From Streptomyces sp. SAI-127 (GTDB lineage Bacteria > Actinomycetota > Actinomycetes > Streptomycetales > Streptomycetaceae): a stretch of DNA of 64,000 bases. Of the stretch, positions 1-64,000 are shown one piece after another. A program made the position numbers and the translations under genes. How positions within the stretch are numbered: position 1 is the first letter of the stretch; the number at the start of each line of letters is the position of its first letter. The notes beneath the pieces are model-generated. The model saw only the letters and a program-made list of their open reading frames with translations, had not been told where the DNA came from and searched no databases. The DNA is taken from NCBI RefSeq assembly GCF_029894425.1, contig NZ_JARXYJ010000001.1:3100001-3164000 (forward strand), read 5' to 3'.

Positions 1-39
1 CACGGACAGACAGCGGCTGCTACAAGCATGATCGGCAGC

Positions 40-336
40 CTACTTCCAGGCCCAGGGCCAGGACTCGGGATGGGTGCTCCACTCCAGTTCACCGAGCCGG
101 TACACCACGCGAAACGTGGCCATCATGCCCTCGATGTTCGCGTAGTAGGCGTCCCCTTCACCGATCCGGTAGACCTGCCGGCGCTTCTGGCGCAGACCGA
201 CGCCCGGACGGTGGGTGCAGGCGATCTCGTACAGGCGGGCGCGGGCCTCTTCCCGGGTGCCCTCGAAGTGCGCCACCTCGTCGAGGTCGTGATGGTCCCC
301 GAAACTGCGGTCGACCAAGACCACCCAGCGCCCCAT
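40..336 (-). CDS. conserved hypothetical protein, 98 aa
   Basis: Small soluble protein of unknown function encoded just downstream of miaB on the same strand, with a 39-base gap that suggests co-transcription. The predicted protein is rich in acidic and aromatic residues, opens with a beta-strand-like segment (GRWVVLVDRSFGD) and ends in Trp-rich sequence (ESWPWAWK). It has no signal peptide, membrane segment or metal-binding motif. A purine-rich stretch (GGAGAGG) lies upstream of the ATG. I do not recognise a family. Codon use is typical of the neighbours, so it is probably a real gene rather than a shadow of the long plus-strand open frame opposite miaB. Confidence 0.65.
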   Translation of the reverse strand: MGRWVVLVDRSFGDHHDLDEVAHFEGTREEARARLYEIACTHRPGVGLRQKRRQVYRIGEGDAYYANIEGMMATFRVVYRLGELEWSTHPESWPWAWK

Positions 337-375
337 GCCCCGCCCAGCCTCTCCTTGGTGACCGGCGGCGGGCGC

Positions 376-1902
376 TCAGTGCGCCGCGCAGCCGCCCGTG
401 GCCGCCGGCAGCGGCTCGGGAACCCCGATCTTCGGGAGGCCCAGCATGACACCCGCGGGTTCGGCGGCCTCGACCGCGTTCCGCTTCTCCCACGCGTCCC
501 CCGCGCGCGTACGGCGCACATCGAGGACGGCGCCCTCGGCGAGGAGGTGGTGGGGGGCGGCGTAGGTGATCTCGACCGTGACCACGTCGCCGGGGCGGAC
601 CTCCTGGTCGGGCTTGGTGAAGTGGACCAGGCGGTTGTCGGGGGCGCGGCCGGAGAGGCGGTGGGTGGCGCCGTCCTTGCGGCCCTCCCCCTCGGCGACC
701 ATCAGCTCCAGGGTGCGGCCGACCTGCTTCTTGTTCTCCTCCCAGGAGATCTCCTCCTGGAGGGCGACAAGACGCTCGTAGCGTGCCTGGACGACCTCCT
801 TGGGGATCTGGTTGTCCATGGTCGCGGCGGGGGTCCCGGGACGCTTGGAGTACTGGAAGGTGAAGGCCTGTGTGAAGCGGGCCTCGCGGACCACGTGCAG
901 GGTCTGCTCGAAGTCCTCCTCGGTCTCGCCGGGGAAGCCCACGATGATGTCGGTGGTGATCGCCGCGTGCGGGATGGCGGCGCGGACCTTCTCGATGATG
1001 CCCAGGTAGCGCTCCTGGCGGTACGAGCGGCGCATCGCCTTCAGGACCGTGTCCGAACCGGACTGCAGGGGCATGTGCAGCTGCGGCATGACGTTCGGCG
1101 TCTCGGCCATCGCCGCGATCACGTCGTCGGTGAAGTCGCGCGGATGCGGGGAGGTGAAGCGGACGCGCTCCAGGCCCTCGATCGCGCCACACGCGCGCAG
1201 CAGCTTGCTGAACGCCTCGCGGTCGCCGATGTCGGAGCCGTACGCGTTGACGTTCTGGCCGAGCAGCGTGATCTCGGAGACGCCCTCGCCGACCAGGGTC
1301 TCGATCTCGGCGAGGATGTCGCCGGTACGGCGGTCCTTCTCCTTGCCGCGCAGCGCCGGGACGATGCAGAAGGTGCAGGTGTTGTTGCAGCCGACGGAGA
1401 TCGACACCCAGGCCGCGTAGGCGCTCTCACGCCGGGTCGGCAGCGTGGACGGGAACGCCTCGAGGGACTCGGCGATCTCGACCTGCGCCTCTTCCTGCAC
1501 GCGCGCGCGTTCCAGCAGGACCGGCAGCTTGCCGATGTTGTGGGTGCCGAAGACGACGTCCACCCAGGGCGCCTTCTTCACGATGGTGTCGCGGTCCTTC
1601 TGCGCGAGGCAGCCGCCGACCGCGATCTGCATGCCGGGCCGCGAGGCCTTGCGCGGCGCGAGCCGGCCGAGGTTGCCGTAGAGCCGGTTGTCGGCGTTCT
1701 CCCGCACCGCGCAGGTGTTGAAGACGACGACGTCCGCGTCCCCGTCGGAGCCCTCGGGGGCGGGCACGTATCCCGCCTCCTCCAGCAGGCCGGACAACCG
1801 CTCGGAGTCGTGGACGTTCATCTGGCACCCGTAGGTACGGACTTCGTATGTCTTGGATGATCGAACGTCCACTGCCGGGCTCCGGTCGCTGCTGCTGGTC
1901 AT
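376..1902 (-). CDS. miaB: tRNA-2-methylthio-N6-dimethylallyladenosine synthase MiaB
   Basis: Radical-SAM methylthiotransferase that converts i6A37 to ms2i6A37 in tRNAs reading UNN codons. The 508-residue protein has the three family parts in order. The N-terminal UPF0004 domain carries the auxiliary cluster cysteines C26 (TYGCQMN), C64 (FNTCAVREN) and C98 (GGCLAQ). The radical-SAM core has C172, C176 and C179 (CNNTCTFC). A C-terminal TRAM-like domain follows. The length is slightly above the usual 440-480 because of N- and C-terminal tails; the last residues are Ala/Pro rich and end GGCAAH. The small gene at 40-336 follows on the same strand. Confidence 0.96.
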
Positions 1903-1958
1903 GGGTCAAGGGTAGGCGTTCCGCGGAGATCGTCGTCCCGGTGCCCAGCCGTGGCCGT

Positions 1959-2327
1959 TCAGCGGCGCACCAGTCGCTCCAGGGCGCTCGCGCTGACCGT
2001 GGCAGGGCTCAGACGGACCGCTCCGGCGAGCGGGCGGTCGGCCACGACCACGAAGCGGACTCCGGCGACCTTGCCCTTGGCCAGGCGGGAGGCCACAGCG
2101 GAGCCGGCCTCTTTGCCGGTGGTGACGACGGTGGAGCAGCGGAGCTGGACGAGGGTGTCGACGTAGGCGACGGGATCCGCGGCGGCGGGCAGCCGGTAGC
2201 GGACCACCAGGTGCGCGTCGGCGGTCTGCCGCAGCGCCGCCCACGTGCCGCCGGGGTCGGTGTCCGTCGACGTCAGCACACACGCCCGGGCGGAGGTGTC
2301 GACATGCGAGACCGGTACCGGGGGCAC
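1959..2327 (-). CDS. hypothetical protein, possibly missing its N-terminus through a frame change
   Basis: A 122-residue frame directly upstream of miaB on the same strand. The sequence has alternating beta-strand and alpha-helix character (ARACVLTSTD, STVVTTGKEAGSAVAS, VAGVRFVVVAD), resembling half of a Rossmann-like or periplasmic-binding fold, but I cannot name a family. The start given (GTG at 2327) has no convincing ribosome-binding site. Immediately upstream, in another frame, the DNA encodes an Arg-rich stretch followed by a hydrophobic helix and the linker LLLRPDQDGAG, with no ATG or GTG before it. One extra G in the GGG at about 2329 would join that frame to this one, so a sequencing indel or a decayed gene is possible. 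Confidence 0.5.
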   Translation of the reverse strand: MPPVPVSHVDTSARACVLTSTDTDPGGTWAALRQTADAHLVVRYRLPAAADPVAYVDTLVQLRCSTVVTTGKEAGSAVASRLAKGKVAGVRFVVVADRPLAGAVRLSPATVSASALERLVRR

Positions 2328-2476
2328 CCGGCGCCGTCCTGGTCGGGGCGCAGCAGGAGCACGGCGATTCCGGCCACGGTGGCCGCGCCGAGCAGGACAC
2401 TGCGTCGGCGCCGCGAAGAACGCGAAAAGAAGGCTCGCCGCGAGAAGGTCCGGGGAAGGAGGCGAGCCTGGGTGGT

Positions 2477-2671
2477 TCAGAAGCCTTCAAGGTCGCCGTC
2501 CTCGTCGAGCAGAAACTCTTCTTCCTCACGCCATGACGTGAACGTGGCCGGCAGGGCAAGCTCGGCACCGAGCGGCGGACGGATCTCTCCCCGCACCAGA
2601 CGCAGCAGGAACTCGGCCGTTCCCATGTCGTACGAGTGGTTCTGGCGGCGGTTCCGGGGCCGGAAGACCAC
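2477..2671 (-). CDS. small hypothetical protein, up to 64 aa
   Basis: Short acidic protein ending in the motif WREEEEFLLDEDGDLEGF. The C-terminal half is strongly charged and predicted soluble, and the reading frame shows normal Streptomyces third-position GC. The start is uncertain: GTG at 2671 is the longest choice without an upstream stop, and an internal ATG (MGTAEFLL) would give 49 residues. Neither has a clear Shine-Dalgarno sequence. The family is not recognised. It lies in a run of minus-strand small genes leading to miaB. Confidence 0.45.
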   Translation of the reverse strand: MVFRPRNRRQNHSYDMGTAEFLLRLVRGEIRPPLGAELALPATFTSWREEEEFLLDEDGDLEGF

Positions 2672-2734
2672 CCGCCACTGGTCCCGGTCCGGCCTGCGCG
2701 ACCCGCACGTCGTGCGCCGAGCCGGTCTTCGAGC

Positions 2735-2893
2735 TCAGGCCCGGACCGTCCGAACCCGACAGCCACTTCCACAAGTGCCCGGCGAGGGCGACGGTTTCGT
2801 CGCCGCGTAGGCCGCCGCCCCCTCCTGGGCCCAGAAGGACAGCACCAACGGAATCACGGCCAGCCACACACGCCGGCGCGACAGCGGACGCAC
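2735..2893 (-). CDS. possible small secreted peptide, 52 aa
   Basis: A GTG-started minus-strand frame encodes a basic N-terminus (RPLSRRR), a hydrophobic core (VWLAVIPLVLSFWA) and a signal-peptidase-like site (AAAYA), then a short mature part with two cysteines (SPGTCGSGCRV). This is the layout of a secreted micro-protein with a possible disulfide. No strong ribosome-binding site is visible and no family is recognised. It is listed because the signal-peptide pattern is good, but it could be chance in GC-rich DNA. Confidence 0.3.
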   Translation of the reverse strand: MRPLSRRRVWLAVIPLVLSFWAQEGAAAYAATKPSPSPGTCGSGCRVRTVRA

Positions 2894-3061
2894 AGGCTGC
2901 GGGCACGTTGTAAGCGCTGCGTGAAGGCGGGAGCAAGATCTCTTGTGGAGTCCTGAGGCATCCCTTTGCGAAGCCTGCAGAGAAGCCGCAGGGCGGGTGC
3001 CTCTTGTTCACCGACAGGACATTCCGACGCCATGGGCGAGCCACCGGCCGCCGAACGAATG

Positions 3062-3074
3062 ACGTGAATCACGT
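3062..3074. promoter_or_regulatory. perfect 13-bp palindrome upstream of argG
   Basis: ACGTGA-A-TCACGT is an exact inverted repeat centred about 63 bases before the argG start codon and just upstream of the predicted -35 element. The position suits an operator, but I cannot assign it to a regulator. Confidence 0.4.
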
Positions 3075-3096
3075 AGGGGGCGGCACCAGGGGGCTT

Positions 3097-4585
<1,489 letters not shown>

Positions 4586-4628
4586 GGCACCTCTGGATGA
4601 ACCCGGAGGACTGGTTCACCTCGTGAGC

Positions 4629-4660
4629 GAGGCCGGTGCGACCGCGCACCGGCCTCTTCT
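4629..4660. terminator. bidirectional terminator between argG and rutA
   Basis: A perfect 12-bp stem, GAGGCCGGTGCG / CGCACCGGCCTC, with a 4-base loop (4629-4656) followed by TTCT on the plus strand. It sits between the convergent stops of argG and the rutA-like gene, so it can serve both. Confidence 0.8.
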
Positions 4661-5733
4661 CATGTCCGCCCGTGCCGCGACCGCATCAACGGCTGGATCC
4701 GGGTCCCGAACCGCTCGATGCCCTCGAGGAAGTCGTCGAAGACCAGCATGATCCCCTTGGTCCCCTCGACCCCGGCGATCTCGTCGAGCATGCGCGCGAC
4801 ACTCTCGTACGACCCGACGAGCGTCCCCATGTTGAAGTTCACGGCGCCCTCCGGCAGCACGATGGTGCGGGCCGTGGAGGAGTCGTCGGCGGTGGTGTCC
4901 GTGGCCGACTCCCCCGCCATGTAGGCGAGCGCCGCGTGGTCGGCGCCGTCGTGGTAGTCCTGCCACTTCGCGCGCGCGGCCTCGTCGGTCTCGTCGGCGA
5001 TGACCATGAACAGGGACAGGGCACCGACGTCACGGCCGGTCTCCCGCGCCGCCTGAACCAGCGTGGCCGCGCTGTCCGAGAAGGCCAGCGGTGTGTTCAC
5101 CCCGCTGCCCAGGATGAAGTTGTAGTCGGCGTGCCCGGCGGCGAACCGCATGCCCGTGCCGCTCTGCCCGGCGGCCACGATGTCGATGTGCCCGTCCGTG
5201 GGCCGCGGCGAGAGCACGCAGTCGTCCATCTCGTAGAACTCGCCCTTGAAGTTGCTGACGCCCTCGCTCCACAGCTCCTTCATCACCGTCACGTACTCCA
5301 CGGCCCGTGCGTACCGGTTGCCGAAGTGTTCGTCGCCGGGCCACACGCCCATCTGCGCGTACTCGCCGGGCGCCCAGCCGGTGACGATGTTGACGCCGAA
5401 CCGCCCGGGGGCGATGGAGTCGACCGTGACCGCCATGCGCGCGACGATCGCCGGCGGCAGGGCGAGGATCGGCGTGGAGGCGTACAGCTTGATCCGCTCG
5501 GTGACCGCGGCCAGGCCCGCCATCAGCGTGAACGACTCCAGGCAGTGGTCCCAGAACTCGGTCTCGCCGCCGAAGCCCTTGAGTTTGATCATGGACAGGG
5601 CGAAGTCGAAGCCGTGCTCCTCGGCCTTCTGCACGACCGCCTTGTTGAGCTCGAAGGTCGGCATGTACTGCGGGGAACTCTTGGAGATGAGCCAGCCGTT
5701 GTTGCCGATGGGGATGAAGACACCGATGTCCAT
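4660..5733 (-). CDS. rutA: pyrimidine monooxygenase RutA-like, flavin-dependent
   Basis: FMN-dependent luciferase-family monooxygenase. RutA opens the uracil ring between N3 and C4 to give ureidoacrylate, the first step of the Rut pyrimidine-nitrogen pathway. The 357-residue sequence matches the E. coli RutA pattern throughout: [14 protein letters not shown] at the N-terminus, then [54 protein letters not shown] and [18 protein letters not shown] near the end. The ATG at 5733 has GAGGAG five bases upstream. The other rut genes (rutB-rutF), including the flavin reductase the enzyme needs, are not beside it, so its partner must be elsewhere, or it acts on another substrate. Confidence 0.88.
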
Positions 5734-5902
5734 GCCGCTCCTCATGATCGGAGACTGCCCGGTCCGACGGCACGGTACACGGCCGGGATTTCGGCAACTT
5801 CCTGTGAAGTATGGGGAGTTGAGGTAAGGAAGAGGCGGGGGACCGCTCGTCGGAAACGGTGAAGCAGGTTTCGAACGGAAACGGGAACGATAAGTTCCCT
5901 CC

Positions 5903-8791
5903 ATGAACGCGCGGCTCGCTCTACTCGGCACGGTCACCCCTGGTGCGACGGAGAGCGAGGTCTTCCGGCTGGCGCTCGGCCACGCGGTCGGCGAGCTGAG
6001 CGCGCTCGGCGGGACCATGCATCTGCGCGGCCCGATGTCCGCGCTGCGCCTGGTGTCGTCCGTCGGTCTGCCGCCCGCCCTCACCCGCTCCTGGGAGATC
6101 GTCGACCAGGAGGGCCCCCTGGCCCCGGCCCGCGCGCTCCAGCAGGGCGAGGGCGTCTGGGTGCCGCTGTCCCAGGACGCGCCTGACGAGGTCCCCTGGC
6201 CCGGCACCGGCCTCGCCGCCCTCCCGGTGTTCAGCGGCCGGCGCAGCGTCGGCGCGCTGACCGTCCTGGCCGGCGAGGGGGGCGAACCCACCCCGCGGCA
6301 CTGGGACTTCCTGCGGGACGTCGTCGCCTGGACCGAGGACCGCATGGCCCAGGCACCACCGCCGTCCGGACCCTCCCAGGCGGAACTGGGCGGCGAACGG
6401 CTCCGGCAGGCCCTGAAGGAGGTCCAGGTCGGCTCGTGGGACTGGGACATCCGCAACGGTGACCTGATCTGGGACGAGGCCGCCCTGGCGCTGTACGGCA
6501 CCCGCCCGACCGACTTCACCGGCCGGATCGACAACTGGATGCGGATCGTCCACCCCGACGACCTGGCACCCACCCTGGCGGCGGCGCAGCGGGCCATCCT
6601 CGACCACAGCGTCTACGAGGCCGAGTACCGCGTACGGCGCCTGGACGGCACCTGGGGCTGGACGCAGGCCCGCGGCCGGGCCACCTACGACGAGCAGGGC
6701 GAGCCCCTCCGGATGATCGGGGTGGGCTGGGAGAGCAACGAGTCCCGCACCGCGCGCGACGCCCTCAGCAGGGCCCTGAGACACATGAGCGACGGCTTCC
6801 TCGCGGTCGACGACGAGTGGCGGATCACCTTCGCCAACCTGGAGGCGGAACGCTTCCTCGGCTTCTCCGAGGAGGAACTGTTCGGGCGCCTGCTGTGGGA
6901 CCTGCCGGCCACGCGGCAGGTCCCGGGCCTGAAGGAGGGCTGTCTGGAGGCCGGGGCACAGGAGAAGCCCGCCGGGTTCGACGTGCACCTCGCGGAGTGC
7001 CGGCGGCGGGTGCACGTACGGCTGGTGCCGGGGCCCGACGGCCGCACCCTCTACTTCCAGGACGTCACGGAGAAGCGCCGGCTGGCGGAGGAGCGGCAGG
7101 CGACGGAACGGGCCGCGGCCGAGCGGGCGGTGCGGATCGCCGAGCTGACCACGGAGCTCGCCAAGGCGACGACGTCACGGGACGTGGTCGACGCGGTCGC
7201 CCGGCGGGTGCTGCCGCCGTTCGCCGCCTCCGGGCTGATCGTCCAGGTCAGCGAGGGCGACCGGCTCCACCACGTCGGTGCGGTCGGCTACCCCCAGGAC
7301 TTCATGGCCCTCCTCGACAGCCGCTCCCGGGCGGCGACCGGCGACCCGGCCTGGGACACCATCGCGTCCGGCCTCCCGCTGTTCGTGTCCTCGGCCCACG
7401 AGTACGCCGCCCGCTATCCCGAGCTGGCCGGCTTCCCCTCCCGGGGCGAGAAGGAGTCCTGGGCCTTCCTGCCGCTGACGGCGTCCGGGCACACCTTCGG
7501 GGTGTGCGTGGTCTCCTTCGACCGGCCGCGGCTGCTCGACGACGAGGAACGCGCCCTGCTCACCACGATCACCGCCCTGGTCGCCCAGTCCCTGGAGCGG
7601 GCCCGCCTCTACGACGCCGAGCACACCCGGTCCCGGGAACTCCAGCGCAGTCTGCTCCCCCAGGCGCTGCCCGACCTGCCCGCGTGCACGGCGGCCGCGC
7701 GCTATCTGCCGGCCGGACCGGGCGCGGACGTGGGCGGCGACTGGTACGACCTCATCCCGCTGTCCGGCGGCCAGGTCGCGCTGGTCGTCGGCGACGTGAT
7801 GGGCCACGGTCTGCCGGAGGCGGCCACCATGGGCCGGCTGCGCACCGCGGTGCACACGCTGGCCGACCTGGAACTGCCGCCCGGCGAGATCCTCGGCCAC
7901 CTCAACGACATCGTCGGCGGCATGGGCGAGGCCTCGTACGCCACCTGTCTGTACGCGCTGTACGACCCGACGACCCGGGTCTGCTCCATCACCCGGGCCG
8001 GCCATCCACCGCCGGCTCTCGTACGGCCCGACGGAACCGTGCACTTCCCCGAGCCGGACGCCGATCCCCCGCTGGGAGCCGCCAAGCCGCCGTTCGAGAC
8101 GGCCGAGCTGGAGGTGCCCGAGGGCAGTCTGCTCGTGCTGTACACCGACGGGCTGGTGGAATCGGCGAAGCGGGAGATCGACGAGGGCATGGCGGAGCTG
8201 GCGCGGCTGCTCGGGGCCGCCCACGCCGACGGGACCGCCGTGGACCTTGAGCGCCTGTGCGACACGTTGACGGCCGGTCTCCTGCCGACGGGCCAGCAGG
8301 CGGCCGACGACGCGGCGTTCCTGGTGGCCCGCCTGCACGCGCTGCCGGCCGACCGGATGGCCGGCTGGTCCCTGCCCGAGGACCCGAAGGCGGCGAGCCA
8401 GGCCCGTCGCCACATCCGCGAACAGCTCGCGGCCTGGGACCTGGACGACCTGTCCCCCACCACGGAGCTCCTGGTCAGCGAACTGGTCGGCAACGTCGTC
8501 CGGCACGCCCGCGGTCCCGTCCGGCTGCGCCTTCTGCACACCACCGAGCTGATCTGCGAGGTGTACGACGGCAGTCAGACCATGCCCCGTATCCGCCGGG
8601 CCACGGAGACCGACGAGGGCGGCCGGGGCCTGCAGCTCATCTCGGCTCTCTCGACCCGCTGGGGCGCCCGCTACACCCCCACGGGCAAGTGCATCTGGAC
8701 GGAACAGTCCCTGCGGGGCCCTGACCGGCCGTCGGATGTGCTCTTCCTGAACCCCGCGGACTTCGACGAGGACTGGGACGCACTCCTGTGA
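5903..8791 (+). CDS. multidomain sensor phosphatase: GAF-PAS-PAS-GAF-PP2C(SpoIIE)-RsbW-like kinase
   Basis: Cytosolic 962-residue regulator of the partner-switching type, with no membrane segments. In order I see an N-terminal GAF-like region (about 10-150), a PAS fold with a PAC tail (about 175-290, [17 protein letters not shown] and [14 protein letters not shown]), a second PAS (about 295-400), a GAF domain (about 420-570), and a SpoIIE/PP2C phosphatase (about 585-800). The phosphatase has metal-binding motifs [16 protein letters not shown] and [10 protein letters not shown]-terminal HATPase_c/RsbW-like domain (about 820-935) shows the N-box [10 protein letters not shown] and G-box DEGGRGLQL. 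Such proteins dephosphorylate or bind anti-sigma-factor antagonists. No sigma or antagonist gene is adjacent. The domain order is the reverse of OsaC in the same window. Confidence 0.9.
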
Positions 8792-8892
8792 CGACGCGCG
8801 CCCGTTCGGCCCAGCACAACGGGCCGGACGCCGGGGCGCGTCCCTAGGGTCGCGGTGACGGCTGTTCAGGCCCCACCCGAAAGGCACGACCC

Positions 8893-9345
8893 ATGGGAAT
8901 ACGCACCACGCTCACCGGCGCCGCGGTGGCAGTCCTGGCCACCGCAGGACCGCTGTCCGGCGTCGCACACGCTCAAGGCGACCGGGACTGCGCCGACTTC
9001 GTCTACCAGGAGGACGCGCAGGCGGTGTTCGACCTCGACCCCACCGACCCCGACCGGCTCGACGAGGACCGGGGACGGGACGACGGCATCGCCTGTGAGG
9101 TGCTGCCCCAAAGGGACACCGAGGCCGTGAGCGTGGCCACGCCTCTTCCGACGGCGACCGTGACCGTGGCCACGCCTCTCCCGACGCTCGGTGTCCAGGG
9201 CGGGTCCGGGGGCAGCGTGGGCCCGGCCGGCTTCGAGCAGGCGATCGGCGTGGCACTGGCACTCGGCGGGGTCGGGCTCGCGGGTGCGTACGTGGTGCGG
9301 CGGCGTCGGGCCACCCAGCCGCAGTCCCGCCTCAAGGGTCGATGA
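8893..9345 (+). CDS. secreted excalibur-domain protein with C-terminal membrane anchor
   Basis: 150-residue exported protein. A signal peptide ([19 protein letters not shown], cleavage near VAHA-QGD) is followed by an excalibur calcium-binding domain (about 30-75) with the paired cysteines of DRDCADF and GIACEVL and the acidic ligand cluster [10 protein letters not shown]. Next comes a spacer with a duplicated VATPLPT unit, encoded by a short DNA repeat at 9133-9186. A single hydrophobic helix and RRRR tail end the protein, so it is probably anchored outside the cell facing the wall. No canonical LPXTG is present. Its last 14 bases overlap the convergent response-regulator gene. Confidence 0.85.
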
Positions 9346-9985
9346 GCCCCGCCCGTATCGCATACCGGGTCAGCTCCAGCCGGTCCCGCATGCCCAGCTT
9401 GTGCAGCAGATTCGCCCGATGACGCTCGACCGTCTTCGCGCTGATGAACAGCAGCTCGCCGATCTCCTTCGTGGTGTGTCCCTCGGCGACGAGCTTGAGG
9501 ATCTCCTCCTCGCGCTCTGTGACGGCCCGCGCGGGCAGGTCGTCGCCGCGGTGCAGCCGGTCGAGGTAGGAGCGGACGAGGGCCCGCTCGGCCCCGGGGT
9601 AGACGAAGGACTCGTCGCGTACGGCGGCCCGGCACGCCTCGACGAGATCGCGGTCGGCGACGGACTTGAGGACGTAGCCGCTGGCCCCGGCCTTGAGGGC
9701 CTCGAAGAAGTACTGCTCGTTGTCGTACATCGTCAGGATCAGGATCCGCAGGTCCGGCAGCCGCCGGGACAGCTCGCGAGCCGCCTGGAGCCCGGTCATC
9801 CGTGGCATGGCGATGTCCAGTACGGCGAGATCGACCTCACGCGCGCGTGCCAGCTCCACCGCCTCGGCGCCGTCGCCCGCCTCGGCCACGACTGTGAGGT
9901 CCGGCTCCCCCTCGAGAATCAGCCGCACCCCCCGCCGTACGAGGGTGTGGTCGTCGGCGAGCAGCACCCGGGTCGGCCGGGACAT
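9332..9985 (-). CDS. NarL/FixJ-family response regulator
   Basis: DNA-binding regulator of 217 residues. The receiver domain (about 5-122) has the acidic pair D11/D12, phospho-acceptor D57 (LAVLDIAMP) and conserved K106 region (YVLKSVA). The LuxR-type HTH (about 150-212) carries the usual [20 protein letters not shown] and [15 protein letters not shown] signatures. It is translationally coupled to the upstream histidine kinase: the kinase stop and this ATG share one base (TGATG). The target genes are unknown. Confidence 0.93.
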
Positions 9986-10932
9986 CAGCGCACCCCCGCC
10001 ACGACCGGTATCCGCAAGCGCACATCCGTTCCCCGCCCGGGCCCCGGCGCCACCGAGAACACCGCCCCCACCAGCAGCGCCCGCTCCCGCATGCCCTGTA
10101 TCCCGGCCCCCTCGACCGCCCCGCCCAGCCCACTGCCGTTGTCGCGCACGAGGAGTTCGACACCCCCGGCGACCGGCTGGAGCCGCACCTCGGCCCGGTC
10201 GGCGGCGGAGTGCCGCGCGGTGTTGGTCAGGCCCTCCTGGGCCACCCGGTAGACGACCAGTTCCGACTCCTCGGTCAGCCGGGGCAGATCGCCCCCGACG
10301 TGATGGCGCACGGTCAGCCCGTGCGTGGTGAACTCGGCCGCCAGGGACCGCAGCGCACTCGGCAGCCCCAGCTCCTCCAGCACCCCGGGCCGCAGTCGGC
10401 GCGCGATCCGGCGGATCTCGTCCAGACCGGCCCGAGTGGCCTCCTGCGCCTGTCCCACTTCCTCCCGCAGCTCCTCCGGCGCCCGGTCGGCGACTCGCTT
10501 CAGCTGGAGCAGGACGGCGGTCAGCGTCTGCCCGACCTCGTCGTGAAGCTCCCGCGCGATGCGATGCCGCTCCCTCTCCTGCGCGGAGAGCGCGTGGGCA
10601 GCGCCGGTCGCCCGCTCGGCCTCCAGCCGGTCGAGCATGGTGTTGTACGTCGTGATCAGCGCGGCCGTCTCGGAAGGACCGGAGACGGGCGCACGCACCC
10701 CGGGACGCAGCAGATCGGCGGCTGCCATGGCCCGCCCCAGCCGCTGGAGCGGGATGAGCCCGACCCGCAGCACGACAGCGTTGGCGGCCAGCAGCAGAGC
10801 GAGCCCCCCGAGGACGACCACGGCCTCCCCCTGCCGGACGGGCGTCGACACGGTGACCGGCCCCAGCAGCAGCGCGGCGGCGACGACGAGGCCCACGGCG
10901 TTGAGCGAGAAGATCCGCCAGAACAGCGACAC
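9985..10932 (-). CDS. sensor histidine kinase (HisKA_3 family), partner of the NarL regulator
   Basis: Membrane kinase of about 315 residues. There are two N-terminal transmembrane helices (IFSLNAVGLVVAAALLL and VVVLGGLALLLAANAVVLRVG) with almost no external loop, then a HAMP-like linker. The dimerisation/phosphorylation box is RHRIARELHDEVGQTLTA. A HATPase_c domain has N-box EGLTNTARHS and G-box DNGSGLGG. The GTG at 10932 is chosen because a strong purine-rich site (GAGGAGCGAGGGCAGGA) precedes it and it matches the family start (SLFWRIF); ATG at 11019 is an alternative giving 29 more residues. The short sensing region suggests it senses the membrane or an internal cue. Confidence 0.88.
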   Translation of the reverse strand: MSLFWRIFSLNAVGLVVAAALLLGPVTVSTPVRQGEAVVVLGGLALLLAANAVVLRVGLIPLQRLGRAMAAADLLRPGVRAPVSGPSETAALITTYNTMLDRLEAERATGAAHALSAQERERHRIARELHDEVGQTLTAVLLQLKRVADRAPEELREEVGQAQEATRAGLDEIRRIARRLRPGVLEELGLPSALRSLAAEFTTHGLTVRHHVGGDLPRLTEESELVVYRVAQEGLTNTARHSAADRAEVRLQPVAGGVELLVRDNGSGLGGAVEGAGIQGMRERALLVGAVFSVAPGPGRGTDVRLRIPVVAGVR

Positions 10933-11093
10933 GGTCCTGCCCTCGCTCCTCTCGTACGACGCCCGAGAAGCCACTCTCGCCGGGCCCCGCCGCTCGCGTA
11001 TATCCGTCACGTCACCCATATCGCCACCGTACGGGGACCTGGCAGCATGCGAACCCGGCACCCGTGATCACACCAACCACAAGGGGAAGAAAC

Positions 11094-11579
11094 GTGTCTG
11101 CACCACGCCTGAGGGCGACGCCGCTGCCGGGGATCGGGGTCCAGTACGACCTCATGACCCGCGAGGACCGCCATCTCTCCGTGGTGGCGCACCGCGACGG
11201 TGCCCGGACCGTGAGCGTGTACCGGGCCGACGACCCCGACTCCTGCGCCCAGTCGCTGCGCCTGACCGGCTCCGAGGCGGGCGCCCTGATCGACGCGCTG
11301 AAGCCCTCCCACCACAGCGCGAGCCTCCTCTACACCTCGGACCTGGGTCTGGTGGCGGAGCGCGTCGAGGTGGCGGCCGGCTCCCGCTGGAACGGCCGGG
11401 TCCTGGGCGACACGAAGATGCGCACGGACACCGGCGCGTCCGTCGTGGCGGCCCTGCGCCGGGCCGAGGCGATCCCGTCCCCCGCGCCGGACTTCCGCCT
11501 GGCGGGCGGGGACATCCTCATCGTGGTGGGCACCCGCGAGGGCGTGGACGCCGCCGCGGCGATCCTCGGGCGGGAGTGA
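11094..11579 (+). CDS. KhtT-like regulatory subunit of cation/proton antiporter (RCK_C domain)
   Basis: 161-residue cytosolic protein whose C-terminal part (about 85-160) is an RCK_C/TrkA-C domain (ERVEVAAGSRWNGRVLGD, APDFRLAGGDILIVVGT). The N-terminal half (GIGVQYDLMTREDRHLSVVAHRDG) matches KhtT-type subunits that gate a CPA2 antiporter. The GTG at 11094 is preceded by AAGGGGAAG. The antiporter gene starts 4 bases after the stop, so the two are one operon and probably one complex for K+/H+ or related cation efflux. Confidence 0.88.
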   Translation: MSAPRLRATPLPGIGVQYDLMTREDRHLSVVAHRDGARTVSVYRADDPDSCAQSLRLTGSEAGALIDALKPSHHSASLLYTSDLGLVAERVEVAAGSRWNGRVLGDTKMRTDTGASVVAALRRAEAIPSPAPDFRLAGGDILIVVGTREGVDAAAAILGRE

Positions 11580-11583
11580 ACGC

Positions 11584-12810
11584 GTGCACTCCGCGGTCCT
11601 GCTGATCGAGTTCGGCTCGATCATCCTCGGCCTGGGTCTCCTCGGCCGTTTCGCCGCCCGTTTCCGCCTCTCCCCCATCCCCCTCTACCTCCTGGCCGGC
11701 CTGGCCTTCGGTGAGGGCGGCCTGCTCCCGCTGGGCGCGAGCGAGGAGTTCGTGTCGATAGGCGCCGAGATAGGCGTCATCCTCCTGCTCCTGATGCTCG
11801 GCCTGGAGTACACGGCCGGCGATCTGGTCACCAACCTCAAGGCCCACTACCCCTCCGGCCTGGTCGACGGCGCCCTCAACGCCCTCCCGGGAGCGGCGGC
11901 CGCTCTCCTGCTGGGCTGGGGCCCGGTGGCGGCGGTGGTCCTGGCCGGCGTCACGTGGATCTCCTCCTCCGGCGTCATAGCGAAGGTCCTGGGCGACCTG
12001 GGCAGGGTCGGCAACAGGGAGACCCCGGTCATCCTGAGCGTCCTGGTCCTGGAGGACCTGGCGATGGCGGTGTACCTGCCCATCGTCACCGCCCTCGTCG
12101 CCGGAGCGGGCCTGCTGGCCGGCAGCCTGACCCTGGCCATCGCACTCGGAGCCGCGGGTCTGGTCCTGTTCGTGGCGGTCCGCTACGGCCGCCTGATCTC
12201 CCGCTTCGTCTCGAGCGACGACCCCGAGAAGCTGCTGCTGGTGGTCCTGGGCCTGACGATCCTGGTGGCGGGCGTGGCACAGCAACTCCAGGTATCGGCA
12301 GCGGTGGGCGCGTTCCTCGTGGGCATCGCCCTCTCGGGCGAGGTGGCCGAGGGCGCCCACACCCTCCTGAGCCCCCTGCGGGACCTCTTCGCCGCGGTCT
12401 TCTTCGTCTTCTTCGGCCTCCACACGGACCCGGCGAGCATCCCCCCGGTCCTGCTCCCCGCCCTGGCCCTGGCCCTGGTCACCGCGGCAACCAAGATCAC
12501 CACCGGCTACTGGGCGGCCCGCCGAGCCGGAATCTCCCCCAAGGGCCGCTGGCGCACGGGCGGCGCCCTGGTGGCCCGCGGCGAGTTCTCGATCGTCATC
12601 GCGGGCCTGGCGGTCTCGGCCGGCATGGAGCCCTCCCTGGGCCCCCTGGCCACGGCCTACGTCCTCATCCTGGTCATCCTCGGCCCCCTCACGGCCCGCT
12701 ACACGGAGCCCGTGGCGACACGACTGACGGCCCGCCGCGCCAACGCCTCGACGGCAGCGGGGAGCACTTCCCAGGTGGCCGAGGCGTCGGTGGGCCGGGA
12801 CGGCGCCTAA
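11584..12810 (+). CDS. CPA2-family cation/proton antiporter (KhtU/KefB-like)
   Basis: Integral membrane protein of 408 residues with about 12 hydrophobic segments and the Na+/H+ exchanger domain spanning nearly the full length. Family signatures are visible: the first helix (LLIEFGSIILGLGLLGRFA), the ion-path region LMLGLEYTAGDL, the SSSGVIAKVL turn, VLEDLAMAVYLPI and RGEFSIVIAGLA. A short polar tail replaces the TrkA-N domain of Kef proteins, which fits regulation by the separate KhtT-like subunit encoded 4 bases upstream. The likely role is K+ or cation efflux in pH or toxic-metabolite stress. Confidence 0.9.
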   Translation: MHSAVLLIEFGSIILGLGLLGRFAARFRLSPIPLYLLAGLAFGEGGLLPLGASEEFVSIGAEIGVILLLLMLGLEYTAGDLVTNLKAHYPSGLVDGALNALPGAAAALLLGWGPVAAVVLAGVTWISSSGVIAKVLGDLGRVGNRETPVILSVLVLEDLAMAVYLPIVTALVAGAGLLAGSLTLAIALGAAGLVLFVAVRYGRLISRFVSSDDPEKLLLVVLGLTILVAGVAQQLQVSAAVGAFLVGIALSGEVAEGAHTLLSPLRDLFAAVFFVFFGLHTDPASIPPVLLPALALALVTAATKITTGYWAARRAGISPKGRWRTGGALVARGEFSIVIAGLAVSAGMEPSLGPLATAYVLILVILGPLTARYTEPVATRLTARRANASTAAGSTSQVAEASVGRDGA

Positions 12811-13454
12811 GGGGGTGCCGGGCCAGGTTGCCAGCGGGTGCGGGCCGGTGGGGGCTGGTCGCGCAGTTCCCCGCGCCCCTGGGGAGTTGCAGTCACCCGC
12901 ACCACGACGGACCGATCCCCACCTCACGCGCCACGACGGGCCGATCACCGCACCCCACGCCACGGCGGACCGTTCGTCACCTCGCGCACCACGACCGACC
13001 GATCACCGCACCCCACGCCACGGCGGACCGTTCGTCACCTCGCGCGCCGCGGCGGACCGGTCGCCGCACCGCGCGCCCCGCCGGGCCGTTGGCCGCGTAC
13101 GGCGCGCAGGGGACGGGGTGGGGGGTGTCCGCCCGCAGCGGCCGGCGTCCGTCACCGAGCCCTGCTCAAGGGACCGAGCCGCCGGACCGAGGACGGACAC
13201 CCCCCACCCCGGCCCCGACCCACAACGCACCCGCTCGCGCTACCTCCGCCCCCACCGAACCGGCACGGGCCGCCGCAGGCACTCAGGGGCGCGGGGAACT
13301 GCGCACAACGCCCGCCCCCACCGAACCCGCAGCCACCCGCACCCGCTCAACCGCCGGACGCACCCCCACCGAACCCGCGCAGGCCGCCGCAGGCACCCCG
13401 CCCAACCGCCGGACGCACTGGTCAGCCCCCCGTCCCCCTGGCAGGATCACCGGC
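12811..13454. repeat. GC-rich repeat spacer bounded by an inverted 20-bp Streptomyces intergenic element
   Basis: No convincing gene in this 644-base spacer. GCGCAGTTCCCCGCGCCCCT (12861-12880) recurs as its exact reverse complement at 13285-13304; this element is familiar from many Streptomyces intergenic regions. The interval contains the 29-bp minisatellite listed separately. From 13249 to 13400 there are three loose copies of CCCCCACCGAACC, at about 13250, 13314 and 13363, and two of GCCGCCGCAGGCA. Open frames here are frame-conserved by base composition only. Confidence 0.75.
12912..13108. repeat. tandem 29-bp minisatellite, about 6.8 units
   Basis: Head-to-tail units begin at 12912, 12941, 12970, 12999, 13028, 13057 and 13086, each opening with CCGNT or CCGGT and ending near CGGA or CGGG. 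Units two and three are repeated almost exactly as units four and five, giving a 47-bp identical stretch at 12941-12987 and 12999-13045 (period 58). There are no spacers between units, so this is not a CRISPR array. Confidence 0.85.
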
Positions 13455-14450
13455 ATGCCCAAGCCGTTCCCCCGCCTCAGCCGCCGCCAGGCGCTCCAGA
13501 CCGCGGCCGCCACGATCGTGGTCCTCGGCCTGCTCCTGTGGTGGCTGCTCCCGCTGGGCGAGGCCCCCCCGGCCGGCACGATCACCTTCAGCACGGGCAC
13601 GAAGCAAGGCGTCTACCAGAAGTACGGCGGACTCCTCCAGAAGGAGATCCACAAGGACATGCCGGACCTGAAGGTGAAACTGGAGACCAGCGCGGGCTCC
13701 CAGGAGAACGTCAGGCTCGTGGCGACCGGGCAGTCCGACTTCGCCATCGCCGCGGCCGACGCGGTGGAGACCTACCAGCAGAACAACGGCCCCGGCGCCG
13801 ACCAGCTCCGCGGCGTGGCCCGCCTCTACGACGACTACGTACAGCTCGTCGTCCCGGCCGACTCGGACATCCGCACCGTGGCCGACCTGAAGGGCAAGCG
13901 CGTCTCCATCGGCGTCCCCAACTCCGGCGTACGACTGATAGCGGACCGCGTGCTCAACGCCGCCGGCATCGACCCGGACCAGGACATCCAGCCGAGGGCA
14001 GAGGGCATCGACACCGGCCCCAAACTTCTCGGCCACGGCCTGGACGCGTTCTTCTGGTCCGGCGGCCTGCCAACCGACGGCCTGAAGCAGCTGGCCGAAC
14101 GCTCCGCGTTCCGCTTCGTCCCGATCGAACCCTCCCTCGTGGCGAAGCTGCACGCCGAGGGCGAGCCCACCCGCTACTACCGCGCCACCAACATGCCGGC
14201 GTCGGCGTACCCGTCCGTCCAGAACAACAGGACCGTCCCGACGATGGCCGTCTCCAACCTGCTGATCACCCGCAAGGACATGGACCCCGAGCTCACCGAG
14301 TGGCTCACCCGGACCGTGATCAAGAGCAGGGACGGCATCGGCCACGACGTCCACTCCGCCCAGCTGGTCGACGTACGCACGGCGATCTACACCGACCCGG
14401 TCCCCCTCCACGACGGAGCCCGCCGCTACTACCGCTCGGTCAAACCGTAG
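13455..14450 (+). CDS. TAXI family TRAP-transporter-type solute-binding protein
   Basis: 331-residue exported protein. An N-terminal signal or anchor (RLSRRQALQ followed by TIVVLGLLLWWLLPLG) resembles a twin-arginine-type leader but may remain as a membrane anchor. The mature part fits the TAXI family: GTITFSTGTKQGVYQKYGG, LETSAGSQENVRLVATGQSD, DLKGKRVSIGVPNSGVRL and LGHGLDAFFWSGG. Such proteins bind small organic acids such as glutamate or C4-dicarboxylates for TRAP permeases. No DctM-like permease gene is nearby, but gluK and gluR are, so a role in presenting ligand to the adjacent sensor kinase is an attractive inference. The stop overlaps the convergent gluK stop by 11 bases. Confidence 0.88.
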   Translation: MPKPFPRLSRRQALQTAAATIVVLGLLLWWLLPLGEAPPAGTITFSTGTKQGVYQKYGGLLQKEIHKDMPDLKVKLETSAGSQENVRLVATGQSDFAIAAADAVETYQQNNGPGADQLRGVARLYDDYVQLVVPADSDIRTVADLKGKRVSIGVPNSGVRLIADRVLNAAGIDPDQDIQPRAEGIDTGPKLLGHGLDAFFWSGGLPTDGLKQLAERSAFRFVPIEPSLVAKLHAEGEPTRYYRATNMPASAYPSVQNNRTVPTMAVSNLLITRKDMDPELTEWLTRTVIKSRDGIGHDVHSAQLVDVRTAIYTDPVPLHDGARRYYRSVKP

Positions 14451-15822
14451 GGCGAGTACGGGGCACGGAGACGGTCACCACCAGCCCGTGCGGCTCATGG
14501 TGACCGTACGAGATCGATCCACCCCCGGCAGCGAGCAGCGCCCGCGAGATGGACAGCCCGAGACCGGACCCCTTGATGTTCTGATGGCGCCCGCTGCGCC
14601 AGAACCGGTCGCCGACACGCACGAGTTCCTCATCGGTGAGTCCGGGGCCGCGATCGGCGACCACGACCGTCGAGGTGTCCCCGTCCGCGGCGACCGTGAC
14701 CTCGACGGTCTCCTCCTTGGGCGTGAACTTGATCGCGTTGTCGATGACCGCGTCGAGGGCGCTGGAGAGCGTGACGGGGTCGGCCCAGGCGGTGGTGGGT
14801 GGACAACTGCCCACCAGCCGCACTCCCTTGGCCTCGGCGGTGGGTGTCCAGGCGGCGACCCGTTCGGCGGTCAGCTCCCCGATGTCGGTGATCCTGAGGT
14901 CCGCCTCGGTGTGCTCGGCGAGCGCGAGGTCGAGGAGGTCGTCGAGGACCTGGGCCAGCCTCTTGCCCTCCGTCTGCACGGAGGCGATCTCGGTGTTCCC
15001 CTCGGGAAGTTCGAAGGCGAGCAGCTCGATACGCAGCAGCAGGGCGGCGAGCGGATTCCTCAACTGGTGGGACGCGTCGGCGACGAAGGCCCGCTGCTGC
15101 TCCAACACGTCCTCGACGTTGTCCGCCATTTCATTGAACGACCGTGCCAGCCGCCTGAGTTCGGGCGGCCCCCCGGCCACCGCGACCCGCGATTTGAGTC
15201 GCCCGGTGGCGATGTCGTGGGTGGTGGCGTCGAGGACCCGCACGGGCCTGAGCACCCAGCCGGTCAGCCGCAGCGCGGCGCCGACGGCCAGCAGCATGGC
15301 GGCGAGTTCGCCCGCGAAGATGACGAGCCAGCCGTGCAGGATCCGCGAACGCATCGGCCCGGTGGGCGAGTCGGTGACGACGACCGCGATGACGTCACCG
15401 TCCCGGATCACCGGCGAGGCGACGACCAGCCGGCCCCGCTGCCAGGGCCAGACCTGCTTGGGGTCCTGGCTTCGGCGGCTGAGCAGCGCCTCGCCGAACG
15501 CGTCGCGCACCTCACCCTCCCGGGGGAGGAACCATCCGCGTGGCGCGGTGGCCATGGGCACATCACCGTCGTAGAAGACACCGACACGAATGCCGTAGAC
15601 CTTGTAGTAGCTGGCGAGTTCACTCTCCAGCGTCTCCAGGCGCTCGTCGGAGGCATCGGTGACGAACTGGGCGAGGGCGGCGAAGTGCGCGGTGTCGTCG
15701 ATCCGGTCGACGACGACCTTCTGCTGCTGGGCGGAGGCGACACCGATGGCGAGCGGCACGCCCAGGGCCATCAGCACGGCGGCCATGAGGATGATGAGCA
15801 GCGGAAGCAGACGTGTACGCAC
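14440..15822 (-). CDS. gluK: sensor histidine kinase, probable glutamate sensor GluK
   Basis: 460-residue membrane kinase. TM1 is LLPLLIILMAAVLMALG; an extracytoplasmic domain (about 35-165) contains SELASYYKVYGIRVGVFY; TM2 is WLVIFAGELAAMLLAVGAAL. A HAMP linker, HisKA box (FVADASHQLRNPLAALLLR) and HATPase_c domain follow, with N-box DAVIDNAIKF, G1 DRGPGLTDEE and G2 GSGLGLSIS. The GTG at 15822 is preceded by GGCGGGG and begins the natural TM segment. The GluR-GluK system beside gluABCD is described in S. coelicolor as controlling glutamate uptake; the name here rests on that synteny. Unusually, a kilobase of repeats separates it from gluR. The frame stays open upstream to 16239. Confidence 0.85.
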   Translation of the reverse strand: MRTRLLPLLIILMAAVLMALGVPLAIGVASAQQQKVVVDRIDDTAHFAALAQFVTDASDERLETLESELASYYKVYGIRVGVFYDGDVPMATAPRGWFLPREGEVRDAFGEALLSRRSQDPKQVWPWQRGRLVVASPVIRDGDVIAVVVTDSPTGPMRSRILHGWLVIFAGELAAMLLAVGAALRLTGWVLRPVRVLDATTHDIATGRLKSRVAVAGGPPELRRLARSFNEMADNVEDVLEQQRAFVADASHQLRNPLAALLLRIELLAFELPEGNTEIASVQTEGKRLAQVLDDLLDLALAEHTEADLRITDIGELTAERVAAWTPTAEAKGVRLVGSCPPTTAWADPVTLSSALDAVIDNAIKFTPKEETVEVTVAADGDTSTVVVADRGPGLTDEELVRVGDRFWRSGRHQNIKGSGLGLSISRALLAAGGGSISYGHHEPHGLVVTVSVPRTRPTV

Positions 15823-16839
15823 GACCCCGCCTACGCCCCGCACCGAAGCCGCGAGCGCCCCGACACGGGGTCCCGCCGGCCGGCACCCCGGTCCCGGTTG
15901 CCATCCACGCCGGGCCTCTGCCGCACTACGACCACACGCCGCACGCAGACGGGGCCGGCACCTCGGTTCCGGATCCCACTCACGCCCCGCCGCTGCCGCA
16001 CCACGACCACACGGCATACACAGACGGGCGCGGCGCCCTGATTCCGGATCCCACCTACATCCAGCCCCTGACGGCACACGCGGACTCGGCCGGCACCCCG
16101 GGTCCGGATCCCACTCACGCCCAGCCTCTGTCGTACCGCCCCCCGGCAGCGCCTGACACCCTCGCTCGAACCGCCCCAGGCCCCCGCGCCGAGCCGTCCC
16201 AGGCCGCCACCGAACACGCGGGCACCCTCGCCGCCGCACTCACCCGCGCCCACAGACACCGTCCCTCTCCTGCCCCGGATACCTCACCCCGAGCCTCGCA
16301 CAGCTGCGCGCCCCGCACGTCCATCCCCAGCCTTCACGGCGGCCACTCAGTCACACCTTCACGCGGAACCTTCACCGCCGCCCCTCACCCCAGGCCGCTC
16401 CCACCTTCGACCGCCCCTCTCCCCAGGGCATGCCCAGACCCGCGACCCGGCCTTCACCCCAGACCGTCAGCCGAAGCCCTCACCCGGCCCCCACCACCCA
16501 GCCCTCAGCCCGGCCTCGCACCCCGCACCTTCACCCCGACGCCCCAGCCCAGACCCTCACAACGCACCCTCGACCCGGGCCTCACCCCACCCCGTCAGCC
16601 GAAGCTGTCCCTCCGCACCTCACCCCAACGCCCCAGCCCAGGCCCAGCCCGGCCCTCACAACGCACCCTCGCCCCAGCCCAGGCCCAGTCCGGCCCGGCC
16701 CTCACAACGCACCCTCGCCCCAGCCCCACCCAAGCCGCCGCCCCACCCAAGCCCTCGCACCGCACTCCCGACCCCCAAGCCTCCGCGCCCCGGAGTCACC
16801 GCCCTCAACCCCCGCCGCCAGCCCCCGGAGCCCAACCCC
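15823..16839. repeat. 1-kb GC-rich repeat spacer between gluR and gluK, with a 75-bp tandem repeat
   Basis: No credible gene. Units starting at 15879, 15954, 16029 and 16089 repeat a 75-bp pattern (GCCGGCACC... TTCCGGATCCCACTCACGCC...); the third unit is 60 bp, and all spacings are multiples of three. From about 16260 to 16840 the plus strand is C-rich, Pro/Thr-like low-complexity DNA with three copies of CCCTCACAACGCACCCTCG near 16552, 16652 and 16700. The gluK frame stays open through the 75-bp units, but composition and start signals argue against translation. Confidence 0.75.
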
Positions 16840-17526
16840 TCACACCCCCGGCGCCACCAACCGGTACCCCACACCCCGCACCGTCTCGATCAGCGCCGGC
16901 ATCCGCAGCTTCGCGCGCAGGGACGCCACATGTACCTCCAGCGTGCGGCCGGTCCCCTCCCAGCTGGTGCGCCAGACCTCGCTGATGATCTGCTCGCGCC
17001 GGAAGACCACACCGGGCCGCTGGGCGAGCAGCGCCAAGAGGTCGAACTCCTTGCGGGTGAGCTGGACGACCGTGCCGTCGACGGTGACCTGACGGGTCGG
17101 CAGTTCGATGCGCACGGCACCGAGGACCAGCGCGGTGTCCCCGCCGCCCGGCGCGTCCTCATGGACGGTGCGCCGGCTGACGGCGTGGATGCGGGCGAGC
17201 AACTCCCCGGTGTCGTACGGCTTGACCACGTAGTCGTCGGCGCCGAGGTTCAGACCGTGGATGCGGGAGCGCACGTCGGAGCGGGCGGTGACCATGATCA
17301 CCGGAGTGCTGGTGCGCTTGCGGATCTTGCCGCACACCTCGTAGCCGTCCTGGTCGGGCAGTCCGAGGTCCAGGAGCACGACGCCGAAGCCGTCCACCTC
17401 CGGCACGAGCGCCTGGAGGGCCTCCTCGCCGCTGCGGGCGTGCGTGACGTCGAAACCGTGCCGGGCGAGCACCGCGGACAGCGCGGCAGCCACGTGGTTG
17501 TCGTCCTCGACGAGGAGAAGTCTCAC
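16840..17526 (-). CDS. gluR: OmpR/PhoB-family response regulator, probable GluR
   Basis: 228-residue regulator. The receiver domain has D8/D9, phospho-acceptor D53 (VVLLDLGLP) and a conserved lysine in DDYVVKPYD. A winged-helix DNA-binding domain (about 125-225) includes LTRKEFDLLALLA, VWRTSWEGTGRTLEVHVASLRAKL and ETVRGVGYRL. The GTG at 17526 follows AAGGGGG. It is divergent from gluA with a 301-base shared control region, the arrangement known for the S. coelicolor glutamate-responsive GluR-GluK system, in which GluR activates gluABCD. Confidence 0.87.
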   Translation of the reverse strand: MRLLLVEDDNHVAAALSAVLARHGFDVTHARSGEEALQALVPEVDGFGVVLLDLGLPDQDGYEVCGKIRKRTSTPVIMVTARSDVRSRIHGLNLGADDYVVKPYDTGELLARIHAVSRRTVHEDAPGGGDTALVLGAVRIELPTRQVTVDGTVVQLTRKEFDLLALLAQRPGVVFRREQIISEVWRTSWEGTGRTLEVHVASLRAKLRMPALIETVRGVGYRLVAPGV

Positions 17527-17827
17527 CCCGGCCCCCTTTGGTCCATCGGACGTACTATCTGAATATGCAGTGAACAGGTACAAATGTGCGTACGCACACG
17601 CGCGTGCGCACCGTGCAGTCATGCTGATGGATGAGGACGGCGTCAAGAGGGTTCCGGTTGCACCGCGGTTCCGTTACCCGGCCGGTATGCGCACTGGTCG
17701 CAAGTGCTACGACACGTGTCCGATTGCTATCGGATCGTGATGCTCAGATTCCCCTCAAGACTAATGACGCTGGTCGCATGGGGTTACTACTGTCCTCCGA
17801 AACCGAGGAGGACGGAGCCAGAGAGCG
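17527..17827. promoter_or_regulatory. divergent gluR/gluA control region with palindromes
   Basis: The 301-base region has a perfect 14-bp palindrome TGTGCGTACGCACA (17585-17598), directly followed by a related CGCGCGTGCGCAC, and a second palindrome GACACGTGTC (17711-17720). Close to gluA, GTCCTCC (17792-17798) can pair with GGAGGAC (17807-17813), a small hairpin just before the ribosome-binding GGAG. GluR operators are expected here; which palindrome it uses cannot be told from sequence. Confidence 0.55.
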
Positions 17828-18604
17828 ATGACCGAAGTATCGGCGGCCAAGGAAGATGCGGTCGCGACCGGCGAGCTGGTCGTCCTGAGGAGCGTCAACA
17901 AGCACTTCGGTGCGTTGCACGTACTGCAGGACATCGACCTGACGATCGCCCGCGGCGAGGTCGTCGTGGTCATCGGGCCCTCCGGGTCCGGGAAGTCCAC
18001 CCTGTGCCGCACCATCAACCGCCTGGAGACGATCGACACGGGTTCGATCGCCATCGACGGCAAGCCGCTGCCCCAGGAGGGCAAGGAACTGGCCCGGCTG
18101 CGCGCCGACGTCGGAATGGTCTTCCAGTCCTTCAACCTCTTCGCGCACAAGACCGTGCTCGAGAACGTGATGCTGGGCCAGATCAAGGTCCGCAAGGCCG
18201 ACAAGAAGAAGGCCGAGGAGAAGGCGCGCGCCCTGCTCGACCGGGTCGGCGTCACCACACAGGCGGACAAGTACCCCGCCCAGCTGTCCGGCGGTCAGCA
18301 GCAGCGTGTCGCCATCGCCCGCGCCCTGGCGATGGACCCCAAGGTCATGCTCTTCGACGAGCCCACGTCGGCGCTCGACCCCGAGATGATCAACGAGGTG
18401 CTGGAGGTCATGCAGCAGCTCGCCCGCGACGGCATGACAATGATCGTCGTCACGCACGAAATGGGTTTCGCACGATCGGCTGCAAACCGCGTGGTGTTCA
18501 TGGCGGACGGACGGATCGTCGAGGAGGCTGCGCCCGACCAGTTCTTCAGCAATCCGCGCAGCGACCGTGCCAAGGATTTCCTGTCGAAGATCCTGCACCA
18601 CTGA
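17828..18604 (+). CDS. gluA: glutamate ABC transporter ATP-binding protein GluA
   Basis: Cytosolic ATPase of the glutamate importer, 258 residues, polar-amino-acid-uptake subfamily. Visible motifs are Walker [10 protein letters not shown] (50-58), Q-loop VFQSFNLF, signature [15 protein letters not shown], Walker B VMLFDEP and switch histidine VVTHEMGF. An N-terminal extension of about 15 residues precedes the usual family start. It is the first gene of gluABCD, transcribed divergently from gluR. Confidence 0.95.
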
Positions 18605-18665
18605 CGTGCCACCCGGATCGACCACCGACGGCCCTCATCTCTTCACCACCCAAAGGATGTTCACC

Positions 18666-19514
18666 ATGAAGCTCCGCAAGGTCACCGCCGCCTCGGCCGC
18701 CGTTCTCGCTCTCGCCCTGTCCGCGACCGCCTGCGGCGGCGACAGCAAGGACGACAGCTCCGGCTCGGGTTCCAGCGGCGGTGGCGGCAAGATCAAGATC
18801 GGTATCAAGTACGACCAGCCCGGTCTCGGCCTCAAGGAGCCCGACGGTTCCTTCTCCGGCTTCGACGTGGACGTGGCGACGTACGTGGCCAAGCAGCTCG
18901 GCTACGAGCCCAACCAGATCGAGTTCGTCGAGACCAAGAGCGCCGACCGTGAGAACGCGCTCTCCCGTGGTGACGTGAAGATCATCGCGGCCACCTACTC
19001 GATCAACGACGAGCGCAAGAAGAAGGTCGACTTCGCCGGCCCGTACCTGCTGGCCCACCAGGACCTGCTGATCAAGAAGGACTCCAAGATCAGCGAGGCC
19101 ACGGACCTCAACGGCGAGAAGCTGTGTTCCGTGACCGGCTCCACCTCGGCGCAGAACGTCCACGACGACTTCGCCCCGAAGGCCCAGCTGCGCGAGTACT
19201 CCGGCTACTCGGAGTGCATCGCCGGCCTGCAGAGCGGCGCCGTCGACGCGGTGACCACGGACGACTCGATCCTCGCGGGCTTCGCGGCCCAGGACAAGTA
19301 CAAGGGCCAGTTCAAGCTCGCCGGCCTCAAGCTGAGCAACGAGAACTACGGCATCGGTGTGAAGAAGGGCGACACCGCGACCCTGAACAAGGTCAACGCC
19401 GCCCTGGAGAAGATGGTCAGCGACGGCTCCTGGCAGAAGGCGGTCGACGACAACTTCGGCCCGGCCGGCTACAAGAACGAGCCCGCCCCGAAGGTCGGCG
19501 TCATCGTCAAGTAA
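18666..19514 (+). CDS. gluB: glutamate-binding lipoprotein GluB
   Basis: Extracellular solute-binding protein, family 3, 282 residues. A signal peptide with lipobox ends at Cys23 (LALSATAC), followed by a Ser/Gly linker and the two-lobed SBP_bac_3 domain (GIKYDQPGLGLKEPDGSF, VDFAGPYLLAHQDLL, LAGLKLSNENYGIGVKKGD). The lipid-anchored protein delivers glutamate to GluCD. The start at 18666 is 61 bases after gluA and has AAAGGA upstream. A strong stem-loop follows the stop and probably raises gluB transcript stability relative to gluCD. Confidence 0.95.
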   Translation: MKLRKVTAASAAVLALALSATACGGDSKDDSSGSGSSGGGGKIKIGIKYDQPGLGLKEPDGSFSGFDVDVATYVAKQLGYEPNQIEFVETKSADRENALSRGDVKIIAATYSINDERKKKVDFAGPYLLAHQDLLIKKDSKISEATDLNGEKLCSVTGSTSAQNVHDDFAPKAQLREYSGYSECIAGLQSGAVDAVTTDDSILAGFAAQDKYKGQFKLAGLKLSNENYGIGVKKGDTATLNKVNAALEKMVSDGSWQKAVDDNFGPAGYKNEPAPKVGVIVK

Positions 19515-19527
19515 CGCGGGATCCACC

Positions 19528-19567
19528 GGCGCGCCGCCGCCCGCCGCGCTCAGGGCGGCGGCGCGCC
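19528..19567 (+). promoter_or_regulatory. intercistronic 15-bp stem-loop between gluB and gluC
   Basis: GGCGCGCCGCCGCCC (19528-19542) pairs perfectly with GGGCGGCGGCGCGCC (19553-19567) across a 10-base loop. It lacks a U-tract, and gluC begins only 43 bases later, so it is more likely an mRNA-stabilising or attenuating element after the binding-protein gene than a full terminator. Confidence 0.75.
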
Positions 19568-19610
19568 GCGCCCGTCCACGTACGCCACACACCCGGAAGC
19601 GCGGGAGATC

Positions 19611-20279
19611 GTGTTCGACTTTCTAGAAGGTTATGACGTCCTCGGGGCGTTCTGGATGACGGTGAAACTCACCGCCCTGTCCGCCGTCGGCTCCCTGATC
19701 TGGGGCACCGTGCTGGCCGCGATGCGGGTCAGCCCGGTCCCACTGATGCGCGGATTCGGCACCGCCTACGTCAACATCGTCCGGAACATCCCCCTGACCG
19801 TCATCATCGTCTTCACCTCGCTCGGCCTCGCCGACATCTTCGGTGTGACGATGGGCGCGTCCGACGACTTCAAGGTCCAGGGCTTCCGGCTGGCGGTGCT
19901 CGGATTCGTCGCCTACACCGCGTCCTTCGTCTGCGAGGCGATCCGCTCCGGCATCAACACGGTGCCGCTCGGCCAGGCAGAGGCGGCCCGCGCGATCGGG
20001 CTGAACTTCAGCCAGACCCTGCGTCTCATCGTGCTGCCGCAGGCGTTCCGCTCGGTCATCGGGCCGCTGGCCAACGTGCTGATCGCGCTCACCAAGAACA
20101 CCACCGTGGCGGCCGCGATCGGCGTGGCCGAGGCCGCGTATCTGATGAAGGAAATGATCGAGAACGAGGCCCAGACGCTGCTCATCGGCGCGGTGTTCGC
20201 CCTCGGTTTCGTGGTCCTGACCCTGCCGACCGGTCTGATCCTCGGCTGGCTCAGCAAGCGCCTGGCGGTGAAGCGATGA
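19611..20279 (+). CDS. gluC: glutamate ABC transporter permease GluC
   Basis: Inner-membrane permease of 222 residues, HisM/GlnP type, with about five transmembrane helices. It carries the permease motif for the ATPase contact (EAARAIGLNFSQTLRLIVLP) and RNIPLTVIIVFTSLG. A GTG start with GGGAG just upstream. Its stop overlaps gluD by 4 bases (ATGA), so the two permeases are translationally coupled and form the heterodimeric channel. Confidence 0.93.
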   Translation: MFDFLEGYDVLGAFWMTVKLTALSAVGSLIWGTVLAAMRVSPVPLMRGFGTAYVNIVRNIPLTVIIVFTSLGLADIFGVTMGASDDFKVQGFRLAVLGFVAYTASFVCEAIRSGINTVPLGQAEAARAIGLNFSQTLRLIVLPQAFRSVIGPLANVLIALTKNTTVAAAIGVAEAAYLMKEMIENEAQTLLIGAVFALGFVVLTLPTGLILGWLSKRLAVKR

Positions 20280-21187
20280 GCTCGGTCCTCTACGACACTC
20301 CCGGCCCCCGCGCCAAGCGGCGCAACGTCCTCCTGTCGATCCTCTTCACCGTTCTCCTCGCCCTCCTCCTGTGGTGGGTGTGGCAGACGATGGACGACAA
20401 GGGCCAGCTGAAGTGGAGCCTCTGGGAGCCCTTCACCACCAGCGAGGCCTGGACGACGTATCTGCTGCCCGGTCTCGGTGACACCCTCAAGGCCGCGGCG
20501 ATCGCCATGGTGATCGCCCTCCCGCTGGGTGCGGTCTTCGGCATCGCCCGCATGTCCGACCACGCCTGGGTGCGGGGCGCGGCGGGCACGGTGGTCGAGT
20601 TCTTCCGGGCGATCCCGGTGCTGCTCCTGATGCTGTTCGCCAACGAGTTCTACGTCCGCTCCTCGGACATCTCCAGCGAACAGCGGCCCCTGTACGCCGT
20701 CGTCACCGGCCTGGTGCTCTACAACGCCTCGGTGCTCGCCGAGATCGTCCGCGCCGGCATCCTCTCCCTGCCCAAGGGACAGACGGAGGCGGCCTACGCG
20801 GTCGGCCTGCGCAAGGGCCAGACGATGACCAGTGTCCTGCTCCCGCAGGCGGTCACCGCGATGCTGCCGGCCATCGTCAGCCAGCTGGTCGTCATCGTGA
20901 AGGACACCGCGCTGGGCGGCGTGATGCTGGGCTTCACCGAGCTGCTCAACTCGCGCAGCACGCTGGCGGCCAACTACGCCAACGTCATCCCGAGCTTCAT
21001 CGTCGTCGGCATCATCTACATCATCCTGAACTTCCTCCTCACCAGCTTCGCGGGCTGGCTGGAGCAGAGGCTGCGGCGCAGCAAGAAGAGCACGGGCGCG
21101 GTCCTCGGCGAGGACACGGTGGAGGTCAACCCCGCCGCGGTGCGTGGCGCCTACGGAACCGGCGAGAACACCGGCGGCGGATTCTGA
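20276..21187 (+). CDS. gluD: glutamate ABC transporter permease GluD
   Basis: Second permease, 303 residues, with an extra N-terminal helix (LLSILFTVLLALLLWWVW), a periplasmic insert and the BPD_transp_1 core. The contact motif is EAAYAVGLRKGQTMTSVLLP and the family motif FFRAIPVLLLMLF. A hydrophilic, Gly-rich C-terminal tail of about 45 residues ends the protein. Last gene of gluABCD; an inverted repeat follows. Confidence 0.93.
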   Translation: MSSVLYDTPGPRAKRRNVLLSILFTVLLALLLWWVWQTMDDKGQLKWSLWEPFTTSEAWTTYLLPGLGDTLKAAAIAMVIALPLGAVFGIARMSDHAWVRGAAGTVVEFFRAIPVLLLMLFANEFYVRSSDISSEQRPLYAVVTGLVLYNASVLAEIVRAGILSLPKGQTEAAYAVGLRKGQTMTSVLLPQAVTAMLPAIVSQLVVIVKDTALGGVMLGFTELLNSRSTLAANYANVIPSFIVVGIIYIILNFLLTSFAGWLEQRLRRSKKSTGAVLGEDTVEVNPAAVRGAYGTGENTGGGF

Positions 21188-21193
21188 CAGTCA

Positions 21194-21267
21194 GTCAAGT
21201 GAGTTGAACCGTCCGCCCGGACGACACGGAGGCAGTGGCATGATCGCCACTGCCTCCGTCACTTGAC
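21194..21267. terminator. nested inverted repeat terminating gluABCD
   Basis: The inner stem ACGGAGGCAGTGGC (21226-21239) pairs with GCCACTGCCTCCGT (21246-21259), a perfect 14 bp. An outer pair, GTCAAGTGA (21194-21202) and TCACTTGAC (21259-21267), frames it. The position right after gluD fits a terminator; the outer arm could also be an operator half-pair. Confidence 0.7.
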
Positions 21268-21375
21268 GCAAGCACCGGCAATGGGTTGCATACGTTCTGT
21301 GATCGTGCACCCTGCCCCAACCTCCTGTTCAGATACATCTCCCGGCATTCCGCTGCGGGCAGGGGGCGCCGCGCC

Positions 21376-22980
21376 GTGGACCCGGTGATCATCGTCGGAG
21401 CGGGGCCCGTCGGGCTCACGCTCGCCCTGGCGCTGGCGCGTCAGGAGGTGCCCTCCGTGGTCCTCGACGAAGGCCCGGGCAAGGACGAACCCCGCCTGGC
21501 CCGGACCGCCGTACTGCACGAGGACACCGCCGCTCTCATCTCGCGGCTGACCGGAGTGCCGGTCAACGAGCTCGGTGTGCACTGGGCCGGATGGCGGTCG
21601 ATGCGCCGCAAGCAGGTGATGCGCGAGGTCGACTTCGAGGAGGCCGGAGACGCCCCTCTGCACCTCGCGCAGCACGTCCTGACCGGCGCCCTGCGCGCCG
21701 CCCTGGCCGAGCAGCGACTGGTCAAGCTCACCACCGAAAGCCGTCTCGACACGATCGAGCAGGAGCCCTCGGGCGTCACCGCCCATACCCGCGGCCCCAA
21801 GGGCACCTGGTGGCGCGGCAGTTACCTGGTCGGCTGCGACGGCCCGCGTTCCACCGTGCGCAAGCTCCAGGACATCCGCTTCCCGGGCCGTACGGCGGTC
21901 GAGCGCCACGCGGTCGCCGCCCTGCGCGCGGAACTCCCCTGGGAGGACCGGGCGTTGCTCCACCGGATGCCACCGTGGCGGACGTCCGGCCCGTCGGCCG
22001 GGGAGATCACCGCGCGCCCGCTCCCCGACGGAGTGTGGCGCCTGGACTGGCTGCTGCCGCCGGGCAAGGACCTGGTCACCCCCGAGCTCCTGGTGGCCCG
22101 CGTCCGGGAGACCCTGGCCGGCTGGACGGGCGGCTCGACACCGCCGTACGAACTCCTCGACACCGGGGTCCACACCGTGCACCACCGGCTGGCCCGCCGC
22201 TGGCGCGCCGGCCGGGTCTTTGTCGCCGGGGACGCGGCGCACTGCCTCGGGGCGCTCGGCACGCAGGGCCTCGACGAGGGCCTCAAGGACGCCGACAACC
22301 TCGCCTGGAAGCTCGCCCTGGCCTGGCACCACGGGTCGCACGAGGCGCTTCTCGACAGCTACCAGACCGAGCGGCGCACGGTCGTCGCCGGTCGGCTGCG
22401 CGCCGCCGACCAGGCGCTGCCGCTGCTGCGTGGCGGCGGGGGGCTGCGCTCGGTCGTCCCCGGCTCGGCCCGCGGCCACGACGCCCTGCTCACCGACGGT
22501 CACCTGGGTCGCGGCCCGCTCGGCGCGCCGGGGACGTACGCCGACTCGCCCCTCGCGCCCCGGCATCTCGAAGGAGAGGTGCCCGTCGACACCCTGCCGG
22601 GGTCCGCGGTCGCGGATGTGCGGGTCACCGCCGAGGACGGCTCGTTCGTACGGCTGCGCGAGCGCCTCGGCCGCGGCGCGCTGCTGGTCGTACTGGTCGC
22701 GCCGGGCACCGGAGTGTGGGAGCGCAAGCACTGGGTGACCGCCGGGATCATGCCCCGTCTGGCCGCGTCGGTGACCGCGCTGCCGCACCACGCCGAGCTC
22801 CTGGTGGCCGAGGAGTACCCGGGTGCGGCCCCCCACACGGTCCTTCTCGTACGGCCCGACGGTCACCTCGTCACGGCGCTGAGCGGAGTCCGCCCGGCCG
22901 ACCTGTACTCGGCGGCCGAGACGGCGCTCGGCGGACCGCCGGCGAAGGCCGAGGCCGGCGCGGGGGCCGGCTCCCGTTGA
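21376..22980 (+). CDS. FAD-dependent aromatic monooxygenase (UbiH/MhpA-like)
   Basis: 534-residue flavoprotein hydroxylase of the FAD_binding_3 family. It has the dinucleotide motif IIVGAGPVGLTLALALA at residues 5-21, the DG motif GCDGPRSTVRKL and the second FAD motif GRVFVAGDAAHCLGALGTQGLDEGLKDADNLAWKL. A thioredoxin-like C-terminal domain follows. The substrate is unknown. The GTG at 21376 opens the FAD fold directly; a longer in-frame extension to 21286 is unlikely. Not in a biosynthetic cluster; the neighbours are transport and cysteine genes. Confidence 0.88.
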   Translation: MDPVIIVGAGPVGLTLALALARQEVPSVVLDEGPGKDEPRLARTAVLHEDTAALISRLTGVPVNELGVHWAGWRSMRRKQVMREVDFEEAGDAPLHLAQHVLTGALRAALAEQRLVKLTTESRLDTIEQEPSGVTAHTRGPKGTWWRGSYLVGCDGPRSTVRKLQDIRFPGRTAVERHAVAALRAELPWEDRALLHRMPPWRTSGPSAGEITARPLPDGVWRLDWLLPPGKDLVTPELLVARVRETLAGWTGGSTPPYELLDTGVHTVHHRLARRWRAGRVFVAGDAAHCLGALGTQGLDEGLKDADNLAWKLALAWHHGSHEALLDSYQTERRTVVAGRLRAADQALPLLRGGGGLRSVVPGSARGHDALLTDGHLGRGPLGAPGTYADSPLAPRHLEGEVPVDTLPGSAVADVRVTAEDGSFVRLRERLGRGALLVVLVAPGTGVWERKHWVTAGIMPRLAASVTALPHHAELLVAEEYPGAAPHTVLLVRPDGHLVTALSGVRPADLYSAAETALGGPPAKAEAGAGAGSR

Positions 22981-22986
22981 CGTGCT

Positions 22987-23018
22987 CACCGTCACTGTGT
23001 GTCCACATAGTGACGGTG
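22987..23018. terminator. hairpin after the monooxygenase and before the Cys leader promoter
   Basis: CACCGTCACT (22987-22996) pairs with AGTGACGGTG (23009-23018); the loop can add TGTG/CACA after one mismatch. No U-run follows. It ends three bases before a predicted -35 element, so it may be a terminator or an operator for the cysteine unit. Confidence 0.55.
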
Positions 23019-23020
23019 AG

Positions 23021-23050
23021 TTGAAACGCTCCGGGCCCTCATGGTGTACT
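23021..23050 (+). promoter_or_regulatory. predicted promoter of the cysteine-catabolism unit
   Basis: A -35 TTGAAA (23021-23026) and -10 TGTACT (23045-23050) with an 18-base spacer put transcription start at about 23057-23058, coinciding with the GTG of the leader ORF. This implies a leaderless transcript. Confidence 0.5.
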
Positions 23051-23057
23051 CCGCATC

Positions 23058-23144
23058 GTGACCGACACCTGTGTGCGCCTGTGGCGGAGGGTCCATATGG
23101 ACCTCGTCCGCTATGCGGGCTGCGTGTGTCGCCCGTCCTGCTGA
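23058..23144 (+). CDS. Cys-rich leader peptide (28 aa), putative cysteine attenuator
   Basis: Short ORF starting GTG with no Shine-Dalgarno sequence and ending 76 bases before cysteine dioxygenase. The product has an Arg-rich middle followed by HMDLVRYAG and ends CVCRPSC, with four cysteines in total, three within the last seven residues. The Arg/His-x-Asp-Leu-x-Arg pattern and Cys-Arg tail match the putative leader peptides seen upstream of sulfur-metabolism genes in Streptomyces. It also resembles the leaderless polycysteine ORFs shown in mycobacteria to act as cysteine-responsive attenuators. Ribosome stalling at the Cys codons would report low cysteinyl-tRNA. The function here is inferred. 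Confidence 0.75.
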   Translation: MTDTCVRLWRRVHMDLVRYAGCVCRPSC

Positions 23145-23220
23145 ATTCGCCTCTTCACTTTCCCGCGTGCTGTGTCCGTGCGACGGCACGCCTTCGCGAA
23201 CTCTTCTCAGGACGGTGTCC
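23145..23220 (+). promoter_or_regulatory. leader region with alternative hairpins sequestering the cysteine dioxygenase RBS
   Basis: Two stems compete. GCGTGC (23165-23170) can pair with GCACGC (23186-23191), or CGTGC (23177-23181) with GCACG (23186-23190) across a GACG loop. GGAC-GGT-GTCC (23210-23220) folds over the AGGACGG ribosome-binding site, and the upstream GTCC (23174-23177) can also pair with GGAC. This is a plausible attenuation layout but not proven. Confidence 0.4.
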
Positions 23221-23754
23221 GTGTCTGCCTCCCCCGCATTCCCCTCGGTGTCCTCCATCGCGCCGCCCACCCAGGCCGACCTCCTCGACTTCGTACGGCG
23301 CACCGCCGCCGACTCCGAGCTGATCGACTCGCTCCCCCTCGACCCGGAGGGCCGCACCTGGGTGCGCCTGGAGGGGCCCGGCGGCAGCGAGGCGTGGCTG
23401 ATCGGCTGGCCGCCCGGCACCGGCACCGGCTGGCACGACCACGCCGAGTCGGTCGGCGCCTTCACCATCGCCGCCGGAGAGCTCAAGGAGAACTCCCTCG
23501 CCGCCCGGCTGCCCGCCGACGGCTGGAAGACCCTCGAACTCTCCGAGGACGTGGACCGCGAGCGACGACTGCCGGCCGGAAAGGGCCGCTCGTTCGGACA
23601 GCACCACGTCCACGAGGTCCTCAACGAGTCCACCGAGGTCCACGCGGTCTCGGTGCACGCCTACTACCCGCCCCTCCCCCAGATCCGCCGCTACAGCCGC
23701 ACGGGCCAGATCCTCCGGCTGGAGCACGTGGAGCGTCCGGAGGACTGGCAGTGA
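23221..23754 (+). CDS. cysteine dioxygenase
   Basis: Non-haem iron cupin, 177 residues, oxidising cysteine to cysteine sulfinate. Two metal histidines are visible in GTGWHDHAES (H72, H74), with the third in FGQHHVHEVLNES (around H131). The family aromatic tail is HAVSVHAYYPPLPQIRRY. The GTG at 23221 follows AGGACGG; longer frames run through the leader region and are rejected. The rhodanese gene overlaps its stop by 4 bases, so both enzymes are co-translated and likely handle excess cysteine sulfur. Confidence 0.9.
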   Translation: MSASPAFPSVSSIAPPTQADLLDFVRRTAADSELIDSLPLDPEGRTWVRLEGPGGSEAWLIGWPPGTGTGWHDHAESVGAFTIAAGELKENSLAARLPADGWKTLELSEDVDRERRLPAGKGRSFGQHHVHEVLNESTEVHAVSVHAYYPPLPQIRRYSRTGQILRLEHVERPEDWQ

Positions 23755-24227
23755 GCGCCCCGCCTGCCGGTCGTACGGCCGAACAGGCGCCCGGCGTCGA
23801 CGAGTTGCTGGAGCGGGTCCGCGCGGGTTACCAGCGGGTCGGAGCCCAGGAGGCGTACGACGCCGTCCAGGCCGGTGAGGCCCTGCTGGTGGACATCCGT
23901 TACGCGGCCCTGCGCGAGCACGACGGGCTGATCCCGGGTGCCCTGGTCGTCGAGCGCAACGAACTGGAGTGGCGCCTCGACCCGCGGGGCAGCCACCGTC
24001 TCCCCGAGGCCACGGACCACGATCTGCGGGTCGTGGTGGTGTGCGACGAGGGGTACGCCTCCAGCCTGGCGGCGGAGTCCCTGCACCGGCTGGGGCTGCG
24101 CCGGGCCACGGATCTGGTCGGCGGTTTCCAGGCCTGGCGGGCTGCGGGGCTGCCGGTCACCGCCCGGGCCGTCGGGACGGCGGCTCCTGGAGTGCCGGAA
24201 CGTCAGCCGACGCCGGGCGGGCGGTAG
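23751..24227 (+). CDS. rhodanese-domain sulfurtransferase
   Basis: 158-residue single-domain rhodanese. The active-site loop is CDEGYASS with catalytic Cys98; the CH2-like motif HDGLIPGALVVERNELEWRL and C-terminal LVGGFQAWRAAGLPV complete the fold. It starts with GTG overlapping the dioxygenase stop (GTGA). It probably moves sulfane sulfur generated in cysteine degradation, possibly to cyanide or thiol acceptors; the specific acceptor is unknown. The last 20 residues are disordered and Pro-rich. Confidence 0.88.
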   Translation: MSAPPAGRTAEQAPGVDELLERVRAGYQRVGAQEAYDAVQAGEALLVDIRYAALREHDGLIPGALVVERNELEWRLDPRGSHRLPEATDHDLRVVVVCDEGYASSLAAESLHRLGLRRATDLVGGFQAWRAAGLPVTARAVGTAAPGVPERQPTPGGR

Positions 24228-24277
24228 AGCGGGGCCTGTCCGCGGTCAGCTTGGTGACCGGACGACGGTGCCGGTGA

Positions 24278-24323
24278 CGGCCGGCTCTCCCTGCCCGTCG
24301 GGGAGACCCGGTCCTGCCGGCCG
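24278..24323. terminator. hairpin between convergent rhodanese and recX genes
   Basis: CGGCCGGC (24278-24285) pairs with GCCGGCCG (24316-24323), enclosing a second small stem TCTCCC/GGGAGA. No U-tract. The position between convergent genes fits a bidirectional terminator. Confidence 0.4.
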
Positions 24324-24350
24324 GTGATGCCTCCTGGAAACTCCCCCGCG

Positions 24351-25310
24351 TCAGAACCCCTCGTCGCCGAGGAACTCCGTCTCCTCGCCCTCCTCCTCCA
24401 GCGCCTGGCGGACCACCCGCAGGGCCATGCCCTCGGAGTAGCCCTTGCGGGCGAGCATGCCGGCGAGGCGGCGCAGTCGCTTGTCGCGGTCGAGGCCGCG
24501 AGTCGCGCGCAGCTTGCGGTCGACGAGCTCGCGGGCCGTGGCCTCCTCCTGCTCGGAGTCGAGCTGCGAGACCGCCGCGTCGATCAGCGTGGAGTCGACG
24601 CCCTTGGTCCGCAGCTCCTGGGCGAGCGCGCGCCGGGCGAGCCCCCGGCCGTGGTGCCGGGACTCCACCCAGGCGTCCGCGAACGCGCTGTCGTTGATCA
24701 GTCCGACCTCCTCGAACCGCGACAGCACCTCCTCGGCGGCGTCGTCCGGGATCTCCCGCTTGCGCAGGGCGTCGGCGAGCTGCTTCCGGGTACGCGGGGT
24801 CCCGGTGAGCAGGCGCAGACAGATCGCCCGCGCCCGCTCCACCGGGTCCGCCGGAGGCTCCCCCTTCTCGGCCCTCGACAAGGAGGGGCCGCCTCCGTCC
24901 TCGCCGGGCGACTCCCCGAAGCCGCGGCGACGCTCCCGGCGCCCACGGGGTCCGCCCGGGGCTTGGCCGCCTCGACGCGAGCTCCGGCCGAACGCCGCCC
25001 CGTCCCCGGACTCGTCGCCGCCCGGCCCACCATCGCCGTACGTCCCGCCGCGATAGGACCGACCGGCGCCGTACGCCAGGTCATCACCGGCCGCCCCCTC
25101 GACGGCGTATGACGTCGCGCGGCCGAATCCCCCGTCCGCGCCGCCCGTCGGCTCATGGCCGATCCGCCCCATGCCGTACGACACCGAGCGGCCGTGTCCC
25201 CCGTCCGCACCGTCCCCGTCACCGCCCGGCCCGGCAGAACCCCCGTCGCCCTTTCCGCCCCGTCCTCGCGGAGCGTCCTCGTACTCGGCCCAGTCGGTTC
25301 GCCGTGTCAC
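24351..25310 (-). CDS. recX: RecX recombination regulator with long Gly-rich N-terminal extension
   Basis: 319-residue protein. The C-terminal half (about 165-319) is the RecX domain, built of three-helix repeats (RARAICLRLLTGTPRTRKQL, VGLINDSAFADAWVESRHH, GYSEGMALRVVRQAL), which modulates RecA filaments. The first 150 residues are low-complexity Gly/Asp/Arg, with repeated motifs such as GGADGGFGRATSY and AYGAGRSYRGG, probably disordered. The GTG at 25310 lies 4 bases after the recA stop on the same strand, so recA-recX is an operon. Typical RecX proteins are about 150-190 residues; the extension is characteristic of this lineage. Confidence 0.92.
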   Translation of the reverse strand: MTRRTDWAEYEDAPRGRGGKGDGGSAGPGGDGDGADGGHGRSVSYGMGRIGHEPTGGADGGFGRATSYAVEGAAGDDLAYGAGRSYRGGTYGDGGPGGDESGDGAAFGRSSRRGGQAPGGPRGRRERRRGFGESPGEDGGGPSLSRAEKGEPPADPVERARAICLRLLTGTPRTRKQLADALRKREIPDDAAEEVLSRFEEVGLINDSAFADAWVESRHHGRGLARRALAQELRTKGVDSTLIDAAVSQLDSEQEEATARELVDRKLRATRGLDRDKRLRRLAGMLARKGYSEGMALRVVRQALEEEGEETEFLGDEGF

Positions 25311-25314
25311 GGGA

Positions 25315-26439
25315 TCAGCTCTTGGCGGCCGGAGCCTTGGCCTTGGTCGCCTTCGCAGCCGCCGGAACCGGCGCCTTCGCGGCATCGTCCGCGGCAGTGG
25401 ACACCGCGGCGTCCGCACTGGGCTCGGCGGCCGGCTCCTGGGGCCGCACGCCGACGCCCAGCTTCTCCTTGATCTTCTTCTCGATCTCGTTGGCCAGGTC
25501 GGGGTTGTCCTTCAGGAAGTTGCGCGCGTTCTCCTTGCCCTGGCCGAGCTGGTCGCCCTCGTACGTGTACCAGGCGCCTGCCTTGCGGACGAAGCCGTTC
25601 TCCACGCCCATGTCGATCAGACCGCCCTCGCGGCTGATGCCCTGCCCGTAGAGGATGTCGAACTCGGCCTGCTTGAAGGGCGGCGCGACCTTGTTCTTGA
25701 CGACCTTGACGCGGGTGCGGTTGCCGACCGCGTCCGTGCCGTCCTTCAGGGTCTCGATACGACGGATGTCGAGCCGCACCGAGGCGTAGAACTTCAGCGC
25801 CCGGCCACCGGTCGTGGTCTCCGGGGAGCCGAACATCACGCCGATCTTCTCGCGGAGCTGGTTGATGAAGATCGCGGTGGTCTTGGACTGGTTGAGCGCG
25901 CTGGTGATCTTCCGCAGGGCCTGGCTCATCAGACGGGCCTGCAGACCGACGTGGCTGTCGCCCATCTCGCCCTCGATCTCCGCGCGCGGGACGAGCGCGG
26001 CGACGGAGTCGATGACGATGAGGTCGAGGGCGCCGGAGCGGACCAGCATGTCCACGATCTCCAGAGCCTGCTCGCCGTTGTCCGGCTGGGAGAGGATCAG
26101 GTTGTCGATGTCGACGCCGAGCTTCTTCGCGTACTCGGGGTCGAGGGCGTGCTCCGCGTCCACGAAGGCGACCTGGCCGCCGGCCTTCTGGGCGTTGGCC
26201 ACCGCGTGCAGCGTCAGGGTCGTCTTACCGGAGGACTCCGGTCCGTACACCTCCACCACCCGGCCACGCGGCAGGCCGCCGACGCCGAGGGCGACGTCGA
26301 GTGCGGTCGACCCGGTGGGGATGACCTCGATGGGCTCGTTCGGCCGCTCGCCCAGGCGCATCACGGCACCCTTGCCGAACTGCCGTTCAATCTGTGCGAG
26401 CGCGGCGTCGAGCGCCTTCTCGCGGTCGGTTCCTGCCAT
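25315..26439 (-). CDS. recA: recombinase RecA
   Basis: DNA-dependent ATPase for homologous pairing, strand exchange and LexA autocleavage. The 374-residue protein has Walker A GPESSGKT (66-73), Walker [11 protein letters not shown], the L2-region segment [23 protein letters not shown] and an Ala/Lys/Pro-rich C-tail. ATG at 26439 with GGTGGAA upstream; the length equals that usual in Streptomyces. A LexA-type operator lies 165 bases upstream, and recX follows. Confidence 0.98.
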
Positions 26440-26600
26440 GGGTTCCACCCGATTTGCTTGAGTCGATCGCTTCACGTCAAAGACGCTAACGCCTGCCACT
26501 GACAATGCGTCCCGACGCCCGTCCAGCCTGTGGATAACTAGGGCGCTTCTCCATGCAAACCATGCCGAAACGCCCGCCGTTGACTTCGCCGGAACTTCCA

Positions 26601-26629
26601 TAAGAATGGATGTTCGATTTTTGTGTCAA
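26601..26629 (-). promoter_or_regulatory. recA promoter with SOS (LexA) box
   Basis: Reading the minus strand, a -35 TTGACA (26629-26624), 17 bases and a -10-like TTCTTA (26606-26601). Within the spacer lies GAACATCCATTC (26615-26604), the known form of the streptomycete SOS box. LexA binding there would block RNA polymerase. The recA leader is then about 155 bases. The box lies between divergent genes and may also affect the plus-strand pair at 26772. Confidence 0.75.
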
Positions 26630-26771
26630 GCGCACCACACGCCACCCGGGACACTTCCTGCGGCACCCTCCGACGGCTTCCTCCGCCGCGCTCCGGCTAC
26701 TTCCCGCGGCGTACTTCAGGTGTCTTCGGCGGTACGACGACCGGGCGGGCCGTTCTCGCGAGTCTGGTGCC

Positions 26772-27176
26772 ATGGAGACCACGACGAGCACCTCAGAGAC
26801 CACCCGGAACGACACCGGCACGGCACGTTCCCCCGCCGTCGTCGCGACCCTGTCCGCACTGCTCCTGCTGGCCGCGTCCATAGCCGGCCAGATCGCCGCC
26901 GGAGCGGACTATCCCATTGTCCCGCCCGGACTCGTCATCCCGCTCGTGGTGGCAGGACTGGTGGCCTGGCGCACGAACCGATGGACGACCGGACTCGCCC
27001 TCGGAGTCGGCCTGTTCATCGGCACGGGCGCGATCCTGACCCCGAACACCGGCGACCACCTCTCCTCGGGGGACACCGCCCTCATCGCCTCGACTGCGGC
27101 CGAACTCGTCGCGCTCGCCACCCTGGTGATCGCCGGGGCCGCGGCCACCTTGCCCCGGAAGGGAACACGGCGCTGA
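26772..27176 (+). CDS. hypothetical membrane protein, 134 aa
   Basis: Thr/Ser-rich N-terminus, then about four hydrophobic helices (ATLSALLLLAASIAGQIA, GLVIPLVVAGLVAW, TTGLALGVGLFIGTGAI, TAAELVALATLVIAG). Function unknown. Divergent from recA; its stop overlaps the next gene by one base (TGATG), so the two membrane proteins are probably made together. The ATG at 26772 is chosen because the frame upstream crosses the recA promoter. Confidence 0.7.
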   Translation: METTTSTSETTRNDTGTARSPAVVATLSALLLLAASIAGQIAAGADYPIVPPGLVIPLVVAGLVAWRTNRWTTGLALGVGLFIGTGAILTPNTGDHLSSGDTALIASTAAELVALATLVIAGAAATLPRKGTRR

Positions 27177-27976
27177 TGGACCCGGTCCCGACGGAAGCGC
27201 CCGCGGTGCCGACACGGACGTCGGCGCCGCGGGCCCGCGCCGCACGCCGCGTGGAGCGTCTCTGCCACGCCACCGGTGTCCTCCTGGTCCTCTCCGGGCT
27301 CGCGCACCTGGTGGTGTTCGCCGTGGACGGCGGCCCCTGGGACGGGCCGGTCTCCTGGCGCAAGCCGGTGACGTTCGGGGTGTCCTTCGGGGTGACCCTG
27401 ATCGCGGTCGCCTGGGTCACGTCGTATCTGCGCGTCGGCCTCCGGCTGCGCGCCCTGCTGCTCGCGGTCTTCGCGGCCGACTGTGTGGTGGAGGTCGGCG
27501 GCATCACCCTCCAGGTGTGGCGCGGGGTGCCCTCGCATCTCGACATGGAGACGCCCTTCGACACGGCGGTGTCCATGACGCTCGCGGTGGGCGGCGGCGT
27601 CCTGGTGGTACTGCTGACGGTGTTCGCGCTCGCCTCCTTCCGCCACCGGCCCTCGGGCCCGGCGGGGATGGACTTCGCGGCGCGTTCCGGATTCGCGATC
27701 CTGCTCGTCGCGCTCGCTTCGGGTGCCGCGATGATCGCGCGCGGTGTCGTCCTCACCCGCACAGGCCACCAGGAGGCGGCCTACCACTCGACCGCCCCGC
27801 TCAAGCCGCTGCACGGCGTGAGTCTGCACGCGGTCCTGGTCCTGCCCGCACTGGCCTGGCTGCTGTCCCGCACGCCCTGGAGCGAACCGCTGCGGCGACG
27901 GATCCTGTACGCGGCGATCGGCTCCTACGTCACCGCCGTCGTCGGCGCCGGGGTCTGGGCCGCCCTCGCGTACTGA
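27176..27976 (+). CDS. hypothetical multi-pass membrane protein, 266 aa
   Basis: Basic N-terminus followed by about seven transmembrane helices (LLVLSGLAHLVVFAV, FGVSFGVTLIAVAWVTSYL, LLLAVFAADCVVEVG, LAVGGGVLVVLLTVFALASF, LLVALASGAAMIARGVVL, LHAVLVLPALAWLL and AIGSYVTAVVGAGVWAALAY). I do not recognise a family. Conserved-looking polar pieces between helices (WRKPVTFG, HQEAAYHSTAPLKPLHG) suggest a small-molecule or heme-related role, but this is not supported further. Coupled to the upstream membrane gene. Confidence 0.75.
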   Translation: MDPVPTEAPAVPTRTSAPRARAARRVERLCHATGVLLVLSGLAHLVVFAVDGGPWDGPVSWRKPVTFGVSFGVTLIAVAWVTSYLRVGLRLRALLLAVFAADCVVEVGGITLQVWRGVPSHLDMETPFDTAVSMTLAVGGGVLVVLLTVFALASFRHRPSGPAGMDFAARSGFAILLVALASGAAMIARGVVLTRTGHQEAAYHSTAPLKPLHGVSLHAVLVLPALAWLLSRTPWSEPLRRRILYAAIGSYVTAVVGAGVWAALAY

Positions 27977-27987
27977 ACCCGGCACCC

Positions 27988-29247
27988 TCAGGACGAGTCG
28001 TCACCGTCGCCGGATTCCTGCGTTCCCGGCCGCCGCCGCTCCCACAGCGCACGCGCGCGCGTGACCGGCGAGGGACCTTCACCCCGCTTCCGGTGCCCGT
28101 GGACGCGGGGGTCGTCGGTGACGGCGTACCGCTTCACGTACGCCCCCAGGAACGCCTGCAGTGTGGCGACCGCCGGAATGGCGATCAGGGCGCCGACCGC
28201 GCCGAGGAGGGCGGTGCCCGCGATGACCGAGCCGAAGGCGACCGCGGGGTGGATGTCGACGGTCTTCGAGGTCAGCTTGGGCTGCAGCACGTAGTTCTCG
28301 AACTGCTGGTAGATCACTACGAAGACCAGCACCCACAGCGCGTACCAGGGATTGACCGTGAAGGCGATCAGCATGGGCAGGGCGCCCGCGAGATAGGTGC
28401 CGATGGTCGGGATGAACTGCGAGACCAGGCCGACCCAGACGGCGAGCACGGGCGCGTACGGCACGTCCAGGGCCTGGAGCAGGACGAAGTGCGCGACTCC
28501 GGAGACGAGGGCCATCAGACCGCGCGAGTAGATGTAGCCGCCGGTCTTGTCCACGGCGATCTCCCACGCGCGCAGCACCTCGGTCTGGCGGGCGGGCGGC
28601 AGGACGGAGCAGATCGCGCGGCGCAGCCGCGGGCCGTCCGCGGCGAAGTAGAACGAGAACAGCGCGACCGTCAGAAGCTGGAAGAGCCCGCCGAGGACCT
28701 GGGCGGAAACGTCCAGGACGCCGGTGGCGCTGTTCTGCACGTAGTTGCGCAGCCAGTCGGAGCGCAGCAGCCCCTCCTGGACGTCCACCCGCTTCAGATC
28801 GGTGTGGAAGTGCCCGTTGATCCAGGCGATGACGGAGTCGAGGTAGTTCGGGAAGTCCTCGACGATCTTGATGATCTGGCCCGCGAGCATGGAACCGAGC
28901 AGCGTGACGAAGCCGGCGGCCACGATCAGCACCGCGAAGAAGACGAAGAAGGCCGCGAGCCCCCTGCGCATGCCGCGCGCCGCCATCTTGCTCACCGCGG
29001 GCTCGATGGCCAGGGCCAGGAAGAAGGCGATGAGAATGTTGGTCAGCAGGCCGATCAGCTGGTGGAAGGCCCAACTGCCGAGCTGGAACACGGCGATGAG
29101 GGCGAGCGCGAGCACCATGGCGCGCGGCAGCCAGCGCGGCATGCGGGCGTTCGGCCCGGCGCCGTCGGCCGGGGGCCGGGTGGGCGGCGTCGTACCGAGC
29201 GGAGATGCGTGCTGGGCTGCCTGCCCGGACTCGTCAGTGGGTGCCAC
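27988..29247 (-). CDS. AI-2E family permease
   Basis: Membrane protein of about 419 residues with eight predicted helices and the AI-2E/PerM family layout: paired N-terminal helices (MVLALALIAVFQLGSWA, LIGLLTNILIAFFLALAIEP), a cytoplasmic amphipathic region, and late signatures VWVGLVSQFIPTIGTYLAG and PAVAFGSVIAGTALLGAVGALIAIP. Family members export small molecules or act in ion/proton antiport. The GTG at 29247 is preferred (GGCGAG upstream) over GTG at 29265. The C-tail is charged and disordered. Confidence 0.87.
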   Translation of the reverse strand: MAPTDESGQAAQHASPLGTTPPTRPPADGAGPNARMPRWLPRAMVLALALIAVFQLGSWAFHQLIGLLTNILIAFFLALAIEPAVSKMAARGMRRGLAAFFVFFAVLIVAAGFVTLLGSMLAGQIIKIVEDFPNYLDSVIAWINGHFHTDLKRVDVQEGLLRSDWLRNYVQNSATGVLDVSAQVLGGLFQLLTVALFSFYFAADGPRLRRAICSVLPPARQTEVLRAWEIAVDKTGGYIYSRGLMALVSGVAHFVLLQALDVPYAPVLAVWVGLVSQFIPTIGTYLAGALPMLIAFTVNPWYALWVLVFVVIYQQFENYVLQPKLTSKTVDIHPAVAFGSVIAGTALLGAVGALIAIPAVATLQAFLGAYVKRYAVTDDPRVHGHRKRGEGPSPVTRARALWERRRPGTQESGDGDDSS

Positions 29248-29372
29248 GGAGCAAGTCTCGCCCACGCGACTGACAATCGGCTGCCGTCCTGCGATCTTCG
29301 TGACCGGTCAGTGCCTCTTTCGTGAGATGTTCACGCCCGGTCGGCACTTCTCCTCGGAACGTCCACGCCGTC

Positions 29373-29567
29373 TCAGTGCCTCTCGGCCGGAACGTTCATG
29401 ACGGTGCAGACCACGCGCCACACCTCCTTGGCGTCCCAGCCGGCGTCCAGCGCCTCGTGCACCGTGCGCCCGCCGAGCTCCGTCATCACGTGATCGCGCG
29501 CGAAGGTGTCGGCGTACCCCGGACCGAAGTGTTCCGCCATCCGCTGCCAGAAGACCGTCAACCGCAT
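29373..29567 (-). CDS. DUF3046 protein, 64 aa
   Basis: Complete small protein of the actinobacterial DUF3046 family: MRLTVFWQRMAEHFG, YADTFARDHVMTELGG and AGWDAKEVWRVVCTVMNVP. Family members lie near recA in many actinobacteria, as here. No enzymatic motif; the role is unknown. Confidence 0.85.
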   Translation of the reverse strand: MRLTVFWQRMAEHFGPGYADTFARDHVMTELGGRTVHEALDAGWDAKEVWRVVCTVMNVPAERH

Positions 29568-29647
29568 GACTCCAGTATCCCGCCCCTGAGGGTGGGCCTC
29601 GGCCGGGACCGCCTGCGGAGACCGCTTTCCGCCCTACGGTCTGACGC

Positions 29648-30592
29648 ATGCCCGAAACAGGAGCTTCCCCACTCCCCCAGACGCCACCGGCGCACTCCCC
29701 GCTCTTCCGCGCCGAGCACCTCGTCTGGCTCACCGCGCGTGTGCTGGAACAGCGTCTGTTCGCGTACCACTTCCTGAACGCCGGCCCAGACCCGGTGGAG
29801 ACGGCCCTGGAGGCCTACCGCAACGCGGACGGCGGATACGGTCACGCGCTGGAGCCCGATCTGCGTGGCCCGGTCAGCCAGCCCCTGCACACCGGTCACG
29901 CCCTGCGGGTCCTGGACGCCGTCGGACGCTGCGGCGGACAGCGCGTGGAGCGCGTGTGCCGCTATCTCACCTCCGTGTCCACCCCGGACGGCGCCCTCCC
30001 GGCGGTCACTCCCGCCCAGCGCGGCTATCCGACGGCCCCCTTCATACCGGTCGTGGACGGCCCGCCGAGCGATCTGCTCACCACCGGTCCCGTGGTCGGT
30101 CTGCTGCACCACAACGAGGTGTGGCACGCCTGGCTGTTCCGGGCCACGGACTTCTGCTGGCAGGCGGTGGAGTCCCTTCAGGTGTCCCACCCGTACGAGA
30201 TCCAGGCCGCCGTGACCTTCCTGGACTCCGTCCCCGACCGCCCGCGCGCGGAGGCGACCGCCGACCGGCTCGGCCGACTGGTGCGCGAGCAACGACTGGC
30301 CGCGCTGGACCCCTCGAACCTCGACGCGTTCCCCGTCTCCCCCGGCTACGCCCCGGGCGAGCACCACTTCCCGCACGACTACGCGAAGACGCCGGGCTCG
30401 CTCGCGCGCGCGTGGTTCACGGACGCCGAGATGTCCCGTTCACTGGACCACCTCGCGGCCGAGCAGCAGGAGGACGGCGGCTGGCCGACCCGCCGGCGCC
30501 AGTGGGCACCGTCCACGGCCCTCGAAGCACGCCCCATGGTGACGATCGAGGCCCTGCGCACACTGCGGGCATACGGCCGCGACGTGGGCTGA
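29648..30592 (+). CDS. prenyltransferase/squalene-cyclase-like alpha-toroid protein
   Basis: 314-residue soluble protein made of helical pairs with Gly-Gly-Tyr-Gly/Trp turns (NADGGYGHALEPDLRG, EDGGWPTRR), the hallmark of alpha6-alpha6 toroid folds. It lacks the DXDD acid motif of squalene cyclases and the zinc ligands of protein prenyltransferases, so it may be a binding rather than catalytic member. ATG at 29648; the promoter is shared with the divergent DUF3046 gene in an 80-base gap. Confidence 0.8.
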   Translation: MPETGASPLPQTPPAHSPLFRAEHLVWLTARVLEQRLFAYHFLNAGPDPVETALEAYRNADGGYGHALEPDLRGPVSQPLHTGHALRVLDAVGRCGGQRVERVCRYLTSVSTPDGALPAVTPAQRGYPTAPFIPVVDGPPSDLLTTGPVVGLLHHNEVWHAWLFRATDFCWQAVESLQVSHPYEIQAAVTFLDSVPDRPRAEATADRLGRLVREQRLAALDPSNLDAFPVSPGYAPGEHHFPHDYAKTPGSLARAWFTDAEMSRSLDHLAAEQQEDGGWPTRRRQWAPSTALEARPMVTIEALRTLRAYGRDVG

Positions 30593-30902
30593 GCCGGTAC
30601 GACGGCCACACGGGGGTGCGGGCCGGGTGTGAGGGTGCCACCAGGGGCCCGACCATTGCCGTCACACGCCTACGGCCCGACCGCCGTCGTCCCGGAGAGC
30701 GAGCCGGTGCTGCCCCGCCCGGCGGCTCCACGGCGAGCCCGAGGGCTCGATGTGCGAGCACGCCGAGCACGGCCGCCATCCAGCCCCGGACGCCGTGGCC
30801 GCCGTACAGGGCGAGCGGCGGTGGACGTACGCCGAGCCCAACTCCCAGGCACCGAGTGGCGCGAACGTGACGCCCGGGCGCGACTGCACGCTCGGCGCAC
30901 CA
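30593..30902. other. 310-base intergenic region, no gene recognised
   Basis: Between the toroid-protein stop and the convergent azlD stop. Several long frames cross it on both strands, but all are composition-driven. A minus-strand frame encodes a short hydrophobic stretch (MAAVLGVLAHRALGLAVEP) without start signals and could be a gene remnant. No strong terminator seen. Confidence 0.5.
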
Positions 30903-31211
30903 TCACGCCCCCACAGCCCGCACCCCCGCCGTCACGACCACCGCGGCCGCGACCACGAGCAGGAACGGCGCCCGCAGGAGCAGCGCCACGGCGGCCGCGG
31001 CGAGCCCCGCGGCCCGTGCGTCGAGCACCGGCACCCGCCCGTCGGCGAAGGTCTGCTGGGCGGTGAGCGCGGCCAGAAGCGCCACCGGCAGCAACGCCGC
31101 AAGACGCTTCACCAGGGGCCGATCGAGAACACCGGCAGGCACGAGAAGCCCGAGGAGCTTGACGGCGTAACAACCGAGGGCGGTGGCACCGATGGCGATC
31201 CAGACGTTCAC
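30903..31211 (-). CDS. azlD: branched-chain amino acid exporter small subunit AzlD
   Basis: 102-residue membrane protein with about four helices, matching AzlD (IAIGATALGCYAVKLLGLLVP, RLAALLPVALLAALTAQQTF, LLLVVAAAVVVTAG-type end). AzlC and AzlD together export branched-chain amino acids or related compounds. Its ATG overlaps the azlC stop by 4 bases, so the pair is translationally coupled. Confidence 0.88.
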   Translation of the reverse strand: MNVWIAIGATALGCYAVKLLGLLVPAGVLDRPLVKRLAALLPVALLAALTAQQTFADGRVPVLDARAAGLAAAAVALLLRAPFLLVVAAAVVVTAGVRAVGA

Positions 31212-31942
31212 CGTCCCTCCCCTCGCTCCCGCTCACGACGTCCTCGCACCCACAGGACAAGAGGCGCGGCGAGGGCGGCCGCAAGCACCGGCACCCCGGC
31301 GGGCAGCACAGGAAGCAGCCCGAGTCCCAGCAGCACGGCGAGCCCGGCCACAACCCGCTCGGTGCCGCTCTTCACCATGGGCGCCAGAAGTGCCAGGAAG
31401 ACGGCGGGCCCGGCCGCGTCCAGCCCCCACGCGCGCGTGTCCCCGATCGCGTCGGCTCCCAGGGCTCCCAGCAAGGTCGTCAGATTCCACAACACATACA
31501 GACTCAGCCCCGTGACGGCGAACCCGATGCGCGCACTGCGCCGCGTGGGCTGAGCCAGCGAGACGGCCGCCGTCTCGTCGATGACCCACTGGGCGGCCAA
31601 GGGACGCAGCACGCGCGGGAGGGCGAGCAACTGCGACAGCCGCAGCCCGTAGAAGGCGTTGCGCGCCCCCAGGAAGAAGGCCCCGGCGGCCGCTGCAAGA
31701 GCGCTTCCACCGGCCGCGAGCGCTCCTACGAGCGCGAACTGGGACGCACCGGTGAACACCAGGAGGCTGAGCGCACACGTCTGCGTCAGTGTGAGCCCGC
31801 TGCCGGCCGAGGTCACCCCGAAGGCGAACCCGGACAGTCCGACGGCCACCCCGACCCCGAGGGCGTCCCGTACGACGGCGGCGTCCGGCCTGTCTCCCCC
31901 GTCGGCGTGCGTATCCGCTAGCGCTGTCTGTTCTTCTGCCAC
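31208..31942 (-). CDS. azlC: branched-chain amino acid exporter large subunit AzlC
   Basis: 244-residue membrane protein of the AzlC family with eight predicted helices; typical pieces are TCALSLLVFTGASQFALVG, GAFFLGARNAFYGLRLSQL, AAQWVIDETAAVSLAQP and LALLAPMVKSGTER. The GTG at 31942 lies inside the end of the AraC-type gene (25-base overlap), so regulator and transporter form one transcript. The exported solute is not defined by sequence. Confidence 0.9.
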   Translation of the reverse strand: MAEEQTALADTHADGGDRPDAAVVRDALGVGVAVGLSGFAFGVTSAGSGLTLTQTCALSLLVFTGASQFALVGALAAGGSALAAAAGAFFLGARNAFYGLRLSQLLALPRVLRPLAAQWVIDETAAVSLAQPTRRSARIGFAVTGLSLYVLWNLTTLLGALGADAIGDTRAWGLDAAGPAVFLALLAPMVKSGTERVVAGLAVLLGLGLLPVLPAGVPVLAAALAAPLVLWVRGRRERERGEGR

Positions 31943-32805
31943 GCCTCGGACGCTAGGAGCAGCCGCCCGGGCGAGTCTTGTACGTTCTTGCGCTCCCGCT
32001 GATAGGCCCCGGGAGGCACACCGACGATCCGCGTGAAATGCCGGTTCAGATGAGACTGGTCCGTGAACCCCACTTCGACGGCGGCCGAGGCCGGGCCGGC
32101 CCCCGCATCCAGCAACCGCCGAGCCCGCCGCACCCGAGCGTCGGTCAGCCACGTGTGGGGCGGCATCCCATAGACACCCCGAAAAGCTCGCAGCAACGCG
32201 AAGGGACCGACCCCGAGATCAGCGGCCAACTGCTCCAGAGTCGGCGGCGCGGCCATCCGTTCCTCCAGCACGGCACGCGCACGTACGGCGATCCGAGCAC
32301 CCGCGCTCCGCACATCCCGTTGCGGCAACGTCCCGCCGTTCACCCGCAGCAACCGCGTCACGGCGACCCGCAACAACGTGTCGGCGGCCAGCGCGTTCCC
32401 CTCGTCCGCGGCCCGCAGAACCTGGTGCACCAATCCCACCGCGTACGGATCGTCGAGCACCGGCCGCACAAAGCCGGGCGTACCCCGCAGCGAAGTGGTC
32501 TCGGCCGCGATCCCGGCCACCACCTCGGGTGACGGATACACCGCCCCGTACCGCCATCCCTCGGGCACCCCGGCGCGCCCCGTATGAGCCGTATCGGGAT
32601 TGACCAGCGCAAGCGCACCGGCCCCCGCGTACCGATCGGCGCCCCGGTGGTGAAAGACCTCCACCCCGTCCGCGATGGCGGCGATCACAAAGTGCTCATG
32701 CGTATGCCGCACGAACGTCTTCCGCACATACCTGGCCCGCAGCAGATCGACCCCGGGCAACTCGGCATACCGCCAGTGCCGCGCCCGCTCCCCGGAATCC
32801 GCCAT
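31918..32805 (-). CDS. AraC-family transcriptional regulator of azlCD
   Basis: 295-residue regulator: an N-terminal cupin sensing domain (HTHEHFVIAAIADGVEVFHHRG, ALVNPDTAHTGRAG) and a C-terminal AraC double HTH (LEQLAADLGVGPFALLRAFRGVYG and VGFTDQSHLNRHFTRIVGVPPGAY). First gene of the araC-azlC-azlD unit; it probably senses the solute that AzlCD exports. Confidence 0.92.
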   Translation of the reverse strand: MADSGERARHWRYAELPGVDLLRARYVRKTFVRHTHEHFVIAAIADGVEVFHHRGADRYAGAGALALVNPDTAHTGRAGVPEGWRYGAVYPSPEVVAGIAAETTSLRGTPGFVRPVLDDPYAVGLVHQVLRAADEGNALAADTLLRVAVTRLLRVNGGTLPQRDVRSAGARIAVRARAVLEERMAAPPTLEQLAADLGVGPFALLRAFRGVYGMPPHTWLTDARVRRARRLLDAGAGPASAAVEVGFTDQSHLNRHFTRIVGVPPGAYQRERKNVQDSPGRLLLASEAWQKNRQR

Positions 32806-32980
32806 GCACCCATTGTCACGCGGTTCCGCGCACCCCTGAGTGGGCCAAAGTCAGCGAGTACGGACACCCCCACGGCGCCGCAGGCATCCCTGCTCAACAG
32901 CCGCAGACATCTCCCGCTCAACCGCCGGAGGCAACCCGCAGGTCAGGGGCATTGTCAGTCCCCGGGTGCAGGATGGACGC

Positions 32981-35900
32981 ATGGTCAGCCCAGCACACCG
33001 AGCCCTGAACGGCTTCTCACCCGCCACCCACGGCTGGTTCACGGGTGCGTTCGACGCGCCCACCACCGCCCAGGCCGGAGCATGGCAGGCCATCGCAGAG
33101 GGCTCGGACGTACTTGTCGTCGCCCCCACCGGCTCCGGAAAGACCCTGGCCGCATTCCTCGCCGCCCTGGACCAGCTGGCCTCCACGCCCCCGCCCGCAG
33201 ACCCCAAGAAGCGCTGCCGAGTCCTGTACGTCTCCCCCCTCAAGGCGCTCGCCGTCGACGTGGAGCGCAACCTCCGCAGCCCCCTCACCGGCATCCGCCA
33301 GGAATCCGTCCGCCTCGGCCTCCCCGAGCCCGAGGTCAAGGTGGGCATCCGCTCCGGCGACACCCCCGCGGCCGAGCGCCGAGCCCTCTCCACCCGCCCT
33401 CCGGACATCCTGATCACCACCCCGGAATCCCTGTTCCTGATGCTGACGTCGGCGACCCGCGAGGCGCTCACCGGCATCGAGACAGTGATCCTCGACGAGG
33501 TCCACGCCGTGGCCGGCACCAAGCGCGGGGCACATCTGGCCCTCTCCCTGGAGCGCCTTGACGAACTCCTCCCGAAGCCGGCCCGCCGCATCGGCCTCTC
33601 CGCCACGGTCCGCCCGGTGGACGAGATCGCCCGCTATCTCTCCCCCCAGCGCAAGGCGGAGATCGTTCAGCCGAAGTCCGGCAAGGAGTTCGACCTCTCG
33701 GTCGTGGTCCCGGTGGAAGACCTCGGTGAACTCGGTGGCTCGCCGGTGGCCGAGGGCAACGAAGGCGCGGAACGCCCCTCCATCTGGCCCCACGTGGAGG
33801 AGCGCATCGCCGACCTCGTCCAGTCCCACCGTTCCACGATCGTCTTCGCGAACTCCCGCCGCCTCGCGGAACGCCTCTGCAACCGCCTCAACGAGATCGC
33901 CTACGAACGCGCCACCGGCGAGCCCCTGGACGAGCACCACGCCCCGGCCGAACTCATGGGCGGTTCAGGCGCGGCCCAGGGCGCCCCCCAGGTCATCGCC
34001 CGCGCCCATCACGGCTCGGTCTCCAAGGAACAGCGCGCCCTGGTCGAGGAGGACCTCAAAGCGGGCCGCCTCCCCGCCGTGGTGGCCACCTCCAGCCTCG
34101 AACTCGGCATCGACATGGGCGCGGTGGACCTCGTCATCCAGGTCGAGTCGCCCCCGTCCGTGGCCTCCGGCCTGCAACGCGTCGGCCGCGCCGGCCACCA
34201 GGTCGGCGCGGTCTCCACCGGCGTGGTCTTCCCGAAGTACCGAGGCGACCTGGTCCAGGCGGCGGTCGTCACGGAACGCATGCGCACCGGCTCCATCGAG
34301 TCCCTCAAGGTCCCCGCCAACCCCTTGGACGTCCTCGCCCAGCAACTCGTCGCGATGACCGCGATGGACACCTGGCAGCTCGACGACCTCCTGGCCATGG
34401 TCCGAAGGGCGGCTCCGTTCGCCTCCCTCCCCGAGTCCGCCTTCACCGCGGTCCTCGACATGCTCGCCGGCCGCTACCCCTCCGATGCCTTCGCCGAACT
34501 GCGTCCGCGCGTGGTCTGGGACCGCATCGCCGGCACCATCACCGGCCGTCCGGGCGCCCAGCGCCTCGCCGTCACCTCCGGCGGCACCATTCCCGACCGC
34601 GGCCTCTTCGGCGTCTTCCTGGCCGGCTCCGACCCCAAGAAGGGCGGCGGAAGGGTCGGCGAACTCGACGAGGAGATGGTCTACGAGTCGCGCGTCGGTG
34701 ACGTCTTCACGCTCGGCACCAGCTCCTGGCGCATCGAGGACATCACCCGCGACCGCGTCCTGGTCTCCCCGGCTCCCGGCGTTCCCGGCAGGCTCCCGTT
34801 CTGGAAGGGCGACCAACTGGGCCGCCCCCTCGAACTGGGCCGCGCGGTGGGCGCGTTCCTCCGCGAGGTCGGCTCCCTGTCCAAGGAGGACGCCCGTCTG
34901 CGCCTCCTCGCCGCGGGCCTGGACGCGTGGGCGGCGGACAACGTCCTGTCCTACCTGGACGAGCAGCGCGAGGCCTGCGGCCACGTCCCGGACGACCGCA
35001 CCATCGTCGTGGAGCGCTTCCGCGACGAACTCGGTGACTGGCGGGTCGTCGTCCACTCCCCCTTCGGCGCCCAGGTCCACGCACCCTGGGCACTCGCCCT
35101 CGGCGCCAAGCTCTCCGAGCGCTACGGCATGGACGCCCAGGTCATGCACGCCGACGACGGCATCGTCCTACGGCTGCCCGACGCCGACCTGATGAGCCTG
35201 GACCTCCTCGACGGCGAGCCGAACAGGATCGGCACGGAGTACGACGCCGAACAGGCTCCGGTGGGCGCCGCGGACGTCGTCTTCGACAAGGGCGAGGTCG
35301 ACCAGGTCGTCACCGACCAGGTCGGTGGCTCGGCCCTGTTCGCCTCCCGATTCCGCGAGTGCGCCGCCCGCGCGCTCCTGCTGCCGCGCCGCAACCCCGG
35401 TAAGCGCACCCCCTTGTGGCAACAACGCCAGCGGGCCTCTCAACTGCTCCAGGTGGCGAGCGAGTTCGGTTCGTTCCCCATCGTCCTGGAGGCGGTCCGA
35501 GAATGCCTCCAGGACGTCTTCGACGTCCCCGGACTCGTCGAGCTGATGGGCGACCTGGAGTCCCGCAGGGTCCGCCTGGTCGAGGTCACCACTCCCGAGC
35601 CCTCCCCCTTCGCCCGCTCCCTCCTTTTCGGCTACGTCGCCCAGTTCCTCTACGAAGGGGACTCGCCGCTCGCCGAGCGCCGCGCGGCGGCCCTGTCGCT
35701 GGACTCCCGTCTGCTGGCCGAGCTGCTCGGCCAGGCGGAGCTGCGCGAGCTGCTCGACGCCGAGGTGCTGACCGAGCTGGAGCGGGAGCTCCAGTGGCTC
35801 GCCGAGGACCGCCGGGTGAAGGACGCCGAGGGCGTCGCGGACATCCTCCGCGTCCTCGGCCCGCTCACGGACGCCGAGCTGGCCGAGCGGGGTGCCGAGC

Positions 35901-37921
35901 CGCAGTGGGCGCACGACCTCGCCGGATCCCGCCGCGCGATCAAGGTCCGTGTCGCAGGCGCCGACCACTGGGCGGCGATCGAGGACGCGGGCCGCCTGCG
36001 CGACGCCCTCGGCACAGCGCTGCCGGTCGGCGTCCCGGAGGCCTTCACCGAGCCGGTCAAGGACCCCCTCGGTGACCTCCTCGCGCGCTACGCCCGCACC
36101 CACGGCCCCTTCACCTCGGCGACGGTCGCCGCCCGCTTCGGGCTGGGCACGGCGGTCACCGAGGGAGCGTTGCAGCGCCTGGCCGCGAGCGGACGGGTCG
36201 TACAGGGCGAGTTCCACCCGGCGGGCATCGGCCAGGAATGGTGCGACGCCACGGTGCTCCGCCGTCTGCGCCGCCGCTCCCTGGCGGCCCTGCGGCACGA
36301 ACTCGAACCGGTGCCGCCACCGGCCCTCGCCCAGTTCCTGCCGCAGTGGCAGCACATCGGCAAGGGCCATTCCCTGCGCGGCATCGACGGACTGGTGCGT
36401 GCCGTCGAGCAGTTGCAGGGCGCGTCCGTGCCCGCGTCCGCCCTGGAGAAGCTCGTCCTGCCGTCACGCGTCACGAACTACACCCCCGCCATGCTCGACG
36501 AGCTCACCGCCGCCGGAGAGATCGTGTGGTCCGGAGCGGGCGCCCTGCCCGGCAAGGACGGCTGGGTCTCCCTGTACCTGGCGGACGCGGCCCCCCTCCT
36601 GTTGCCACCGCCCCACCCCCTGGAGCTGACGGCCCTGCACCAGTCCGTCCTGGACGCCCTCACCGGCGGCTACGGCCTGTTCTTCCGCCAGATCGCCGAC
36701 CAGGTGCGCGCCACCACCCACCCCGACGCCACCGATCCCCAACTGGCCGACGCCGTATGGGACCTGGCCTGGTCCGGGCGGCTCACCAACGACACCCTCA
36801 CCCCCATGCGCTCCCTCCTGGGCTCCGGCCGCACCGCCGGCTCCACCGCCCACCGGGCCAAACGCACGATCCCCCGCGGCCGCTACGGCTCCCTCACGGC
36901 CGCGGCCCGCACCGCCTCCCGCACCGGCCCGCCGACCGTCGCCGGCCGCTGGTCCCTGCTCCCGCCACGCGAGGCCGATCCGACCGTGCGCGCCCACGCC
37001 CTGGCCCGCACTCTCCTCGACCGGCATGGAGTGGTCACCCGGGGGGCCGTCTCGGCGGAGGGCGTGGAGGGCGGCTTCTCGGCGACGTACCGCATCCTCT
37101 CCGCCTTCGAGGACAGCGGTCAGGCCCGCCGCGGTTACGTCGTGGAGGGCCTCGGCGCCGCCCAGTTCGCCATGGACGGCGCGGTCGACCGTCTCCGCGC
37201 GGTGTCGAACGCCCGCGACCGCGGGGAGCCGGTGCCGGACAGCGGCACTCCCGACATCTGGGGTTCCGGCTCGGCACCCGAGGCACCCCACAGCCCCGCA
37301 CAAGGCGACCCCACGACCGAGGACTGGGACTGGACCCGCGCCTTCGACAACCCCGACGGCCCCGGACCTGAGGCAGACCCCGACTTCACTTCCGGTTCCC
37401 CGTCCCCCGCTTCCCGCGACGAGTACATCTCCCCGCGCGACTACCCACCCCAGCCCACCCCCCAGCACTGGCAAGCCGCCCCCGGATACGGGTCCGGATT
37501 CGGCAGTCGCAGGCACAACGCCTCCGATGCCTCCCGAGCCGTGGTCCTCGCCGCCGCAGACCCCGCCAACGCCTACGGCGCCGCCCTGCCCTGGCCAGAC
37601 CCCCCGACCGAGGCCGGCCACAAGCCGGGCCGCAAGGCGGGCTCCCTCGTGGTTCTCGTGGACGGCGAGCTCACGCTCTACATGGAGCGCGGCGGCAAGA
37701 CCCTCCTGGCCTGGCCCTCCGCACCCGACACCGCCGCCACCGACGATCCCCGCCTGCACACAGCGGCGGAGTCCCTCGCCGCGGCAGCCAAGGCCGGTTC
37801 CCTCGGCACGGTCACGGTGGAACGCATCAACGGCACCTCGGCCCTGACCTCCCCCCTGGGCGCCCTCCTGGAGACAGCGGGCTTCATCGCCACCCCTCGC
37901 GGCCTACGCCTACGCGCATGA
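32981..37921 (+). CDS. lhr: large ATP-dependent DNA helicase Lhr
   Basis: 1,646-residue superfamily-2 DNA/RNA-DNA helicase. RecA-like domain 1 has Walker A APTGSGKT (48-55), LYVSPLKALAVDVERNL, TPESLFLML, the DEVH box VILDEVHAV and SAT motif IGLSATVRP. Domain 2 has ARAHHGSVSKEQR, ATSSLELGIDMGAVD and QRVGRAGHQVGAVS. The Lhr winged-helix/core and a long C-terminal extension follow, with Pro-rich linkers at about 1,420-1,500. Mycobacterial Lhr is a 3'-5' repair helicase of similar size. Start at 32981 with AGGATGG upstream. nei follows downstream on the same strand. The last bases of the gene are duplicated further on. Confidence 0.95.
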   Translation: MVSPAHRALNGFSPATHGWFTGAFDAPTTAQAGAWQAIAEGSDVLVVAPTGSGKTLAAFLAALDQLASTPPPADPKKRCRVLYVSPLKALAVDVERNLRSPLTGIRQESVRLGLPEPEVKVGIRSGDTPAAERRALSTRPPDILITTPESLFLMLTSATREALTGIETVILDEVHAVAGTKRGAHLALSLERLDELLPKPARRIGLSATVRPVDEIARYLSPQRKAEIVQPKSGKEFDLSVVVPVEDLGELGGSPVAEGNEGAERPSIWPHVEERIADLVQSHRSTIVFANSRRLAERLCNRLNEIAYERATGEPLDEHHAPAELMGGSGAAQGAPQVIARAHHGSVSKEQRALVEEDLKAGRLPAVVATSSLELGIDMGAVDLVIQVESPPSVASGLQRVGRAGHQVGAVSTGVVFPKYRGDLVQAAVVTERMRTGSIESLKVPANPLDVLAQQLVAMTAMDTWQLDDLLAMVRRAAPFASLPESAFTAVLDMLAGRYPSDAFAELRPRVVWDRIAGTITGRPGAQRLAVTSGGTIPDRGLFGVFLAGSDPKKGGGRVGELDEEMVYESRVGDVFTLGTSSWRIEDITRDRVLVSPAPGVPGRLPFWKGDQLGRPLELGRAVGAFLREVGSLSKEDARLRLLAAGLDAWAADNVLSYLDEQREACGHVPDDRTIVVERFRDELGDWRVVVHSPFGAQVHAPWALALGAKLSERYGMDAQVMHADDGIVLRLPDADLMSLDLLDGEPNRIGTEYDAEQAPVGAADVVFDKGEVDQVVTDQVGGSALFASRFRECAARALLLPRRNPGKRTPLWQQRQRASQLLQVASEFGSFPIVLEAVRECLQDVFDVPGLVELMGDLESRRVRLVEVTTPEPSPFARSLLFGYVAQFLYEGDSPLAERRAAALSLDSRLLAELLGQAELRELLDAEVLTELERELQWLAEDRRVKDAEGVADILRVLGPLTDAELAERGAEPQWAHDLAGSRRAIKVRVAGADHWAAIEDAGRLRDALGTALPVGVPEAFTEPVKDPLGDLLARYARTHGPFTSATVAARFGLGTAVTEGALQRLAASGRVVQGEFHPAGIGQEWCDATVLRRLRRRSLAALRHELEPVPPPALAQFLPQWQHIGKGHSLRGIDGLVRAVEQLQGASVPASALEKLVLPSRVTNYTPAMLDELTAAGEIVWSGAGALPGKDGWVSLYLADAAPLLLPPPHPLELTALHQSVLDALTGGYGLFFRQIADQVRATTHPDATDPQLADAVWDLAWSGRLTNDTLTPMRSLLGSGRTAGSTAHRAKRTIPRGRYGSLTAAARTASRTGPPTVAGRWSLLPPREADPTVRAHALARTLLDRHGVVTRGAVSAEGVEGGFSATYRILSAFEDSGQARRGYVVEGLGAAQFAMDGAVDRLRAVSNARDRGEPVPDSGTPDIWGSGSAPEAPHSPAQGDPTTEDWDWTRAFDNPDGPGPEADPDFTSGSPSPASRDEYISPRDYPPQPTPQHWQAAPGYGSGFGSRRHNASDASRAVVLAAADPANAYGAALPWPDPPTEAGHKPGRKAGSLVVLVDGELTLYMERGGKTLLAWPSAPDTAATDDPRLHTAAESLAAAAKAGSLGTVTVERINGTSALTSPLGALLETAGFIATPRGLRLRA

Positions 37922-38230
37922 CCGCCCTCTCCACGCCCGGCCGCCAAGCCCAGGCCACCCGCCCCGACCCCCGCGGCCGCCGACAGCAAGCACGCCCACA
38001 GGAGCCGCCCGCACTCGACGACGAACCCCGCACACAAGGTGCGGGTGGAACCGGCCGAAGACGAAGACCACCACGTCGCACCCCCCACGCCCGCTCGCCC
38101 CTCCCCTGCCACGCGCGGCCTACGCCTATGCGCATGACCGCCCTCTCCGCCCCCGGCCGCCAAGCCCAGGCCACCCGCCCCGCCCTCGCAGCCGCCGACA
38201 GCAAGCACGCCCCACAGGAGCCGCCCGCAC
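37899..38230. repeat. two 116-bp direct repeats duplicating the lhr 3' end
   Basis: The segment 37899-38014, containing the final lhr codons and stop, is repeated with few changes at 38115-38230 (offset 216). Both begin GGCCTACGCCTA and end ACAGGAGCCGCCCGCAC. The second copy has a few substitutions and small indels. The 360-base spacer 37922-38285 otherwise contains no gene that I can support. Confidence 0.85.
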
Positions 38231-38285
38231 CCTCCCCATGACAGCGCCCCCTTCACCGCCCCTCCCCCCATGCCACCCTTGACCC

Positions 38286-39140
38286 ATGCCCGAAGGAGAC
38301 ACGGTCTGGCAGTCCGCGAGACGCCTGCACAGCGCCCTCGCGGACAAGGTGCTGACCCGCAGCGACCTGAGGGTGCCGAAGTACGCCACAGCCGACCTCA
38401 CAGGCCGCCGGGTCCTCGACGTCACCCCACGCGGCAAGCACCTCCTCACCCGCATCGAGGGCGGCCTGACCCTCCACTCCCACCTCCGCATGGACGGCTC
38501 CTGGAAGGTGTACGCAGAAAACCAGCGATGGACCGGAGGCCCCACCCACCAGATCCGCGCGATCCTGGCCAACGCCGATCGCACAGCCGTCGGCTACCGC
38601 CTCCCCGTCCTGGAACTCCTGCGCACCACGGACGAGCACAAAGCCGTCGGCCACCTGGGTCCCGACCTCCTGGGCCCTGACTGGAACCCCGAGTCGGCCC
38701 TGGCGAACCTTCTCCAGGACCCCGCCCGCCCCCTCGGCGAGGCCCTTCTCGACCAGCGCAATCTCGCCGGCATCGGCAACGTCTACAAGAGCGAACTCTG
38801 CTTCCTGCTCGGCGCCACCCCCTGGCTCCCCATCGGCGCCCTCCCCGCGGACCGCGCCGCTCAGCTCCCCGCGCTCGCCAAGAAGCTCCTGGAGGTCAAT
38901 CGCGACCGCCCGGTCCGCAGCACGACCGGCCGCCGCGGCCAGGACCTGTTCGTCTACGGCCGCGCACCCCGCCCCTGCCTCCGCTGCCACACCTCCATCC
39001 GCGTCGCCGACCAGGGCGACGGCTCCCGCGAACGTCCCACGTACTGGTGCCCGAACTGCCAAACCGGCCCCGCCCCGAGCCCCCACCGCAGGGCACCGAG
39101 CGGAACACACCCCAGAACCTCACGCCGTACGACCAATTGA
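38286..39140 (+). CDS. nei: Fpg/Nei-family DNA glycosylase (endonuclease VIII, Nei2 type)
   Basis: Bifunctional glycosylase/AP-lyase for oxidised pyrimidines, 284 residues. It begins MPEGDTVW, giving catalytic Pro2 and Glu3 after Met removal. The N-terminal beta-sandwich includes RGKHLLTRIEGGLTLHSHLRMDGSW, the H2TH domain contains LLDQRNLAGIGNVYKSELCF, and the zinc finger has CLRCHTSI and YWCPNCQ. A basic Ser/Arg tail extends 20 residues past the finger. Located after lhr, consistent with a repair neighbourhood. Confidence 0.94.
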   Translation: MPEGDTVWQSARRLHSALADKVLTRSDLRVPKYATADLTGRRVLDVTPRGKHLLTRIEGGLTLHSHLRMDGSWKVYAENQRWTGGPTHQIRAILANADRTAVGYRLPVLELLRTTDEHKAVGHLGPDLLGPDWNPESALANLLQDPARPLGEALLDQRNLAGIGNVYKSELCFLLGATPWLPIGALPADRAAQLPALAKKLLEVNRDRPVRSTTGRRGQDLFVYGRAPRPCLRCHTSIRVADQGDGSRERPTYWCPNCQTGPAPSPHRRAPSGTHPRTSRRTTN

Positions 39141-39172
39141 CGACCCGTCAGAAACGCTCGTACCGTCGCTCC
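39137..39172 (+). promoter_or_regulatory. promoter for a leaderless SDR transcript
   Basis: A -35 TTGACG (39137-39142) overlapping the nei stop region and a -10 TACCGT (39161-39166), with an 18-base spacer. Start of transcription is predicted at about 39173, the A of the SDR ATG, and no Shine-Dalgarno sequence precedes it. Confidence 0.5.
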
Positions 39173-39937
39173 ATGGCCGTCAGCGCGTACGACCTCACCG
39201 GACGCACCGCATTCGTCACCGGCGCCGCGAGTGGCATCGGCCGCGCAACCGCCGTCCTGCTCGCCGAGGCGGGTGCCACCGTGCACTGCGCCGACCTCGA
39301 CGCGTCGGGACTGCACGAGACGGCGACCCTGATCAAGGACGCGGGCGGCACCACCCACACCCATCCCCTCGACGTCACCGACCGCGAACAGCTCCACCAG
39401 GCCATCACCTCCTGCGAGCGCCTCGACGTGCTGGCCGCGGTCGCCGGAATCATGCACAGCAGCCCGGTCCTGGAGACGAGGGACGAAGACCTCGACCGCG
39501 TCCTGAACGTCAACTTCAAGGGCGTACTCCACGCCTGCCAGGAGGCGGCCCGCCTGATGCTCGACCGGGAGACGAGAGGCAGCATCGTCACGATGGCCTC
39601 CGGCGCCGTGGACACGGGCGGACCCGGGCTGCTCTGCTACGGCGCGGCCAAAGCAGCCGTGGTGCAGCTCACGAAGACCCTGGCCACCGAGGTCGGCCGG
39701 TACGGCATCCGGGTCAACGCCATCGCGCCCGGCTGGATCCGCACTCCCATGACCGACCGCCACGACGAGGAGGCACAGGCGCACACCGAGGCACTCATGT
39801 CCCGCATGTCACCGCTCAGGCGCGTCGGCGAACCGGAGGACATCGCCCACGCCGTGCTCTACCTGGCCTCCGACGCCTCGTCCTTCATGACGGGCCAGAT
39901 CATCCGCCCGAACGGCGGGGTGGCGATGCCGTGGTAG
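39173..39937 (+). CDS. short-chain dehydrogenase/reductase (SDR)
   Basis: Classical SDR of 254 residues: NAD(P) motif TGAASGIG (16-23), an N-A-G-like motif AAVAGIM, and catalytic Ser143, Tyr156 and Lys160 (YGAAK). C-terminal motifs VNAIAPGWIRTPM and MTGQIIRPNGGVAMPW are typical. An acidic residue after beta-2 (CADLD) suggests NAD(H) preference. The substrate is unknown. Its end overlaps the convergent small membrane gene by 38 bases. Confidence 0.9.
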   Translation: MAVSAYDLTGRTAFVTGAASGIGRATAVLLAEAGATVHCADLDASGLHETATLIKDAGGTTHTHPLDVTDREQLHQAITSCERLDVLAAVAGIMHSSPVLETRDEDLDRVLNVNFKGVLHACQEAARLMLDRETRGSIVTMASGAVDTGGPGLLCYGAAKAAVVQLTKTLATEVGRYGIRVNAIAPGWIRTPMTDRHDEEAQAHTEALMSRMSPLRRVGEPEDIAHAVLYLASDASSFMTGQIIRPNGGVAMPW

Positions 39938-40175
39938 CCGCACCCGCAGGCCTCCCCGCCCGCCACGCCTGACGCCATCGCCCGGCGCCCACGGCTCCCG
40001 CGGCCCGCGCCTTCGGCACACAGTGCACCGGCAGCAGGCTCAGCCCCCATCCGCCCGCCGCGATCGCTCCTTCGAGCCCTCCGGCGTCCGGCGTCAGCAC
40101 CAACCGCGCCACGGCCCACCACCACAGCGCCCCGAGCCCGAGAGTCACCCCCCGGCGTACTGTCGGCCCCGCCAT
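39900..40175 (-). CDS. small hypothetical membrane protein, 91 aa
   Basis: ATG at 40175 has a strong ribosome-binding site (GGAGGTGG, six bases upstream). One or two hydrophobic segments (GVTLGLGALWWWAVARLVL, AAGGWGLSLLPVHCVP) are followed by a basic Ala/Gly-rich tail. Unrecognised family. The stop lies inside the end of the convergent SDR gene; the overlap does not weaken the call because the start signal is good. Confidence 0.65.
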   Translation of the reverse strand: MAGPTVRRGVTLGLGALWWWAVARLVLTPDAGGLEGAIAAGGWGLSLLPVHCVPKARAAGAVGAGRWRQAWRAGRPAGAATTASPPRRSGG

Positions 40176-40384
40176 GCAGCCACCTCCAGCCCGGACGCTA
40201 GACCGCCGCCGCACCCACGGGGAGGGCGCACCAAGGGCACACGGACGCACCGAAGCGGCCGTCGCTCCAAGATGCACGAAAACCCCGACCGGCGCCTCTC
40301 CAGACCAGCTGGAGAAGCCCGTCCGGGGCCTCGCAGACTTGCTCTCGGCGTGCCGTCAGCTCACGGGCACACCAAGCGTGAGCG

Positions 40385-40765
40385 TCACGCCGCTACGACG
40401 TCCACCGCTTCGCTGGGCGCCTTGATGGTCACCCGTTCCGGTGGCACACCCTTGACCGAGACGGAACCCAGCATCGGGCGCACCCCTGCCGGTACCGGCG
40501 TGCTGGGTGTGGCCGCAGCGGACTGGGCCAGCTCGGCGAGGGCGAGCTCGTCGCTCACTTCCCGCATGAGTTCGGACATCCGTACGTCCAGCGCGTCGCA
40601 GATCGCGGACAGCAGCTCGGAGGAAGCCTCCTTCTGCCCCCGCTCCACCTCGGAGAGATAGCCGAGTGAGACTCGGGCGGACGAGGAGACTTCGCGCAGA
40701 GTACGGCCCTGGCGTTGGCGCTGCCGACGCAGCACGTCACCCAGTAGGCGACGGAGCAGAATCAT
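40385..40765 (-). CDS. clgR: XRE-family regulator ClgR
   Basis: 126-residue activator of clp protease, lon and related stress genes. The N-terminal Cro/C1-type HTH is visible ([34 protein letters not shown]). The C-terminal Val-Ala-Ala resembles the degradation tag by which streptomycete ClgR is itself turned over by ClpP. The pgsA-cinA-clgR order also occurs in mycobacteria and supports the name. The ATG at 40765 is chosen because it follows GGAGGGAG; an upstream in-frame start at 40798 would skip that site. Confidence 0.9.
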
Positions 40766-40874
40766 CGGTGGCTCCCTCCTCGGACCGCGTAGCCGCATCC
40801 TTCACGCCCCACCGTACCGCCTTGCGCCGCGGCCGTGCGGGGAGCGATGTCGTGTTCACTCAGGGCTGCAAACA

Positions 40875-41420
40875 TCAAAACCCCCCGTTCCGTTCCGTAT
40901 CCTGTGCCCGCTCATTCCCGGTCTGTTCGCTCGCAAGCTCCTCCATGAGCAGTGCGAGTACGCTCCGTACACTCTCCATACGAATTTCCGCGCGGTCGCC
41001 GTTCAACCGCAGCGCGGTCACTTTCCCGCCACCCGCTGCGTCGGAAGCGCCCGCGAAGGGCCCGTCGACAGCCACGAAAACCGTTCCGACGGGCTTGCCG
41101 TCCTGTGGTTCCGGGCCCGCGACTCCAGTGGTCGCGATGCCCCAGTCGGCTCCGAGTGCCTTGCGCACTCCGGCCGCCATCTGGGCCGCGACCTGCGGAT
41201 CCACCGCGCCTCGCTGGGACAGCAGGGTGGCGTCGACACCCAACAGCTCATGCTTCAGTTCGGTGGCATAGGCGGTCACCGACCCCCTGAACGCCTGGGA
41301 CGCCCCGGGAGCCGCTGTGATTTCCGCCGCAACCAATCCGCCCGTGAGCGACTCGGCGACCGCGAGCGTCTGACCCTTCACGGTGAGTAGTCGCACCACT
41401 TGGGCGGCCGGGGAATTCAC
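40875..41420 (-). CDS. cinA: CinA C-terminal-domain amidohydrolase (NMN deamidase PncC-like)
   Basis: 181-residue stand-alone CinA-C domain: LAVAESLTGGLVAAEIT, GSVTAYATELKHELLGVD, DWGIATTGVAGPEPQDGKPVGTVFVAV. This domain deamidates nicotinamide mononucleotide in NAD recycling. The N-terminal molybdopterin-binding domain of full CinA is absent. The GTG at 41420 overlaps the pgsA stop by 4 bases, giving translational coupling. Confidence 0.9.
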   Translation of the reverse strand: MNSPAAQVVRLLTVKGQTLAVAESLTGGLVAAEITAAPGASQAFRGSVTAYATELKHELLGVDATLLSQRGAVDPQVAAQMAAGVRKALGADWGIATTGVAGPEPQDGKPVGTVFVAVDGPFAGASDAAGGGKVTALRLNGDRAEIRMESVRSVLALLMEELASEQTGNERAQDTERNGGF

Positions 41421-42256
41421 GCTTCCGTCTCCTCCAACGCCGCCTTGCGCTCGGCGATTCCCTGCCTGCGCAGCACAATGGCCTGTCTCACATAGTCGAG
41501 CCCGGTCACGACGGTCAGTACGACCGCCACAGCCATCACCCAGAACCTCGCGGTGGCCAGCCACCCCGTCAACGCCAGGATGTACATCCCTACGGCGATG
41601 CCCTGGCTGAGGGTCTTGAGCTTGCCGCCACGGCTCGCCGGGATCACGCCGTACCGGATGACGAGGAAACGCAGCAGGGTGATCCCGAGTTCCCTGCCCA
41701 GGATGACGAGCGTCACCCACCACGGCAGGTCGCCGAGCCCGGAGAGACAGATCAGCGCCGCACCCATGATCGCCTTGTCGGCGATGGGGTCGGCGATCTT
41801 CCCGAAGTCCGTGACGAGGTTGTAGGCGCGCGCCAGGTGTCCATCGAACAGGTCGGTGATCATGGCGACCGCGAAGGCCGCCCAGGCGAACGAGCGCCAC
41901 GCCGGGTCGTACCCGCCGTCGGCCAGCATCAGGGCGACGAAGCCGGGCACGAGGACCAGCCGGAGCATGGTCAGCAGATTGGCGATGTTCCAGACGCTGG
42001 CCTGGTTGACGGCAGCGGCAGCGATCTTCTTGCCGCGCGCCGGCCTCTCACCGGAGTCGACGCCGGCATCCGCGAGCGCCCCGGGGACGACAGCCACCTC
42101 AGGGACGGCACCGGCTCGCGCATCCGCGGCCGTACCGGAGACCGCGTCCGAGGGAGCGCTCGGTGCCGCACCGGACGCGGCGCCCGAGACGCCGGCCGCC
42201 GGTCCGCCCTTCGCGGCGGAGGGGCCACCCGCAGCGGACGCGGGAACTCCGGTCAT
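41417..42256 (-). CDS. pgsA: CDP-alcohol phosphatidyltransferase (PgsA family)
   Basis: 279-residue membrane enzyme of phospholipid synthesis, probably phosphatidylglycerophosphate synthase. The catalytic motif D-G-x2-A-R-x8-G-x3-D-x3-D is complete ([19 protein letters not shown] followed by PIAD), and there are about five transmembrane helices. An unusual Ala/Pro/Gly-rich cytosolic extension of about 85 residues precedes the first helix. It overlaps both rimO (ATGA) and cinA (GTGA). Confidence 0.9.
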
Positions 42257-43749
42257 CTGCCCGCCTCCTCACTACACGCGAGCGAGCCGTCGAGCGGCTC
42301 GGCAACCAGGTCGACACCTTCCGTACCGACCACCTTCGCCTCGACCATACGACCGACGCTCAGACCTTCGCCGCTCGTGAGCAGCACCTGGCCGTCGGTC
42401 TCCGGCGCCTGGTGGGCGCCTCGGCCGTACACGCCCTCGTCGTCGATGGACTCGACCAGCACGTGCACGGTCTCACCGACGCGCTCCTCGGCACGCTGCG
42501 AGACGAGTTCCTCGGCGAGCCGGGAGACACGTGCCAGCCGCTCGGCGACGACATCCTCGTCCAGCTTGTTCTCGTACGTCGCCGCTTCGGTGCCCTCCTC
42601 GTCGGAGTACCCGAAGACGCCGATGGCGTCCAGTCGCGCGCCGTTCAGGAACCGCTCCAGCTCGGCCAGGTCGGCCTCGGTCTCACCGGGGAAGCCCACG
42701 ATGAAGTTGGAGCGCACACCGGCCTCGGGGGCCTTGCCCCGGATGGTGTCGAGCAGCTCGAGGAAGCGGTCGGTGTCGCCGAAGCGGCGCATCGCCCGCA
42801 GCACGTCGGGGGCGGAGTGCTGGAAGGACAGATCGAAGTAGGGCACCACCTTGGGCGTGGACGTCAGCACGTCGATCAGGCCCGGCCGCATCTCGGCGGG
42901 CTGGAGGTAGCTGACACGTACGCGTTCCAGGCCGTCGACCTCGGCGAGATCGGGCAGGAGGGACTCGAGGAGACGGATGTCGCCCAGGTCCTTGCCGTAC
43001 GACGTGTTGTTCTCGGAGACCAGCATGATCTCCTTGACCCCCTGCTCGGCCAGCCAGCGCGTCTCGTTGAGGACGTCCGAGGGGCGACGCGAGATGAAGG
43101 AGCCGCGGAAGGACGGGATGGCGCAGAAGGAGCAGCGCCGGTCGCAGCCGGAGGCGAGCTTCACCGAGGCGACCGGAGAGCCGTCCAGACGGCGGCGCAG
43201 GGGCGCACGCGGGCCGGAAGCCGGAGCGAGCCCCTCCGGAAGGTCGGCGGGAGCCACCTCGGGCGCTTCGGCGGCCGGCCCGTGCCCGGGCAGCGCGACG
43301 GAGGACGCCGACTCCTGCCGCTGGGCCGGGCTGATCGGCAGCAGCTTGCGCCGGTCGCGGGGGGTGTGCGCGGCGTGGATGCCGCCGCTGAGGATCGTCT
43401 GCAGCCGGTCGGAGATGTCGGCGTAGTCGTCGAAGCCGAGCACCCCGTCCGCCTCGGGCAGCGCCTCGGCGAGGTCCTTGCCGTACCGCTCGGCCATGCA
43501 GCCCACCGCCACGACGGCCTGGGTTCTGCCGTGCCCCTTGAGATCATTGGCCTCGAGGAGGGCGTCGACGGAGTCCTTCTTGGCGGCTTCGACGAAGCCA
43601 CAGGTGTTGACGACGGCGACGTCCGCGTCGGCGGCGTCCTTCACGAGATCCCAGCCGTCCGCCTCCAAACGGCCTGCGAGCTCCTCCGAGTCCACCTCGT
43701 TGCGGGCGCAGCCAAGAGTGACGAGTGCGACGGTACGGCGTTCAGGCAT
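42253..43749 (-). CDS. rimO: ribosomal protein uS12 methylthiotransferase RimO
   Basis: Radical-SAM enzyme that adds a methylthio group to an aspartate of S12. The 498-residue protein has cluster cysteines C14 (TLGCARN), C50 (NTCGF) and one in VGCMAERYG, the radical-SAM motif CDRRCSFC, and a TRAM domain near the C-terminus. About 60 extra Pro/Ala-rich residues separate the UPF0004 and radical-SAM domains ([10 protein letters not shown] ... [10 protein letters not shown]). The ATG at 43749 matches the family start [14 protein letters not shown]; upstream extensions lack support. Confidence 0.95.
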
Positions 43750-43839
43750 GGGCTCAAGACTACTTCGTCCCACTGACACCCCACGTCGACGGGGTTGGCC
43801 GATCTTGGCCAACCCCGTGACGGCAAAGCGAACGGATCC

Positions 43840-44682
43840 CTATCCGACCTGCGGGTCGCCCTTCGTGTACGTCAGGCGCTCCACGGCCCCGGGCTGCCAG
43901 TCGTCGTCGATCTTCTTGCCGTTCACGTACAGCTGGATCGCCCCGGCGTCACCGAGGACGAGGTTGATCTTGTCGCTGTCCTGGAAGGTCTTGGTGTCGC
44001 CCTGCGTGAGCAGGCCGTCGAAGAGGGTCCGGCCGTTGTGGTCCTTGGCGAGGATCCAGCTCTTTCCGTCGGCAGCGCTGACCTGCACGGTCACCTTGTC
44101 CTGAGGTGCCGCCGCGATGGCGCTGTCGGTCGGCGTGGGCGTCGGCTTCGGGTCCTTGGTGGTCTTGTCGGACTTGGGCGTCGGAGACTTGCTGGTGGCG
44201 GGCGTGGTGCCGTCGGCGACCTGTGTCGTCCCGCCGTCGTCGCCGCCCGTGAAGGCGGTGAACCCGACGAAGCCGACCACGGCGACGATCGCGGCGACCA
44301 TGGCCGCGGTCCAGTTGGGCCCGCGGCGCTCGGGACGGATGCGTTCCGCCTCGAACAGCGGAGCGGCCGGGGTCGGGGCCGGACGCCCACCGCCGTGATC
44401 GGCGGCGAACTGGTCCAGCAGGGGGGCCGGATCCAGGTGGACGGCCTTGGCCAGGGTCCGGATGTGGCCCCGGGCGTACACATCGCCCCCGCAGGGGGCG
44501 AAATCGTCCGCCTCGATGGCATGCACGATGGCGATGCGGACCCTGGTGGCGTTGCTGACGTCGTCGACGGTCAACCCAGCCGCGATCCGCGCCTGTTTCA
44601 GGGCGTGGCCGACGGAGAGGCGGTCTTCCTGTCGGTCGTCTTCGAACGGACGCTCGTCTTCAGGGGAGTTGCCGATGGACAC
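43840..44682 (-). CDS. RodZ-like helix-turn-helix membrane protein
   Basis: 280 residues. A cytosolic HTH_25 domain (about 23-90, LKQARIAAGLTVDDVSNATRV) is followed by a single helix (WTAAMVAAIVAVVGFVGFTAF), a Thr/Pro/Ser-rich linker and an extracytoplasmic DUF4115 domain (VTVQVSAADGKSWILAKD to the end). This is the RodZ architecture, linking MreB to the envelope. It precedes rimO and pgsA on the same strand, so it may head that operon. The promoter is expected in the 246 bases before ftsK's stop. Confidence 0.88.
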   Translation of the reverse strand: MSIGNSPEDERPFEDDRQEDRLSVGHALKQARIAAGLTVDDVSNATRVRIAIVHAIEADDFAPCGGDVYARGHIRTLAKAVHLDPAPLLDQFAADHGGGRPAPTPAAPLFEAERIRPERRGPNWTAAMVAAIVAVVGFVGFTAFTGGDDGGTTQVADGTTPATSKSPTPKSDKTTKDPKPTPTPTDSAIAAAPQDKVTVQVSAADGKSWILAKDHNGRTLFDGLLTQGDTKTFQDSDKINLVLGDAGAIQLYVNGKKIDDDWQPGAVERLTYTKGDPQVG

Positions 44683-44928
44683 GGGGGCGCCTTTCGAGCG
44701 TTTAAGCCACCTGTGCTGGAGGTTCAGTCTAGGGGGGGTGCGAAAGGGTGGGGCAACCGGGCGGTGGGACTTTGTACGCCATCGGAATGGCCGGACACGC
44801 CGATGGTGGAGCAGCAGCTTTTCGCTTCCCTCAACTTGACGTACGCCGAAGGGAAACGGTTGCTCAATGATCCCTTACGGGTGAGTCACGATCGAACATC
44901 GGTGGCCGCACCCGCTCCGGGGCTCCCC

Positions 44929-47652
44929 TTAAGCCTCCCCGCGGATCACCGCGAGCACTCCGTCCAGCTCGTCAGCCTTCACAAGAACGTCACGAGCCTT
45001 GGATCCCTCGCTCGGCCCGACGATGCCCCGGGACTCCATGAGGTCCATCAGACGCCCCGCTTTCGCGAACCCGACCCGCAGCTTGCGCTGGAGCATGGAG
45101 GTCGACCCGAACTGCGTGGAGACGACCAGCTCGGCCGCCTGGCACAGCAGGTCGAGGTCGTCGCCGATCTCCTCGTCGATCTCCTTCTTCTGCTTGGTGC
45201 CCACGACGACGTCGTCCCGGAAGACCGGCGCCATCTGGTCCTTGCAGTGCTGGACGATCGCCGCGACCTCGTCCTCGGTCACGAAGGCGCCCTGCATACG
45301 GGTGGGTTTGTTGGCCCCCATCGGCAGGAAGAGCCCGTCACCCTTGCCGATCAGCTTCTCGGCGCCGGGCTGGTCGAGGATGACCCGCGAGTCGGCGAGC
45401 GATGAGGTGGCGAACGCAAGCCGTGAGGGCACGTTCGCCTTGATCAGACCGGTGACGACGTCCACCGACGGCCGCTGCGTGGCGAGCACCAGGTGGATGC
45501 CGGCCGCGCGCGCGAGCTGCGTGATCCGCACGATCGCGTCCTCGACGTCCCGCGGGGCGACCATCATCAGGTCGGCGAGCTCGTCGACGATCACCAGCAG
45601 ATACGGATAGGGCTGGAGCTCGCGCTCACTGCCCTCGGGCAGCTTGACCTTGCCGTTCCTGATGGCCTCGTTGAAGTCGTCGATGTGCCGGAAGCCGTAC
45701 GCCGCAAGGTCGTCGTAGCGGAGGTCCATCTCCCGTACGACCCACTGCAGCGCCTCGGCTGCCCGCTTCGGGTTGGTGATGATCGGCGTGATCAGGTGCG
45801 GGATGCCCTCGTAGGCCGTCAGCTCCACGCGCTTGGGGTCGACGAGGACCATGCGCACGTCCTCGGGGGTCGCGCGGACCATGATGGAAGTGATCAAGCA
45901 GTTAATGCACGAGGACTTACCGGAACCGGTGGCTCCGGCGACCAGCACGTGCGGCATCTTCGCCAGGTTGGCCATCACATAGCCGCCCTCGACGTCCTTG
46001 CCGAGCGCGACCAGCATGGGGTGCTCGTCCTCGGCCGCCGCCGCGAGCCGCAGCACGTCACCGAGGTTGACCATCTCGCGGTCGGTGTTCGGGATCTCGA
46101 TGCCGACCGCCGACTTGCCGGGAATCGGACTGATGATCCGCACATCCGGGCTGGCGACGGCGTACGCGATGTTCTTGGCCAGCGCAGTGATCCGCTCGAC
46201 CTTCACCGCGGGGCCGAGCTCGACCTCGTAGCGCGTGACCGTCGGCCCGCGCGTGAAGCCGGTGACGGCGGCGTCGACCTTGAACTCCGTGAAGACGGTC
46301 GTCAGCGAGGCGACTATGGCGTCGTTGGCGGCGCTGCGCGCCTTTCCGGGGCCGCCGCGCTCCAGGAGGTCGAGCGAGGGCAGCGCATAGGTGATGTCCC
46401 CGGACAGCTGGAGCTGCTCCGCGCGCGGGGGCAGTTCGCCGGGGGCCTCGGGAGCGGGCTTGGTGAGGTCGGCGACCTCGACCTTGAGCTTCTCCTGCTT
46501 CGGTCGCGCGTCCTGCTTGGGCCGCGCGGCCGGGACGGGGGTGGGCACCGGGGTCGTCTCCACCCGGTCGCCCACGCTGACGCCCTGGGTGAGGTCGGCG
46601 ACCAGCGCCGAGGGCGGCAGGCCGTGCATGACGACGCCGTCCAGATCCGCGGCGGCGGCCGCGGCGATGTCCACGGCGTCCATCCGCCGGTCCATCGCGG
46701 GCTGCGGTACCGCGGAGCGCCTGGGACGCCCACGACGCTGTGAGAGGGCCTCCTGCTCCGCTCCGTCGGGATCGTACGACTCGGGCGCGGGACCACGCCT
46801 GCGACCGCGCGCGGGCAGTGCCTCGCGCCACTGCTCGTCGTAGCGCTCGTCGTCCTCGCCGAGCTCGTCCTCCTCCGGGTCGGGGAGGATCCCGAGCCGC
46901 ACACCGAGCTCCCGCAGCCGCCGCGGGATGGCGTTGACCGGGGTGGCCGTGACGACGAGCAGCCCGAAGACCGTCAGCAGCACGAGCAGCGGTACGGCGA
47001 GAACCTCGCCCATCGTGTACGTCAGCGGGGTCGCCGCTCCCCAGCCGATGAGGCCTCCGGCATCCCTTATCGCCTGCATGCCGTCGCTGCGGGCGGGTGC
47101 GCCGCACGCGATGTGGACCTGCCCGAGCACGCCGATGAGGAGCGCCGACAGGCCGATCACGATGCGGCCGTTGGCCTCGGGCTTCTCGGGGTGCCGGATG
47201 AACCGCACGGCGATGACCGCGAGCAGTATCGGCACGAGCAGGTCGAGCCGGCCGAAGGCGCCGGTCACGATGATCTCGACGAGGTCGCCCACCGGGCCGC
47301 GCAGGTTCGACCAGGTACCGGCGGCGACGATCAGGCCGAGGCCGAGCAGCAGGAGCGCCACGCCGTCCTTCCGATGCGCCGGGTCGAGGTTCTTGGCGCC
47401 TTGCCCTATGCCGCGGAACACGGCGCCCACGGCATGGGCCAGGCCGAGCCAGACGGCCCGGACGAGACGGTAGACGCCCCCGGTCGGGCTGGGCGCCGGC
47501 TTCGGCGGCGCGGCCTTCTTCGCCGCGGCCTTCTTGGCGGGCGCCTTCTTGGCCGGTGCTTTCTTCGCCGGGGCCTTCCTCGCAGGACCCTTCGCGGGAG
47601 CGGCAGCCTTCTTGGACGGCTGCTTCTTGGCTGCGGAGGGACGTGAGGCCAT
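44929..47652 (-). CDS. ftsK: DNA translocase FtsK
   Basis: 907-residue septal DNA pump. A Lys/Ala/Pro-rich N-terminus (repeats of APAKKAPAKK) precedes four transmembrane helices (about 60-230), then a Pro-rich linker, the alpha/beta motor with Walker A AGATGSGKSS and Walker B LLVIVDELADLMM, and the C-terminal gamma winged helix (STSMLQRKLRVGFAKAGRLMDLME) that reads KOPS-type sequences. ATG at 47652 begins MASRPSAAKK. It moves chromosomes out of closing sporulation septa in Streptomyces. Confidence 0.95.
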   Translation of the reverse strand: MASRPSAAKKQPSKKAAAPAKGPARKAPAKKAPAKKAPAKKAAAKKAAPPKPAPSPTGGVYRLVRAVWLGLAHAVGAVFRGIGQGAKNLDPAHRKDGVALLLLGLGLIVAAGTWSNLRGPVGDLVEIIVTGAFGRLDLLVPILLAVIAVRFIRHPEKPEANGRIVIGLSALLIGVLGQVHIACGAPARSDGMQAIRDAGGLIGWGAATPLTYTMGEVLAVPLLVLLTVFGLLVVTATPVNAIPRRLRELGVRLGILPDPEEDELGEDDERYDEQWREALPARGRRRGPAPESYDPDGAEQEALSQRRGRPRRSAVPQPAMDRRMDAVDIAAAAAADLDGVVMHGLPPSALVADLTQGVSVGDRVETTPVPTPVPAARPKQDARPKQEKLKVEVADLTKPAPEAPGELPPRAEQLQLSGDITYALPSLDLLERGGPGKARSAANDAIVASLTTVFTEFKVDAAVTGFTRGPTVTRYEVELGPAVKVERITALAKNIAYAVASPDVRIISPIPGKSAVGIEIPNTDREMVNLGDVLRLAAAAEDEHPMLVALGKDVEGGYVMANLAKMPHVLVAGATGSGKSSCINCLITSIMVRATPEDVRMVLVDPKRVELTAYEGIPHLITPIITNPKRAAEALQWVVREMDLRYDDLAAYGFRHIDDFNEAIRNGKVKLPEGSERELQPYPYLLVIVDELADLMMVAPRDVEDAIVRITQLARAAGIHLVLATQRPSVDVVTGLIKANVPSRLAFATSSLADSRVILDQPGAEKLIGKGDGLFLPMGANKPTRMQGAFVTEDEVAAIVQHCKDQMAPVFRDDVVVGTKQKKEIDEEIGDDLDLLCQAAELVVSTQFGSTSMLQRKLRVGFAKAGRLMDLMESRGIVGPSEGSKARDVLVKADELDGVLAVIRGEA

Positions 47653-47734
47653 AGGTGCGAGGTTACCGGTGGAGACGACCGCGGACACGTGTGCCCACTG
47701 CTTCACCCGTTCGTGTCGCTTCTGAGGAGGTGTC

Positions 47735-47777
47735 GAACTGACGCGGGCTCAAGGGGTCCGTCGGCGAGCGTCAGTTC
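47735..47777 (-). terminator. inverted repeat at the osaB stop
   Basis: GAACTGACGC (47735-47744) and GCGTCAGTTC (47768-47777) form a 10-bp stem with a 23-base loop. The stem includes the osaB stop codon. The position fits transcription termination, although no U-tract follows. Confidence 0.5.
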
Positions 47778-48454
47778 TGCGAAGACACCGAAGGCGAAGT
47801 TCCGGTGCCCGGCTCCAGCGCGTCCAGCGCCCGCCGCAACCCCGTGAGTTTGCGTTCGAGATGGGCCGCGGTGGCCACCGCGGCCGCGTCCGCGGACTCG
47901 TCGTCCAGCTGCTTGGAGAGCGCCTCGGCCTGCTCCTCGACGGCGGCCAGACGCGCGGACAGCTCGGCGAGCAGACCCGCCGGCTCCTTCGCGTCCCCTG
48001 CCGCCGCCTTGCCTCCGCCGCCCTCCAACTGGAGCCGCAGCAGCGCCGCCTGCTCCCGCAGCTGGCAGTTCTTCATGTAGAGCTCGACGAAGACCGAGAC
48101 CTTCGCACGCAGCACCCACGGGTCGAACGGCTTGGAGATGTAGTCCACCGCCCCGGCCGCGTATCCCCGGAAGGTGTGGTGCGGACCGTGGTTGATCGCG
48201 GTGAGGAAGATGATCGGGATGTCCCGGGTCCGCTCCCGCCGTTTGATGTGCGCCGCGGTCTCGAAACCGTCCATCCCAGGCATCTGGACGTCCAGCAGAA
48301 TCACCGCGAAGTCGTCCGTGAGCAGTGCCTTGAGTGCTTCCTCCCCGGACGATGCCCGCACCAGTGTCTGATCGAGCGCGGAGAGGATGGCCTCCAGCGC
48401 GAGCAGATTCTCCGGCCGGTCATCGACCAGGAGGATCTTGGCCTTCTGCACCAT
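47771..48454 (-). CDS. osaB: osmoadaptation response regulator OsaB
   Basis: 227-residue receiver protein. The REC domain has phospho-acceptor D55 (VILLDVQMPGMDGF) and lysine in ISKPFDP; it is followed by a long coiled coil (about 135-215, ELSARLAAVEEQAEALSKQL) with no DNA-binding domain. This matches OsaB, the partner of hybrid kinase OsaA in S. coelicolor, needed for growth and aerial development under osmotic stress. ATG at 48454 with GAGGAGGG upstream. It is separated from osaA by 244 bases, so it probably has its own promoter. Confidence 0.92.
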   Translation of the reverse strand: MVQKAKILLVDDRPENLLALEAILSALDQTLVRASSGEEALKALLTDDFAVILLDVQMPGMDGFETAAHIKRRERTRDIPIIFLTAINHGPHHTFRGYAAGAVDYISKPFDPWVLRAKVSVFVELYMKNCQLREQAALLRLQLEGGGGKAAAGDAKEPAGLLAELSARLAAVEEQAEALSKQLDDESADAAAVATAAHLERKLTGLRRALDALEPGTGTSPSVSSQN

Positions 48455-48698
48455 GGCCCGCCCTCCTCGCCCCGGATGTGCACCGGGCGCCGCCGCTGGG
48501 GACGACTCCCTTTCGCCGCCCGTCCTTGTGCCGGTCATCGTAGCCGCACCCTGTCTGTCGCCACACCCTGTCACCGTGATGTCACTGTGCACGTAGCAGA
48601 AACGTAGCGGGAGACCAGAAGGTTCCCCGAATCCCGTACTTCTACACGGCGTCGGGCACACTGAGTCAGCAACTCCGCGTGAACTTCGCTGATTCTCA

Positions 48699-51600
48699 TC
48701 ACTCCCCCCGCATCCACTGGTCCATCACCGACAGCAGATGATCGGGATCGACCGGCTTGGTCACGTAGTCGGAGGCGCCCGACTCGATCGCCTTCTCGCG
48801 ATCGCCCTTCATCGCCTTGGCGGTCAGCGCGATGATCGGGAGCCCGGCGAACTGCGGCATCCTGCGGATCGCATTCGTCGTCGCATACCCGTCCATCTCG
48901 GGCATCATGATGTCCATCAGGACGACCGCCACGTCCTCGTGCTGCTCCAGCACCTCGATGCCCTCACGGCCGTTCTCCGCGTAGAGCACGGACAGTCCGT
49001 GCTGCTCGAGGACGCTGGTGAGCGCGAAGACGTTGCGGATGTCGTCGTCGACGATCAGCACCTTCTCCCCGCCGAACCGGATGCCCCGGCGTGGCTGCGG
49101 CGCGGCCTGGTGCTCCACCGCCGACCACTGGTCCGGCTGTCCGATCCGCTGTTCGAGTGCGGGCGCGGTCCTGCGACGGCGCCGGAAGAGCGCCGCGGCA
49201 CCGTTCTGTGTCTCCTGGTACGACTTCACCTCGGCCGGCATCTCGACCTCGACCCCGGTCCGCCCGTGCTCCGACGTGGACGCCACCAGATCACCGGCCT
49301 CCAGGGCGGGCATGGACTGCTGGTAGCCCTGCGGCGGCAGTTCGCTGGGGTGCAGCGGCAAATACAGCGTGAACGTCGATCCGCGACCTGGCTCGCTCTG
49401 CGCGTAAATCTCTCCGCCGAGCAATTGCGCGATCTCCCGCGAGATCGACAGCCCGAGGCCGGTGCCGCCGTACTTGCGGCTGGTCGTGCCGTCGGCCTGC
49501 TTGAAGGCCTCGAAAATCACCCGCATCTTGCTGGCCGCGATGCCGATCCCGGTGTCGGTCACCGAGAACGCGATCAGGTCGGCGCCCGGATCGCGCAGCG
49601 AACCGGCCTCGAGCAGTTGCTCCCGGATCGCCACCGGTACGTCCCGCCCGGCGGGCCGGATGACCAGCTCGACGGCCCCGGAGTCGGTGAACTTCACCGC
49701 GTTGGACAGCAGGTTGCGCAATACCTGGAGCAGCCTCTGTTCATCGGTGTGCAGCGTGGCGGGCAGCTCGGGCGAGACCCGTACGGACAGGTCCAGGCCC
49801 TTCTCCGCGGTCAGCGGCCGGAAGGTGGCCTCCACGTAGTCCACGAGCTGCACGAGCGCGATGCGCGTCGGGGAGACGTCCATCTTGCCCGCCTCGACCT
49901 TCGACAGGTCGAGGATGTCGTTGATCAGCTGCAGCAGGTCCGAGCCGGCCCCATGAATGGTCTCGGCGAACTCGACCTGCTTCGGGGTGAGGTTGGAGTC
50001 CGCGTTGTCGGCGAGCAGTTTGGCGAGGATCAGCAGCGAGTTGAGCGGTGTACGCAGCTCGTGCGACATGTTGGCCAGGAACTCGCTCTTGTACCGCATG
50101 GATACGGCGAGCTGCTCGGCACGCTCCTCCAGGACCTGGCGCGCCTCCTCGATCTCGGTGTTCTTGACCTCGATGTCGCGGTTCTGCTGGGCCAGCAGCT
50201 CGGCCTTCTCCTCCAGTTCGGCGTTGGACGCCTGGAGGGCCTTCTGCCGGTTCTCCAACTCGGCCGACCGCTCCCTGAGTTGTTCGGTCAGCTCCTGCGA
50301 CTGCTTCAGCAGTACCTCCGTCTTGGTGTTGACGGAGATGGTGTTGACGCTGGTCGCGATCATCTCGGCGATCTGGTTGAGGAAGTCCTTCTGGATCTGC
50401 GTAAAGGGTGTGAAGGAGGCCAGCTCGATGACACCGAGCACCTTGCCCTCGAACAGCACCGGGAGGACGATCACTTGCGCGGGCGGCGCCTCTCCGAGAC
50501 CGGAGGAGATCTTCAGGTAGCCGCTGGGCGCGTTCTCCACCAGGATCGTGCGCTTCTCCTCGGCGGCCGTCCCGATGAGCGCCTCACCCGGCCGGAACGA
50601 CGTCGGCATCGAGCCCATCGAGTAGCCGTACGACCCGAGCATCCGCAGCTCGTACTGGTCCTCGGCCTCGGCGCTCATGTCCTTGCCGTCCAGGAGCGGC
50701 ATCGCGACGAAGAACGCGCCGTGCTGCGCCGTCACCACCGGCGTCAGCTCGCTCATGATCAGCGAGGCCACGTCCTCCAGGTCCCGGCGGCCCTGCATGA
50801 GCGCCGAGATCCGGGCCAGGTTGCCCTTGAGCCAGTCCTGCTCCTTGTTGGCGATCGTGGTGTCGCGCAGGTTGGCGATCATCTTGTTGATGTAGTCCTG
50901 GAGCTCCTGGATCTCGCCGGACGCGTCCACGTCGATCTTCAGGTTCAGGTCGCCCCGGGTCACCGCGGTCGCCACGCGCGCGATGGCTCGCACCTGCCGA
51001 GTAAGGTTTCCTGCCATTTCATTCACGGACTCGGTCAGGTCGCGCCAGGTGCCGTCGACGTCACGCACGCGCGCCTGCCCGCCGAGCTGCCCCTCGGTAC
51101 CCACCTCGCGGGCGACTCGGGTGACCTCCTCGGCGAAGGAGGACAGCTGGTCGACCATCGTGTTGATCGTCGTCTTGAGTTCGAGGATCTCACCGCGGGC
51201 GTCGATGTCGATCTTCTTCGTCAGGTCGCCCTTGGCGATGGCCGTGGTCACCATGGCGATGTTCCGCACCTGACCGGTCAGGTTGGACGCCATCTGGTTC
51301 ACGGACTCGGTGAGGTCCTTCCAGGTGCCGGCCACACCGGGCACCCGCGCCTGGCCGCCCAGGATGCCGTCCGTGCCCACCTCGCGAGCCACCTTGGTGA
51401 CCTGGTCGGCGAACGAACTCAGCGTCTTCACCATGGTGTTGAAGGTGTCGGCGAGCTGCGCGACCTCGCCGCGCGCCTCGATCGTCACCGTCCGCGTGAG
51501 GTCACCGTTGGCGACCGCGTTCGCGACCTGGGAGATGTTGCGCACCTGCATGGTCAGGTTGTTGGCCATCAGGTTCACGTTGTCGCTGAGGTCCTTCCAG

Positions 51601-54170
51601 ATGCCCGTGACACCCGGAACCCGCGCCTGACCGCCCAGCTGGCCCTCGGTGCCCACCTCACGGGCCACCCGGGTCACCTGCTCGGCGAAGGACGACAGCT
51701 GGTCGACCATCGTGTTGACGGTGGTGACGAGCTCGAGGATCTCGCCCTTGGCGTCGACGGTGATCTTCTTCGAGAGGTCGCCCTTGGCGACCGCGGTGGT
51801 GACCTCGGCGATGTTGCGCACCTGGATCGTCAGGTTGTTCGCCATGAAGTTCACGGACTGCGTGAGGTCCTTCCAGGTGCCGGAGACACCCTGTACCTCG
51901 GCCTGGCCGCCGAGGATGCCCTCGGTGCCGACCTCACGGGCCACCCGCGTCACCTGGTCGGCGAAGCTGGAGAGCTGGTCCACCATCGTGTTGAGGGTGT
52001 TCTTCAGCTCCAGGATCTCGCCGCGCGCATCCACGTCGATCTTCTGCGACAGGTCACCCCGGGCCACCGCGGTGGCCACCTGGGCGATGTTGCGCACCTG
52101 GGCAGTAAGGTTTCCTGCCATTCCGTTCACGGAGTCGGTGAGGTCGCGCCACACACCGGCGACGCCGGGTACCTGCGCCTGGCCGCCGAGGCGTCCTTCG
52201 GTGCCCACCTCACGGGCCACGCGGGTCACCTGGTCGGCGAAGGCGGAGAGCTGGTCGACCATCGTGTTGATGGTGTTCTTCAGCTCCAGGATCTCGCCGC
52301 GCGCATCCACGTCGATCTTCTGCGACAGGTCACCCCGGGCCACCGCGGTCGTCACCTGGGCGATCTGCCGCACCTGAGAGGTGAGGTTGCCGCCCATGAA
52401 GTTGACGGAGTCGGTGAGCTCCTTCCACGTACCGGACACACCCGGCACGACGGCCTGGCCACCCAGCCGGCCCTCGGTGCCCACGTCCCGGGCCATCCGC
52501 GTCACCTGGTCGGCGAAGGCCGACAGCTGGTCCACCATCGTGTTCACGGTGTTCTTCAGCTGGAGCATCTCGCCGGAGACGTCCACGGTGACCTTCTGCG
52601 ACAGGTCACCATTGGCCACGGCCGTCGTCACCTGGGCAATGTTCCTCACCTGTCCGGTGAGGTTCCTGAACGCCGTGTTGACGGAGTCGGTGAGGTCCTT
52701 CCAGGTACCGGCGGCTCCGGGCACCTGCGCCTGGCCGCCCAGCTCACCCTCGACACCGATCTCGCGCGCCACGCGCGTGACCTCGGCACCGAACGCCGAC
52801 AGCTGGTCCACCATCCCGTTGACGGTGTTCTTGAGCTCCAGCATCTCGCCGGCCACGTCGACGGTGACCTTCTGCGACAGGTCACCGTTGGCCACCGCCG
52901 TCGTCACCGCGGCGATGTCCCGCACCTGCGTGGTGAGGTTCCGGAAGACCGTGTTCACCGAATCGGTGAGGTCCTTCCACGTTCCCGCCGCACCCGGCAC
53001 GTTCGCCTGCCCGCCGAGTTGTCCCTCGGCACCGACCTCGTTGGCCACGCGGGTGACCTCGTCCGCGAAGATCCGCAGCGTCTCGGTCATCTGGTTGATC
53101 GTGTCGGCCAGCTGCGCGACCTCACCGCGTGCGGAGACCGTCACCTTCTGCGACAGATCACCGCTGGCGACCGCCGTCGTCACCTGGGCGATCCCGCGCA
53201 CCTGGGCCGTCAGATTGCCGGCCATGAGGTTCACCGAATCGGTGAGGTCCTTCCACACCCCGGCCACACCCGGCACCTGCGCCTGGCCGCCGAGCTCGCC
53301 CTCGACGCCCACCTCGCGTGCGACGCGGGTCACCTCGGAGGAGAAGGAGGAGAGCTGGTCCACCATCGTGTTGACGGTGTTCTTCAGCTCCAGCATCTCG
53401 CCGGCCACGTGAACGGTGACCTTCCGGGACAGGTCACCCTTGGCGACCGCCGTGGTCACCAGCGCGATGTCCCGCACCTGGGCCGTCAGCCGGTACGCCA
53501 TCGTGTTGACGGACTCGGTCAGGTCCTTCCACGAACCCGACATGCCCCGCACGCGTGCCTGCCCGCCGAGCTTGCCCTCGGTACCGACCTCGCTGGCCAC
53601 CCGCGTGACCTCGTCGGTGAACGTCGACAACTGATCGACAAGGTTGTTTACAGTCCGCCCGACCTTCAGGAACTCCCCGCGCAGCGGATGCCCCGTGCCG
53701 TCCGGCGCCTGTGTCCTGAGTTCCATACGGGGTGAAAGATCACCCTCCGCCACCGCGGAGAGCACCCGGCCGACCTCGGAGACGGGCCGTACGAGATCGT
53801 CCACGAGCGCGTTGGAGGCATCGATGGCTGACGCCCAGGAGCCCTCACAAGCGCCTGTTTCCAGCCTTTCCGTGAGCTTGCCCTCACGGCCCACCATGCG
53901 CCGCACCCGTGACAGCTCACCTGTCAGATGGAGATTGCGGTCGGCCACCTCGTTGAAGACCGCCGCGATCTCCGACATCACACCGTCGCCGGACACCGTG
54001 AGCCGCTTGCGGAAGTTTCCGTCCCGCATCGAGACCAGTGCCGCCAGCAGCCGGTTCAGGGCAGCCGTGTCCACCGCGGTGGTCCCATTGCGCGGTTTGC
54101 GCTGGTTGCTCGGGGACTGTCCGCCTTTCGCGCGCGTCTTAGTGCCCCGCGTCGCTGCGCCAGACTCCAC
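48699..54170 (-). CDS. osaA: hybrid sensor kinase OsaA with HAMP array
   Basis: 1,823-residue cytosolic hybrid histidine kinase with no membrane segment. After a divergent start come ten consecutive 92-residue HAMP-type repeats (about 188-1107, signature [18 protein letters not shown] then WKDLTDSVN), a GAF domain (about 1150-1300) and a coiled coil. The HisKA box is [15 protein letters not shown] with His1370; HATPase_c has the G2 box [11 protein letters not shown]; a C-terminal receiver has Asp1753 ([11 protein letters not shown]). This matches S. coelicolor OsaA, which senses osmotic stress and signals to OsaB. The GTG at 54170 is preceded by GGGAGGG. Confidence 0.95.
50850..53609 (-). repeat. 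ten 276-bp in-frame tandem repeats within osaA
   Basis: Each 276-bp unit encodes one 92-residue HAMP module. Conserved blocks such as GTGGACCATCG-type plus-strand motifs recur at the same phase in every unit. Near-identical adjacent units (for example around 51,900-52,300) make the tract liable to unequal recombination and to assembly collapse. Confidence 0.9.
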
Positions 54171-54566
54171 TGTGTCCCTCCCGCAGGGGTCGACCGTTAC
54201 TGCTGTGCTCAGGTGCTGCTGCGCGGCGCACCGGTGGCTGCCGCGTCCTTCTGCTTACTACAGCGTTATTTCCGTCGGGCATACAAAGCCGCACCACGGG
54301 CTGCTGCCCGCCGTACACGCACGCCACTCGGCCTGCCCGAACCTTCTTCAGGAGCCTGCCCAGTGTTTCACCCTGGTTGAACCCGGCCATAACAGTTCGG
54401 CAGCTTCGCACATCGTCCGCACACCCTCCGGACGGAAACACTGCAGACCGGCATCCGCATGGCCGTCGAAGGTAAGTAACCTTGCATGCGGCTGTCCAGC
54501 CAAGCCGGTCCGTCCGGCCTGGACGGTGGCACGAGCACGAGCGGGCATCGGAGGGCGGCCGCACAC
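54171..54566. promoter_or_regulatory. osaA-osaC divergent intergenic region
   Basis: 396 bases holding both promoters. Base composition is noticeably less GC-rich between 54250 and 54480 than in coding DNA. In S. coelicolor osaC is induced through SigB; I do not find a clean SigB-type GNNT...GGGTAT pair by eye. No gene of its own is supported. Confidence 0.5.
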
Positions 54567-57320
54567 ATGACCACCGGACTGGTCCCCGGGGGACAGACCC
54601 CGGACCCCCGGCCGACGGACGGGCTGCCGCAGCAGCGGCACGAGCCGGTCGGCCAGGCAGCCCTGCACGTCGACAACCGGCCGAGGAGTTCTGTGATCAC
54701 CGCGCGCGCGGCCGCCAGCTTCGAGCCTGTCGGTCGATCGGTAGCGACCGCCCGCTCCTTCGTACGCGACACCCTCCAGGGATGGGGCTTCGCCGACATC
54801 GTCGACGACGCGGTGGTCCTCACCAGCGAACTCGTCACCAATGCCGTGGTGCACGCGGGCACCTCCGCGGATGTTCTGTGCCTGCGCAGTGACGACGGTG
54901 TCCGGATCGAGGTGGGTGACCGCTACCCCGAGCGCGAGATCCCCCTCCAGGGTCAGGCCGTCAACATGGGCAACCTCGACCGCGAGGGCGGCCGCGGCCT
55001 CCAGCTCTGCGCCGCGCTGGCCAGCCGGTGGGGCGTCGAGTACACCCCCACTCACAAGCAGGTCTGGTTCCGGCTCGATCTGCCCGAACGCACGGTGGGC
55101 ACCCGCACGGCGGGCCCGTCCCTGCCCGCGGACCTCCTCCCGCTGGCGGACGGCCGCGTCCGCGTGGCCGTCGTCCAGATCGACCGCGCGTGCGCCATCA
55201 GCTCGTGGAACGAAGACGCCGAGGAACTCTTCGGTTATGCCGCCGAACAGGTCATCGGCAAGCCCCTGACCGACCTCGCGGCCTGGCCGCACACCCCCGG
55301 CACCGGCACCGGAATCGCCGAGGCCCTCCAACTCTCGCGCTGGGAGGGCAGTTACGGCATCAGGGCGGCCAACGGTCGCGTCACTTCTGTCTACGCCTCC
55401 CACCTGCGCGTCCGCGACACCGGCGGCGAGCCGTCCACGGTCTGCCTCCTGGTGCGCGACCACGAGCGCGCCGTCCTGCAGACCCCGTTGCGCGTGCCCG
55501 CCTCCGACACGAACACCTCCGTCGACGGCCAGAGCACCGACCCCTTCGAGGTGTTCATCGGCTCCCCGGCCCCGGACGACCTCGACGGCCTCCTTCAGCG
55601 CACTGTCGAACGCGCGCGCGACATGCTCGACGGCGACTCCGCCTTCCTGCTCCTCGCGACCGACGACGAGACCGAGCTGGAGGTCCGCGCCTCCACCGGC
55701 CTGCCCTCCGCCCGCCAGCGCTTCGCGCGCGTACCCGTCGAGGCAGGCCCCGGCCGCTACGGCTCCGCCCGCATGCCGGCCGTCCACGACGACCTCTCGG
55801 CCGTACCCGGCGCCGTACCGCTCCTGAACGGCACCGGCATGCGCTCGGTGGTCACGGTCCCGCTGAAGGTCGAGGGCCGCCTCACCGGCTCCCTCGGCGT
55901 GGCCGCCGAAGGCCCTGGCAGATATTCGAACGAAGAGGCCCTTCGCCTCCAATTCGCCGCCGACCGCATCGCGTTGGCGGTCGAGTCGGCCCGCCTGGGC
56001 GAACTCGAACGCTTGCGCCGCGGCTCCCTGAGCTTCCTCGTCGAGGCCTCCGACCTCCTCGCCGGCACCCTGGACCGCGACCAGACCCTGGCCCTCATGG
56101 CACAGATGACCGTCCCTACCCTGGCCACCTGGTGCGCCGTCTACACGATCGCCGACCAGGCCTCGGATCCCTATCTGTCGTACGTCCTCCACGAGGACGA
56201 GGAACTCATCGACGGCATCAAGTCGTTGCTGTCGAAGATCCAGCCCCCGGACCCGGTTCCCACCCCCGGTGCCCGCGTCTGGTCGGCCCCCGGCGAGGCA
56301 GCGCACCAAGCGGCTCTGCGCAGCTCCATGCGCAGCCTCGGACTCAGCGGCGGGCCCACCCACCAGATCGCCTCCGGAATCGGTCCCACGCTCGCCACAG
56401 CCTCCGCGGTGGGCGGCGAGACCGTCGTCCTCCCGCTGGTCGCCCGCAACCGCGTCATCGGCATGCTGACCCTCGGCAAGCCCGCGGACGAACACTTCCG
56501 CCAGGAAATCCTGGAACTGGCCGAGGACTTGTCCCGCCGGGCCGCCCTCGCCCTGGACAACGCCCGCCTCTACTCCGAGCGCACGGCCATCAGTCAGTCC
56601 CTCCAGCGCAGCCTGCTGCCGCCCGAGCTCCCCGAGATCGACGGCGTGGAGGTCGAGGTCATCTACCGCGCGGCGGGCGAGGGCAACGAGGTCGGTGGCG
56701 ACTTCTACGACGTCTTCCCCATCAGCGACGGCGCCTACGGGTTCGCCATCGGCGATGTCTGCGGTACGGGCCCGAACGCGGCGGCGGTCACCGGCCTCGC
56801 CCGGCACGCCCTCAGGCTGCTCGCGCGCGAGGGCCTCAGCGGCCCGGCGGTCCTGGAACGCCTGAACTCCGCGATCCTCGACGAGGGCGCCCGCAGCCGC
56901 TTCCTGACCCTCCTCTACGGCGAGCTGTGGCCGCAACCGGACGGCAGCGCCCGCCTGAAGGTCGTCTGCGCCGGCCACCCCCTCCCGCTCCGCCTGCGCC
57001 AGGACGGCACCGTCGAACCGGCCGCCGAACCCCAGCCGCTCCTGGGCGTCATGGAGGACCTGGAGCTCTACGAGCAGACGGTCACCCTCGACCCGGGCGA
57101 CGTCCTCCTCTGCGTCACGGACGGCGTCACCGAGCGCCGCGAAGGCACCCGCATGCTGGGCGACGACGGTCTCGCCGACGTCCTGACCACCTGCACGGGC
57201 CTGACGGCCGGCGCGGTCGCGGCCCGCATCATGCGCGCGGTCGAGCGCTTCGCCTCCGACGCCCCGTCCGACGACATGGCGATCCTGGCGATGCGCGTCC
57301 CGGGCCTGCACACGGACTGA
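54567..57320 (+). CDS. osaC: multidomain SigB-modulating regulator OsaC (RsbW-like, PAS, GAF, GAF, PP2C)
   Basis: 917-residue cytosolic regulator divergent from osaA. In order: an RsbW/HATPase_c kinase domain (about 50-175, ELVTNAVVHA and [14 protein letters not shown]), PAS (about 200-310, SSWNEDAEELFGYAAEQVIG), two GAF-type regions (about 345-690) and a SpoIIE/PP2C phosphatase (about 710-915, VGGDFYDVFP, GDVCGTG, CVTDGVTERR, DDMAILAMR). In S. coelicolor OsaC is needed to turn SigB activity down after osmotic induction, through its kinase-like domain. The ATG at 54567 has GGAGGG upstream; ATG at 54486 is an alternative giving 27 more residues. Confidence 0.93.
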   Translation: MTTGLVPGGQTPDPRPTDGLPQQRHEPVGQAALHVDNRPRSSVITARAAASFEPVGRSVATARSFVRDTLQGWGFADIVDDAVVLTSELVTNAVVHAGTSADVLCLRSDDGVRIEVGDRYPEREIPLQGQAVNMGNLDREGGRGLQLCAALASRWGVEYTPTHKQVWFRLDLPERTVGTRTAGPSLPADLLPLADGRVRVAVVQIDRACAISSWNEDAEELFGYAAEQVIGKPLTDLAAWPHTPGTGTGIAEALQLSRWEGSYGIRAANGRVTSVYASHLRVRDTGGEPSTVCLLVRDHERAVLQTPLRVPASDTNTSVDGQSTDPFEVFIGSPAPDDLDGLLQRTVERARDMLDGDSAFLLLATDDETELEVRASTGLPSARQRFARVPVEAGPGRYGSARMPAVHDDLSAVPGAVPLLNGTGMRSVVTVPLKVEGRLTGSLGVAAEGPGRYSNEEALRLQFAADRIALAVESARLGELERLRRGSLSFLVEASDLLAGTLDRDQTLALMAQMTVPTLATWCAVYTIADQASDPYLSYVLHEDEELIDGIKSLLSKIQPPDPVPTPGARVWSAPGEAAHQAALRSSMRSLGLSGGPTHQIASGIGPTLATASAVGGETVVLPLVARNRVIGMLTLGKPADEHFRQEILELAEDLSRRAALALDNARLYSERTAISQSLQRSLLPPELPEIDGVEVEVIYRAAGEGNEVGGDFYDVFPISDGAYGFAIGDVCGTGPNAAAVTGLARHALRLLAREGLSGPAVLERLNSAILDEGARSRFLTLLYGELWPQPDGSARLKVVCAGHPLPLRLRQDGTVEPAAEPQPLLGVMEDLELYEQTVTLDPGDVLLCVTDGVTERREGTRMLGDDGLADVLTTCTGLTAGAVAARIMRAVERFASDAPSDDMAILAMRVPGLHTD

Positions 57321-57331
57321 GAAAGACACGA

Positions 57332-57363
57332 AAAAGGCCCCGCCCGAATGGGCGGGGCCTTTT
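57332..57363. terminator. bidirectional terminator between osaC and tRNA-Thr
   Basis: AGGCCCCGCCC-GAAT-GGGCGGGGCCT flanked by AAA upstream and TTT downstream: an 11-bp perfect stem with A/T tails on both sides, between convergent osaC and tRNA-Thr. Confidence 0.9.
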
Positions 57364-57366
57364 GGC

Positions 57367-57442
57367 TGGAGCCCCCTAACGGAATCGAACCGTTGACCTT
57401 CTCCTTACCATGGAGACGCTCTGCCGACTGAGCTAAGGGGGC
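57367..57442 (-). tRNA. tRNA-Thr (anticodon GGT)
   Basis: 76 bases including an encoded CCA. Acceptor stem GCCCCCT / AGGGGGC, D-loop AGTCGGCAGAG, anticodon loop ATGGTAA with GGT at 57409-57407, T-loop TTCGATT. All four stems pair. It reads ACC and ACU codons. It is the last gene of the minus-strand block after the rrn operon and DegT-like gene. Confidence 0.96.
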
Positions 57443-57515
57443 CTGTCGCTTTCGAGGTTTCCCTCGCGGCAACGGAATAGATCATACCCCGAGCAGGCCC
57501 GTGCTCCCAACTCGC

Positions 57516-58193
57516 TCAGAAAGCGGGCTGAAGCAGTCCCCCAAGTGCATTGCACGCGGCCACGACCCGCTGCATGTCCCGCTTGGTCAGCGAAGCGTCC
57601 ACCGGCAGCGCAAGCGTCTCGTCGGCGGCCCGCTCGGTCTCCGGCAGCGACACACAACGCCGGAATTCGGGCAACCGGTGCACGGGCGTCTTCACCGGCA
57701 CCCGGCAGTCAACTCCCTTGCCCCGCAGGGCCCGAGCGAACGCGTCCCGGTCCGGCCGCCCGTTACCCGGCACCCGCACCACATACTGCTGATACGTGTG
57801 TCCGTCCCCACCGTCGGGCGTGCGCACCCCGCGCAACTTCCCATCGAGGTAGCAGGCCCGCTCCCGACGCTGAGCGACCTCGTCGTACGGCGCCTCTGAC
57901 TCGCCCTCCTGCAGGACCAGCAGCCCGTGCCGCTGCCCGAGCGCGAGCAGTCGCGCCATGTCGGCCGGTCGCCCGAATCGGTGTACGACAACGACGGCCG
58001 CCGTCCGCGGAGTTACCGCCGCTTCGACAGCGGAGGCGTCAAGGCAGTAGCTGACCGGATGTATGTCCGCGAACACCGGAAGCGCACCCGCGAGTGTCAC
58101 CGCCTCGGCGACTTCGACGTTCCCGAAGGCCGGTACGACGACCTCGTCACCGACTCCGACGCCGGCGGCCCTGAGCATTGCAGCAGTACCCAT
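57516..58193 (-). pseudogene. DegT/DnrJ/EryC1-type aminotransferase homologue lacking the PLP lysine region
   Basis: 225 residues versus 370-400 for the family. It starts abruptly at the GTAAM motif normally found near residue 50. It keeps the strand GDEVVVPAFGNVEVAEAVTLAG, PVFADIHPVSYCLD and AAVVVVHRFGRPADM. It then passes, where roughly 100 residues holding the Schiff-base lysine should be, to a short charged stretch. The C-terminal motifs HTYQQYVVRVPG and VPVKTPVHRLPEF remain. It cannot be a normal PLP aminotransferase. It is either a decayed gene or a repurposed binding protein. The open frame and normal codon bias favour persistence. It lies between 5S rRNA and tRNA-Thr. Confidence 0.65.
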
Positions 58194-58238
58194 GCCTCGG
58201 ATGGTGGTTGCGCAACGTGAACTTCAAGTGACGCACAA

Positions 58239-58286
58239 CAAAAAAGGGTTGGACCCCGAACCGAAGTTCAGGATCCAACCCTTTTT
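58239..58286 (-). terminator. rRNA operon terminator
   Basis: On the minus strand, GGGTTGGATCCTGAAC-TTCG-GTTCGGGGTCCAACCC: a 16-bp stem (two G-T pairs) with a stable TTCG tetraloop, preceded by AAAAA and followed by a T-run, 10 bases after the 5S gene. Confidence 0.93.
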
Positions 58287-58295
58287 GAATAATTG

Positions 58296-58413
58296 TTCGG
58301 CGGTGTCCTACTCTCCCACAGGGTCCCCCCTGCAGTACCATCGGCGCTGTAAGGCTTAGCTTCCGGGTTCGGAATGTAACCGGGCGTTTCCCTCACGCTA
58401 TGACCACCGAAAC
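58296..58413 (-). rRNA. rrf: 5S ribosomal RNA
   Basis: About 118 bases, minus strand. The 5' end GTTTCGGTGGTCATAGCG, internal CCCGGTTACATTCCGAAC and 3' GAGTAGGACACCGCCGAAC match actinobacterial 5S, with the ends complementary. Confidence 0.95.
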
Positions 58414-58484
58414 ACTATGAAGTTAGACCGGAAACACAACACGGTCGTTGCCTCAGAACTAACACAGTGGACGCGAGCAAATAT

Positions 58485-63436
<4,952 letters not shown>

Positions 63437-63862
63437 TGTTTACCGGTAATCCGGTCGACACACACGAGAGCGGAGCGACCACCGGAATAAGGCGGTCGCT
63501 CACAGCGTCCTCGCTGTGTTTTTTCAAAGGAACCTCGCCCCAGCAGATGCTGGAGACGGGGTATCAACATATCTGGCGTTGATTTTTGGCACGCTGTTGA
63601 GTTCTCAAGGAACGGACGCTTCCTTTGTACTCACCCTCTCGGGCTTTCCTCCGGGCTTTTCCCTTCGGTCTTGCGTTTCCGACTCTATCAGACCGTTTCC
63701 GGTTCCGATTTCCTCGGTGCTTTCCAGGTTCCCGCTCTCGCGTTTCCCTTTCCGGCGGCTCCGACTTTATCAGAAGTTCTGAGTCGGAATTCCCGCCCCC
63801 GGAGGTTGGCTCCGGAGCACGAAGCTGCCGGGTTCCCCCTCGGGCGGAGCCGTAAACGTACT
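63437..63862 (-). promoter_or_regulatory. rRNA operon promoter and leader region
   Basis: 426 bases without a gene. On the minus strand two promoter-like copies of TCTGATARAGTCGGA (-10 elements near 63772-63765 and 63690-63684) lie about 81 bases apart, suggesting tandem rrn promoters. The leader has TTGAGAACTCAACAGCGTG near 63605-63587 and a hairpin CACAGCGAGGACGCTGTG (63520-63503), typical rRNA processing or antitermination features. Confidence 0.7.
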
Positions 63863-63902
63863 GGAGCGGGGCGCCTCGATGCAAATCGAGGCGCCCCGCT
63901 CC
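63863..63902. terminator. terminator after RNase J gene
   Basis: A perfect 18-bp stem: GGAGCGGGGCGCCTCGAT (63863-63880), GCAA loop, and ATCGAGGCGCCCCGCTCC (63885-63902). Located 31 bases past the rnj stop and before the rrn promoters, insulating the two units. Confidence 0.92.
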
Positions 63903-63933
63903 TGGTTCACTCAGGCGAGTGTCCGACGGTCCG

Positions 63934-64000
63934 TCAGACCTCCACCACCACAGGGAGGATCATCGGCCTGCGGCGATAGGTGTCGGAGACCCACTTGCCC
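63934..64000 (-). CDS. rnj: RNase J, C-terminal fragment (cut by window edge)
   Basis: Only the last 21 codons and the stop are in the window; the peptide ends WVSDTYRRRPMILPVVVEV, the characteristic C-terminus of streptomycete RNase J, a metallo-beta-lactamase-fold endo/5'-exoribonuclease in mRNA decay and rRNA processing. The rest lies beyond the window. Confidence 0.85.
   Translation of the reverse strand, partial: GKWVSDTYRRRPMILPVVVEV

Follow-up and report, generated by a model that had tools for sequence, protein, structure and literature searches.

Leader peptides are found before amino-acid-degrading operons in the case of TnaC and other catabolic arrest peptides, with TnaC responding to an excess of the amino acid. 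In mycobacteria, leaderless poly-Cys attenuators have reportedly been treated by Canestrari et al. in 2020. Such attenuators are described in the accessible sections of three reports (PMC9031893; PMC9094748; PMC13236596). In Streptomyces lividans, the accessible text on the attenuators alaL, ilvL, thrL, trpL, leuL and metL presents them as short, mostly leaderless ORFs which, like the leader discussed here, carry regulatory codons ahead of the target gene, and none of the eight leaders in Table 4 of that paper is described there as Cys-dependent or as preceding a cysteine dioxygenase (CDO) gene (PMC8079986). The metL leader of metNIQ, with several methionines and threonines according to the same table, has GARCMCRRMCAF at its end and could pass for a Cys leader at least equally well (PMC8079986). 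The leader studied here lies before a CDO gene of a Streptomyces and shares its peptide motif and the position of a UGU codon with the leaders of sulfur genes in the NCBIfam family NF042934, from which it differs in preceding a cysteine-degrading enzyme, in having two fixed Cys residues (22 and 24) and in a tail complementary to the Shine-Dalgarno sequence. It resembles the mycobacterial attenuators in being a short Cys ORF before sulfur genes, leaderless by prediction, but has no poly-Cys run (the leader of a second CDO gene has one) and faces a catabolic target. As with TnaC, a leader stands before a degradative operon; in contrast to the excess response of TnaC, the evidence at the CDO locus leans towards a response to shortage. 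The leader class is already known, and the unusual part is CDO as its target.

The window is the whole stretch of Streptomyces DNA that was analysed, 64,000 nucleotides in length. Its relevant features are as follows.

22986-23019, strand not assigned: inverted repeat immediately 5' of the -35 element; on the minus strand, 23014-22999 reads GTCAC-n6-GACAC, which is GlnR-box-like
23021-23050, plus strand: promoter, with -35 TTGAAA at 23021-23026, 18 bp, and -10 TGTACT at 23045-23050
23058-23144, plus strand: leader ORF of 28 codons, GTG at the predicted +1, reading MTDTCVRLWRRVHMDLVRYAGCVCRPSC
23094-23111, plus strand: family motif H-x-D-L-x-R, codons 13-18; the peptide is constant and the codons differ between leaders
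23121-23123, plus strand: Cys22, UGC; TGC in 76 of 77 strict orthologues
23127-23129, plus strand: Cys24, UGU, the proposed sensor codon (family position 12); TGT in 77 of 77 strict orthologues
23133-23140, plus strand: anti-Shine-Dalgarno CCGTCCTG, in the last three codons, exact reverse complement of 23208-23215
23146-23150, plus strand: 5' arm UUCGC of an inner helix, with partner GCGAA at 23196-23200; 94.3% of cells paired, no compensatory change
23165-23191, plus strand: hairpin of GCGTGC (23165-23170) and GCACGC (23186-23191); 94.2% of cells paired
23208-23227, plus strand: CDO Shine-Dalgarno CAGGACGG (23208-23215) and start region GTGTCTG (23221-23227), mutually pairable
23221-23754, plus strand: CDO, start GTG 23221; PF05995, 166 bits
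23751-24227, plus strand: rhodanese-domain protein, PF00581; 4-base overlap with CDO

The first-pass annotation had placed a GTG-initiated ORF at the predicted transcription start of a TTGAAA-18-TGTACT promoter, 76 bases before CDO, and these coordinates were confirmed, with 76 bases between the leader stop and the CDO start GTG 23221 and no room for a Shine-Dalgarno sequence ahead of GTG 23058. The genes downstream are, as it had proposed, those of CDO and of a rhodanese-domain protein. Window CDO resembles PDB chains of CDO in its sequence and shares 97% identity with the CDO in a Streptomyces record. A rhodanese-domain gene follows CDO at 71 of the 80 loci, as far as the retrieved flanks reach. 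The upstream neighbour of the leader encodes an FAD monooxygenase (PF01494), and RecX and RecA, assigned by eye, lie downstream on the opposite strand. At 57370-63436, the minus strand carries a tRNA gene plus 5S, 23S and 16S rRNA genes. A search of 22950-23300 against Rfam 15 returned no family match at E up to 1. The inverted repeat upstream of the promoter scores at least 10 in 31 of 79 orthologues against none of 79 shuffles, and was rejected as a shared operator because the genome holds a single site even with up to three mismatches. As a GlnR box, the pattern GTNAC-n6-GWNAC has three matches in the window against 2.8 expected by chance, and the strict form (GTnAC-n6-GTnAC or GAnAC) occurs in 4 of 79 orthologues, the window box standing at about chance density; the link to GlnR, drawn from the accessible part of PMC3087709, is suggestive only.

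Among Streptomyces CDO loci (the best 80 of at least 465 relatives), alignment bore out the expectation that the ORF would be kept, the leader being found at 79 of 80: 77 have the strict motif and two (L068 and L078) a relaxed one, and L098 retains only a 3' remnant. Initiation is at the same codon, GTG or ATG, in 72 of the 79 leaders and at a GTG two codons earlier in the other 7. The distance from the -35 element to the start is 36 bases at 63 loci, 37 at 15 and 35 at one, so that 78 of 79 agree, by sequence, with the leaderless geometry that had been predicted. The -10 element is TGTACT at 62 of these loci, TCTACT at 13, TGTAAT at 3 and different at one, and the -35 element, TTGAAA in the window, is TTGACC in 72 of 79 relatives. 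At least 90% of 81 aligned sequences, L098 included, match the window at 77 of the 87 ORF positions. The description of the leader as Cys-rich also held, with four Cys residues at 5, 22, 24 and 28, the last three in its C-terminal part, and only two of them are fixed among the 77 strict loci (Cys22 in 76, Cys24 in all 77), Cys being present at position 5 in 57 and at position 28 in 64. Inside the ORF, 23090-23103 forms a palindrome, GGTCCATATGGACC, which is nearly base-invariant among orthologues.

Across 25 genomes of the genus, a CDO orthologue occurs in 23 and has the leader in front in 22 of them. Genome G010 (L162/L281, L280) has an orphan CDO leader still in place, with its CDO elsewhere, behind different sequence and with no visible leader before it. 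A class-wide sample of 196 genomes yielded the leader at 17 of 18 Streptomyces CDO loci, two of these 18 genomes overlapping the first set, and the exception is a partial CDO match. At CDO loci of other families, 4 of 7 have a leader-like ORF, chosen by eye and by motif and confined to two families; two of the four had genomes in the family search, where neither ORF was listed, and the leader-like ORF of L274 extends into the CDO gene. Judged on its conservation, the leader ORF is more than a product of chance.

For NF042934 ('cis_reg_atten, putative leader peptide'; cut-off 27 bits), the leader peptide reaches 37.1 bits. It ranks first among the nine matches of this genome that exceed the cut-off, which no match in 14 control genomes does. 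It carries the motif H/A-x-D-L-x-R with Cys at the 12th residue, a criterion defined here from a catalogue of leaders, and this Cys is Cys24. To NF042933 (leader_Ms5788A) the leader is only a weak match, at 17.9 bits against a cut-off of 45. Sister leaders in the same genome stand before genes whose products have PALP, luciferase-like monooxygenase, nitrite/sulfite reductase, transport permease, GST, rhodanese, ROK and sugar-binding domains. Pfam confirmed the domains, as distinct from the gene names, for nine target genes of this genome; the PALP gene is a cysteine synthase by context, and the names SirA, SsuC and SseA are our reading. The catalogue comprises 154 leaders from 25 genomes, namely 142 of the 183 matches of the other 24 genomes, drawn from 150 listed of 192 matches (143 of the 150 lie in those 24 genomes, and one of them, at a contig end, was left out), and 12 from the same genome, of which three fall below the NF042934 cut-off. 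Seven leaders without Cys at position 12 (L010, L211, L213, L217, L218, L223 and L237) belong to one downstream-protein cluster, whose member in this genome has a GST domain, and the class looks as if its sensor had been lost or changed. L282, L284 and L285, all from one other family, are poly-Cys leaders with an AVDLCR motif and TGT at position 12, and form a bridge between the poly-Cys and HVDL leader types.

When the first motif residue (His or Ala) is numbered 1, position 12 of the 154 leaders is Cys in 147, Ser in 5, Gly in one and a stop in one, and the Cys codon is TGT in 145 of the 147. Elsewhere TGT is a minority codon: the downstream genes use it for 21 of their 199 Cys codons and 29 gene-like ORFs of the window for 16 of 97, and the remaining Cys codons in or just before the same leaders number 42 TGT against 121 TGC. 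Positions 5 (37 to 8), 10 (22 to 4) and 16 (32 to 1) strongly favour TGC, and positions 13-15 are mixed (16 TGC to 13 TGT). Position -7, which is Cys5 of the CDO leader, favours TGT by 11 to 1, and Cys5, where present in the CDO leader, is TGT in 51 of 57. Position 12 is likewise TGT in all 20 leaders parsed from 12 other families (25 of 28 loci could be parsed, L290, L295 and L309 being excluded for contig ends) and in the four leader-like ORFs that precede CDO beyond the genus. Since most motif codons vary, the frozen UGU is not a mere consequence of common descent. The rarity of UGU suggests that it is decoded more slowly. The frozen UGU at position 12 appears to be new here; the listed titles and abstract openings of open-licence PubMed Central papers gave no description of the UGU rule or of a CDO leader.

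The same genome has a second CDO paralogue (PF05995, 70.6 bits, 36% identical), and before it lies the leaderless poly-Cys ORF MLANLALTSTRTAGSHGAARARCSCCCCSSC (L312:707-802, minus strand), whose peptide matched no NCBIfam family. Distant CDO matches number 28 in 24 genomes, of which 21 were examined first and then the other 7; a poly-Cys leader was seen at 21 of 21 and at 2 of 7, that is, at 23 of 28 matches and in 23 of 24 genomes (L312, L314-L333, L335, L336), and four of the five negative matches are extra CDO-like genes in genomes already counted. The distance from TTGACA to ATG, searched at 33-40 bases, is 36 in 19 cases and 37 in 4. A strict Cys-tail test is passed by 20 of the first 21 regions against 1 of 2100 shuffled ones, and the Cys codons of these leaders are 99 TGT and 24 TGC. 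The two CDO genes thus bear Cys leaders of unrelated sequence. The second CDO leader, a candidate recognised from its ORF and promoter spacing, appears to be new here.

The proposal that a cysteine attenuator stands before CDO is likely right. With slightly better than even confidence, we lean to the view that the NF042934-family leader senses Cys-tRNA and controls the CDO-rhodanese operon by translational attenuation, derepressed on cysteine shortage. A ribosome would initiate directly at the transcript 5' end and, with ample Cys-tRNA, would run through and depart the leader. The tail CCGUCCUG, an exact reverse complement of the CDO Shine-Dalgarno, would then pair with it, aided by two inner helices, and CDO translation would be low. 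With Cys-tRNA scarce, the ribosome would pause when codon 24, the rare UGU, occupies its A site, and would cover the anti-Shine-Dalgarno, freeing the CDO start. In this way a lack of cysteine would derepress CDO, as with the sulfur-acquisition genes that follow sister leaders, and excess cysteine would be no inducer.

The fold itself is a prediction on which the alignments bear unevenly. The helix between anti-Shine-Dalgarno and Shine-Dalgarno has 93.8% of cells paired among 78 distinct sequences and zero compensatory changes, and the hairpin at 23165-23191 shows 7 double-changed cells, in two pairs; in slid controls, 27-51% of cells are paired against about 94% for the three helices. Double-change cells number 2-6 in slid controls against the 7 observed, which none of 500 shuffles reached, and the covariation scores of slid controls go up to 0.059 against 0.051. 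As proof of a long-range helix covariation failed, and against the shortage model it counts that the Shine-Dalgarno helix and the one next to it never change on both sides. The first-pass annotation had the ribosome-binding site hidden in alternative hairpins; two pairing partners for it, the leader tail and the adjoining start region, were borne out in a sample of 78 loci plus the window, and RNAalifold prefers the local Shine-Dalgarno/start hairpin over pairing with the leader tail. A strong anti-anti-Shine-Dalgarno within the leader was looked for and not seen, the tail being nearly free in leader-only RNA, with a median opening cost of 2.1 kcal/mol.

In partition-function folds of 78 of 79 CDO loci (L069 was left out, having no recognisable Shine-Dalgarno), opening the CDO start costs a median of 13.7 kcal/mol when the leader is free, 13.7 with a ribosome at Cys22, 9.4 at Cys24 and 9.6 at the stop, so that a modelled Cys22 stall leaves the start closed. 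An edge scan took in 39 of the 80 loci (every second), 23 catalogue CDO leaders and six other classes. For the 39 loci, the cost falls as the 3' edge of the ribosome advances between +4 and +10, counted from codon 24, and the model is sensitive to this edge within a few bases. Among ten other leader classes, named from their N-terminal motifs, a ribosome at the sensor codon eases opening by 1.8-5.7 kcal/mol in the SfnG, SseA and TcyP types, and in the other seven the change is about 1 kcal/mol or less in either direction. Because seven of ten classes lack stall opening, start opening cannot be the general mechanism of the NF042934 family, and by these models the mechanism in the seven may differ from that of the CDO leader. 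In a simple exclusion simulation, with single runs and the fraction of time for which the anti-Shine-Dalgarno is covered as readout, coverage rose from 0.04-0.65 under replete to 0.75-0.76 under starved conditions. Slow initiation gives a clear gain, and fast initiation combined with slow termination a small one (0.65 to 0.75), which in that setting vanishes without Cys28 (0.65 to 0.66), a residue absent in 13 of 77 strict loci.

SCO3035 of S. coelicolor is presumed here to be a CDO gene, which a look-up did not confirm. SCO5772 we take to be the orthologue of window CDO, going by its annotation in PMC3087709 and its presumed place beside recX and recA. In the accessible part of a study on S. 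coelicolor, H2O2 raised SCO5772 8.00-fold in the wild type, together with ssuABC, cysN, D, C, H, I, cysA, cysM and metN, and SCO3035 appears in the same table with 6.54-fold; under H2O2, no gene is given as up-regulated in the HbpS-SenS-SenR mutant (PMC4991794, Table 1). In S. venezuelae, Sven_5427, the homologue of SCO5772 and termed a 'putative cysteine dioxygenase', is reported as GlnR-dependent and more than 5-fold up on nitrogen starvation; both names occur once each in the accessible text, in the expression table, so that they are seemingly not ChIP-chip sites (PMC3087709). As far as the accessible sections go, feather medium raised two CDO mRNAs 50.2- and 8.3-fold (PMC7181669), and in feather-grown S. 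shaoguanensis both CDO genes were low at 0-48 h and up at 96 h, when sulfate-assimilation genes were also up, variably (PMC12763843). Diamide induces cysI, cysA and cysM, and SCO5772 is not mentioned in the accessible text (PMC4340878). Given that the H2O2 induction needs HbpS-SenS-SenR and that S. venezuelae shows GlnR dependence, transcription factors may explain the mRNA changes. Expression in feather medium and under nitrogen starvation leaves the sign of control unsettled.

The first-pass annotation had expected reversed logic, as a new wiring of the mechanism, since the controlled genes would degrade cysteine. In such a scheme, fast reading of the Cys codons would bring ribosomes to the stop, where they would cover the anti-Shine-Dalgarno and turn CDO on, and starved ribosomes would stop at Cys22 and leave it off. 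Physiology argues for this sign, opposite to derepression on shortage, and the feather-medium rise and the GlnR-dependent nitrogen-starvation induction, as given in the accessible parts of their sources, fit a catabolic role (PMC7181669; PMC3087709). In the models, too, a ribosome at the stop opens the start as well as one at Cys24, a Cys22 stall keeps it closed, and a hypothetical leader stalling at Cys22 alone gives the inverted sign in simulation. The codon frozen in the family is nevertheless Cys24 rather than Cys22, that sensor being UGU in 145 of 147 leaders and its stall lowering the opening cost; Cys22 was rejected as a special sign inverter because a Cys at this place is common, occurring in 14 of 20 leaders from other families. 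The lack of a strong anti-anti-Shine-Dalgarno, the rise of tail coverage in simulated starvation, the induction of SCO5772 alongside cysteine-biosynthesis genes (accessible part of PMC4991794) and the late rise of the S. shaoguanensis genes with sulfate assimilation (that of PMC12763843) also stand against it. Reversed wiring is the less likely sign, and we regard the Cys22-based scheme as unlikely; sensor codon, geometry, simulation and published RNA-seq favour for the CDO leader the same sign as for the biosynthetic leaders.

A different level of action is improbable, somewhat more so than reversed wiring, but would explain several observations: a ribosome at UGU24 could shield the RNA from Rho or stay coupled to polymerase, in which case the anti-Shine-Dalgarno would matter little, and the conserved H-x-D-L-x-R nascent chain may aid the stall, by analogy with arrest peptides. 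The peptide motif is constant with free codon choice and the Cys codon is frozen, seven of the ten other classes show little or no stall-dependent opening, no U-rich run follows the hairpins by eye, and the accessible published data report shifts at the mRNA level (PMC7181669; PMC12763843; PMC4991794). Such transcriptional action leaves unaccounted for the complementarity of tail and Shine-Dalgarno and the strong closure of the CDO start. That the ORF instead persists as a neutral relic or results from constraint on the RNA or the promoter, with CDO controlled by GlnR and SenR alone, is very improbable: a GlnR-box-like sequence at the promoter and the reported GlnR- and HbpS-SenS-SenR-dependent inductions in S. 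venezuelae and S. coelicolor (accessible parts of PMC3087709; PMC4991794) would agree with it, against which stand the conservation of the ORF with its frozen UGU, the leader-like ORFs that precede CDO in two further families and the unrelated Cys leader of the second CDO.

Under the preferred reading of derepression on shortage, the placing of cysteine-consuming CDO in the cysteine-shortage regulon appears to be new here; that its rise serves sulfite production for disulfide cleavage, or the salvage of other thiols, are guesses. More tentatively, and with rather less than even confidence, two of the CDO genes of Streptomyces may be under two unrelated kinds of starvation leader and the whole NF042934 family may be a ribosome-nascent-chain sensor. 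With both CDO genes under starvation leaders, the cell would raise cysteine oxidation together with synthesis when Cys-tRNA falls, and the H-x-D-L-x-R nascent peptide would present a near-obligatory, slowly decoded UGU to the A site. On the shortage model, a cysteine-consuming enzyme would join a regulon regarded as cysteine-saving, with a clear prediction on sign. The frozen UGU offers a simple one-base handle (UGU to UGC) on cysteine sensing by actinomycete Cys leaders, and a codon-level check for leaders missed by the protein model, such as those of the second CDO and of CDO in other families.
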